Of a DNA stretch of 36,043 nt, positions 1-36,043 are shown in pieces. A model generated the notes under the pieces. It had not been told where the DNA came from, searched no databases, and was given only the letters and a program-made list of their open reading frames with translations. Position numbers and translations under genes: made by a program. Within the stretch, counting starts at the first letter, position 1; the number at the start of each line of letters is the position of its first letter. Origin of the DNA: Acidobacteriota bacterium (GTDB taxonomy: Bacteria > Acidobacteriota > UBA6911); the NCBI GenBank assembly GCA_012729555.1, contig JAAYCX010000098.1, positions 1 to 36,043 of the forward strand. The letters run 5' to 3'.

Positions 1-454
1 TCCCCTCGCATTCCACCGCCAGCGTCGTGCAGGAGAGCACCGCCCGGCCGTCGATGATGACGGTGCAGGAGCCGCAGGCCCCCCGGTCGCACATCTGCTT
101 CGCCCCCGTGAGGCCGAGCTTGTACTGCAGCGTGCGCTGCAGCGTCCAGTGCGGCTCGATCAGGACTTCGCACTCCTTCCCGTTCACCTGGAGTTTCGTC
201 GTCACCGGCATCACCCGCCCGGGATGGGCCGAACCGAAGTGCCCCTGCAAAGCGGAGAAGGTGGCGAAATCGGCGCTGCAGATGGGGCAGCGGAAACTGG
301 TCAGCGTGGTGGGAATCGCCGCCGAGGCCTTTGCCGGTTCCGTCGTCAGCGTCAGTCCGGCCCCCAGCGTGCCGCCGGTGACGACCACCCCCGCGCTCTT
401 GAGGAAATTCCTGCGGTCGAGCCCCGCCTCTTTTCCCGTTCTCTCGTCAGCCAT
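1..454 (-). CDS. Tat-exported [2Fe-2S] subunit of a molybdenum hydroxylase-type oxidoreductase (3' end cut by window edge)
   Basis: The ATG at 454 follows an AAGGAGGG ribosome site, and the frame runs off the left edge after 151 residues. Residues 13-19 read DRRNFLK, a twin-arginine motif, followed by a hydrophobic stretch ending in an AKASA-type cleavage region, so export is expected. Residues 122-142 carry C-x4-C-x2-C (CDRGACGSC) and a further Cys142, the plant-ferredoxin-like cluster pattern of xanthine dehydrogenase/CO dehydrogenase small subunits. Such subunits pass electrons from a molybdopterin subunit, which is not in the window. The oddity is residues 56-77: C56-x2-C59-x12-H72-x4-H77, a classic C2H2 zinc-finger spacing between signal peptide and ferredoxin domain. 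The second, helical [2Fe-2S] domain usual in the family would lie beyond the edge. The Fe-S identity is firm; the partner and substrate are unknown. Confidence 0.85.
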   Translation of the reverse strand, partial: MADERTGKEAGLDRRNFLKSAGVVVTGGTLGAGLTLTTEPAKASAAIPTTLTSFRCPICSADFATFSALQGHFGSAHPGRVMPVTTKLQVNGKECEVLIEPHWTLQRTLQYKLGLTGAKQMCDRGACGSCTVIIDGRAVLSCTTLAVECEG

Positions 455-497
455 CGGTCCCCCTCCTTATCAGTTGCCCGAGTGTATCACGGAGAAA

Positions 498-521
498 GGG
501 GGACAGTCACCACTGTCCCCC
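498..521. repeat. 24-bp hairpin repeat, copy 1
   Basis: Perfect 10-bp inverted arms (GGGGGACAGT / ACTGTCCCCC) enclose the 4-base loop CACC. It lies just downstream of the stop of the zinc-ribbon gene that ends at 543. An exact reverse-complement copy is at 4616-4639. It may be a REP-type element or part of a terminator; there is no T-run. Confidence 0.85.
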
Positions 522-542
522 CGCGAAATCCGCCGGTCAATT

Positions 543-1034
543 CTACAGCTTTGTCCCGCAGTTGCCGCAGAACCGGCTCTCCGGTTCCAGCCCGGCGCCG
601 CAGGCGGGACACTTCTTCTTCAGCTGGCAGCCGCAGTCGGGACAATAGGCCAGCTGCGGCTCCACCCGGCTCCCGCACCCGGGGCAGGGGGAAAGCAGCG
701 GCCGGCGCAGGATCAGGTAGAGGATGATCCCGATCAGGTTGGGGGTGAAGATGGCGATCAGGGTCCAGAGCCACTGGTTCATCCCCCTCCGCCCGGCATC
801 CTGGTAGATGAAGAGCCAGATCCCGATGAGGGCGAAAAAAAACAGCGGCACCACGACGGCCATGAAAGAGAAGACCAGCAGCAGACGCGCGTCGATGCCC
901 TGCGGCTGCGCGAACATGAACGATCGGGAAGCGAAAGCCCAGAACAGAAAGCCCAGGAGAAGGGCCACGGTCACCAGGTAGCCCGCGAGCAGTCCCTTGA
1001 CCGGGATCCTGCTTTCATTCAATGAGTGGTTCAT
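543..1034 (-). CDS. membrane protein with C-terminal double zinc ribbon (163 aa)
   Basis: The start at 1034 overlaps the stop of the upstream anti-sigma gene by four bases (ATGA), so the two are translationally coupled; a longer frame upstream is only antisense/off-frame reading. Three hydrophobic segments are visible, near residues 15-35, 50-75 and 90-112. The last ends in a PLDc_N-like membrane pattern (WLWTLIAIF...ILYLILRR). The C-terminal 50 residues hold four CxxC knuckles (CPGCG, CPDCG, CPACG, CGNCG), forming two zinc ribbons facing the cytoplasm by the positive-inside rule. It is the third gene of a sigma/anti-sigma operon, so it may act in sensing or in the envelope response controlled by the sigma factor; that role is inference. 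No enzyme motif is seen. Confidence 0.8.
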   Translation of the reverse strand: MNHSLNESRIPVKGLLAGYLVTVALLLGFLFWAFASRSFMFAQPQGIDARLLLVFSFMAVVVPLFFFALIGIWLFIYQDAGRRGMNQWLWTLIAIFTPNLIGIILYLILRRPLLSPCPGCGSRVEPQLAYCPDCGCQLKKKCPACGAGLEPESRFCGNCGTKL

Positions 1035-1495
1035 CGTGTCACCTCGCAAAAATGGATAAAGTCCCGCTGCGCCAGCGCCATGGCCGTCAGCGCCGTGCCC
1101 GCCGTCCCCACGAGCACGAGCGCCCCGAAGCCCGCCCCGTAGGCGATCGCCGCCGACTCCGTCCAGCCGAGAAACCAGCGCGACAGGAGCCACCCGGGGA
1201 CCAGGAGCGAAATCGAAAGGCTCGCCAGGGCGGCGGGGACGACCAGCGGCAGCCATTTCAGGCCGCTGTCCGGCTTCCGGGCCGCCAGCCGCCCGAGCGT
1301 CTTCTCCCTCAGGGCTGGGGAGTAGAGCGGGGGTTGAGCCAGCCCCTCCCGGACGGCGCCCAGCGCCTCCCACCAGCCCCGGCAGGAGGCGCACTCCTCC
1401 AGGTGGCGAGCGAGTCCGGCCGGGAGCTCCCGGCCGGACATGAAGGTTTCCAGAAGAAGTTCCCGCTCCTTCCGGCATGCGGTTTCATGGAACAT
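1031..1495 (-). CDS. zinc-binding anti-sigma factor, membrane anchored (154 aa)
   Basis: The N-terminal cytoplasmic part contains H-x3-C-x2-C (HLEECASC, about residues 31-38), the ZAS-domain signature of anti-sigma factors that hold ECF sigma factors inactive. Two hydrophobic segments follow (about 80-105 and 112-140), placing it in the inner membrane. GGGGAGG lies eight bases before the ATG. It overlaps the ECF sigma gene by 11 bases upstream and the zinc-ribbon membrane gene by 4 bases downstream, the standard arrangement of a sigma factor co-expressed with its inhibitor. The signal sensed cannot be read from sequence. The residue stretch after the zinc motif is unlike any specific family I can name. 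Confidence 0.85.
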   Translation of the reverse strand: MFHETACRKERELLLETFMSGRELPAGLARHLEECASCRGWWEALGAVREGLAQPPLYSPALREKTLGRLAARKPDSGLKWLPLVVPAALASLSISLLVPGWLLSRWFLGWTESAAIAYGAGFGALVLVGTAGTALTAMALAQRDFIHFCEVTR

Positions 1496-2057
1496 CGTTT
1501 CGTGCCTCCCCCAGCCTTTCGGCCAGGCGTTCGAGCCCGCGCTTGAGCCGGCTCTTCACCGTTCCCAGCGGCAGCCGGCAGACCGCGGCGATTTCGTCGT
1601 AGGAGAGCTCCTCGATAAACCGGAGCTCGAGCACCTCCCGGAAACCGGGCGTGAGCTCCCCCATGGCCCGGCTGACGGTCTCCCGCGCGAGGACGCGGCG
1701 GCTGAAGTCGGACGGGTCGGCGACTTCCGGCACCTCCTCGCCCTCTTTTCCGGAGCCGGTATCGAGCGACCACCACCGCTTTCTCCCGCGCAGGGTGTCG
1801 TAGGCGGTGTTGCGGGCGACGCGGAAGAGCCACGGCCCGAAGGCCTCCCCGTCGCGAAACCGGCCGATCTTGCGCATCACCTTGATCCAGACCTCCTGGA
1901 ACACGTCCTCCGCCGCTTCGCGGTTGCCCAGGATGGAATGGAGGTAGCGCATGAGCGATTCGCCGTAGTGGTCCATCAGCCTCCCGGCAGCGTCCATCCG
2001 CCCCCGCTTCAACTCCAGGATCCGTTGTCCTTCGTTCTCTGCCGGGCCCGTCGTCAT
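1485..2057 (-). CDS. ECF-family RNA polymerase sigma factor (190 aa)
   Basis: Region 2 is clear: the helix with MRYLHSILGN and AEDVFQEVWIKVM, followed by FGPWLFRVARNTAYD, the core-binding and -10 recognition part. Region 4 near the C-terminus (LTPGFREVLELRFIEELSYDEIA then LPLGTVKSRLKRGLERL) is the helix-turn-helix that reads the -35 element. The start chosen is the ATG at 2057, with GGGGAG five bases before it; the frame is open 17 codons further upstream but lacks a ribosome site there. It heads a three-gene operon with a zinc anti-sigma factor. A GGAACTT-type element upstream (2087-2115) suggests autoregulation. Regions 2 and 4 are separated by a short linker, as expected for ECF proteins. 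Confidence 0.93.
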   Translation of the reverse strand: MTTGPAENEGQRILELKRGRMDAAGRLMDHYGESLMRYLHSILGNREAAEDVFQEVWIKVMRKIGRFRDGEAFGPWLFRVARNTAYDTLRGRKRWWSLDTGSGKEGEEVPEVADPSDFSRRVLARETVSRAMGELTPGFREVLELRFIEELSYDEIAAVCRLPLGTVKSRLKRGLERLAERLGEARNDVP

Positions 2058-2086
2058 GGTCTCCCCGTGTCCGCCTCCGTCACCCC

Positions 2087-2115
2087 GTTTACTCCCGGCC
2101 CCCGCCATAAGTTCC
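2087..2115 (-). promoter_or_regulatory. candidate autoregulated ECF promoter of the sigma/anti-sigma operon
   Basis: Reading leftward, GGAACTT (2115-2109) resembles the conserved AAC-containing -35 of ECF promoters. A 16-base spacer and GTAAAC (2092-2087) follow. Transcription would start about 20-25 bases before the ATG at 2057, leaving room for the GGGGAG ribosome site. The -10 match is generic, so this is a candidate only. Confidence 0.4.
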
Positions 2116-2142
2116 CGCCGGCCCCGTTTTTCCCCTGAGTCA

Positions 2143-2172
2143 TTGCGGTGGCGCCCCCGGCTGTCTTATAGT
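2143..2172 (+). promoter_or_regulatory. candidate sigma-70 promoter of the cupin / flavoprotein pair
   Basis: TTGCGG (2143-2148), an 18-base spacer and TATAGT (2167-2172) lie about 57 bases before the cupin ATG at 2230. Both hexamers are partial matches to consensus. It is the only AT-containing stretch in an otherwise GC-rich divergent gap. Confidence 0.35.
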
Positions 2173-2229
2173 GGGCGCATTCTCCCGGATCCACCCAAGG
2201 GAGCCAACTTAAAAAAGGGAGCCGCCCTC

Positions 2230-2661
2230 ATGACCCGATTCGCCAGATATTTCACCACCGACGTGCTGCACGAAAGCCCGAAATTCCCGGGGGTGTGGGA
2301 CGCCTCCTCCACGCGCCATCTCGCGGGCTTCGGCGGGGGGCACCTGACCATCGAATCGATCTTCATCACCCGCCCCTTCCTGATGGTCACGCAGCCGCAC
2401 CAGCACGATTTTCCCCAGTACCTGCACTTCTTCTCGGCCGACCCGGGGGACCAGCGCCTCTTCGACGCCGAGATCGAGATCACCCTGGGGGAGGACGAAA
2501 CCCACGGGGAAACGCACGTCATCACCCGTCCCACTTCCCTCTACATCCCCGCCGGCGTCTTCCACGGCCCGCTCGACTTCAAGGTCATCAACCGGCCGGT
2601 GCTCTTCCTGGACATCGCCGTCGCCGGCGAGTACCAGCGGGTCAACGATACGCCGGATTGA
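2230..2661 (+). CDS. cupin-fold protein (143 aa)
   Basis: GGGAG lies about nine bases before the ATG. The chain reads as a single-domain cupin. An early HQH motif (in TQPHQHDF) is followed by an acidic beta-strand stretch and a later histidine in the turn YIPAGVFHGPL, which is the usual position of the last metal ligand. The family binds a metal and serves as isomerase, dioxygenase or sensor; the sequence does not choose among these. It ends 32 bases before the OYE/FadH-like flavoprotein and shares its direction, so the two are probably one transcript acting on one substrate. No signal peptide, so cytoplasmic. The frame is open upstream of 2230, but the only ribosome site is here. Confidence 0.75.
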   Translation: MTRFARYFTTDVLHESPKFPGVWDASSTRHLAGFGGGHLTIESIFITRPFLMVTQPHQHDFPQYLHFFSADPGDQRLFDAEIEITLGEDETHGETHVITRPTSLYIPAGVFHGPLDFKVINRPVLFLDIAVAGEYQRVNDTPD

Positions 2662-2693
2662 ACCCCTCATCCTGCAGGAAAGCGAAAAAAACG

Positions 2694-4616
2694 ATGATGA
2701 CGCGCTACCCCCATCTCTTTCAGCCGATCCGGATCGGAAAAACGGTCCTGAAAAACCGGATCACCAACGCGCCGATCTACAACTTCCTGGCCTCCTGGGA
2801 CAACCACGTCACCCGCGAGGGGATCGAGTTCTCGAAACCGTTCGGCAAGGGGGGCGCGGCCACGGTGACCCTGGGGAGCGGGTTCATCAACCGGGTGCTG
2901 CCCCCGGCGGCCCGTCATATCGTCGGGCTGCACGACGACTTCATGGTCGTCTATCTCTCCGAGTGGTGCGAGGCGGTCCGGCGCTTCGGGGCGAAGGCGT
3001 GCGTCGAACTGGTCCCGATCGCCTCCTACTTCGGCACCCACGAGGTGGAGAGCTCCGTCGGCATCCCGATGGAGATCGACTGCAACCGCCTGACCGAAAG
3101 GGAGCTCCAGGACTTCGTCGAGGACTACGCCCGGGCGGCGCGGACGGTGTTGCGGGCGGGGGGCGACATGGTCCTGATCCACGGCGCCCACTGCCAGCTC
3201 CCCGCCCTCCTCTTCTCCAAGGTATTCAACCGGCGCACCGACCGCTACGGCCCCCAGTCCTTCGAGAACCGGTGCCGCTTCGCCCTCGAGATCCTCGAGG
3301 CGATCCGGGCCGAGGTCGGCGACCGGCTGGCGATCGAATACCGCATCAGCGCCATCGACATGGTCCCCGGCTCGCCGGAGATCGAAGAGGTGATCGAGTT
3401 CGCCCGCGCCATCCAGGACAGGATCGACCTGCTGCACGTCTCCCGGGGGAACCTCGCCATCAACCGGCTCACCCCCTTCATCCTCCCCCCCGCCTACATG
3501 GAACACGACATCAACATCGAGTATGCGGCCAGGTTCAAGCGGGCGCTCGATATCCCGGTCAGCGTCGTCGGCGCCGTCACCCCCGGGGCGGCCGACCGGG
3601 CCATCGCCGAGGGGAAGGTGGACATGGCCGCGCTGGCCCGGCAGCTGATGGCCGACCCGGAGACGGTGAACAAGCTGGAGCGGGGGCTCGAAGAGGAGGT
3701 CCGCCCCTGCATCCGGTGCAACACCTGCATCAGCCGGAGCCACTTCGGCATGATGCCCCCCCGGTGCGCCGTCAACCCGGTGCTGGGGCGCGAAATCGAT
3801 TACGCCCTGTTCCCTCCTCCGGCCAAACGGAAAAAGGTCGTGGTCGCCGGCGGCGGCCCCGCCGGGATGGAGGCCGCCCGGACCCTCGCCGGGCGGGGGC
3901 ACGAGGTCGTCCTCTTCGAAAGAGGGCCGCAACTGGGGGGCCTCCTCCCCGAGGCGAGCCGCGCCCCCTTCAAGACCGACCTGCGGAGCTACCTGCAATG
4001 GTCGGTGCGCATGACGGAGCGCTGCGCCAACATCGACCTGAGGCTTTCCACCGAGGCGACGCCCGAACTCATCGCCGCCGAAAAGCCGGACGCCCTCGTC
4101 ATCGCCATCGGGGGAGAACCGGAGATTCCGGAGCTTTCCTGCCGCGAGCGGGTCCTGGTGGCGGGGGAGCCGGGGGAGGCCGCCGGCCGCACCGTCCTGG
4201 TCGTGGGAGCCGGGCTGACGGGGTGCGAAACCGCCCTGAAACACGCGCAGGCGGGAAAAAGCGTGACCCTGATCGATCTCCTTCCCCGGGAGCGGCTCGG
4301 GCTGGGCTCCTCCCCGATCAACGCCTACGCCCTGCTTGACATCCTCGAGGATCACCGGGTCGAACTGAGGCCGGAAACCAGGCTCGTCGACGTGACCCGG
4401 GAGCACGCGGTCCTCGAAAGGGGCGGGGCGAGGGAATGCGCGCCGTTCGACACCGTCGTCCTGGCGCTGGGGCTCCGCGCCGGCGCCCGGGCCGAAACCG
4501 TCCGCCGGCTCCGGGAAACCGTGCCCGAGAGCTACGTCGTCGGCGACGCGGGCGACCGGCCGGGAGCCCTCTGGGGCGCGGTCACCGCCGCCTACGACGC
4601 CGCCATGGCGATCTAG
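2694..4616 (+). CDS. NADH:flavin oxidoreductase, old-yellow-enzyme / 2,4-dienoyl-CoA reductase family (640 aa)
   Basis: The N-terminal half is an OYE-type FMN barrel (starts FQPIRIGKTVLKNRI; catalytic-loop region IHGAHCQLPALLFSKVFN; then RTDRYGPQSFENRCRF). Around residues 340-362 the C-x2-C-x3-C and later Cys pattern (CIRCNTC...CAVNP) binds a [4Fe-4S] cluster. The C-terminal third has two dinucleotide motifs, VVVAGGGPAGMEAA and VLVVGAGLTGCETA, for FAD and NAD(P)H. This is the three-cofactor layout of bacterial 2,4-dienoyl-CoA reductase, trimethylamine dehydrogenase and bile-acid BaiCD/BaiH enzymes, which reduce activated C=C bonds; the length of about 640 fits. The start follows AGGAAA. Two adjacent ATGs (2694, 2697) are possible. 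It sits 32 bases after a cupin gene and its stop codon touches a hairpin repeat. The substrate is unknown. Confidence 0.92.
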   Translation: MMTRYPHLFQPIRIGKTVLKNRITNAPIYNFLASWDNHVTREGIEFSKPFGKGGAATVTLGSGFINRVLPPAARHIVGLHDDFMVVYLSEWCEAVRRFGAKACVELVPIASYFGTHEVESSVGIPMEIDCNRLTERELQDFVEDYARAARTVLRAGGDMVLIHGAHCQLPALLFSKVFNRRTDRYGPQSFENRCRFALEILEAIRAEVGDRLAIEYRISAIDMVPGSPEIEEVIEFARAIQDRIDLLHVSRGNLAINRLTPFILPPAYMEHDINIEYAARFKRALDIPVSVVGAVTPGAADRAIAEGKVDMAALARQLMADPETVNKLERGLEEEVRPCIRCNTCISRSHFGMMPPRCAVNPVLGREIDYALFPPPAKRKKVVVAGGGPAGMEAARTLAGRGHEVVLFERGPQLGGLLPEASRAPFKTDLRSYLQWSVRMTERCANIDLRLSTEATPELIAAEKPDALVIAIGGEPEIPELSCRERVLVAGEPGEAAGRTVLVVGAGLTGCETALKHAQAGKSVTLIDLLPRERLGLGSSPINAYALLDILEDHRVELRPETRLVDVTREHAVLERGGARECAPFDTVVLALGLRAGARAETVRRLRETVPESYVVGDAGDRPGALWGAVTAAYDAAMAI

Positions 4617-4639
4617 GGGGACAGTGGTGACTGTCCCCC
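4616..4639. repeat. 24-bp hairpin repeat, copy 2 (inverted relative to copy 1)
   Basis: Arms GGGGGACAGT and ACTGTCCCCC enclose the loop GGTG; this is the exact reverse complement of 498-521. Its first base is the last base of the flavoprotein stop codon. It ends one base before the stop codon of the convergent GH67 gene (4641), so it fills the whole gap and could serve as a two-way transcription barrier. Confidence 0.85.
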
Positions 4640-4640
4640 T

Positions 4641-6710
4641 CTAATTATGATGCAGCCAGGGGAGCTCGATCTTCACCAGCTCCTCGAGGTCGTGGACCGG
4701 GCGCTCGATTTCGTAGGGAATCGGCATCCGGCTGAACTGCTGGAAGTAGAGGAGGCAGGCGTCCTTCCAGATCTGCGCGTCGCGGCAGTGGCGCCGGAGC
4801 CTGCTCTGCACCGCGGCGAAACGCTCGGCGTCCACCTGGGGCTCCACCCGGTCCCACACCTTCTGGAATTCCCGCACCCGCTCCAGGCCGCGCTGGTAGC
4901 GGTGGGCGAGCTCGTCCCAGAGGGTGCGCCCTCTCTTCATTTTGTGGGTCCAGGGGAGGTGGTGGAACCAGAGGAGATATTTTTCCGGGCAGCTCTTCAC
5001 GTCGTCGAAGCGGGAGGCCAGCGGCTCGGCATACTGGCTGACCGCGTCGCTCCCGCGCCGCGTGCGGTCGAAACCGATCCCCCCGGCGTCGGCCTGGTGG
5101 TAATAAGGAGGGGTCCAGTCGGGCCGCACCCCCTTGGGCGCGTACCAGGGGCCGGGGCCGTAGTGGTGCCCGCCGGCGAAGATGTGGTGGAGCCCGAGCG
5201 GCATCATGTAGTCGACGGCCGCCTCCCAGCTCTCGAGCATCATCCCCCGGACGGGGAGGAGGAACTTCGCCTCCCACTCCCCCATTTTCGCCCCCCCCTG
5301 TTTCTCCCCCCGCGGGGCGAAGGTGAGGCGGAGCCACTCATCGGCGATCTCCCGCGACGCGAGCCCGGGGTCCCACGCCAGGCGCCCGAAGGCGTACCAG
5401 TTGGCCTGGGCGAAATGATGGCCGCACCAGTTGGCGTCGAGGCCGACGTTGGCCACCCCGGCGATGGCCGAATGAGCGTGCCCGAAGAGGCTCCCGTCGG
5501 TCGCGCGCGCGACGCTGCTCCCCGGCCCCTCGCCGTAGGTGTCGCTCTGCAGGAATTCCTCCCACATCGGCCCGAGAAAGACCAGGTGGATGGAATGCCC
5601 CAGGTACTCCTGGGTGATCTGGAGCTCGGGCATCACCGCCGTCTTCTTCATGGCCCCGAAGAGGGGGTTGAAGGGCTCCCGCGGCTGGAAATCCACGGGT
5701 CCGTTCTTGACCTGGATGATGACGTTCGGGCGGAAGCGGCCGTCGAGCGGCATGAACTCGGCGTACGCCTGCCGGGCGCGGTCCCGGTCCTCGGGATTGT
5801 AGACGAAGGCGCGCCACATCACGATCCCGCCGTGGGGCGCCAGCGCGTCGGCCAGCATGTTGGCCCCGTCCGCGTGCGTCCGCCCGAAGTCCTGCGGCCC
5901 CGGCTGCCCCTCGCTGTTGGCCTTGACCAGGAAGCCGCCGAAATCGGGCACCCTGCGGTAGATTTCGGCCACCCGCTCCCGCCACCACGCCACCACCCGC
6001 CCGTCGAGCGGGTCGGAGGTGGGGAGCTTCCCCAGCTGCGCGGGGGAGGAGAACTTGACGGAGAGGTAGACGCGCACCCCCCAGGGGCGGAGCACGTCGG
6101 CGATCGCCTTCACCCGCTCGAGGTAGGGGTCCGAGAGGACCTCCGGGGCCGCGTTCACGTTGTTGATCACCGTGCCGTTGATCCCGATCGAGGCGTTGGC
6201 CCGGGCGTAGGCGGCCCAGAGCTCCCGGTCGGCGTCGGTGACGTCCAGAGAATCCCCGCCGCGCCAGAAGATGGAATGGCCGGCGTAGCCCCGCTCCACC
6301 GTGCCGTTCGGGTTGTCCCAGTGGTTGAGGATGCGGCGCTCGTAGGCGGGGTTCGACACCTCCTCCCCGGCCGGCCGCCCCGTCCGCTGCCGGCGCAGCA
6401 GGTCGTAGACGCCGTAGAGGAGCCCCTGCCCGGTGCGCGCCGTCACCCCGGAGGAGGTCAGCCGGTAGCCGTCCCCCCGGACCCCGGCGTCGGCCGCGAT
6501 CTCGAGCCGGACCGTCCCCCCCGCCTTCCCCCGCCACCCCCGGAGAAGCTCGCGGCGGGCGATGTCGAGGGTGGCCGACTCCCCGCCCGCGACGATGTTG
6601 ACCCGGTTGGCCCCCCCCTCCCGCAGCCAGAGCTCCCGCCCGGTCTCCGCCCGGGCCGGAACGAGCGCCATCCAGAGCACCCATGCGCCGATCGCCGTTC
6701 TCATGATCAT
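4641..6710 (-). CDS. secreted alpha-glucuronidase, glycoside hydrolase family 67 (689 aa)
   Basis: The enzyme removes (4-O-methyl)-glucuronic acid from xylooligosaccharides. Residues 1-21 form a signal peptide ending ARA. Residue order and length match GH67. The three acidic residues sit at E267 (KANSEGQPGP), D340 (VKNGPVDFQ) and E368 (ITQEYLG). Their spacing of 73 and 28 equals that of the characterised Cellvibrio enzyme (E292, D365, E393), so the site looks intact. The start at 6710 has a GGAGGGGG stretch seven bases before it; an in-frame ATG two codons later is also possible. It converges on the OYE-like gene. Functionally it belongs with the secreted GH43 and esterase genes at 12087-14417, although it is not in their operon. 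Confidence 0.95.
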   Translation of the reverse strand: MIMRTAIGAWVLWMALVPARAETGRELWLREGGANRVNIVAGGESATLDIARRELLRGWRGKAGGTVRLEIAADAGVRGDGYRLTSSGVTARTGQGLLYGVYDLLRRQRTGRPAGEEVSNPAYERRILNHWDNPNGTVERGYAGHSIFWRGGDSLDVTDADRELWAAYARANASIGINGTVINNVNAAPEVLSDPYLERVKAIADVLRPWGVRVYLSVKFSSPAQLGKLPTSDPLDGRVVAWWRERVAEIYRRVPDFGGFLVKANSEGQPGPQDFGRTHADGANMLADALAPHGGIVMWRAFVYNPEDRDRARQAYAEFMPLDGRFRPNVIIQVKNGPVDFQPREPFNPLFGAMKKTAVMPELQITQEYLGHSIHLVFLGPMWEEFLQSDTYGEGPGSSVARATDGSLFGHAHSAIAGVANVGLDANWCGHHFAQANWYAFGRLAWDPGLASREIADEWLRLTFAPRGEKQGGAKMGEWEAKFLLPVRGMMLESWEAAVDYMMPLGLHHIFAGGHHYGPGPWYAPKGVRPDWTPPYYHQADAGGIGFDRTRRGSDAVSQYAEPLASRFDDVKSCPEKYLLWFHHLPWTHKMKRGRTLWDELAHRYQRGLERVREFQKVWDRVEPQVDAERFAAVQSRLRRHCRDAQIWKDACLLYFQQFSRMPIPYEIERPVHDLEELVKIELPWLHHN

Positions 6711-6845
6711 GTCATCCCCCTCCAGTGCCCCTATCCTATAACGGGCCCTTTGGGGAATACTCCCCTTTTTTCGGGGCAGGGACTCAGGAGACGGGAGCGG
6801 GGATGCAGGGATCACAAAAGCGTAGCATCGGCCGCCGGGACAAGG

Positions 6846-8096
6846 TCAGTGATCGCAGGCGTCGGCACCGGTTTCCAGGCGGCCTTCCAGGAAGTTCCGG
6901 ACCAGGACGTCGGGAGCCCCCCCGGTGGCGCCCACCACGACCTGGATGTCGTTCTGGCTGAAGAGGCTCTGGGCCCGGGAACCCATGCCCCCGGCGATGA
7001 TGACCGTGGCCCCCTGCTCGTGAAGCCACCGGGGGAACGTTCCGGGCTCGTGGGGCGGAGGCAGGAGCTCCTCCCTTCGACCCACGCTCTTCCCGTCTTC
7101 CCCCACGTCGAAGATTACGAAGCGCTCACACTGGCCGAAGTGGGACGACATCTCCCCGCCGGTGACCGGTACGGCGATCCTCATCGGCTTCCCGTTTCCC
7201 GCGGCCACGCTTTGAGCGCCCTGCGGCTCCCTTTCGAGCAGGGTGCGGACGATCCGGCCGAAGGCCTTCGCGGTCTCCGAATGGGGGAACCCCTTGACCA
7301 TCGGGACCCCGCTGTCGCCCGAGGCCACGACCTCGGGCTCGATCGGAATGGAGCCGAGATAGGGGATCTTCATCTCCCCGGCCATATTCTCCCCGCCGCC
7401 GGAGCCGAAAATACCCACCCTCTCGCCGCACTTCGGACAGGTGTAGCCGCTCATGTTCTCCACGACTCCCAGCACCGGCAGGTTCACTTCCCTGCAGAAG
7501 ACGACGCAGCGCCGGACGTCCTGGACCGAGACCTCCTGCGGCGTCGTGACCACGATCGCCCCGTCAGAGTCATCCAGGAGTTCCGCGACGGCCAGCGGTT
7601 CGTCCCCGGTGCCGGGAGGCGCGTCCACCACCAGGTAATCGAGGCTCCCCCACTCGACATCCTTCAGAAACTGTTTGATCACCCCGTATTTGCGCGGACC
7701 GCGCCAGATCACGGCGTCATTCCTCTCCCGCAGCAGGAAACCGATCGACATGACGCTGACCGATCCGGGGAATCCTTCGACCCTGACGGGGTAGAGGGTG
7801 TTCTCGCTCCCCGTGAGGGGGGTCCCGTCGACGTGCAGGAGCTTGGGAACGCTCGGCCCGTGAATGTCGACGTCGAGCAGGCCCACGCGCTTCCCCGCCA
7901 TCGCCAGCGCGGCCGACAGGTTCACGGCCACCGTGCTCTTCCCCACGCCCCCCTTGCCCGAAAGCACCAGGATCTTGTGCCCGATCTGCGCCATCCTCGA
8001 CTGCAGGGCCTGCCGGTCGAGGGCATCCTGCTCCCGCCCCCCCGGACGACGTTCCCCTGCTACGCCTGCGGTATGATTGCCGGTTTCACTGGACAT
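6846..8096 (-). CDS. Mrp/NBP35-type Fe-S carrier ATPase fused to a NifX/ORP domain (416 aa)
   Basis: Residues 40-290 are an Mrp/ApbC P-loop ATPase: deviant Walker A GKGGVGKS at 47-54, VDAPPGTGD near 158-165, and the cluster-binding C220-P-K-C223. Residues 305-416 match the dinitrogenase iron-molybdenum cofactor (NifX/NafY) fold, beginning MRIAVPVTGGEMSSHFGQC. This fusion is known as MrpORP in sulfate reducers and relatives, where it takes part in Fe-S or Mo-Cu cluster handling linked to the orange-protein complex. The start at 8096 has AAGGGAG ten bases upstream; an internal ATG at residue 35 is possible. The methyltransferase gene ends 14 bases upstream, so the two share a transcript, perhaps from a sigma-54 promoter. 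Cytoplasmic. Confidence 0.93.
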   Translation of the reverse strand: MSSETGNHTAGVAGERRPGGREQDALDRQALQSRMAQIGHKILVLSGKGGVGKSTVAVNLSAALAMAGKRVGLLDVDIHGPSVPKLLHVDGTPLTGSENTLYPVRVEGFPGSVSVMSIGFLLRERNDAVIWRGPRKYGVIKQFLKDVEWGSLDYLVVDAPPGTGDEPLAVAELLDDSDGAIVVTTPQEVSVQDVRRCVVFCREVNLPVLGVVENMSGYTCPKCGERVGIFGSGGGENMAGEMKIPYLGSIPIEPEVVASGDSGVPMVKGFPHSETAKAFGRIVRTLLEREPQGAQSVAAGNGKPMRIAVPVTGGEMSSHFGQCERFVIFDVGEDGKSVGRREELLPPPHEPGTFPRWLHEQGATVIIAGGMGSRAQSLFSQNDIQVVVGATGGAPDVLVRNFLEGRLETGADACDH

Positions 8097-8110
8097 CGGA
8101 TTTTTCTCCC

Positions 8111-8830
8111 TTATATATGAATGGAATGGGTGGACACCTCGGGCCAGGCCGCCCCCGGCAACTGCACCCGTTTTTCCCCGGCCCGGACGGCCCGGACCAC
8201 GACAAAAGCGCCGTCACCGGTGCCGGGGCGCACGGCTTCGATCTCCCGGATCTCGTCGAGGGGGTGAAACAGGGTCTGGCCCCATGCCCGCGCCCTGAAA
8301 CGGCCCTGTCGCAGCATCCCGGCCACCTCGGCCGTGCTGTAGAGGACCGCGTCCCGGTAAAAAACACTCTCCGACTGGTGCTTGAGGTACTCCCTCCCGA
8401 TGCGGCTCAGGGAATCGATGAACCCGATCACGAGCCTCCCCCCCGGCCGGAGCACCCGGCGGGCCTCCTCGAGCATCTTCTCGGGCGAGCGGACGAAGCA
8501 GATCGTCGTGACGACGAGGACATAGTCGAAACTCTGCTCCGGGAAGGGTAGCGCCTCGGCTACCCCCACCACCGTCCTGATTCCGCGCGCCGCGGCCCGC
8601 TCGAGCATCGCCTCCGAGGGGTCGAGCCCCAGGGGGACGCCCAGGGGGGCCGCGAAGCGGCCGGTGCCGACCCCGATCTCGATCCCGTAACCACCCATGG
8701 AGAGGAAGGTTCGCAGGGCCAGAAGCTCCGACAGGTACGCCGCCCGGTGCCTGTCGAACCAGCGGTCGTACCGTTCCGAGTGATCATCGAAGGGCCCCGT
8801 GTTCGCCCCACTATCCCCGGCATTCTGCAT
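8111..8830 (-). CDS. class I SAM-dependent methyltransferase (239 aa)
   Basis: Motif I reads IEIGVGTGRF, followed by the motif II acidic residue in LGLDPSEAML, LPFPEQSFDYVLVVTTICF, and motif VI-like LEEARRVLRPGGRLVIGFID. All are standard for the UbiE/COQ5-type fold. The chosen ATG at 8830 has GAGGGGA five bases ahead; the frame is open 28 codons upstream without a ribosome site. It is the first gene of a pair with the MrpORP ATPase. Small methyltransferases of this type recur beside Mrp/NifX-domain genes, which suggests a role in metal-cluster metabolism, but the substrate is unknown. A metal-related methylation or a small-molecule target are equally possible. Confidence 0.88.
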   Translation of the reverse strand: MQNAGDSGANTGPFDDHSERYDRWFDRHRAAYLSELLALRTFLSMGGYGIEIGVGTGRFAAPLGVPLGLDPSEAMLERAAARGIRTVVGVAEALPFPEQSFDYVLVVTTICFVRSPEKMLEEARRVLRPGGRLVIGFIDSLSRIGREYLKHQSESVFYRDAVLYSTAEVAGMLRQGRFRARAWGQTLFHPLDEIREIEAVRPGTGDGAFVVVRAVRAGEKRVQLPGAAWPEVSTHSIHI

Positions 8831-8902
8831 ATATTCCCCTCGCGCGACCCCGGAACCCGGCCGTACCTCCGGACCCGGAGGGGGTCGGCACCCCTTATTC
8901 AG

Positions 8903-8918
8903 AGCACTTTTCATGCCA
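8903..8918 (-). promoter_or_regulatory. candidate sigma-54 promoter upstream of the methyltransferase / MrpORP pair
   Basis: On the minus strand TGGCATG (8918-8912), four bases, then GTGCT (8907-8903) gives GG and GC elements exactly ten bases apart, the fixed spacing of -24/-12 promoters (consensus TGGCAC-N5-TTGC). There is one mismatch in each box. The start would lie about 60 bases before the ATG at 8830. Known orp operons in Desulfovibrio are sigma-54 dependent, which makes the site more interesting. Confidence 0.35.
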
Positions 8919-9049
8919 GAGTGGCATCGAGGATGGATTTGTTGGTATTGACTCTATTTAGCGCGATTGGCCGCAGTCCCGCGTGCCGCGGCAACCATGC
9001 AAATAGCAAAAAAGTATTGCATTTGGCACGACCCGACTGCGGACGCCGG

Positions 9050-9095
9050 GTCTAAGATTCGGCACCGAGCCGGTCTAGGATTCGGCGCCGAGCCG
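9050..9095. repeat. 23-bp tandem duplication covering the 3' end of the AOR gene
   Basis: Two adjacent 23-base units (9050-9072 and 9073-9095) differ at two positions. The right unit holds the last codons and the stop of the AOR-family gene (RLGAES then TAG on the minus strand). The left unit would encode the same six residues and a stop again, downstream of the real stop. It looks like slippage duplication. Confidence 0.8.
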
Positions 9096-11093
9096 GCCCC
9101 GTCCGGCCAGCGTCGGCACCATCCGCCCGAGCCCCAGGTCCTCGAGGGTGCGGCGGGTGGGCCAGCCGTGCTCCCGGTCCCACCCTTCCAGGGCGTAGAA
9201 GTGGGTCTTGAAGTCCTCCACCCCCTTGCGGTCGAAGTACATGTCGGGCGCGTCGTCGCTTCGCCACACCCCGTTTTCATAGATGGGGACCCCGCCGTAC
9301 TTGGTCTTGCCCGAGGCCCCGGGGCGGTACATGTAGGGGAAGAAGTCCTCCGTCTGCCGGCTGCGCCCGTGCATGACCCGGACGGCGCGCTCCAGGGTCC
9401 AGATCTTCTGTCCCGCGCGCATGGTGTCGGCGAAGGAGTCGTGCCTCCCGGTGACCGCGCGGTAGTACCGCATCTCCATCTCCGGGCTCAGCTCCCCCAC
9501 CCCGTGGTGGAACATCTCGCAGAAGGCCATCGACTCGTGCCAGAAGGAGGAGTAGTGCCGGCTCCAGGCCACCTGCTTGGCCTTGTGCGGGGAGTAGATC
9601 CCGGTCTTCCACGCCTCCTCCCCCTTCCAGGCGTAGTTGAACATGAAGATGTCGCCGGTGTAGGGGATGGTCTGCCGCGCCAGCTTCTCGAGAGCCGCCA
9701 CCAGCGAGGAACCGTCGCGCGGGGGGCTGACGGGGAGCATGAAGCCGTGCCAGGCGGGGTCCCCCGCCCCCAGCATATAGGCGTAGGCCCATTCGGCGTA
9801 GGGCATGGTCCAGTGGCTGGTGGCCCCCCAGGCGGGGAGGCGCAGCGCGCCGCTCTCCCGGTCCCGTTCGAGCCTCCCCCACCGTTCCGCCGCGCGGCAG
9901 GCGCCCTCGGCCAGGGCGTCCCCGATCCCCTCCCGGCGCGCAACGGCGTCGAGCAGCGCCAACCGGAAGGCGAGGCTGTCCATCCGGTCCATCGGGAGCG
10001 GGGCCGATTCGATCTCCCTGCCCGGGCCGAGCACCCCCTGCTCGTACAGGTACTTCAGGTACCAGCCGAGGCCGGAGTCGGAGGGGATCCGGCCTTGGAA
10101 GAAGTCGGGCGCCCCCTCCGTCTCGAAGAAATCGCGGTTCCAGTGAGCCGACCAGCTGCTGATGCCGTACTTGATCAGCTCCTCGGAGGCGCGGTCCTGG
10201 TCGGTCTGGCTGTGGCCGGCGCCGAGCCACCCCTGGCAGGCGCACATGGTCTCGCCGCCGTAGTAGTTGCTCCGGCGCCGGTCGCCGTTGAGGCAGGGGG
10301 AGCAGGAGGCCGCCCCGGCCCGCGGGGGATAGGGGCGCGCCCCCCGCATCTGCCAGAGCCGCGCCTCGACCAGGCCCCCGGGGTCGGCCACCCGCACCCC
10401 ACCGGTACCGATGACGCTGACGGCCTTCAGGTTCTTGGCCCCGAAGACGGCGCCGTAGGCGCCCACCCGGGCGCTGATCCCGCTGCCGGAGACGAGGGCG
10501 GCAAGGCGCGACCGGGTCTCCCCGATCGGTCCGATGCAGACGATCTGCGGGCGCGCGGTGCTCCACCCCTCCCCGGCCTCGTGCCACTCTTCGCCCAGGC
10601 GCGCGTGCCCGCACACCCTCGAGGTAATCCGGTTCTGAGTCTCCCAGGTGTCGAGGCCCCAGAGCTCCCGGGCGTCCTCGATTCCGACCCGGTCGTTGAC
10701 GATGCTGATCCAGACCGGATGCGCCGCCCGCCCCTCGATGACGACCCCGTCCCAGCCGGCGAGCTTCATCATCGAGCCGAAGAGGCCGCCGAGGTTGGCG
10801 CGCCAGAATTCCGAGGTGGGCCAGGTCTCGGGCGAGAGGCCGCAGACGCTGGTCCTCCCCGCGCCGGGGACCCCGGTCGCGCCAAGCGGCCCGGTGATGA
10901 TGGGGAGCACGTTCCGGGGATCGTACGGGTCCCGGAGGTCCCATTCCCCCGGGGCGACGGCCAGGTCCCAGAAGAGGGCGGTCCCGATCCCGTACCCGCC
11001 GCCGAACTCCTCGTACCGGTCGGTATCGATCACCCCGGTCGTCCCGGTCGTCAGGTCGACCCTCAGAATCTTCCCCGCGTACCCGTTCGCCAA
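9075..11093 (-). CDS. aldehyde:ferredoxin oxidoreductase (AOR) family tungsten/molybdenum enzyme (672 aa)
   Basis: The N-terminus (GYAGKILRVDLTTG) and the GPLGATGVPGAGRTSVCGLSP and ARVGAYGAVFGAKNLKAV segments are AOR hallmarks for binding bis-pterin tungsten cofactor. The family oxidises aldehydes or related substrates with ferredoxin, in the cytoplasm of anaerobes. I place the start at a TTG (11093) because GGGGAGG lies six bases before it and family members begin there; the frame is open to a TTG at 11150 with no fitting ribosome site. Oddity: family members bind [4Fe-4S] with CxxCxxxC plus a distal Cys, but here CSPC (about residues 264-267) is followed by Asp at the third position, with CAC about 17 residues on. 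Cluster ligation may be altered. No partner subunit is adjacent. Confidence 0.88.
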   Translation of the reverse strand: MANGYAGKILRVDLTTGTTGVIDTDRYEEFGGGYGIGTALFWDLAVAPGEWDLRDPYDPRNVLPIITGPLGATGVPGAGRTSVCGLSPETWPTSEFWRANLGGLFGSMMKLAGWDGVVIEGRAAHPVWISIVNDRVGIEDARELWGLDTWETQNRITSRVCGHARLGEEWHEAGEGWSTARPQIVCIGPIGETRSRLAALVSGSGISARVGAYGAVFGAKNLKAVSVIGTGGVRVADPGGLVEARLWQMRGARPYPPRAGAASCSPCLNGDRRRSNYYGGETMCACQGWLGAGHSQTDQDRASEELIKYGISSWSAHWNRDFFETEGAPDFFQGRIPSDSGLGWYLKYLYEQGVLGPGREIESAPLPMDRMDSLAFRLALLDAVARREGIGDALAEGACRAAERWGRLERDRESGALRLPAWGATSHWTMPYAEWAYAYMLGAGDPAWHGFMLPVSPPRDGSSLVAALEKLARQTIPYTGDIFMFNYAWKGEEAWKTGIYSPHKAKQVAWSRHYSSFWHESMAFCEMFHHGVGELSPEMEMRYYRAVTGRHDSFADTMRAGQKIWTLERAVRVMHGRSRQTEDFFPYMYRPGASGKTKYGGVPIYENGVWRSDDAPDMYFDRKGVEDFKTHFYALEGWDREHGWPTRRTLEDLGLGRMVPTLAGRGRLGAES

Positions 11094-11320
11094 GATGTCC
11101 CTCCCCGTCCCGGGCGAACCCGGTCCCTCACCCGGCCGGCGCCCCCACAATCTCCTATAAGCGACCGCGTTTCTTATATAACTACCACTCTAGGGGATCG
11201 CTTCTCCGCCCGTCAAGAGCAATCGATGGACTTTGGCGTCCGAATCCCTTAGATTGGTCAGCGCGGGGTACAGCCGTTCCCGCTGCATGTCCAGACCCGA
11301 AATCGAGCGAGAGGCCCATC

Positions 11321-12040
11321 ATGCACACCTTGCGCAAAATGGCGCTGCCGGGGATCCTGTTGGTTGGGCAAATCCTTTCCCCCGCGCCCGGCGCCGCCGG
11401 GCCCGACGCCGCGCCGAGCGCCCTCGCGCCCTACTTCGCGCCCGCCACCGCGGACGCCGCGCGGCCGGACGCGGACGGCTTCCTCCGGCGCTGGCTCCTG
11501 CTCGAGCCGATCCCCAAGCCGAACCGGTCCAACACGGTCTTCACCGACAGCTACGTCCGCGCCGCCCTGAAGCCCGAATCTTTCCCCGGCCTGTTCACCC
11601 GCGTCCCCCGCCCCGGCGAGCGGGTGACGGTGGACGGCCAGGAGCTGCGGTGGCACGCCCTCGATGCGGGCGATTTCAACGTCAAGCTCTTCCGCTTCGC
11701 CTACGGCCTCGGCAAGCCGACCTACGGCGTCCTCTTCCAGGCCGTGACCGTGGTGCACGCCCCGCGCGAGATCCCCGGCGTCCGCCTGGCCGTCGGCTCC
11801 AACTCGGCTTCGATGTGGTGGCTCGACGGCGCGGAGGCCGTCATCCTCTCCGGCGACCGGCGCATGGTCATGGACGACGCCGTCTCCCGGCGCCTCACCC
11901 TGCACAAGGGCCCGAACGTGGTGCGCGGCGCGGTCATCAACGGCCCCGGCATGAGCGACTTCTGCGTCCGCTTCATCGACGAACGCGGGGAGCCGGTTCG
12001 GGACCTCACCCTGAACCTGGGACCCCCACAGGAACGATGA
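11321..12040 (+). CDS. secreted accessory protein of the hemicellulose cluster (239 aa), function unknown
   Basis: A signal peptide is visible (residues 1-26, ending GAAG). The mature part is rich in predicted beta strands, with RRWLLLEPIPKPN, SNSASMWWLDGAEAVIL, and VDLNP-like turns resembling the beta-sandwich module often attached to acetylxylan esterases and GH43 proteins of soil and gut bacteria. No catalytic motif is recognised. GAGAGG precedes the ATG. The GH43 gene starts 46 bases downstream and the CE1-like esterase follows, all on the plus strand. Carbohydrate binding or support of a secreted enzyme complex is the likely job; this is inference from neighbours. Compositionally it matches the GC-rich core. 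Confidence 0.7.
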   Translation: MHTLRKMALPGILLVGQILSPAPGAAGPDAAPSALAPYFAPATADAARPDADGFLRRWLLLEPIPKPNRSNTVFTDSYVRAALKPESFPGLFTRVPRPGERVTVDGQELRWHALDAGDFNVKLFRFAYGLGKPTYGVLFQAVTVVHAPREIPGVRLAVGSNSASMWWLDGAEAVILSGDRRMVMDDAVSRRLTLHKGPNVVRGAVINGPGMSDFCVRFIDERGEPVRDLTLNLGPPQER

Positions 12041-12086
12041 TGTTCCCGATCCACGGCCTCCGCCCTCCGGCCCAAGGAGAAACTTC

Positions 12087-13541
12087 ATGAAATCGCCCAT
12101 TCTCGCCGCGGGAGCGCTCCTGGCCGCGACGGTCCCCGCCCTGCTCACCTCCGGCCCGCCGGCGCTCGACGGCGAACCCTACATCCACGACCCCTCGACC
12201 ATCATGGAGTCCGGGGGGCGCTACTACACCTTCGGCACCGGCGGGGGCGGCCTGGTCTCCGACGACGGCTGGAGCTGGCGCGGCGGGGCGGTGCGCCCCG
12301 GCGGGGGGCTGGCGCCCGACGCCATCAGGATCGGGGACCGCTACTACGTGGCCTACGCCTCGAAGGGGGGCGGGCTGGCCGGCGGGCACGCCGGCGCCAT
12401 CAACACGATGTGGAGCAAAACCCTCGACCCCGAATCGCCCGATTTCGGCTTTCACGACGACAGCGTCGTCGCCACGAGCGACGGCGTCGAGGACTGCGAC
12501 GCCATCGACCCCGCCTTCTTCCTCGATCCCGAAACGGGGCGGCTGTGGCTCACCTACGGGACCTACTTCGGCTTCATCCGCATCGTCGAGCTCGACCCCA
12601 AAAGCGCCAAGCGGGTCCCGAAGAGCGAGCCGGTGAACCTCGCCATCGACATGGAAGCCACCGCGATGATGTACAGGGAGGGGTGGTATTACCTCCTGGG
12701 CACCCACGGCACCTGCTGCGACGGGGCGAACTCCACCTACAACATCCGCGCGGCCCGATCCCGGCAGGTGACCGGCCCCTACCTCGATCACATGGGGGTG
12801 CCCGCGCTCCGGGGAGGGGGAAAGCTGGTGGTGGGCGCGAGCGGCCGCTTCGTCGGCCCCGGCCACTTCGGCCTGCTCGACCTGGGGGACAGCGTGCAGA
12901 AATTCTCCTGCCACTACGAGGCCGACCTCGACCGCGGCGGGCGCAGCGTGCTCGACATCCGCCCGCTCCTCTGGAAGGACGCCTGGCCCGTGGCCGGGGA
13001 GAATTTCCGGGAAGGGACCTACGCGATCCAGTCGGAGCGGAGCGGCTTCGCCCTGGAACTGGCGGTCGATTTCGTCCGCATGCCCGGCGCCATGCGCGGC
13101 TTCGGCCGCCCGGCCGGCCCCGTGACCCCGGTCGCCGGGCAAACGCTGGCCGACGTGGCGGCGACGTGGCCCGCCGGCGACCTCGACCTCCGGATCGGGG
13201 ACTTCATGATGCGGCCGCACCAGAAGTGGACCATCACCCCCGTCGCCGGCGCGGGGGGCTATCCCGGCTCCCCCTGGTTCCGGATCAGCGTGGCCGGCAC
13301 CGAGCGCACCCTGGCGGCGACGGCCGAAGGGGAGGTCGTGGCGCTCCCCGCCTTTACCGGGAGCCCGGCGGAGCTGTGGCGCATCGACCAGCTGACGGAC
13401 GGCACTTACCGCATCATGCCCAAGGCGGTCCCCGGCCACCCGGAGCCGCTGGCGCTCACCGCCGCGGGGCGCAGCACCCCGACCCTGGCCCGGTTCGATC
13501 CCGAAAGCCCGAAATCACGCTGGAATTTCCATAAGCAATAA
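12087..13541 (+). CDS. secreted glycoside hydrolase family 43 protein (484 aa)
   Basis: GH43 enzymes are five-bladed propellers acting on arabinan or arabinoxylan side chains. The signal peptide covers about residues 1-20. The three acidic positions of the family are visible: Asp in YIHDPSTI near residue 35 (base), Asp in DAIDPAFF near 142 (pKa modulator), and Glu in DMEATAMM near 191 (general acid). The motif THGTCCDG and GPGHFGLLD fit the arabinanase/arabinofuranosidase subgroup that closes the propeller with a His-bound calcium. From about residue 315 a separate C-terminal domain, possibly a lectin-like beta-trefoil, reads AIQSERSGFALELAV and HQKWTITPV. AGGAG lies seven bases before the ATG. 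It lies between the accessory protein and the esterase; ten bases separate it from the latter. Confidence 0.88.
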   Translation: MKSPILAAGALLAATVPALLTSGPPALDGEPYIHDPSTIMESGGRYYTFGTGGGGLVSDDGWSWRGGAVRPGGGLAPDAIRIGDRYYVAYASKGGGLAGGHAGAINTMWSKTLDPESPDFGFHDDSVVATSDGVEDCDAIDPAFFLDPETGRLWLTYGTYFGFIRIVELDPKSAKRVPKSEPVNLAIDMEATAMMYREGWYYLLGTHGTCCDGANSTYNIRAARSRQVTGPYLDHMGVPALRGGGKLVVGASGRFVGPGHFGLLDLGDSVQKFSCHYEADLDRGGRSVLDIRPLLWKDAWPVAGENFREGTYAIQSERSGFALELAVDFVRMPGAMRGFGRPAGPVTPVAGQTLADVAATWPAGDLDLRIGDFMMRPHQKWTITPVAGAGGYPGSPWFRISVAGTERTLAATAEGEVVALPAFTGSPAELWRIDQLTDGTYRIMPKAVPGHPEPLALTAAGRSTPTLARFDPESPKSRWNFHKQ

Positions 13542-13550
13542 AAGGAGACC

Positions 13551-14417
13551 ATGAGAACCTATCCCATCCGTACCCTGTGCCGTTCGCTTCCCGTCATCGG
13601 GCTGCTCGTGGCCCTGGCCGTCATTCCCTTCGCCTCCGCCCAGGCGCCGCAACCGAAGCGCGGCCCGATGCCCAAGCAGCCGATGCAGATCAAGCCCGAT
13701 CCCAGGGTAGAGCAGCGGAGCTACCGGTTCGAGCCGACGGGCGAGACCCTGACCTACGTGCTCTACGTCTCCTCGAAGGTCTCTCCCGCGAAGAAGAACC
13801 CGCTCGTCGTGGCGCTGCACGGCCTGGGGGGGGACGGGAATTTCCTCTTGCGCGAGCGGGTGGTGGACCTGGCGGAAGAGGGGGGATACATCGTCGTAGC
13901 TCCCCTGGGCTACAACGTGGGGGGGTGGTACGGCTCCCCCGTCATCGTGTTCGGCGGCGGCTCCGTCGAGCCGCCCGACCTGGCCGAGCTGAGCGAAAAG
14001 GACGTCCTGACCGTGCTCGGGATGATGCGGAAGGAATTCAACGTCGACCCCGAGCGCACCTACCTGCTGGGACACTCGATGGGGGGCGCGGGCGCCCTGT
14101 TCCTGGGCTCCAGACACCTTTCCGACTGGGCCGCCGTCGCCGCCATCGCCCCCGCCGCCTTCATGATGCAGCCGAAGCAAAAGGACCACCTGGGCCGGAT
14201 GCAGGAAGCGGGCATCCCCGTCATGATCGTGCAGGGGGGGAAGGACACGGCCGTGCCGGTCGAAAACACCCGCACCTGGGCCGAGGCCATGAAGGAACTG
14301 AAGATGGAGCACGTCTACGTCGAACTGCCCGAAGGGGACCACGGCACGGTGATCGGCGACGGGATGCCGGCGATCTTCGAGTTTTTCGCCAAACACCCCA
14401 AGGGCGCCGCGAAATAG
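13551..14417 (+). CDS. secreted alpha/beta-hydrolase, CE1/feruloyl- or acetyl-esterase-like (288 aa)
   Basis: A signal peptide (about residues 1-30, ending ASAQA) precedes a PHB-depolymerase/LpqC-type alpha/beta fold. The oxyanion loop is VVALHGLGGDG. The nucleophile elbow is GHSMGG (Ser near residue 172), the acid is in VQGGKDTAVP and the histidine in EGDHGTV, so the triad is complete. Members of this group release acetyl, feruloyl or similar esters from xylan. AAAGGAGA precedes the ATG. It closes the three-gene run beginning at 11321, and with the GH67 at 4641 gives side-chain removal from glucuronoarabinoxylan. A general polyester depolymerase is the alternative. The stop lies one base from the convergent VapC. 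Confidence 0.87.
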   Translation: MRTYPIRTLCRSLPVIGLLVALAVIPFASAQAPQPKRGPMPKQPMQIKPDPRVEQRSYRFEPTGETLTYVLYVSSKVSPAKKNPLVVALHGLGGDGNFLLRERVVDLAEEGGYIVVAPLGYNVGGWYGSPVIVFGGGSVEPPDLAELSEKDVLTVLGMMRKEFNVDPERTYLLGHSMGGAGALFLGSRHLSDWAAVAAIAPAAFMMQPKQKDHLGRMQEAGIPVMIVQGGKDTAVPVENTRTWAEAMKELKMEHVYVELPEGDHGTVIGDGMPAIFEFFAKHPKGAAK

Positions 14418-14418
14418 G

Positions 14419-14796
14419 TCAGCTCACCCGGAGTCCCGCCAACTTCCTCAGCAGGACGAAATGTCCATCGAGGGAGAAGACTTCACACCCATGCTGCTTC
14501 GCGTTTTGCGCGATGATCAGATCGGGAATGCCGATTCCGTTCAGACCCTGTCTCAGGCACCTGGTCTGAACCTCGATGATTTCCTGCCAGTCGATCTCCA
14601 GCGGCAGGCGCCTGACGCTCGACAGAAGCTCCATGAGCTTGCGCTGGTTGCGAACCTTCAGGAAAGGAACCAGCTCGGCAAGGATGAGGTCGTTGGTGAC
14701 GATCAGGTCCTCTTCGATCAGGACATCGAGTCTGGACGAATCGCTGCCACCCCGGAAGTAGTCGATCCACGCGGAGGTATCGACCAGGACCGTCAC
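14419..14796 (-). CDS. vapC: VapC-type PIN-domain toxin (125 aa)
   Basis: PIN-domain RNases cut specific RNAs with Mg2+ held by four acidic residues; here D6 (VDTSAW), E41 (LAELVPF), D92 (IPDLIIAQNA) and D110 (SLDGHF) are all present, so it should be active. The ATG overlaps the antitoxin stop by four bases, coupling synthesis. GC content is lower than in the flanking carbohydrate and SDR genes, consistent with later arrival as a cassette. It is convergent with the esterase gene, ending one base after it. Confidence 0.92.
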   Translation of the reverse strand: MTVLVDTSAWIDYFRGGSDSSRLDVLIEEDLIVTNDLILAELVPFLKVRNQRKLMELLSSVRRLPLEIDWQEIIEVQTRCLRQGLNGIGIPDLIIAQNAKQHGCEVFSLDGHFVLLRKLAGLRVS

Positions 14797-14987
14797 CGAC
14801 GGCCCCTGAGAGCGTCGAGGTCGATGTCCAGATCCAGTTTTCCCCTGAATTCCTTCAGGCCCGCGATCCTGGATTTTCGCACCATCTCTTCCAGGGCGGT
14901 GATGATCAGTCGGGTTTTCGTCCTGATCCGGGTAGCCCGCATCGCTTCAGCGATCAGATCCTCGGGCAGATCGAGAGTCGTTCTCAT
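14793..14987 (-). CDS. vapB: VapB-type antitoxin (64 aa)
   Basis: The protein begins MRTTLDLPEDL and carries the compact ribbon-helix-helix N-terminus of DUF2191-type VapB, with a charged tail that would wrap the toxin. The ATG at 14987 has GGAGG seven bases ahead and is preferred over an in-frame upstream start whose codons would lie inside the operator palindrome. It ends in the VapC start (4-base overlap). The promoter/operator 14998-15036 lies directly upstream, so the complex very probably represses its own operon, as is known for VapBC. Confidence 0.88.
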   Translation of the reverse strand: MRTTLDLPEDLIAEAMRATRIRTKTRLIITALEEMVRKSRIAGLKEFRGKLDLDIDLDALRGRR

Positions 14988-14997
14988 GGGCGGCCTC

Positions 14998-15036
14998 CAT
15001 ATGCATAAGTTTAAACTTTTATGCATATGACGTCAA
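14998..15036 (-). promoter_or_regulatory. vapBC promoter with nested palindromic operator
   Basis: Minus-strand promoter: TTGACG (15036-15031), 17-base spacer, TAAACT (15013-15008). A 32-base inverted repeat (14998-15029) with 11-base arms CATATGCATAA / TTATGCATATG covers the spacer, the -10 and the start region. Inside it AAGTTTAAACTT is itself a perfect palindrome. This is the expected geometry for VapBC autorepression. Confidence 0.75.
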
Positions 15037-15162
15037 CGGCCCGTCGCCCGGGCTGATCGGCACCCCTATTTGCCTTGCCAGCGCCGGCGGCCGGTCTTAC
15101 ACTGGCCGGGCCGACACCGAAATCGCGTGCATCGTCATCCAGGGGAATCTTCCGGAGGCATC

Positions 15163-16002
15163 ATGGACCTGAGCGGCAAAATCGCCATCGTCACCGGCGG
15201 CGGCACCGGGATCGGGGAAGCCGTCGCCCGCCGCTTCGTCGGGTGCGGGGCGCGGGTGTGCGTCACCGGCCGGCGCCGGGAGCCGCTCGAGGAGGTGGCA
15301 CGATCGCTGCCGCCCGGTACCGTGAAGACGTGCGCCGGGGACGTGTCCGAAGAAAAAGACGTGGAGCGGATGGTCGAGGCCGCCCTCTCCTTCGGCGGGG
15401 GGCTGCAGGTGCTGGTCAACAACGCCGCCCTGGACCAGGACCCCGCGGGGGTGGTGGACCTCGACCCGGCCGAGTGGCGGCGGATGCTCGAAGTCAACCT
15501 CACCGGCCCCTTCCTCATGATGAAGGCGTGCATCCCCCACATGATCCGCTCGGGGGGTGGCTCGGTGGTGAACGTCTCCTCGCTGGCGGGCCTGAGGAGC
15601 AACTCCGAGATGCCCGCCTACTGCGCGACCAAGGGGGGGCTCGTCAGCCTGACCCAGCAGGCGGCGCTCGACTACGGCCCCCGCAACGTGCGCTGCAACG
15701 TCATCTGCCCCGGGGCCACGCGCACGGCCATGTTCACCGAGAACATGGCCGCGTTCGCCCGGCAGCTCGGCACCGGCGTCGAGGACGTCTTCGCCCGCTT
15801 CCAGAAGGACGTCCCCCTCAACCGCGTGGCCTTCCCCGAAGAGATGGCCGGCATCTGCGCCTTTCTCGCGAGCGACGACGCCTCCTTCCTCACCGGGGCC
15901 GCCATCCCCGTGGACGGCGGGGCGGCCGTCGTCGACGTGTCGGGGGCGGTGATCAGCGACATCGTCCGCAGCCTGAAACGGTCCGGAGGCGCCCATGAGT
16001 GA
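15163..16002 (+). CDS. short-chain dehydrogenase/reductase (279 aa)
   Basis: Classical SDR: cofactor motif TGGGTGIG at 11-18, NNAA at 86-89, and the catalytic triad Ser140, Tyr153 and Lys157 (PAYCATK). The basic residues after strand 2 (TGRRRE) hint at NADP(H). The terminal stretch after DGGAAVVD is somewhat longer than usual. CGGAGG lies before the ATG. Its last eight bases overlap the start of the FAD oxidoreductase, so the two are coupled and probably act in sequence: one interconverts alcohol and ketone, the other introduces or removes a double bond. The substrate cannot be deduced; ring compounds are plausible. Confidence 0.92.
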   Translation: MDLSGKIAIVTGGGTGIGEAVARRFVGCGARVCVTGRRREPLEEVARSLPPGTVKTCAGDVSEEKDVERMVEAALSFGGGLQVLVNNAALDQDPAGVVDLDPAEWRRMLEVNLTGPFLMMKACIPHMIRSGGGSVVNVSSLAGLRSNSEMPAYCATKGGLVSLTQQAALDYGPRNVRCNVICPGATRTAMFTENMAAFARQLGTGVEDVFARFQKDVPLNRVAFPEEMAGICAFLASDDASFLTGAAIPVDGGAAVVDVSGAVISDIVRSLKRSGGAHE

Positions 16003-17440
16003 ACCGGAGACCGATGTCGTCGTCGTGGGTTCGGGGGCGGCGGGGCTCGCCGCGGCCATCGAGGCCGCAGTGGCGGGCGCGCGCGTGGCCCTGTTCGAAA
16101 AGCAGCCGTCCCTCGGGGGGACCTCCAATTTCTTCGAAGGGATCTTCGCCGTCGGCAGCGCCATGCAGAAGGAGCGCTACATCGCCTACTCCCGGGACCA
16201 GGCGTTCAGGAACTTCATGGAATACAACCACTGGCGCTCGGACGCGCGCCTGGTCCGGGCCCTCATCAACCGCTCCGCCGGGACCATCGACTGGCTCCGC
16301 GCGCTCGGGGTGGAGTTCCGGGACGTGACCATCAACATGCCCGACGCGCCCCGGACCTATCACGTGGTCGAAGGGCGGGGGCAGGCGGTGGTCCGCGCCC
16401 TGGCGCGCCGGGCGGAAGAGCTGGGGGTCACGGTCCACAAGAGCGCCCCGGTCGAGCGGGTGATTGCGGGGGAGAAGGGGCCCGCGGGGGTGGCGGTCGC
16501 TCTCGACGGCCGGCGGACCGAGATTGCCTGCCGGGCCGTGGTGATCGCGAGCGGCGGCTACGCCAACCACCCCGGGTGGATCCGCAAATACGCGGGCCTC
16601 GAGCTCGGCCAAACGGTGACGCCGATGGGGAACACGGGGAAGACGGGGGACGGCATCCGCATGGCGTGGGAGCTGGGGGCGGCCGAAGAGGGGATGGGGG
16701 TGCTCCACCTGATCCGGGTGGCCCCCTTCGGGCCGGAGTTCCCCTTCATGAACCCGGTCGAAGGGGCGGCCATCCAGCCGGTATTGTGGGTCGACCCCAT
16801 GGGGGAACGGTTCTGCGACGAGGGGATCGCCTATTACGACACCTCCCTGGGAAACGTCAACCGCCGCTACGGGCAGGGCTACACCTTCTGCCTCTTCGAC
16901 GACGCGATCAAGGAGCACTTCATCACCAAGGGGATCTTCCGGGGGATGGGGACGGTGGTCCCCCCCGGCTGCCGCCTCCTCGACCTCGAGCGGGAGCTCG
17001 GGCGCTTCCTCGCCCTCGGCTCCCCGGAGTTCTTCGCCGCCGATTCGGTCGAGGCGCTCGCCCTCAAAATGGAAGTGGACCCGCGGGTGCTCCGGGCCAC
17101 CGTCGAGCGCTACAACGGCTTCTGCGCCCGGGGCTACGACGAGGAATTCGCCAAGGACCCGGAGTATCTCCTCCCCCTTCGCGGCCCGCGCTATTACGCC
17201 GCCCGCGCCCGCACCTGCTTTCTGGGAACGCTGGGGGGGGTCAGGATCAACCACCGCACCGAGGCCGTCGACCCCTTCGGCCGCCCCGTCCCCGGCCTCT
17301 ACGTCGCGGGGCTCGACGCCGGCGGCCTGCACGCCGAGAGCTACAGCATGCGGGACACCTCCGGCATCGCCTCCGCCTTCGCCCTCATCTCCGGCCGCGT
17401 GGCGGGGGAGAACGCGGCGGAGTACGCGAGGGGACGTTGA
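15995..17440 (+). CDS. FAD-dependent oxidoreductase, fumarate reductase / ketosteroid dehydrogenase-like (481 aa)
   Basis: The N-terminal FAD site VVVVGSGAAGLAAAIEAA is followed by the acidic end of strand 2 (LFEKQPSLGGTS). The family signature continues with VVIASGGYANHP and the C-terminal LGGVRINHRTEAVD, then VPGLYVAGLDAGG. This is the FAD_binding_2 superfamily (soluble fumarate reductase, urocanate reductase, 3-ketosteroid delta1-dehydrogenase), which moves hydrogen across a C=C next to a carbonyl. No Tat signal, no heme or FMN domain, so it is a lone cytoplasmic flavoprotein. Eight-base overlap with the SDR gene. A possible terminator follows at 17539. The true substrate is unknown. Confidence 0.9.
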   Translation: MSEPETDVVVVGSGAAGLAAAIEAAVAGARVALFEKQPSLGGTSNFFEGIFAVGSAMQKERYIAYSRDQAFRNFMEYNHWRSDARLVRALINRSAGTIDWLRALGVEFRDVTINMPDAPRTYHVVEGRGQAVVRALARRAEELGVTVHKSAPVERVIAGEKGPAGVAVALDGRRTEIACRAVVIASGGYANHPGWIRKYAGLELGQTVTPMGNTGKTGDGIRMAWELGAAEEGMGVLHLIRVAPFGPEFPFMNPVEGAAIQPVLWVDPMGERFCDEGIAYYDTSLGNVNRRYGQGYTFCLFDDAIKEHFITKGIFRGMGTVVPPGCRLLDLERELGRFLALGSPEFFAADSVEALALKMEVDPRVLRATVERYNGFCARGYDEEFAKDPEYLLPLRGPRYYAARARTCFLGTLGGVRINHRTEAVDPFGRPVPGLYVAGLDAGGLHAESYSMRDTSGIASAFALISGRVAGENAAEYARGR

Positions 17441-17442
17441 GC

Positions 17443-17514
17443 GAAGGAACCACCCAAGCCGACCTGCTGGACGGCTACCCGAATCTTGCCGCCGCCGACA
17501 TCCAGGCAGCCCGA
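17443..17514 (+). pseudogene. C-terminal remnant of a DUF433 antitoxin
   Basis: Just after the flavoprotein stop, one frame reads EGTTQADLLDGYPNL followed by AAADIQAAR. This matches the C-terminal half of DUF433 proteins (pattern G-x-T/S-x3-(I/L)L-x2-(Y/F)P-x-L-x3-DI-x-AA), which are antitoxin-like winged-helix proteins paired with PIN toxins. No start codon, N-terminal half or toxin gene is present. It is probably the trace of a deleted TA module. Confidence 0.55.
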
Positions 17515-17538
17515 CTCCGCCATCCTGGACACAAGGAT

Positions 17539-17558
17539 CCCCGGGAAACGGGGTTTTT
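17539..17558 (+). terminator. possible intrinsic terminator after the SDR/FAD operon
   Basis: CCCCG (17539-17543), loop GGAAA, CGGGG (17549-17553), then five T. The stem is short but GC-only and the T-run is immediate. Confidence 0.45.
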
Positions 17559-17588
17559 CCGGGTAACGGGGCGCCAGGGCCCTCAGCA

Positions 17589-17636
17589 TTGACAAATCGG
17601 CATCGATCGGATTATTGTATTCCATAATAGATCGAT
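17589..17636 (+). promoter_or_regulatory. promoter and palindromic operator of the AbrB/VapC pair
   Basis: TTGACA (17589-17594) is followed after 18 bases by TATTGT (17613-17618). An inverted repeat 17602-17636 has outer arms ATCGATC/GATCGAT and inner arms ATTAT/ATAAT, overlapping the -10 and start. Autorepression by the antitoxin complex is expected. Confidence 0.6.
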
Positions 17637-17648
17637 GGAGTATCTGTC

Positions 17649-17855
17649 ATGCAATCGGTAACCGTTTCGCCCAAATTTCAAATCGTCATCCCAAAGACTA
17701 TCCGGAAAGCTTTGCAGCTCCGGCCCGGACAGAAATTGCGGATTGTCGAATACGCCGGACGCATCGAGCTTGTACCGGAGCGCGATATCAGCGAACTGCG
17801 CGGCTTCGTCAAGGGCATCGATACGGATTTCCGCAGGGAGGAGGACAGGGTATGA
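17649..17855 (+). CDS. AbrB/SpoVT-type (swapped-hairpin) antitoxin (68 aa)
   Basis: Residues 3-45 are a swapped-hairpin AbrB domain: SVTVSPKFQIVIPKTIRKAL then LRPGQKLRIVEYAGRIELVP. The C-terminal 20 residues are charged and would bind the toxin. It overlaps the VapC start by four bases (ATGA). The palindrome just upstream is the probable operator. Composition differs from the GC-rich genes on both sides, consistent with a mobile TA cassette. Confidence 0.9.
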   Translation: MQSVTVSPKFQIVIPKTIRKALQLRPGQKLRIVEYAGRIELVPERDISELRGFVKGIDTDFRREEDRV

Positions 17856-18226
17856 ACCTTGTCGATTCCTCCGGGTGGCTCGCGTACTTCGCCGATGAGC
17901 CCAACGCCCGGCACTTTTCCGCCCCCCTTGCCGATCCGGATGCGCTCGTCGTTCCGACGATCACCCTGTACGAAGTTTTCAAAGTCATTCTGCGGGAGGC
18001 CGGCGAGAATCAGGCCATTCAGGCGGTCGCGGCCATGCAGAAAGGAAGGACGGTCGATCTGAGCCCGCCGCTGGCCATCGCAGCGTCGCGGCTCAGCCTC
18101 CGGCACCAGATTCCCATGGCCGACAGCATCATCCTGGCTACGGCGCAGGCGTTTGATGCCCTCGTCTGGACCCAGGATTCCGACTTCAAGGACCTGCAAA
18201 AAGTGAAGTACTTCCCCAAAAAATAA
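17852..18226 (+). CDS. vapC: VapC-type PIN-domain toxin (124 aa)
   Basis: PIN-domain acidic residues are present at D5 (VDSSGW), E41 (LYEVFKVIL), D91 (PMADSIILATA) and D109/D111 (TQDSDF), so the Mg2+-dependent RNase site looks complete. It is translationally coupled to the AbrB-type antitoxin. It is only distantly similar to the VapC at 14419-14796, so the two modules were acquired separately. The coding region ends with the typical low-complexity lysine tail (VKYFPKK). Confidence 0.92.
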   Translation: MNLVDSSGWLAYFADEPNARHFSAPLADPDALVVPTITLYEVFKVILREAGENQAIQAVAAMQKGRTVDLSPPLAIAASRLSLRHQIPMADSIILATAQAFDALVWTQDSDFKDLQKVKYFPKK

Positions 18227-18323
18227 AGCGCTCTCCCGCGAAAAAGACTCCCGGAACGGACCCCGGATGTCACTCCCTCCCCTTATCCTGGTTCCGTAAC
18301 AGGACAAACCGGGAGGGGACAGC

Positions 18324-18590
18324 ATGAGCGAGAGCGACGACTTTTTCACCACCTGCGACTGGTGCGGCCGCGGGATCGCCTACGGCAGCGCCATGGTCAC
18401 CCTCAACCACAACATCGAACAGGTCGACCGCACCGGGGAGGCCCCGGACGGCGTCGTCACGGTGATCTCGAGCGAGTGCCTGCTCGAGCTGTGCGCCGAG
18501 TGCGGGAACCGGCTGGACACCGGGACGCTCAGGAACCTCCTGGTCGTCTCCGGCCCCCCCCTGGAGAAATCGGAGCGCTTTTTAATTTGA
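18324..18590 (+). CDS. small zinc-ribbon protein of unknown function (88 aa)
   Basis: Two knuckles, CDWC near residues 11-14 and CAEC near 57-60, plus Cys52, suggest one zinc site in a compact protein. GGGAGGGG precedes the ATG. The stop codon lies inside the -35 box of the MerR gene promoter, so the two genes are closely packed in one direction. No enzyme motif or signal peptide. I do not recognise a named family. Confidence 0.7.
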   Translation: MSESDDFFTTCDWCGRGIAYGSAMVTLNHNIEQVDRTGEAPDGVVTVISSECLLELCAECGNRLDTGTLRNLLVVSGPPLEKSERFLI

Positions 18591-18617
18591 CAGCGCTACG
18601 TTTCACTGTTATATTAA
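18582..18617 (+). promoter_or_regulatory. promoter and operator dyad of the MerR-type gene
   Basis: TTGACA (18587-18592), 17-base spacer, TATATT (18610-18615): a near-consensus sigma-70 promoter ten bases before the ATG at 18625. An inverted repeat with 10 of 12 matching bases (18582-18593 and 18606-18617) brackets exactly the -35 and -10, suggesting autoregulation by the downstream MerR-family protein. Confidence 0.7.
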
Positions 18618-18624
18618 GGGCACC

Positions 18625-19152
18625 ATGACCCAGGACATCTACGACCTCAAGGAGCTGTGCGCGGCATCGGGGGTGACCCCGCGGACGGTGCACTTCTACA
18701 TCCAGCAGGGGCTCCTCCCCCCGGCCGGTTCGGCCGGGCCGGGGCCCAAATACGGCCCGGGGCACGTGGCGAGGCTCAAACTGATCAAGCTGTTGCAGAA
18801 AGAGCACTTGCCCCTGGCCGAGATCCGCCGCCGGATCGAGCCGCTCGACGACGGGGAGGTCCTCGGCCTGCTCGGGGACCAGGAGCGGAAACCGGCCCCG
18901 GCCTCGGCCGTCGACTACGTCCGGAGCGTCCTCGGGAGCTCCCCTTCCCTGGCCCGGGACTCGTGCAGGATGATGGCCATGGAACCGGCCCAGCCCTACC
19001 CGTCCCGCCCCTCGGCGGAGCGCTCCCGCTGGGACCGGATCACCCTGGCGCCCGACGTCGAGCTGCACGTCCGGCGCCCGCTCGCGCGCAGTGACCAAAA
19101 AAAAATCGACACCCTGATCCAGCTCGCCAGGGACATCCTTACGGAGGAATGA
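18625..19152 (+). CDS. MerR-family transcriptional regulator (175 aa)
   Basis: The N-terminal winged helix is clear: YDLKELCAASGVTPRTVHFYIQQGLLPP, with the wing and second helix in YGPGHVARLKLIKLL and EIRRRI. The middle (about residues 90-140) is Pro/Ala-rich and has no effector-binding cysteine pattern. The C-terminus, LHVRRPLARSDQKKIDTLIQLARDIL, resembles HspR-like regulators in ending with a helical segment. It overlaps or abuts the VWA gene, and its own promoter contains a dyad. It probably represses itself and the VWA gene. The inducer is unknown. Confidence 0.87.
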   Translation: MTQDIYDLKELCAASGVTPRTVHFYIQQGLLPPAGSAGPGPKYGPGHVARLKLIKLLQKEHLPLAEIRRRIEPLDDGEVLGLLGDQERKPAPASAVDYVRSVLGSSPSLARDSCRMMAMEPAQPYPSRPSAERSRWDRITLAPDVELHVRRPLARSDQKKIDTLIQLARDILTEE

Positions 19153-19154
19153 CC

Positions 19155-20411
19155 ATGAACATCCGATCCGATCGCGCCCTCATCCGCACCGCGGGGGGGA
19201 GCCGCCGTTACGCCCTGGTGAAACTGACCGTCCCGGCCGCCCCACCCCGGGAGGGGCGCGTGCCCGCCAACATCTCCTTTGTCCTGGACCGCTCCGGCTC
19301 CATGCACGGGGACCGGAAATTCGAGCTGGTGCGGGAGGCGGTCGACCGGGCGCTCGGGCTCCTCCAGGAAGAGGACCGGTTCAGCGTGGTGGTGTACGAC
19401 GACCGGATCCACCTGTTGATGGAATCGACCCGCGCCTCGGCGGAAGCGAAACAGGCGGCGCGCAGGAAGCTGGCGAGAATCTCCCCCCGGGGCTCGACCG
19501 ACCTGGGGGGCGGGTGGCTGCGCGGGTGCGAACAGGCCGCCCTTTACGGCAACGACTCCGTCCCGGCCAAATGCCTCCTTCTGACCGACGGCCTGGCCAA
19601 CGTGGGGATCACCGACGGGGAGGAACTGGGGCGGCACGCCGCGGAACTGCGAAAGCGGGGGGTGCTGACCTCGACCTTCGGCGTCGGCGCCGATTTCGAC
19701 GAGGTGCTGCTCCAGAAGATGGCAAACGGCGGGGGGGGCCACTCCTATTACGTCCAGAAAGCGCTCCAGATCCCCGATTTCCTGGCGAGCGAACTGGGGG
19801 AAACCCTGGAAGTGGCGGCCCGCGGCGCCTCTTTGCGGCTCTCGCTCCCGCCCGAGGTGACCGCCGAGCCGCTCAACCCCTACGCCTACGAGCGTTCCGG
19901 AGACACGGTCGCGATCGATCTCGGCAACCTGGTCTCGGGCCAGGAGCTCTCCCTCGTCCTCGAGCTGCGCTTCCCCGCCGGGGCGGCCGGCGGGACTCTC
20001 TCGGTCGGGTTCGCCTTTGCCGACCGCGAAGGCGCCCTCGACTTCCCCCCGGCCACCCTCGACTGGACCTTCGCCGACCACGCCGCCAACGACCGCCAGG
20101 CGAGAGACCGCGCGGTGGACGCCGCCGTCGCCGAAATCTTCGCCGCGAGGGCGCGCGAAAAGGCCCTGGAGCAGAACCGGCGCGGCGATTACGACGCCGC
20201 CCGCCTGACGCTCGAGCAGACCGCCGCCCGGATCCGCAGATATGCCGGGGACGACAAAATCCTCAACGGCATCGCCCTGAGGGTTTCGGAGGCCGTCCGG
20301 GAATACGGGGAGGCGATGTCGAGCGATCGGATGAAGGGGTGCTTCTACCAGGTCCAGTATTCGATGCGCGACCGCGACACCCACGGGAAATCGAAAAGGT
20401 CGGCGAAGTAG
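19155..20411 (+). CDS. von Willebrand factor A domain protein (418 aa)
   Basis: A VIT/VWA-like protein. The MIDAS metal site is intact: DRSGS (about residues 46-50), Thr in GSTDLGGG near 116, and LLTDGLAN near 143. After the VWA domain (to about 215) comes a beta-rich region (LRLSLPPEVTAEPL...) and a helical C-terminus with AREKALEQNRRGDYDAARLTLEQ, TPR-like. No signal peptide or membrane span, so cytoplasmic. GGAGG is seven bases before the ATG at 19155; an ATG at 19149 overlaps the MerR stop but leaves only one base of spacing. Co-transcribed with the MerR regulator. Family members scaffold metal-dependent complexes; the partner is unknown. Confidence 0.88.
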   Translation: MNIRSDRALIRTAGGSRRYALVKLTVPAAPPREGRVPANISFVLDRSGSMHGDRKFELVREAVDRALGLLQEEDRFSVVVYDDRIHLLMESTRASAEAKQAARRKLARISPRGSTDLGGGWLRGCEQAALYGNDSVPAKCLLLTDGLANVGITDGEELGRHAAELRKRGVLTSTFGVGADFDEVLLQKMANGGGGHSYYVQKALQIPDFLASELGETLEVAARGASLRLSLPPEVTAEPLNPYAYERSGDTVAIDLGNLVSGQELSLVLELRFPAGAAGGTLSVGFAFADREGALDFPPATLDWTFADHAANDRQARDRAVDAAVAEIFAARAREKALEQNRRGDYDAARLTLEQTAARIRRYAGDDKILNGIALRVSEAVREYGEAMSSDRMKGCFYQVQYSMRDRDTHGKSKRSAK

Positions 20412-20450
20412 GCGCCAGCGTCCCCTCAACCGGAGATCCCCTGGAGCCCG

Positions 20451-20675
20451 TCAGGCGGCTCCGGGAGATCGAGGGTCGAAGCCATAGTATCGGATACCCG
20501 CTTCGCGGGCGGCTCGCACCAGTTCGAGCGCGGCGTCATGCCGCCTCAGGCGCTGGGCAGGAGTCAGCGTCAGCAAAAATTCCAGTTGACCGACATCGAT
20601 CCCGTACTCGACGGCCTCCCGATAGGCCTTCATCGATGAAATTTCGGAAAATTCTCCTTCATGCGACGCCGGCAT
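20451..20675 (-). CDS. conserved small protein, orphan TA-like component (about 74 aa)
   Basis: The chain includes MKAYREAVEYGIDVGQLEFL and ALELVRAAREAG, ending IRYYGFDPRSPG. The pattern is of a conserved family of small proteins often found next to predicted nucleotidyltransferases in TA-like pairs; here no partner is adjacent. The start is uncertain: the ATG at 20675 has GGAG six bases upstream and is preferred; ATGs at 20633 and 20702 are alternatives. It converges on the VWA gene and diverges from the pRiA4b ORF-3 gene. Alone, it may be a leftover. Confidence 0.6.
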   Translation of the reverse strand: MPASHEGEFSEISSMKAYREAVEYGIDVGQLEFLLTLTPAQRLRRHDAALELVRAAREAGIRYYGFDPRSPGAA

Positions 20676-20827
20676 ATTGAACTCCGGGTTTCCGCCTTCC
20701 ATTATGACATAACCGGCACGATCCCGCACCAATCGGCCCGGTGCAGGGCGATATCGGCACTGTGGGTCGCGCCGGGCCCCTTTTGCATTATCGAGACCAG
20801 GCAGTACAGGATGACCGGAGGCAACCT

Positions 20828-21382
20828 ATGGAGAAAAAAGTCTTTCAACTCAAGGTGACGCTTTGCCGCACGAAACCCCCCATCTGGAGGCGGCTGGAGG
20901 TCCCGGCCGACACGACCCTCGGCCGGCTGCACGATGTGGTGCAGTTCGCCATGGGCTGGTTCGACTGCCACCTGCACCAGTTCGTGGCGAAGGGGGTATG
21001 CTACGGGGTGCCCGATCCGGAGTTCGGCCCGGAAATGGAGGACGAAAACAAGGTCCGCCTCGACCAGGTCCTGCGCAAACCCAAGGACAAGTTAACCTAC
21101 GAGTATGATTTCGGGGACAGCTGGTATCACGACATCGTGCTGGAAAAGGCGCTGCCCGGCTCCAACGGGAAAAGGTACCCAGTGGTGACCGGCGGCCGGG
21201 GCGCCTGCCCGCCCGAGGACTGCGGGGGGGTCGGGGGCTTCTACCGTCTGCTGGAGATCCTCGGCGACGCCTCACATCCCGAGTACAAATGGATGCGGGA
21301 ATGGTCCGGCGGCGATTATGACCCGAAGGCGTTCGACCTCGAGGCGGTCAATCGGGCGTTCCAGGGAAGGAAGAAGCGGTAA
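20828..21382 (+). CDS. plasmid pRiA4b ORF-3 family protein (184 aa)
   Basis: The family signatures are present: KPPIWRRLEVPADTTLGRLH, FAMGWFDCHLHQF, YEYDFGDSWYHDIVLE and GGRGACPPEDCGGVGG. The function of the family is not established; members are common on plasmids and genomic islands and near transposons. GGAGG lies six bases before the ATG. It is a diverged paralogue of the gene at 25078-25698; the two bracket the RhuM operon and the PEP-CTERM gene. Cys in the CPPEDC motif could bind metal. Full-length by comparison with its paralogue. Confidence 0.9.
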   Translation: MEKKVFQLKVTLCRTKPPIWRRLEVPADTTLGRLHDVVQFAMGWFDCHLHQFVAKGVCYGVPDPEFGPEMEDENKVRLDQVLRKPKDKLTYEYDFGDSWYHDIVLEKALPGSNGKRYPVVTGGRGACPPEDCGGVGGFYRLLEILGDASHPEYKWMREWSGGDYDPKAFDLEAVNRAFQGRKKR

Positions 21383-21436
21383 AAAAGCGGCGCCCCCGGT
21401 TCCCGCACGGCGTGCGTGGCCGATCGCGGGATCGGG

Positions 21437-21491
21437 TCCCATTTGCGTTATCCCGGCAGGTTCCCATTACGCTGACATTACCGCTGTCAGC
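21437..21491. repeat. REP-like element at a convergent junction
   Basis: Two copies of TCCCATT (in GGTCCCATTTGCGTTA and GGTTCCCATTACGCTGA) are followed by a perfect hairpin, GCTGACA (21471-21477), 7-base loop, TGTCAGC (21485-21491). The hairpin overlaps the stop of the minus-strand gene ending at 21487. No T-run. Confidence 0.6.
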
Positions 21492-21984
21492 TCCGAGGAT
21501 CCTCTTCCGGCTCGCGCATTTCTATCGGATGCATGGATTCGAGATCGTTGTCGGGAACAAACACGATTCTCATTCCCCAACCGGCATGGGTGGTCAGCAG
21601 CCGGCCAAAATCCTTCAAAGATAACTCCCGGTCATCAATCCAGATGATCGCTTCACCATCAGGCCCTCCGTCTTCGATGACGCAACGAAGAACATCGCCT
21701 CTTGGAACCCATTGATCCCCGGCCGCGAAGTATCGGATCTGTGGTTTTCCGGCCGGAATTTCGACCGGTCTGTGCACGTAATTTCTCGACATTTCCTCCA
21801 TGGCGCGAACGCTCCGGTTGAATGCGATGAGAATCTGCCTGTCCGTCATGGTCTGCACTTTGAGGCCGAGCTTGAGATTCACGCCCGAAATTCCCGGTTC
21901 TCGAAATTCAATATTGGCGTACTCCCCTTCTCTTGAAATAATGACCTCATCCAGGCGTGCAGTTCGTGGCTTTCTGATCCGCAT
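21487..21984 (-). CDS. conserved hypothetical protein downstream of rhuM (165 aa)
   Basis: GGAGGGAG lies four bases before the ATG at 21984. The frame extends further upstream through the rhuM 3' end, but that is overlap. The sequence has IIWIDDRELSLKDFGRLL and WGMRIVFVPDNDLE near the C-terminus and SREGEYANIEFREPGISGVN near residue 20; I do not recognise a named domain. It starts 34 bases after the rhuM stop on the same strand, so the two and the small gene at 23095 form one operon. Its acidic end (EMREPEEDPRS) is unstructured. A role with RhuM is inferred from position only. Confidence 0.72.
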   Translation of the reverse strand: MRIRKPRTARLDEVIISREGEYANIEFREPGISGVNLKLGLKVQTMTDRQILIAFNRSVRAMEEMSRNYVHRPVEIPAGKPQIRYFAAGDQWVPRGDVLRCVIEDGGPDGEAIIWIDDRELSLKDFGRLLTTHAGWGMRIVFVPDNDLESMHPIEMREPEEDPRS

Positions 21985-22018
21985 TGGCTCCCTCCGGCAT
22001 GGTTGTTCCCGGATTTCT

Positions 22019-23098
22019 TTAAACGTCGCGCTTCTTGCCTTTTCCTTCCGCAAGCATTTTTTCGGCATTCTCAAGTTGTCGGATCGTTTCCCATTCGCCC
22101 CTGGATTCCTTGTGCTCGCGTCGCCGAATTTCGTATTTGTCGAATTCCGTTTTGGCATGATCTTCAGCGTCCTGCTTGCTGACGCGGCCTGCGTTGGGAA
22201 GCACTCGACGTTCGTTGAATCGCAGGAATTCATCCAGCTTCTGTTCCCAATCCTTCATGAATACCTGTTTGCGCCGCTTGGCCTGATCCTCGGCGAAGTC
22301 CAGCCACATTGTGACAATGCGGTTCAACTCCTCGATTTCATCTTCCTTAAGATAATTCTTGGCAATGGTTACATCTGTTTTCCGAACCTCTTCGCCTTTC
22401 CAGGCGGTCAATCCCATATTCGGCAACCCGTGATCGGCACGAGACTGAATCAGTTCGGCGGCAGTCATTCCCGTAGAGGAAAAATGAAGCTTGTTCTGGA
22501 TGATGCTGAAAAATCTGGTTGTTTCGTTCTCGCCCGGATCGTAGTCCGCCGCTACAGCAAATATTTCCCGCACGCGCAGATACATTCGGCGCTCGCTGGC
22601 ACGGATATCACGGATGCGGGCCAGCATTTCATCGAAGTAATCGGGCACAGGGGAGCCCTTAATCGGTGGATTCTTCAGCCGCTCATCGTCCATGGTGAAA
22701 CCCTTGACGATGTATTCTTTCAGCCGCTGCGTTGCCCATATGCGGAAGCGCGTGGCAAGGAGGCTTTTAACGCGGTAGCCGACAGAGATGATCATATCGA
22801 GATTATAAAAATCCAGTTCCCGGCGAACATCGCGGTCTCCCTCCCGGCGAACTGTTAAGAATTTTTTAACAGTTGCCTCCGGAGCCAGTTCCCCCTCCCC
22901 ATAAATGTTGCGGATATGCATGCTTATATTGGGAACCGTCGTCTGGAAAAGCTCGGCGATGAGTTGTTGCGTCAGCCAGACGGTCTCGTCTTCCAGCCGG
23001 ACATCCAGCTTAATTCTGCCGTCTTCTGTCTGATAGACCAGGATTTCGCCTTTCGGCAGATCATCTTTCATGTCCGCTGTGAGTTTCTTCCTGGTCAT
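22019..23098 (-). CDS. rhuM: RhuM-family protein (359 aa)
   Basis: RhuM proteins take their name from a Salmonella pathogenicity-island gene; the molecular function is unknown, and they are common in defence and R-M islands. Signatures: LVYQTEDGRIKLDVRLEDET, VWLTQQLIAELFQTTVPNIS, LDFYNLDMIISVGYRVKS, FRIWATQRLKEYIVKGFTMDD. Then comes a helical C-terminus rich in Lys/Glu/Arg from about residue 260, possibly coiled-coil. The N-terminal part has a Fic/DOC-like or DNA-binding look. The length is typical of the family. The ATG at 23098 overlaps the small upstream ORF by four bases; there is no strong ribosome site, so it depends on coupling. An internal ATG (residue 10) is possible. Confidence 0.9.
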   Translation of the reverse strand: MTRKKLTADMKDDLPKGEILVYQTEDGRIKLDVRLEDETVWLTQQLIAELFQTTVPNISMHIRNIYGEGELAPEATVKKFLTVRREGDRDVRRELDFYNLDMIISVGYRVKSLLATRFRIWATQRLKEYIVKGFTMDDERLKNPPIKGSPVPDYFDEMLARIRDIRASERRMYLRVREIFAVAADYDPGENETTRFFSIIQNKLHFSSTGMTAAELIQSRADHGLPNMGLTAWKGEEVRKTDVTIAKNYLKEDEIEELNRIVTMWLDFAEDQAKRRKQVFMKDWEQKLDEFLRFNERRVLPNAGRVSKQDAEDHAKTEFDKYEIRRREHKESRGEWETIRQLENAEKMLAEGKGKKRDV

Positions 23099-23268
23099 GG
23101 CACGGTGGCATCAGCTGGAAACCCGGCAAAGGAGGAGTCGCCTGCATATTTCGATCCGATGTAGATTGAATCAAACTGGTCGCAATCGTCATCCGTCAGC
23201 GGAGCCGGCTTTTCCTGTTCGCGCACCAGGCGCAGCTCCTGCAGATTCTCCTGCTTGCTCAGCGTCAT
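23095..23268 (-). CDS. small ORF translationally coupled to rhuM (57 aa)
   Basis: A 57-codon frame begins MTLSKQENLQELRLVREQEK and ends in ATGA with rhuM. The coding region is acidic (PLTDDDCDQFDS). It is preceded by GGGGA seven bases before the ATG and a candidate promoter 100 bases further. I do not recognise a family. It could be a real small partner of RhuM or a truncated N-terminus of a lost gene; the overlap argues that it is translated. The first codons and upstream leader recur in degraded form at 25781-25809. Confidence 0.5.
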   Translation of the reverse strand: MTLSKQENLQELRLVREQEKPAPLTDDDCDQFDSIYIGSKYAGDSSFAGFPADATVP

Positions 23269-23286
23269 TGCGTTCCCCGAGCCCGA
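23258..23286. repeat. 29-bp repeat, copy A (leader and start of the rhuM operon)
   Basis: Matches 25781-25809 at 27 of 29 positions. Copy A covers the ATG and leader of the 57-aa ORF; in copy B the ATG is changed to AGG. Confidence 0.65.
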
Positions 23287-23370
23287 TGATGTCCGGAACT
23301 CCCGTCACAGCTGGCCTTTTCCATCCGCCATCCCGGGCAAAACCGTCGTTTTGAGAGCTCTTTACCGTTA

Positions 23371-23400
23371 AGTATACCCCGTTTGCGCCGACACCCGCAA
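23371..23400 (-). promoter_or_regulatory. candidate promoter of the rhuM operon
   Basis: On the minus strand TTGCGG (23400-23395), 18-base spacer, TATACT (23376-23371). The predicted start is about 95 bases upstream of the 57-aa ORF. Confidence 0.4.
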
Positions 23401-23540
23401 CCCGGACGGCGGTGATCTGCCGCTCAGCGGAGGCCGACTCGCCCGCCCGAGGAGTGCGGGGGATCCGGGACGACTCCGCCCCTGCTTTGCTGCTCCCCTT
23501 TTCCCATCGAAATCGGCCGGATGGTTTTTTGATTGCCGCG

Positions 23541-23728
23541 CATGTATGTGTTCACTACCAAGCTGATCCTCCAGGAATTGCTGCAGGGATTCAACGGCCC
23601 GGGAGGCCGGCACGATCGATGTGCTTTGGACACGGCTATGTCTGCGTCACGCACTCTCCCTGCTGTCGATGGACGGCGATTTTGTCCATATCGCAAAACA
23701 CGTTCCCCTGGCCTTGATGGCCGTCTGA
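23541..23728 (+). pseudogene. broken VapC (PIN-domain) toxin remnant
   Basis: One frame from about 23542 reads VFTTKLILQELLQGFNGP, the middle helix of a VapC with its acidic residue (QELLQG). Another frame then reads TIDVLWTRLCLRHALSLLSM followed by DGDFVHIAKHVPL and a stop at 23726-23728, the usual C-terminus (L-x-H/M-D-x-DF-x2-IA). The N-terminal Asp motif and the segment between are missing, and a frameshift joins the parts. The gene is dead. No antitoxin is recognised nearby. Confidence 0.65.
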
Positions 23729-24133
23729 CGGGCCGGCCGGCGTCATCGCTCATGGATGCCCCCCGGAATGTTCTCCTCTTTTGCCTCCCGGAAAGAGCGT
23801 CGGGAAAACTTACATAGGCTGCGAAACGGCGGCATCCTGTCCATGGTCTTCATTCTTCGTTACTTAGTGAAATTCCCGGAAATTGGATTGCGGAATACTG
23901 TAAGCAAGCTTTACAGCTGCGATCGACAGGATCGAGCCATGACCCGAGGGGCCTCGGGCTCTCGCCTGCCGTAACTAAGCTCTTAGTCACGAGTTAGGCG
24001 ATTCCGGCGGAAAAAGCCGCGCCTCCTGAGGCTGCGGATCGGTTATTGCTTTGAATAAGGCAACCAGTCTTTCCAAGTGAAGGCGTGTGTCCCGAACCGG
24101 GACATGATCAGAACCATTCAGGAGAGCCCGATC
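23729..24133. other. non-coding gap between the VapC remnant and the PEP-CTERM gene
   Basis: No gene is supportable. It holds a 7-base GC palindrome (CCCGAGG / CCTCGGG, 23943-23958) and the dyad at 23971-23990. Short open frames in it have no motifs or ribosome sites I trust. Confidence 0.5.
23971..23990. repeat. 20-bp dyad with CTAAG/CTTAG core
   Basis: GTAACTAAG CT CTTAGTCAC: arms match at 8 of 9 positions. A related GTTACTTAGTGA lies at 23859-23870. It could be an operator for the downstream gene or a remnant end of a mobile element; neither is shown. Confidence 0.4.
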
Positions 24134-24898
24134 ATGAAAAAACTATGTCTCCTAACCATCATGGTCATCCTGCTTTGCGCCGGTTCATCCCTTGCGGAGA
24201 GCTTCGACCTGTCCATCGGCATCCGGGAAACCGGAGGGATCGGTCCCGCCTTCAGCAACGCGGGCACCTCAGGCGGCATCGAGTGGGTCAACCGGGATGG
24301 CCAGGTTCTCACCGCCGACGGCACCTGGCAGCTGTTCACTTTCACCCCTGCAACGGACACCCTGACCCCGTTTGCGGGCACCACCGCCGATGGCGTGCTC
24401 GATACGGACTGGGTGTCGCTCGAGCATATCCGCATCCTCAATTCGGATGGGGTCACCTCGCCCATCCGGCTGTGGATCGACAACATTTCCAATACGGACA
24501 GCACCGGTACGGCCACCGAGGGCTTCGAGTCGTTCGCCCCGGGCTCGGAGGTCATGTTTCAGGAACCGAGTTTTTCCGGGTCCACCGCGGCGAACCTTCT
24601 GGCCGGAAGCAGCGCGCTGGTTTCCGATTCGGATGCCTTCGCCGGCGAGTACTCCAATGAGCTCAACTTTCAGTTCGTGGATGACGTCGCCACCCGCTGG
24701 GTGCGCCTGACGACCTTCGGCACTGCCAGCCTCCTGAATCCCGCCATGCACGCGCACGAACCGGGCTACGCTCCTCCATCGATCAGTTTCTACGCCAAAG
24801 CCATGGTGGGGACACCCATTCCCGAACCCGCCTCCCTCCTGCTCCTCGGCACGGGGCTTGGGATGATCGGCCTGGCCGCCTGGCGAAGGAGGAAATGA
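24134..24898 (+). CDS. PEP-CTERM sorting-domain protein (254 aa)
   Basis: An N-terminal signal peptide (MKKLCLLTIMVILLCAGSSLA) precedes a Ser/Thr/Gly/Asp-rich exported region with no known catalytic motif. The C-terminus is a canonical PEP-CTERM tag: IPEPASLLLLGTGLGMIG, followed by AAWRRRK, i.e. PEP motif, one membrane span and basic tail. Such proteins are cut and exported by an exosortase in EPS-producing Gram-negative bacteria. AGGAGAG lies seven bases before the ATG. The exosortase and EPS genes are not in the window. The protein is probably a surface or biofilm matrix component. It is isolated between the rhuM operon and the second pRiA4b gene. Confidence 0.93.
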   Translation: MKKLCLLTIMVILLCAGSSLAESFDLSIGIRETGGIGPAFSNAGTSGGIEWVNRDGQVLTADGTWQLFTFTPATDTLTPFAGTTADGVLDTDWVSLEHIRILNSDGVTSPIRLWIDNISNTDSTGTATEGFESFAPGSEVMFQEPSFSGSTAANLLAGSSALVSDSDAFAGEYSNELNFQFVDDVATRWVRLTTFGTASLLNPAMHAHEPGYAPPSISFYAKAMVGTPIPEPASLLLLGTGLGMIGLAAWRRRK

Positions 24899-24973
24899 GC
24901 CCTTCTTCTGATTTCGTTTCCACCCATCCCGATCGTCCTCTATAACGGTCCTTTTTGAGTTTTCGGCGCATTC

Positions 24974-25002
24974 TTGAACGAACTGCGGCCACATCGTAGT
25001 AT
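24974..25002 (+). promoter_or_regulatory. candidate promoter of the second pRiA4b ORF-3 gene
   Basis: TTGAAC (24974-24979), 17-base spacer, TAGTAT (24997-25002), each four of six consensus bases, about 75 bases before the ATG. Confidence 0.35.
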
Positions 25003-25077
25003 GGTCGCATGCCGTGCCGGCGCCTCAGGCGGAGCGCCATTGTCGGATATGCCGGCCGGAGCCAGGAGCCGAAGCTC

Positions 25078-25698
25078 ATGATGAACGCCCGGAACCATAC
25101 CGTGTATCAGTTCAGGATTGTTTTAAGAGAAATCGAACCGCCCATCTGGAGGGTGATTCAAACCCCCTCCAATTATTCCTTTTGGGACCTGCACGTGGCC
25201 GTACAGGACGCGATGGGCTGGCTTGACTGCCACCTGCATTCGTTTCGCTTCCGAATGCCGCATAAACGCAAGGATACGATCCTCGGCATCCCGGATGATG
25301 GTTCATTCGACCTGGATATCCTGCCGGGCTGGCAGTTTCCGATTGCGGCATATTTTACCGAACCGGGCAAGACGGCGCTCTATGAATACGATTTTGGAGA
25401 TTCGTGGCTGCACGATGTCCTCCTGGAGGGAATTCTGCTGAAAGACAAGACCCTCAAGTATCCCCGGTGCATCGACGGGGGACGGGCCTGCCCGCCCGAG
25501 GATTGCGGCGGGGTGCCGGGCTACCATGAGCACCTCGAGATCCTTGCCGGTTCCCAAGGTCCGGAATACCGGGAGCACGTGGAATGGCTGAAGGGTCATT
25601 TAAAAAACTATTGGCCCTGCGATCCCGACTATTTCGATCCCGACGATGTGGAGTTCTGGAATCCCCATAAGCGGTGGAAGATGACGTTTGCCGAATAG
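25078..25698 (+). CDS. plasmid pRiA4b ORF-3 family protein, second copy (206 aa)
   Basis: It shares with the gene at 20828 the order EPPIWRVIQTPSNYSFWDLH, DAMGWLDCHLHSF, YEYDFGDSWLHDVLLE and GGRACPPEDCGGVPGY, then LEILAGSQGPEY. It is longer in the middle (ILGIPDDGSFDLD) and at the C-terminus (CDPDYFDPDDVEFWNP). Two adjacent ATGs (25078, 25081) follow an AGGAG ten bases upstream. The two copies are protein-level paralogues, with no long nucleotide match seen, so this is not a recent duplication. Function unknown; carried in the same low-GC accessory patch. Confidence 0.9.
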   Translation: MMNARNHTVYQFRIVLREIEPPIWRVIQTPSNYSFWDLHVAVQDAMGWLDCHLHSFRFRMPHKRKDTILGIPDDGSFDLDILPGWQFPIAAYFTEPGKTALYEYDFGDSWLHDVLLEGILLKDKTLKYPRCIDGGRACPPEDCGGVPGYHEHLEILAGSQGPEYREHVEWLKGHLKNYWPCDPDYFDPDDVEFWNPHKRWKMTFAE

Positions 25699-25780
25699 GC
25701 GAGCCGGGGTCCTCACCGGCGGCAGGCGGGCCCCGTGGCTTTGCTGAAAGATATCAACATCGAGATCGTTCGGAGCATCG

Positions 25781-25809
25781 CTCAGCGTCCTTGCGCTCCC
25801 CGAGCCCGA
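25781..25809. repeat. 29-bp repeat, copy B
   Basis: 27 of 29 bases match 23258-23286. It lies between the second pRiA4b gene and the AbiEi-like gene, in a stretch without coding signals. Confidence 0.65.
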
Positions 25810-25849
25810 GGACCCCAGGGCGCAATTGAAGCCCGGGAACTCCTGCCAC

Positions 25850-25878
25850 GCACAATAACCTTCATTGGGTTATTGTGC
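25850..25878 (+). promoter_or_regulatory. perfect 11-bp-arm palindrome, operator of the AbiEi-like gene
   Basis: GCACAATAACC (25850-25860), 7-base spacer, GGTTATTGTGC (25868-25878). It ends 15 bases before the ATG at 25894, with AT-rich TATATG/TGTTAT just before the start. It fits autorepression by the winged-helix antitoxin. There is no ribosome site, so the mRNA may be leaderless. Confidence 0.7.
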
Positions 25879-25893
25879 AATATATGTGTTATC

Positions 25894-26889
25894 ATGGCTG
25901 TCATGGCGAAAGAGCTGATCGAGTTTGAGCATTATGTACATAACGTGCTCGATCTGCATGTCACCACCAAGCCGTGGCCGCAAGTCGCCCGGTTGCCGTT
26001 TTTCCTGAGGGACCAGTACGCCTTCTTCGAGACCCGCATTCTGGAAGCTCCCTGCCTCCTCGTGATGGATCAGGGCGAAAGAGAACCGGCGCCCGCCACC
26101 GTTCGAAAGCACCTGGATCAGCTTCTGCAATACTGGAACGGCGAAATCGTCTATGTTCGCAATCAGGTGACAACATACAACCGCAAGCGACTGATAGAGC
26201 AAAAAGTCCCGTTCGTGATACCCGGCAACCAGATGTATTTGCCCATGCTGGGAATCGATCTGAGGGAACACTATCGCAAGGCCCTCGCCGGAACACTGAC
26301 TTTAAAACCCTCCACACAAGCACTGCTCATTCATATGCTGCTGCGGAGAGCTCCGGGTGATCGATTGACACCGCTGGAGACGGCGCTGGAACTGGGCTAT
26401 ACCCCGATGACGATGACGCGGGCATTCAGTGAATTGGAGGGGGCGGGATTAGTAGGCATTTTCAAGGAAGGCCGGGAGAGATGCCTGTATGTGCCCCGGA
26501 CCCGAAGAGAGCTCTGGGACCAGGCTCAGCCGCTGATGCGTAGCCCTGTCAGGGAGAAAGTTCTGGCAAAGTTGCCGCCCAACCATCGTCCCGGGCCGTT
26601 CTCCGGTCTGACCGGACTTGCCCGCTATACCGACCTCGCCGCACCGGAACACCCGATTTTCGCCGTGACAACGGGCGAATGGACGGCGCTCCAGAAAACC
26701 ACGGGAATCGAGAAAATACCTCACCGGGAGCCCGGAACCTCGGAAGTGGAGATATGGAGTTATCCGCCGCAGTGGTTTGCCCAGGAGGATGTGGTCGATC
26801 GCCTTTCTCTTTTCCTGTCCTTGAAGAACGATCCCGACGAACGGATTGCGGCTTCCCTGGATGAAATGATGGCGCAGGTGAAATGGTAA
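25894..26889 (+). CDS. AbiEi-like winged-helix antitoxin / regulator, orphaned (331 aa)
   Basis: An N-terminal section with no membrane signal is followed by a winged helix near residues 145-200 (LLIHMLLRRAPGDRL, ALELGYTPMTMTRAFSELE, GIFKEGRERCLYVP). A C-terminal domain begins near RSPVREKVLAKLPP and contains PGPFSGLTGLARYTDLA. This order matches type IV (AbiE-type) antitoxins that pair with a nucleotidyltransferase toxin. The expected toxin ATG overlaps the stop here (26883) but the toxin frame stops after 27 codons, so the antitoxin is alone. Two ATGs (25894, 25903) are possible; neither has a ribosome site. A palindrome upstream is the likely operator. Confidence 0.82.
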   Translation: MAVMAKELIEFEHYVHNVLDLHVTTKPWPQVARLPFFLRDQYAFFETRILEAPCLLVMDQGEREPAPATVRKHLDQLLQYWNGEIVYVRNQVTTYNRKRLIEQKVPFVIPGNQMYLPMLGIDLREHYRKALAGTLTLKPSTQALLIHMLLRRAPGDRLTPLETALELGYTPMTMTRAFSELEGAGLVGIFKEGRERCLYVPRTRRELWDQAQPLMRSPVREKVLAKLPPNHRPGPFSGLTGLARYTDLAAPEHPIFAVTTGEWTALQKTTGIEKIPHREPGTSEVEIWSYPPQWFAQEDVVDRLSLFLSLKNDPDERIAASLDEMMAQVKW

Positions 26890-26966
26890 AGGGGCTCGAG
26901 CTATTCAAGGAACACCCGTTCCTGCTGGATTTATCCGCCTATGCCCATAGGGGGATTGCGGGGTAG
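26883..26966 (+). pseudogene. truncated AbiEii-like nucleotidyltransferase toxin stub
   Basis: The ATG at 26883 overlaps the antitoxin stop codon, as in intact pairs. The frame begins MVKGLELFKEHP, like AbiEii-family toxins. It diverges after about a dozen residues and stops at 26964-26966. The nucleotidyltransferase GSxxLD motif and the rest are absent; the next sequence is the GC-rich TPR operon. The toxin was deleted and the antitoxin kept. Confidence 0.6.
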
Positions 26967-27020
26967 GGGGTCGCAGTACTGTTCTGCAGTCCGGGTCGTT
27001 GCGTTCATGGGGAGATGGAG

Positions 27021-27566
27021 ATGGAAACCGCCAAAGAGGAGATGAAAAAGGGGTACACGCTCGCCGCGGGCGGGGAGCACGCGGAGGCGCTCGAGGCCTT
27101 CACCCGGGCCGAAGCGGGGTTCGCGGCTGCGGGGGACGAACGGGGCCGGGCCCGCGCCTGTACCAACAGGTCGCTGGCGCTGGTGCGGCTCGGACGCCTC
27201 GCGGAGGCGCTCGAAGGCTTCCGGTCGGCGCTCGGGAGCTTCGAGGCCGAAGGGGAGCTCCTGCACGTGGCCGAGCAGCACGGGAACATCGGCTCGGTCC
27301 ACCGCGACCTGGGGGAGCCGGACGCGGCGCTCGCGGGCTACGAGAAGGCGCTCGAACTCTACCGGCGCCTGGGGATGGAGGAGCGGGCGGCCGACCAGTG
27401 CACCAACCTCGCCTACGCCCGGTACATGAAAGAAGACTACCCGGAGGCCCTCCGCTGCTACCGCGAGGCGGTCGGGCTCTACGCCCGGTCCGGCTGCGAG
27501 GAGAAGCGCGCGCTGGCGGCCGCGAACGCGGACCGGCTGGAGGCGGCGCTCGGGACAGCGGAATGA
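27021..27566 (+). CDS. tetratricopeptide-repeat protein (181 aa), first gene of a four-gene operon
   Basis: Four to five TPR units are readable: residues 1-35, 42-76 (ARACTNRSLALVRLGRLAEA), 85-118 (EQHGNIGSVHRDLGEPDAAL) and 125-160 (DQCTNLAYARYMKEDYPEAL), each with the Ala/Gly/Tyr spacing of the helical hairpin. There is no signal peptide, so it acts in the cytoplasm as a protein-binding scaffold. GGGGAG is six bases before the ATG at 27021; an ATG at 27015 is immediately next to that site and less likely. The stop overlaps the DUF4037 start by four bases. Together with DUF4037, DUF4125 and a methyltransferase it forms a tightly coupled unit. Confidence 0.88.
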   Translation: METAKEEMKKGYTLAAGGEHAEALEAFTRAEAGFAAAGDERGRARACTNRSLALVRLGRLAEALEGFRSALGSFEAEGELLHVAEQHGNIGSVHRDLGEPDAALAGYEKALELYRRLGMEERAADQCTNLAYARYMKEDYPEALRCYREAVGLYARSGCEEKRALAAANADRLEAALGTAE

Positions 27567-28471
27567 AGGGGCTGGAGCTCGCCGAAAGCTACTACCGCGC
27601 GGTCGGGCTCCCGATGCTGCGCTCCCGCTTCGCGGGCTGGGAGGAGCGGTTGGCGGCGGGCCTGGCCGGGCCCGGTTCGGAGTGTTTCGGCCTGGACGAC
27701 GCGATCTCGCGCGACCACGACTGGGGCCCCGCCTTCTGCCTCTGGCTCGGCGACGAGGAGTACCTCGAGATCGGCGAGCGCCTGCGGCAGGCGTACCTGG
27801 AGCTCCCCCCCCTCTTCATGGGCTTCGGCCCCCGCAAGGCCAGCCCGGGGGAGGAGTGGCGCGTCGGCCCCTGCCGCACCTCCGACTTCTTCCGCCGCTT
27901 CACCGGGCTCCGGCGCCCCCCCGAAACCCTCCGGGAGTGGCTGCGGATCCCCGAAGCCAACCTGGCCGCCTGCACCAACGGCAAAGTCTTCGCCGACCCC
28001 GAGGGGGGGTTCACCCGCTGGCGGCAGGCCCTGCTCGACTATCCCGAGGACGTGCGCCTCAGCAGAATCGCCGATCTCTGCCTCTCCGTCGGCCAGACCG
28101 GGCAGTACAACTTCGCCCGCTCCGTGCGCCGCGCCGAACCGTTTGCGGCCGCCTACTCCGCGGTGAAGTTCTGCGCCGACGCGATCGCGCTGGTGTTCCT
28201 CCTCAACCGGCGCTACGCCCCCTTCTACAAATGGCTCCACCGCGCCGTGCGGGACCTGCCGCTCCTGGGGAGCGCCGTCCACGAGCGGGTCGGCGCCCTG
28301 GTGCAGTCGTCCGAGCCGGCGCGCCGGGAGGAGATCATGGAGGAAACCTGCGTCCTCCTGGCCGACGAGCTCCGGCGGCAGGGGCTGTCGGACTGCCCCG
28401 GCGATTTCCTGCTCGAGCACGCCCCGCGGGTGCGGGCGCGGATCACCGACCCGGAACTCGCGCGCCCCTGA
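27563..28471 (+). CDS. DUF4037-family protein, predicted nucleotidyltransferase-like (302 aa)
   Basis: GSECFGLDDAISRDHDWGPAF (split: GSECFGLDDA and ISRDHDWGP) around residues 38-57 resembles a nucleotidyltransferase-type active loop: a Gly-Ser followed by clustered Asp residues. Later segments, YNFARSVRRAEPFAAAYSAV and FLLNRRYAPFYKWLHRAV, match the conserved core of DUF4037. Function has not been established for the family as far as I know. ATG overlaps the TPR stop (ATGA). The DUF4125 gene begins 11 bases after the stop. The co-occurrence of DUF4037 and DUF4125 is recurrent in bacteria, sometimes as fusions. The substrate, nucleotide or protein, is unknown. Confidence 0.82.
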   Translation: MKGLELAESYYRAVGLPMLRSRFAGWEERLAAGLAGPGSECFGLDDAISRDHDWGPAFCLWLGDEEYLEIGERLRQAYLELPPLFMGFGPRKASPGEEWRVGPCRTSDFFRRFTGLRRPPETLREWLRIPEANLAACTNGKVFADPEGGFTRWRQALLDYPEDVRLSRIADLCLSVGQTGQYNFARSVRRAEPFAAAYSAVKFCADAIALVFLLNRRYAPFYKWLHRAVRDLPLLGSAVHERVGALVQSSEPARREEIMEETCVLLADELRRQGLSDCPGDFLLEHAPRVRARITDPELARP

Positions 28472-28482
28472 CTGGAGACACC

Positions 28483-29067
28483 ATGAACGAAAAAGAGCGG
28501 CTCATCGAAGCGATCCTGGAGATCGAACTCCGGATGTTTTTGACCGTAAACCCGGTCCTGACGAGCGGGTGCCAGGAAGACCCCGAGGGTTTCCGGCTCC
28601 ACCGCCGCGCCCAGTTCCTCCCCTGGCCCGAGGAGACTCTCGCCAGCTACCTCGAGGACCTCGGCGCGGCCGAGGAGCGGGGGGAGAACCTGATGCGCCG
28701 CAAGTACGCCCGCATGCAGGGCCCGGCGGAGGAAAGCGGCCCGGAAGTCGAGGAGATCGTGCGCCGCGAGATGGAGTGGCAGCGCGCGATGTTCCGGGAC
28801 TACCCCGCCGTCATGGGCGGCGCGCGCCCCCTCACCGACGACCGCACCCGGGCCGAGATGACGTCGTTTGAAACCTACACCCGCGGCGAGCTCGAAACCT
28901 ACTCCCCCCGCACCCTGGGGCTGCTGCGGCGCGACCTTGTGGCCATGCGGGACCGGGGCGAGAGCCTGTCCGAGAAAATCTACGGCCACCTCGTGCGCGC
29001 GCTCGGCTACGCCTCGCTCGCGGACGCGGAACAAAAATTGAAACCCCGGATGGGTCCCCTTTCATGA
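28483..29067 (+). CDS. DUF4125-family protein (194 aa)
   Basis: The protein opens with EKERLIEAILEIELRMFLTV, then FRLHRRAQFLPWPEETLASY, YARMQGP and MEWQRAMFRDYPAVMGGARPL, the conserved blocks of DUF4125. It is mostly helical and cytoplasmic, with no metal or nucleotide motif that I recognise. TGGAGA lies seven bases before the ATG. The stop overlaps the methyltransferase start by four bases. It is the third gene of the TPR-DUF4037-DUF4125-methyltransferase operon; it probably works on, or with, the DUF4037 protein. Confidence 0.82.
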   Translation: MNEKERLIEAILEIELRMFLTVNPVLTSGCQEDPEGFRLHRRAQFLPWPEETLASYLEDLGAAEERGENLMRRKYARMQGPAEESGPEVEEIVRREMEWQRAMFRDYPAVMGGARPLTDDRTRAEMTSFETYTRGELETYSPRTLGLLRRDLVAMRDRGESLSEKIYGHLVRALGYASLADAEQKLKPRMGPLS

Positions 29068-29771
29068 CGAGGCAAACCGTGGGCAACCCCGACTGGATGT
29101 GGAACGAAATGCGGCAGGTGGGAACCGACTACGCCGACACCGCCGAGGTGGCGGCCTATGACGCGCGCATGGCGTCCTTTCGCGACGTGAACCGGGAAAA
29201 TCAGCAGACATTGGCGCTTCTCGAGCTCGCGCCGGGCTCGAAGGTCCTCGAGATCGGGTGCGGCACCGGGCGATTCGCCCGCGCCGCCGCCCGGGCGGGC
29301 CTCGAATCCTTTGCGGTCGACATCTCCGAAGTCATGCTCCGCTACCTGGCCGAAAAAGCGCAGGAAGAGGGATTAAAGCTTGCCGGGCTTCAACACGCGG
29401 GCTTTTTGACCATGAGCTTTCCTCCGGGGCATTTTAACGCGGCGGTCTCGGGCGCCGCCCTGCACCACCTCCCCGACGCCTGGAAGCTCGTCGCCCTTCT
29501 CAACGTCGCCCGGGTTCTCCGGCCCGGGGGGCGGTTTCTCCTCGGGGACGTGGTGTTTTCCCTCTCCCCGGACGAGACTCCCGAAGAATGCTTCGAGCGC
29601 TTCTGCGCGTCGCTTCCCGGCATGCGGCTGGAAGCGGCGCGCCACGCCGCCGCGGAGTTCTCCACCTACGACTGGATCCTGGAGGGCCTGATCGAACGCG
29701 CCGGCTTCGAGATCGAGTCAAGGACCGCCGCCCCCGCCTCCTTCATCCGGTACCTTTGCAGGAAAACCTAG
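29064..29771 (+). CDS. class I SAM-dependent methyltransferase (235 aa), last gene of the DUF4037/DUF4125 operon
   Basis: SAM-binding motif I is VLEIGCGTGRFARAAARAG, followed by FAVDISEVML (motif II), SFPPGHFNAAVSGAALHHLP (motif IV) and ARVLRPGGRFLLGDVVF (motif V/VI). It overlaps the DUF4125 stop by ATGA and so is obligately co-translated, which separates it from the unrelated methyltransferase at 8111-8830. The C-terminal 60 residues (about 175-235) may form the substrate cap. Substrate unknown; methylation in a metabolic or modification pathway with the preceding gene products is inferred. A 52-base gap separates it from the convergent BrnA. Confidence 0.9.
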   Translation: MTRQTVGNPDWMWNEMRQVGTDYADTAEVAAYDARMASFRDVNRENQQTLALLELAPGSKVLEIGCGTGRFARAAARAGLESFAVDISEVMLRYLAEKAQEEGLKLAGLQHAGFLTMSFPPGHFNAAVSGAALHHLPDAWKLVALLNVARVLRPGGRFLLGDVVFSLSPDETPEECFERFCASLPGMRLEAARHAAAEFSTYDWILEGLIERAGFEIESRTAAPASFIRYLCRKT

Positions 29772-29823
29772 CGCGGGCCGCTCTTGAGTTCTTCAGCCAG
29801 GTGTTCTCCCGGACGTATCGCAG

Positions 29824-30129
29824 TTAACGGCATGGTGAACCGCTGGAGCCCTTGTCGGGATTGGCTCTTTGAGCAGCGCCATACCTGGCCAACTCCTCCC
29901 GGACCACCGAGCGCAGTGTCTCTTCCAGCGGTTCCTCCATCGATTCGATATGCCGGCGCAAAGCTTCATTGATCAACGCCTGATAGCTGCCCCCCCCTGC
30001 GGCGTGGACCTGGGCGCGGAATGATTCCAGGATGTCATCGTCAATGCGAATCGTAATTCGGGTCTTTCCGGGAGGCGCCTTGAGGACCCTGCCCCGCTTG
30101 CCATGCGAGAAATCGTATTCCTTTTTCAT
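29824..30129 (-). CDS. brnA: BrnA-type antitoxin (101 aa)
   Basis: The ribbon-helix-helix core reads KTRITIRIDDDILESFRAQV, followed by a helix GGGSYQALINEALRRHI; this is the BrnA pattern. The N-terminus (KKEYDFSHGKRGRV) is also typical. It follows the BrnT gene by three bases, on the same strand. BrnA binds BrnT and represses the promoter; the promoter at 30403-30431 precedes BrnT. The C-terminal ~25 residues (after VREELARYG) are unusual and may be an added tail. Confidence 0.9.
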   Translation of the reverse strand: MKKEYDFSHGKRGRVLKAPPGKTRITIRIDDDILESFRAQVHAAGGGSYQALINEALRRHIESMEEPLEETLRSVVREELARYGAAQRANPDKGSSGSPCR

Positions 30130-30132
30130 GAT

Positions 30133-30396
30133 CTAACCCTCGTACTGATGGCTCTCATGTGGTGTCGCCCGCCTGGCCGATATGATTCTGATGGTGTCGC
30201 CACGCCAGGCATAGACTACAACCAACAGACGGCCCAGGGCATTCATCCCTAAAGTGACAAAGCGCTCCTCGCCTGAAACACACTCTCGAATGGTGACTGC
30301 CCGGTCGTCGTCGAGCACCGATACCGCATCGGCGAAATCAACATTGTGTTTCCGTTGGTTTGAAGCCGCTTTGGCTGGATCCCAATCGAGCTTCAT
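30133..30396 (-). CDS. brnT: BrnT-type RNase toxin (87 aa)
   Basis: KLDWDPAKAASNQRKHNVDF, then EERFVTLGMNALGRLLVVVY and IRIISARRATPHE are the BrnT signatures; the RNase residues of the family (the Arg/His/Lys group in RKH and SARRA) are present. The start is set at 30396 because the -10 box at 30408-30403 leaves only about 6 bases before an ATG pair at 30399/30396, so a leaderless message starting with MKLDW is expected. A longer frame upstream is the remnant described at 30424-30519. It forms a pair with BrnA. Confidence 0.9.
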   Translation of the reverse strand: MKLDWDPAKAASNQRKHNVDFADAVSVLDDDRAVTIRECVSGEERFVTLGMNALGRLLVVVYAWRGDTIRIISARRATPHESHQYEG

Positions 30397-30402
30397 CATA
30401 AA

Positions 30403-30431
30403 ATTGTATGTACATGCGTGCATATTGTCAA
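30403..30431 (-). promoter_or_regulatory. brnTA promoter, near consensus
   Basis: On the minus strand TTGACA (30431-30426), exactly 17 bases, TACAAT (30408-30403). The predicted start lies at the ATG pair 30399/30396, with no ribosome site, so leaderless. The spacer contains ATGTACAT and TGCATA partial palindromes, candidate BrnA sites. Confidence 0.75.
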
Positions 30432-30519
30432 GGTGCTGGAAAATATCCACCCTTTCGGCTGCTCCCACGGTGGCGCCGGCCTTGATTTCCACCCCGGCCA
30501 CGGCGCTCTCGGGGCGAAA
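30424..30519 (-). pseudogene. C-terminal remnant of a DUF4143/AAA ATPase
   Basis: The frame upstream of BrnT reads FRPESAVAGVEIKAGATV and then AERVDIFQHLDN. This resembles the C-terminal GIEVKA-type strand-turn of DUF4143 ATPases. It is only about 32 residues long with no start, and the BrnT promoter lies within its end. Weak but specific. Confidence 0.4.
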
Positions 30520-30586
30520 TACCGGAATGGGGAATCGGCCCTGGCCTGCCTGACGGAATTCTGGAACTTTCCCCCGATGACGGTGA

Positions 30587-30613
30587 CAGATTCACCACTT
30601 TCCGGTGAATCTG
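30587..30613. repeat. perfect 10-bp-arm hairpin upstream of the metallophosphoesterase gene
   Basis: CAGATTCACC (30587-30596), 7-base loop, GGTGAATCTG (30604-30613). It could be a REP-type element or an operator. An ACTTTCC motif lies before the left arm and in the loop, in the same layout as the TCCCATT pair in the 21437-21491 element. Confidence 0.6.
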
Positions 30614-30706
30614 CATTCGCCTTACAATGATATTATGGCTCCCGGGAATTACTCTTGCAGCCGGGCAGGCAATCCCTGCATGTTCGTTCCCATCGGGGGT
30701 GAGGTG

Positions 30707-32245
30707 ATGATGAGAAAACCGAGGATTCGCGCGATCCCCTTCATAGCGGCCGTTTTGCTCCTCATCGGCCTGATCCTGGCGGCCGGGGACCGCCTCTCCG
30801 CGATGTTCGCCCCCGCCCCGAGCGATCCTGTCCGCAGGATCACCCTTTTCTACACCAGCGACGAAGAAGGGTACCTGGAGCCCACGAGGGACAGGGTAAG
30901 GTCCTACGGCGGCTCGGCCCAGGTCATGGCCGCCCTGCGCCAACGGGGGTATCTTCCCGGGGGCGAGCAGTCCCTGCTCCTCAGCGGGGGCGACATGTGG
31001 ACCGGTCCGGCGATCTCCACCTGGTTTGAGGGGGAATCGACCGTCGCGGTCATGAACGCGATGGGCTACCAGGCCGCCGCCATCGGCAACCACGAGTTCG
31101 ACTTCGGCCAGGAAAGGCTGAGGGCGAACCGGAAGGCCGCCCGATTCCCCTTTCTCTCGGCCAACCTGACGGTGAAAGACACCGGCGAACGGCCCGATTA
31201 TGCGCTCCCCTATATCCTCCGCGAGGTGAATGGAGTCAAAGTGGCCGTCATCGGGCTGACCACCCGGCAGACCCCCGGGATCGTCGTTCCCGACAACATC
31301 GCGGGCCTCGAAGTGACCGACTACGCCGAAGCCCTACGGCGCACGGTCCCCCGGGCGGCGGCGGAAGGGGCCGAGTTGCCGGTGGTGATCGCCCACGTCT
31401 GCCCGACCGACCTCCACACCCTGGTCCCGGTCGCCGCGGAGCTTTCCATCCCCCTGATGCTCGGGGGCCACTGCCACTCGGTCGTCGAAAATGTCGAGCA
31501 AAAAGGCGTGCGCATCATCGGGCCGGGCGCCCATTGGCAGTCCTTCGCCCAGGTGGAGATCGCCTTCGATAAAGCCGCCCGCAAGGTGGTGCACACGAGG
31601 GCCGACCTGGTGCGGGTCGAGCATCCGCTCAAAGGCACCCCCCTCCCCTCCGACCCGGCGATCGCGGCCATCGTCGCCGGGTGGTCGAAGAAAGCGGAAG
31701 CGGCGCTGGGAGAGGTCATCGGCTACACCAGGGCCGGCATTCCCAGGGGTCAGCCGCTGTATGACCTGCTGCTCCATTCCTGGCTGTGGGCCTACCCGGA
31801 GGCCGACATCGCCATCAGCAACTTCGGCGGCTTCCGGGAGGCCATCGCGCCGGGCGAGATCACCCGCGCCGACATCCTGACCACGTGGCCTTTCAACAAC
31901 GACATCGTATCGGTCGACCTGACCGGCGCGCAGCTCGTGGAAAACCTCCGTCGCTGCGGAGGCGCGGCGGCGGGTCTCACCTATCGCCGCTCCGGGGAGG
32001 AGGTCGAGGCCACCCTCGACAGCGGCCGCCCCCTCGACCCGGCGGCCACCTACCGCGTGCTCGTGAACAGTTACATGTACGCGGGCGGGGACCACTATCT
32101 GTTCAAGACCCAGAATCCCAACGGCACCAGCCTCGGAGTCCCGATGCAGGACCCGGTAATCCGGTGGATCCAGGCTCAGAAGACTTCGCCGCAGCATCCG
32201 CTGGAAACCCTGTTGCAGGACAAGGCGTTATCGCCTCGCCGCTAG
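30707..32245 (+). CDS. membrane-anchored 5'-nucleotidase/UshA-like metallophosphoesterase (512 aa)
   Basis: An N-terminal membrane anchor or signal (residues 8-27) precedes the two-domain layout of UshA/YfkN. The N-terminal metallophosphatase has SGGDMWTG, IGNHEFDFGQ, VVIAHVCPTD and GGHCHSVV, the Asp/His/Asn metal ligands (the first block is TLFYTSDEEGYL, where the usual DxH is altered to SDEE). The C-terminal domain has DIAISNFGGFREAI and WPFNNDIVSVDLTG with VNSYMYAGGDHY, the substrate-binding part. Such enzymes cleave nucleotides outside the cytoplasm. I chose 30707 because GGGGTGAGG lies just upstream; the neighbouring ATG at 30710 and an upstream one are possible. The altered first motif may change metal binding. 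Confidence 0.85.
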   Translation: MMRKPRIRAIPFIAAVLLLIGLILAAGDRLSAMFAPAPSDPVRRITLFYTSDEEGYLEPTRDRVRSYGGSAQVMAALRQRGYLPGGEQSLLLSGGDMWTGPAISTWFEGESTVAVMNAMGYQAAAIGNHEFDFGQERLRANRKAARFPFLSANLTVKDTGERPDYALPYILREVNGVKVAVIGLTTRQTPGIVVPDNIAGLEVTDYAEALRRTVPRAAAEGAELPVVIAHVCPTDLHTLVPVAAELSIPLMLGGHCHSVVENVEQKGVRIIGPGAHWQSFAQVEIAFDKAARKVVHTRADLVRVEHPLKGTPLPSDPAIAAIVAGWSKKAEAALGEVIGYTRAGIPRGQPLYDLLLHSWLWAYPEADIAISNFGGFREAIAPGEITRADILTTWPFNNDIVSVDLTGAQLVENLRRCGGAAAGLTYRRSGEEVEATLDSGRPLDPAATYRVLVNSYMYAGGDHYLFKTQNPNGTSLGVPMQDPVIRWIQAQKTSPQHPLETLLQDKALSPRR

Positions 32246-32266
32246 ATCCCCCGACGGACGATTGCG

Positions 32267-32281
32267 GGGCAAAGCCCTTTT
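32267..32281 (+). terminator. possible intrinsic terminator after the metallophosphoesterase gene
   Basis: GGGC (32267-32270), loop AAA, GCCC (32274-32277), then TTTT. The stem is only four base pairs, so it is weak. Confidence 0.35.
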
Positions 32282-32346
32282 GTGTGACATCCAAGCACTC
32301 CGTTCTCCACGCAATTCCTGTCCCTCGAGGCCTGCCAAGGGCATGA

Positions 32347-32423
32347 ATTATATGTTATATAATATCTTTTATGCCGCCTTATATGCTATCGCATATCCCT
32401 TGATTTACAAAACGATACGTTTT
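32347..32423 (+). promoter_or_regulatory. three tandem palindromes upstream of hipB
   Basis: ATTATAT-GTT-ATATAAT (32347-32363), ATATGC-TATC-GCATAT (32381-32396), AAAACG-ATA-CGTTTT (32409-32423). They differ in sequence, so they may be separate sites; the third lies between the -35 and -10 of the promoter. HipB-type proteins autoregulate through such dyads. Confidence 0.55.
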
Positions 32424-32428
32424 ATTAT
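32400..32428 (+). promoter_or_regulatory. hipB promoter, leaderless
   Basis: TTGATT (32400-32405), 17-base spacer, TATTAT (32423-32428). The start would be at or next to the ATG at 32435, and no ribosome site is present. Confidence 0.65.
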
Positions 32429-32434
32429 ATATAG

Positions 32435-32806
32435 ATGAGAGATGATACAAAGAAGCATATCGGGCAAAGACCATTAAGGCTAAAAGGGCTTCCCGTGGAT
32501 CTCCGGGAAAAGCTCAAAGAAGCGAGGATCGGTCGCGGCTGGGGCCAGAGGGAGCTGGGCGGTAAAATCGGGTTGCCCCAACCGCACATATCCGCCATTG
32601 AATCGGGCGGGGTTGTGCCCCGTTTCGACACGCTGCTCGATATCGTCCGGGTTCTCGATCTGGACCTCCTGCTCGTTCCCCGTTCGCTTGTTCCCGCGGT
32701 ACAGTCTCTCATACGGGCGCAGAAGGAGCCCGAGTCCGCTGAGAAATCGCTCTATGCAGCCGGTGATGAAGAGCCACCACCCGAAAGGGACCATGATGAA
32801 ATATGA
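32435..32806 (+). CDS. hipB: XRE-family antitoxin HipB-like (123 aa)
   Basis: The helix-turn-helix reads LKEARIGRGWGQRELGGKIG and LPQPHISAIESGG, followed by VPRFDTLLDIVRVLDLDLLL, the HipB pattern. The N-terminal 25 residues (KKHIGQRPLRLKGLPVDLRE) and the acidic C-terminus (AGDEEPPPERDHDEI) are longer than in Escherichia HipB. Its 3' end overlaps the hipA start by 14 bases. The upstream promoter and dyads suggest strong autoregulation. Because the hipA frame is disrupted downstream, HipB may now serve only as a regulator. Confidence 0.88.
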   Translation: MRDDTKKHIGQRPLRLKGLPVDLREKLKEARIGRGWGQRELGGKIGLPQPHISAIESGGVVPRFDTLLDIVRVLDLDLLLVPRSLVPAVQSLIRAQKEPESAEKSLYAAGDEEPPPERDHDEI

Positions 32807-34154
32807 TCCCAAAACAATAAACGCGCTCGCGGTCCACCTGCACAAACGCCGAATTGGTGTAATAAACCGGCTCGGTGGTGATGGCTTTCTTTTCTCATTC
32901 GAGCAGGATTATATCGACGACTCGAACCGGCCCACGCTCAGCCTTTCCTTCAAGGGGCAGGCCGGCGGCTTGGTCTATCCAACGCGCGCCGTGGCAGCGC
33001 GATTGCCCGTATTCTTCTCGAACCTTTTGCCCGAAGGCCATCTGCGTGAGTATCTCGCCACGCATGCCGGCGTGAAGCCTCGACGCGAATTTTTCCTTCT
33101 GGCTGTGCTCGGGGAAGATCTTCCCGGCGCACTCACCGTAGCACCGTAATCGTGCAATAATCCCCACATTCCCAAGGGCCTGGTGAATGCCTATGATACC
33201 CCCTAAAAATGGGAGGAATCATGGCACTCAAAACAGGACAAACCACAACCCATCGATCGAATACAGGAATCTGTCGCACCCGATGAAGGAAAACGCGATC
33301 AGGATGAGCCCGCGCCGGGGCCCGTTTTCAGATTTTCACTCGCGGGAGTACGGCTGAAATTCTCAGCACTCATGGAGGCCTCGGGTGGCCTCACTATTCC
33401 CGCCGGCGGAAAAGGAGGTTCGTGGGTGGTGAAGCTGCCATCCGGCCGATTTGCGGGAGTGCCCGAAAACGAATACACCATGATGTCGCTCGCACGGGAA
33501 ACAGGCATTGAGGTTCCACCCATGGAGCTGGTCGACATGAGCGACATTCGCGGACTGCCCGCCGATGCCGGCGCCATGGAAGGGAAGGCACTTGCCGTAC
33601 GGCGCTTCGATCGCGGCACCCGTGGGGAGAGCATCCACATGGAGGATTTTGCCCAGGTCTTCGCTGTCTATCCGGAAGACAAATACCACCGGCACAGCTA
33701 TGCCGACATTGCTTCCGTTTTATGGGCGGAAACCGGAGAAGCCGGCACGTATGAATTTTTGCGGCGGTTGGTCTTTTCGGTGCTGATCGGAAATGCGGAT
33801 ATGCACCTGAAGAACTGGTCGCTTCTCTATCCCGACCGCCGCACGCCTGTGTTGTCGCCTGCCTACGATTTTCTTTCTACCCTGCCTTACATACCGGGCG
33901 ATGAATTGGCCCTGGGTTTCGGCGGCAGCCGCAGCCTTCGTGAAATCACTCCCGATCAAGTAAGGCGTTTTGCAGATACTGCGCGACTGCCCGTAAGTCC
34001 GTTATGGAAGATCGTCATCGACACCACAGAGCGAACCGTGGCGGCCTGGGAGACACTCGCCGAAAAGGATATTCTTTCCGAAAAGATGCGTGGATTGATC
34101 GGCGATCAGATTTTCTCCGTGGCAAAGACCGTCGCGCGCGCAACCGGCAAATAA
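32793..34154 (+). pseudogene. hipA: hipA kinase toxin gene interrupted by a frame-preserving insertion
   Basis: HipA phosphorylates glutamyl-tRNA synthetase (E. coli) or other tRNA synthetases. The N-terminal part (32793-33146) reads normally to GEDLPGALTVAP, then meets TAA at 33147. The same frame resumes near 33251 (IDRIQESVAPDEGKRDQ ... FRFSLAGVRLKFSALM) and runs to 34154. It includes the ATP-binding lysine segment (SWVVKLPSG), the catalytic GNADMHLKNWSLLYPD and the metal-binding PAYDFLST. Between is about 105 bases (35 codons) containing two stops (33147, 33204). Both halves together give about 420 aa, the usual HipA length. The insert has its own GGGAGGA and ATG (33221). The C-terminal half alone might be translated; the full kinase is not. 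Confidence 0.8.
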
Positions 34155-34478
34155 CTCCTGGTTACTGTCATTTCTCTTACAGTTCAATACCAATGCCCGG
34201 CGTTGCCCTCTTCAGGGGGACACCGCGCAACAAGCGGCGAATATATCTTCTCTGACCTAGCTTCTACCCGCGAGCCTGTAAAAGCGCCAGGATTCAACTC
34301 GTTTTTTGCCATGGCCGACTTCTACAGACACTGGTTGGAGAAGTATTCGCACCGGTGGCGCGGGTTTTCCCTGTTCGCATTTGCCGATCAATTAACCGGA
34401 AACTCTAAAGCGCTTATGTATCTATATGATATGGGTTTCTCCCAGACCTTTGCCGGTAATCCATCAATTACCCGTCAA
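34155..34478. other. gap after hipA with no supported gene
   Basis: A plus-strand frame is open here (for example MADFYRHWLEKYSHRW from 34311), but it continues into the antisense of the remnants at 34479-34911, with no ribosome site or recognised motif. It could be the N-terminus of a decayed gene. No repeats or RNA genes seen. Confidence 0.4.
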
Positions 34479-34793
34479 TTAAACTCTTGCCCAGAACGGA
34501 ACATACTTCATGAGCTTTCGAGAGGCCCCCTCGTCAACCGGCTTGATCGCTTCATCCTCAACCGCTTCAAGGATATATCGGGACACGGCCGCCTTGTTCC
34601 TCTCCTCCACGCCGAACCGTTCTCTCAGCGACGCATTCGTCAAATGATCGCGCATCACCCACTTCAGGCAAGCATGGAGGTAACAGGCGCGTACTCGATC
34701 TGCCTTATTCATTTCTCTCAGTGGCTTATGGGCGAAATGGAGGACTACCCGTGTAAAGCCTTTGGGTGCTTCAAAATAAGGAGCGGGGACCCG
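34479..34793 (-). pseudogene. C-terminal fragment of an AlbA_2-type ATP-binding/transcriptional regulator
   Basis: On the minus strand the frame reads PYFEAPKGFTRVVLHFAH, PLREMNKADRVRACYLHACL, TNASLRERFGVEERNKAAVS and SRKLMKYVPFWA, the C-terminal winged helix and end typical of AlbA_2/divergent-AAA regulator proteins. The N-terminal ATP-binding portion is missing: upstream the frame runs into an IS21 transposase fragment. The C-terminal part from the ATG at 34712 (77 codons) is open but has no own promoter that I see. Confidence 0.7.
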
Positions 34794-34911
34794 GCCGCTC
34801 CCGCGTTTCCGAATGAACGCGCTTGTTGGCTACCTCCTCGAGCCCGAGCCGCACCTGGTGGTTCACGTCGGCAAAATCCGCCAAGTTGTTCTTTACAGGA
34901 TTCTGCACTCG
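34782..34911 (-). pseudogene. C-terminal fragment of an IS21-family transposase (IstA)
   Basis: The minus-strand frame reads NPVKNNLADFADVNHQVRLG followed by LEEVANKRVHSETRERP. This matches the IstA C-terminal segment (pattern VKNN-x-L...F-x-D-(L/V)N-x-Q...W/L-L-(D/E)EVAN-x-RVH). It is about 40 residues long. The rest of the transposase and IstB are absent. It abuts the AlbA_2 fragment in another frame, which suggests that an insertion once split that gene. Confidence 0.6.
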
Positions 34912-35201
34912 GCTTCGACGGTCGCGCCGCTTCTGCGCCGTGCGGTTTTGTTCGACATAGGCCGGGTGTTGCTGCCGGTAGCGCCGGCTATATATATAGA
35001 AACCTCTATAGAGTTTTTGTACCGCCTCCCCGCAGATTAACCATCCAACCCGGTCCCCTTCGATTTTCCTGGAAATGGATCCCTTTGTAAGTCCCGGAAA
35101 CAAGTGGATGCTGATGGACGCCGGAACGCTTCAATTGCAGTGTGGATTTACAGGATGGCTCGGGTTACAAATGGGGAACGATTTGACCGGGAGTGGCGGG
35201 G
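34912..35201. other. gap with no supported gene
   Basis: It holds small hairpins (GCCGG/CCGGC near 34976-34991, then a TATATATATAG stretch and ATAGA/TCTAT near 34997-35010). It is probably debris from the IS21 event. No coding motif seen. Confidence 0.4.
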
Positions 35202-35552
35202 CTAATGGGTGTTGGCCTTGATGCTTTCGGCTGCCTGGATGAGGCTCTTGATCTCATCCTCGGTAAAGCTGGCTTCCTTGATGTAGCGGAGTAAGTTCAT
35301 GACCTCGGGTTGGTCATGAAGGTAGCCAGCTACTTCCGGATCCGTTGATGAAGACAAACGGAACAGTACGTCAGGATCGGCCGCCAATACCTTGGCCAAT
35401 TCCTTGATCACCTCTGGCCGTGGCGGTCGCTCCTTGCCACGCTCGATGCGGCTCAGGTAGGCGGGGGAGATGCCTACCTTGGTCGCTGTCTCGCGCAGCC
35501 CGAGGTCTTGGGCGACTCGAAGGTCGCGGATGGTTTCACCAAAGTTTTTCAT
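35202..35552 (-). CDS. XRE-family transcriptional regulator (116 aa)
   Basis: The HTH is FGETIRDLRVAQDLGLRETA / TKVGISPAYLSRIERGKERPP, at residues 3-43. The C-terminal part is helical (EVMNLLRYIKEASFTEDEIK). The start at 35552 is chosen because the -10 box at 35565-35560 leaves seven bases before the ATG, so the message is leaderless. It diverges from the excisionase-like gene, and both promoters appear to share a GGTATATT element. It probably represses the divergent operon that holds the gene at the right edge. Confidence 0.88.
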   Translation of the reverse strand: MKNFGETIRDLRVAQDLGLRETATKVGISPAYLSRIERGKERPPRPEVIKELAKVLAADPDVLFRLSSSTDPEVAGYLHDQPEVMNLLRYIKEASFTEDEIKSLIQAAESIKANTH

Positions 35553-35559
35553 AGGGTCT

Positions 35560-35591
35560 AATATACCTCGCTGTTTAGTGTTTTGCAACAC
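35560..35591 (-). promoter_or_regulatory. promoter of the XRE regulator, with a dyad at the -35
   Basis: On the minus strand TTGCAA (35588-35583), 17 bases, TATATT (35565-35560). GTGTT-TTGC-AACAC (35578-35591) overlaps the -35. GGTATATT occurs here (35567-35560, minus) and again at 35623-35630 (plus). Confidence 0.6.
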
Positions 35592-35716
35592 AAAATTCCT
35601 CTGGCATTCTTTGGCTTAATTTGGTATATTCTGGTTGATTTTTACTCAGAGGCAGGTAACTTACCCCTGTTCTGGCACTGTGCCTTGACGGCCAACAGCC
35701 CTGCAGGAGAGGCGAC

Positions 35717-35923
35717 ATGAGCAATGAAGAGGTTCTGAAACTAAAGGATGTCGCCGCCCTACTTAAGGTCGGCGACAAGACGGTCTATTCCATGGCCCAG
35801 ACCGGGGAACTGCCTGCTTTCAAGGTCCGAGGCCAGTGGCGATTCTCCCGAAAGGACATCGACGCATGGATAGAGCAACAGAAACACACAACCCAGGATT
35901 TCGGCGAGGACGACCAGAAATGA
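35717..35923 (+). CDS. excisionase-type helix-turn-helix protein (68 aa)
   Basis: The sequence reads VLKLKDVAALLKVGDKTVYS, then GELPAFKVRGQWRFSRKDIDAWI, the compact MerR/excisionase fold of HTH_17 proteins. GGAGAGG lies seven bases before the ATG. It begins a plus-strand operon with the gene at 35952, 28 bases downstream. In islands such proteins act as regulators or recombination directionality factors; the former is more likely here, as no integrase is visible. Confidence 0.88.
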   Translation: MSNEEVLKLKDVAALLKVGDKTVYSMAQTGELPAFKVRGQWRFSRKDIDAWIEQQKHTTQDFGEDDQK

Positions 35924-35951
35924 CACCAGCCTCGGTGAACGGAGTTTTTAT

Positions 35952-36043
35952 ATGAGCAGAAAGAAGAACAAGCAGGCCGAGAACACGATCCCGGCGGGAT
36001 ACACGCTCGACTACGTTTCCGGCAAACAGGTCAAGGAAACGAA
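35952..36043 (+). CDS. N-terminus of a protein cut by the right edge, possibly restriction-modification related
   Basis: Thirty residues are available: MSRKKNKQAENTIPAGYTLD then YVSGKQVKET. The YTLDYVSGKxVK(E/D)T segment is what I associate with HSDR_N-type N-terminal domains of restriction and N6-methylase proteins in defence islands. GGAG lies seven bases before the ATG. It is the second gene of the operon started by the excisionase-like protein. The assignment is tentative because so little is present. Confidence 0.45.
   Translation, partial: MSRKKNKQAENTIPAGYTLDYVSGKQVKET

What the first reader, a model, noticed from the sequence alone, without database searches (positions are those of the whole stretch)
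27021..29771. Translationally coupled TPR / DUF4037 / DUF4125 / methyltransferase operon of unknown function
Two junctions are ATGA overlaps (TPR-DUF4037 and DUF4125-methyltransferase) and the third gap is 11 bases, so the four proteins are made in proportion. DUF4037 carries a nucleotidyltransferase-like loop (GSECFGLDDA then RDHDWG). A scaffold, a possible nucleotidyltransferase, a helical partner and a methyltransferase together suggest a two-step modification of a small molecule, RNA or protein. I know of no described function.
Basis: partly seen in the sequence, partly recalled or inferred. Interest (0 to 1): 0.65.

Follow-up and report, generated by a model that had tools for sequence, protein, structure and literature searches.

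The report
Nucleotidyltransferase module tied to glycyl-radical enzymes
Three of these four neighbouring genes (TPR, DUF4037, DUF4125) form a widespread bacterial gene set that occurs almost only in genomes with oxygen-sensitive glycyl-radical enzymes, often right beside them, which gives two families of unknown function a testable role as helpers or regulators of such enzymes.

Summary
The four ORFs, both ATGA overlaps and the 11-base gap are real. The conserved unit is three genes, TPR-DUF4037-DUF4125. The methyltransferase is absent from the nine other genomes of the genus, and the sister species shows a deletion scar where it stood. DUF4037 is predicted (pLDDT 97) to be an ANT/kanamycin-type nucleotidyltransferase with a C-terminal HEPN-like bundle. 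GS, DxD and the likely third Asp are kept in 50-51 of 51 homologues. DUF4125 is an all-helical protein with no solved relative found. The main result is context. 49 of 50 genomes carrying DUF4125 encode a glycyl radical enzyme (GRE); three random samples give 5/5, 20/20 and 22/25 against base rates of 25-42%. A GRE lies within 10 kb in 13 of 50 loci (0.9 expected). Neighbouring GREs include benzylsuccinate synthase, alkylsuccinate synthase and hydroxyphenylacetate decarboxylase. Translated published primers indicate that the unexplained toluene genes bssG and bssJ are DUF4125 and DUF4037. The window's genome has four GREs, none near this operon. Best explanation: an accessory or regulatory module for GREs in which DUF4037 transfers a nucleotide to a protein partner. 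The GRE link is well supported; the chemistry and target are inferred. I found no paper describing this general link.

The parts
27009..27014 (+). GGGGAG, likely ribosome-binding site for the TPR gene (start ATG at 27021)
   Evidence: sequence
27021..27566 (+). TPR protein, about 181 aa; an alternative in-frame start is at 27015
   Evidence: Pfam TPR_1/TPR_12; TPR fused to DUF4037 in 10 other loci
27563..27566 (+). ATGA start-stop overlap TPR/DUF4037
27563..28471 (+). DUF4037 protein (302 aa), predicted ANT/kanamycin-type nucleotidyltransferase with C-terminal HEPN-like helical bundle; likely orthologue group of BssJ and LrcM
   Evidence: Pfam PF13228 1e-32; AF2 pLDDT 96.9; fold matches to ANT(4')/KNTase
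27674..27721 (+). codons for GS-x11-DxD (G38 S39 to D53): predicted Mg/NTP-binding motif of the nucleotidyltransferase
   Evidence: invariant in 51 of 51 homologues
27995..27997 (+). codon of D145, likely third catalytic carboxylate, directly after a predicted strand
   Evidence: D in 50 of 51 homologues; secondary structure; role inferred from the fold family
28483..29067 (+). DUF4125 protein (194 aa), all-helical, no solved relative found; GRE-linked; likely orthologue group of BssG and LrcL
   Evidence: Pfam PF13526 6e-54; AF2 pLDDT 93.7; invariant E15 C30 R41 N69 K74 Y75 Y132 E136 in 75 of 75
29064..29067 (+). ATGA start-stop overlap DUF4125/methyltransferase
29064..29771 (+). class I SAM methyltransferase, an accessory cargo gene rather than part of the conserved unit
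   Evidence: below cut-off of NF043040 CpaM, 82 of 180 bits; only in this genome of 10 in the genus

Best explanation
TPR-DUF4037-DUF4125 is an accessory or regulatory module of glycyl radical enzymes (GREs). The TPR protein (in some bacteria fused to DUF4037) docks on a protein; DUF4037 is an active nucleotidyltransferase that moves an NMP group onto a protein, either DUF4125 or the GRE/activase; DUF4125 is the GRE-specific partner that couples this to GRE maturation, protection or on/off control. Steps shown: gene order, co-occurrence and adjacency with GREs, nucleotidyltransferase fold (predicted) and kept active-site residues. Steps inferred: catalytic activity, protein (not small-molecule) substrate, identity of the target, direction of the effect. 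In this window the client would be one or more of the four GREs encoded on other contigs; the methyltransferase is optional cargo.
For: GRE in 49 of 50 genomes that carry DUF4125. Independent samples: window's phylum, DUF4125 in 5/199 genomes, GRE in 50/199, overlap 5 of 5; order of Demequina, 20/198 and 84/198, overlap 20 of 20, p = 8e-9; phylum of the L012 deltaproteobacterium, 25/247 and 82/247, overlap 22 of 25, p = 3e-9. DUF4037 without DUF4125 shows no such link (27 genomes, 7 with a GRE). A GRE lies inside the fetched locus (up to 10 kb each side) in 13 of 50 loci, 0.9 expected. In Rubneribacter and Eggerthella the genome's only GRE hit lies beside the module; in Rubneribacter it is a hydroxyphenylacetate decarboxylase. 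Neighbour GREs: benzylsuccinate synthase, alkylsuccinate synthase MasD, hydroxyphenylacetate decarboxylase. bss primers in PMC7285207 translate to DUF4125 (bssG: MFSQVR, LDEGRN) and DUF4037 (bssJ: VGVFE, APYFKW); limonene operon LrcL/LrcM (PMC12583861). Fold and catalytic residues. The window's genome has four GREs.
Against: No GRE within the window; the four GREs lie on other contigs. The window's nearest DUF4125 relatives L016 and L017 also lack an adjacent GRE, and the L016 genome shows no GRE at all. Eight genus members have no DUF4125, and those checked have GREs, so the module is not needed for GRE use. Disrupting bssJ in Azoarcus sp. CIB left growth on toluene intact (PMC5874301). No catalytic activity or interaction has been shown. 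Co-occurrence partly reflects anaerobic life style, and samples are not phylogenetically independent.
Confidence: 0.6

Rival explanations
1. The link to GREs is a by-product of anaerobic life: the module serves some other anaerobic function (for example corrinoid or CoA-ester metabolism) and merely travels with anaerobic catabolic islands.
For: Several loci have no GRE nearby and lie beside other anaerobic genes, e.g. a corrinoid-reductive-activator-like gene in L017 (assigned by eye). Bifidobacterium and Demequina loci are not adjacent to their GRE.
Against: 13 of 50 loci with a GRE inside against 0.9 expected. In one genome two DUF4125 copies each lie 6-9 kb from a different GRE (G636). 20 of 20 co-occurrence in an actinobacterial order where only 42% have a GRE.
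Confidence: 0.25
2. DUF4037 modifies a small molecule (as aminoglycoside nucleotidyltransferases do), and the operon, with the methyltransferase, detoxifies or tailors a metabolite: the first reader's two-step idea.
For: Best fold matches are ANT(4') and kanamycin nucleotidyltransferase (Z about 13); a SAM methyltransferase follows in this genome.
Against: Methyltransferase not conserved with the unit. One module sits beside GREs with unrelated substrates: alkanes, toluene, hydroxyphenylacetate. A TPR scaffold fused to DUF4037 suggests a protein partner.
Confidence: 0.1
3. Toxin-antitoxin or anti-phage module of the HEPN/MNT kind, with DUF4125 as toxin or effector held in check by DUF4037.
For: DUF4037 has an MNT-type motif and a HEPN-like bundle; invariant Tyr residues in DUF4125 could accept AMP, as Y104 of HepT does (PMC7641770).
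Against: No PADLOC match for TPR, DUF4037 or DUF4125. PMC3710099 lists this HEPN type without the Rx4-6H RNase motif. Linked to metabolic GRE operons and co-transcribed as part of bss (PMC5874301).
Confidence: 0.05

Closest known systems
bssG and bssJ (with bssK) of the benzylsuccinate synthase operon of anaerobic toluene degraders
   Same: Translated published primers match DUF4125 (bssG) and DUF4037 (bssJ) at conserved sites; the SDR bssK follows bssJ as an SDR gene follows DUF4037 in loci L042, L051, L059 and L066.
   Different: Those operons hold the GRE and its activase; here a TPR gene precedes, no GRE is adjacent and no SDR gene is present. Identity rests on short translated primers, not full sequences.
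LrcL (DUF4125) and LrcM (DUF4037) of the limonene ring-cleavage operon (PMC12583861)
   Same: Same two families; found in a bacterium that uses a GRE (limonenylsuccinate synthase); next to bssE.
   Different: No function proposed there; no TPR gene mentioned in the passages read; gene order differs.
Aminoglycoside nucleotidyltransferases ANT(4')/kanamycin NTase (PDB 6un8, 1kny)
   Same: Same overall two-domain fold (Z about 13 over 238 residues) with GS and Asp cluster.
   Different: 12-13% identity; own invariant set; linked to GRE genes and a TPR protein instead of resistance.
HEPN/MNT (HepT/MntA) toxin-antitoxin
   Same: GS-x10-DxD nucleotidyltransferase motif (x11 here) and a HEPN-like bundle.
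   Different: Both in one protein here; the Rx4-6H motif of the RNase is reported absent for this family (PMC3710099); partner is DUF4125, not a HEPN RNase.
CpaM corrinoid-protein-associated methyltransferase (NF043040)
   Same: Best NCBIfam hit of the fourth gene.
   Different: 82 bits against a cut-off of 180; no corrinoid protein gene was recognised next to it.

Membership tests
DUF4037 (PF13228) | Pfam gathering score | tested here: met
   113.2 bits against 22.1
DUF4125 (PF13526) | Pfam gathering score | tested here: met
   183.1 bits against 25
DNA polymerase beta-type nucleotidyltransferase (ANT/KNTase-like) | fold | tested here: met
   AF2 pLDDT 96.9; Foldseek probability 1.0 to 6un8 and 1kan; Z 13.4 to 6p01, 238 residues, rmsd 6.5
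DNA polymerase beta-type nucleotidyltransferase (ANT/KNTase-like) | GS motif, DxD and third carboxylate | tested here: met
   G38 S39 D51 D53 in 51/51, D145 in 50/51; the role of D145 is inferred
DNA polymerase beta-type nucleotidyltransferase (ANT/KNTase-like) | NTP-dependent transfer activity | not testable with these tools
   needs an assay
HEPN/MNT toxin-antitoxin | separate HEPN RNase with Rx4-6H motif | not tested
   not measured here; PMC3710099 records the motif as absent in this family
HEPN/MNT toxin-antitoxin | HEPN fold present | tested here: inconclusive
   residues about 160-275 match sacsin HEPN (Z 9.7, rmsd 2.5, 106 residues) and HepT (Z 8.1, rmsd 3.0, 99 residues), but unrelated helical bundles score alike
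GRE accessory module | co-occurrence with a GRE in the genome | tested here: met
   four GREs in the window's genome; 49/50, 5/5, 20/20, 22/25 elsewhere
GRE accessory module | GRE or activase in the same operon | tested here: not met
   no GRE hit on the window contig; a GRE lies in the fetched locus in 13 of 50 others
CpaM methyltransferase (NF043040) | curated score cut-off | tested here: not met
   82.1 bits against 180

The most novel reading that the evidence does not exclude
TPR-DUF4037-DUF4125 is a general nucleotidylation switch for glycyl radical enzymes: DUF4037 attaches AMP (or another NMP) to DUF4125, the GRE or its activase, setting GRE activation or oxygen protection, across unrelated GRE chemistries (hydrocarbon activation, arylacetate decarboxylation, pyruvate formate-lyase).
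Probability: 0.25. Interest if true: 0.85.

Novelty: new variant of a known kind. Interest (0 to 1): 0.6.

Why it matters
GREs carry out key anaerobic reactions (toluene and alkane activation, cresol formation, pyruvate cleavage), and the roles of the extra bss genes have long been open. A family-wide link ties bssG, bssJ, lrcL, lrcM and two DUFs into one module and names simple tests. If DUF4037 modifies a protein in this pathway, it would be a layer of GRE control for which I found no description.

Tried and rejected
Four-gene unit: rejected, the methyltransferase is not conserved with the rest. Methyltransferase as CpaM: below cut-off. Anti-phage system: no PADLOC match for the first three proteins; the methyltransferase matches part of mads_2 only through its generic methyltransferase domain. 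DUF4125 as a known fold: no significant Foldseek match, and the best VIA match is a designed helical protein at Z 7.1 over 60 residues, so the fold stays unassigned. DUF4037 as the GRE marker: rejected, since genomes with DUF4037 alone show no GRE enrichment. Identifying the window's client GRE by similarity to GREs next to modules elsewhere: identities only 28-36%, no clear match (the frame used for the fourth, L094, was not resolved). RNA elements: none. A first family search failed on a frame slip of mine.

Full report
Observation. Pfam confirms each.

What is conserved. A scan of one genome for each of 84,980 species with DUF4125 gave 80 loci with named organisms, from Acidobacteriota, Deltaproteobacteria, Clostridia, Chloroflexota, Actinomycetota, Bacteroidota and one Lokiarchaeon. 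DUF4037 was found in 55 and a TPR gene in 45 of them. DUF4037 lies within 250 nt upstream of DUF4125 on the same strand in 35, with a TPR gene before it in 29; in 10 loci TPR and DUF4037 are one open frame. PMC3710099 also notes TPR fusions of this family. Many contigs are cut short, so these are lower bounds.

The methyltransferase is not part of that unit. A match to it was found in only 3 of 80 loci, two of them next to DUF4125, and none in the nine other genomes of the genus. The sister species (L008 = L011) keeps TPR, DUF4037 and DUF4125 at about 89% DNA identity and the following 5'-nucleotidase gene, but lacks window bases 29052-30575 apart from about 70 bases that match the 3' end of the window's brnT. 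That scar means the sister probably lost the methyltransferase and brnA/brnT, so the unit is kept without them.

Folds. DUF4037 is modelled with high confidence (pLDDT 96.9) and matches ANT(4') and kanamycin nucleotidyltransferase over its whole length (Foldseek E 9e-4, probability 1.0; Z 13.4). Its C-terminal half resembles HEPN domains, though other helical bundles score alike. DUF4125 is an all-helical protein (pLDDT 93.7) without a convincing solved relative. It has invariant E15, C30, R41, N69, K74, Y75, Y132 and E136, more than a passive spacer would need.

Link to glycyl radical enzymes. In three other genomes of the window's phylum that carry DUF4125, a GRE stands beside it, with an activase gene in two of them. 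Of 50 genomes behind the loci, 49 have a PFL-like GRE. In random samples: window's phylum 5 of 5 against 50/199 (p = 9e-4); order of Demequina 20 of 20 against 84/198 (p = 8e-9); phylum of the L012 deltaproteobacterium 22 of 25 against 82/247 (counted, p = 3e-9). A negative control sits in the same data: 27 genomes with DUF4037 but no DUF4125 have a GRE in 7 cases, no enrichment. These p-values ignore kinship and are too small; the direction repeats in three groups.

Adjacency. A GRE lies inside the fetched locus in 13 of 50 loci; from GRE number and genome size 0.9 is expected. One genome (G636) has two DUF4125 genes, each 6-9 kb from a different GRE. In Rubneribacter and Eggerthella the genome's only GRE hit stands beside activase-TPR-DUF4037-DUF4125; the Rubneribacter one is a hydroxyphenylacetate decarboxylase. 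Neighbour GREs identified against solved structures are benzylsuccinate synthase (L042), alkylsuccinate synthase MasD (L014) and hydroxyphenylacetate decarboxylase (L010). The DUF4125 proteins of the MasD-type clusters (L012-L015) are the sister group of the window's DUF4125 clade (support 97/84).

Earlier names. In the toluene operon bssG, bssI, bssJ and bssL are of unknown function and bssK is an SDR protein (PMC7285207, PMC5874301). Primers printed in PMC7285207 translate, in one frame each, to MFSQVR and LDEGRN for bssG and VGVFE and APYFKW for bssJ. These fall on conserved sites of DUF4125 (MF..V; GRN) and DUF4037 (VGVF; P..KW). With the DUF4037-SDR order in L042, L051, L059 and L066 this makes bssG = DUF4125 and bssJ = DUF4037 very likely, though not proven from full sequences. 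A bssJ disruption in Azoarcus sp. CIB still grew on toluene; a bssF disruption, possibly polar on bssG, did not. The limonene study names LrcL (DUF4125) and LrcM (DUF4037) without function. Searches of open-access papers found no statement of the general link.

Mechanism. The most likely reading is a GRE accessory module: TPR-DUF4037 as a targeted nucleotidyltransferase and DUF4125 as the GRE-specific partner or substrate. The dispensability of bssJ fits a regulatory or protective role better than an essential maturation step. Precedent for a nucleotidyltransferase of this type modifying a protein is MntA, which adds AMP to a tyrosine of HepT (PMC7641770). Activity, target and nucleotide are not shown here. 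In this genome the four GREs are on other contigs, so the client cannot be named, and similarity searches did not single one out.

Confidence. GRE link of the family about 0.85; active nucleotidyltransferase about 0.65; protein nucleotidylation in GRE control about 0.25-0.3. The stated 0.6 is for 'GRE accessory or regulatory module' as a whole.

Noticed in passing
window 29824-30501 (- strand); L011 8263-8335: BrnA/BrnT toxin-antitoxin pair behind the methyltransferase; the sister species keeps only about 70 bases of brnT, joined onto the end of its DUF4125 gene.
   Followed up: partly
window 32435-34154 (+ strand): HipB-like HTH gene and a HipA gene split by in-frame stops (N-terminal domain 32790-33146, C-terminal domain 33372-34151): a HipBA locus that looks broken.
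   Followed up: partly
window 20741-21379 and 25009-25695: Two pRiA4b ORF-3-like genes (PF07929) within 5 kb.
   Followed up: no
window 4615-32242 against L011: The window and the sister contig match in blocks of 1-2 kb separated by large window-only stretches, so this region gains or loses genes quickly.
   Followed up: partly
L042, L051, L059, L066; L012-L015, L040: An SDR gene (IGGSYFxGRVFVE, BssK-like) follows DUF4037 in bss-type loci, and lies between DUF4037 and DUF4125 in L012-L015 and L040.
   Followed up: partly
genomes G265, G314, G398 and others: A second DUF4037 group in actinobacteria, many in open frames of about 360-380 aa, without DUF4125 and not linked to GREs: a different use of the same nucleotidyltransferase.
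   Followed up: no
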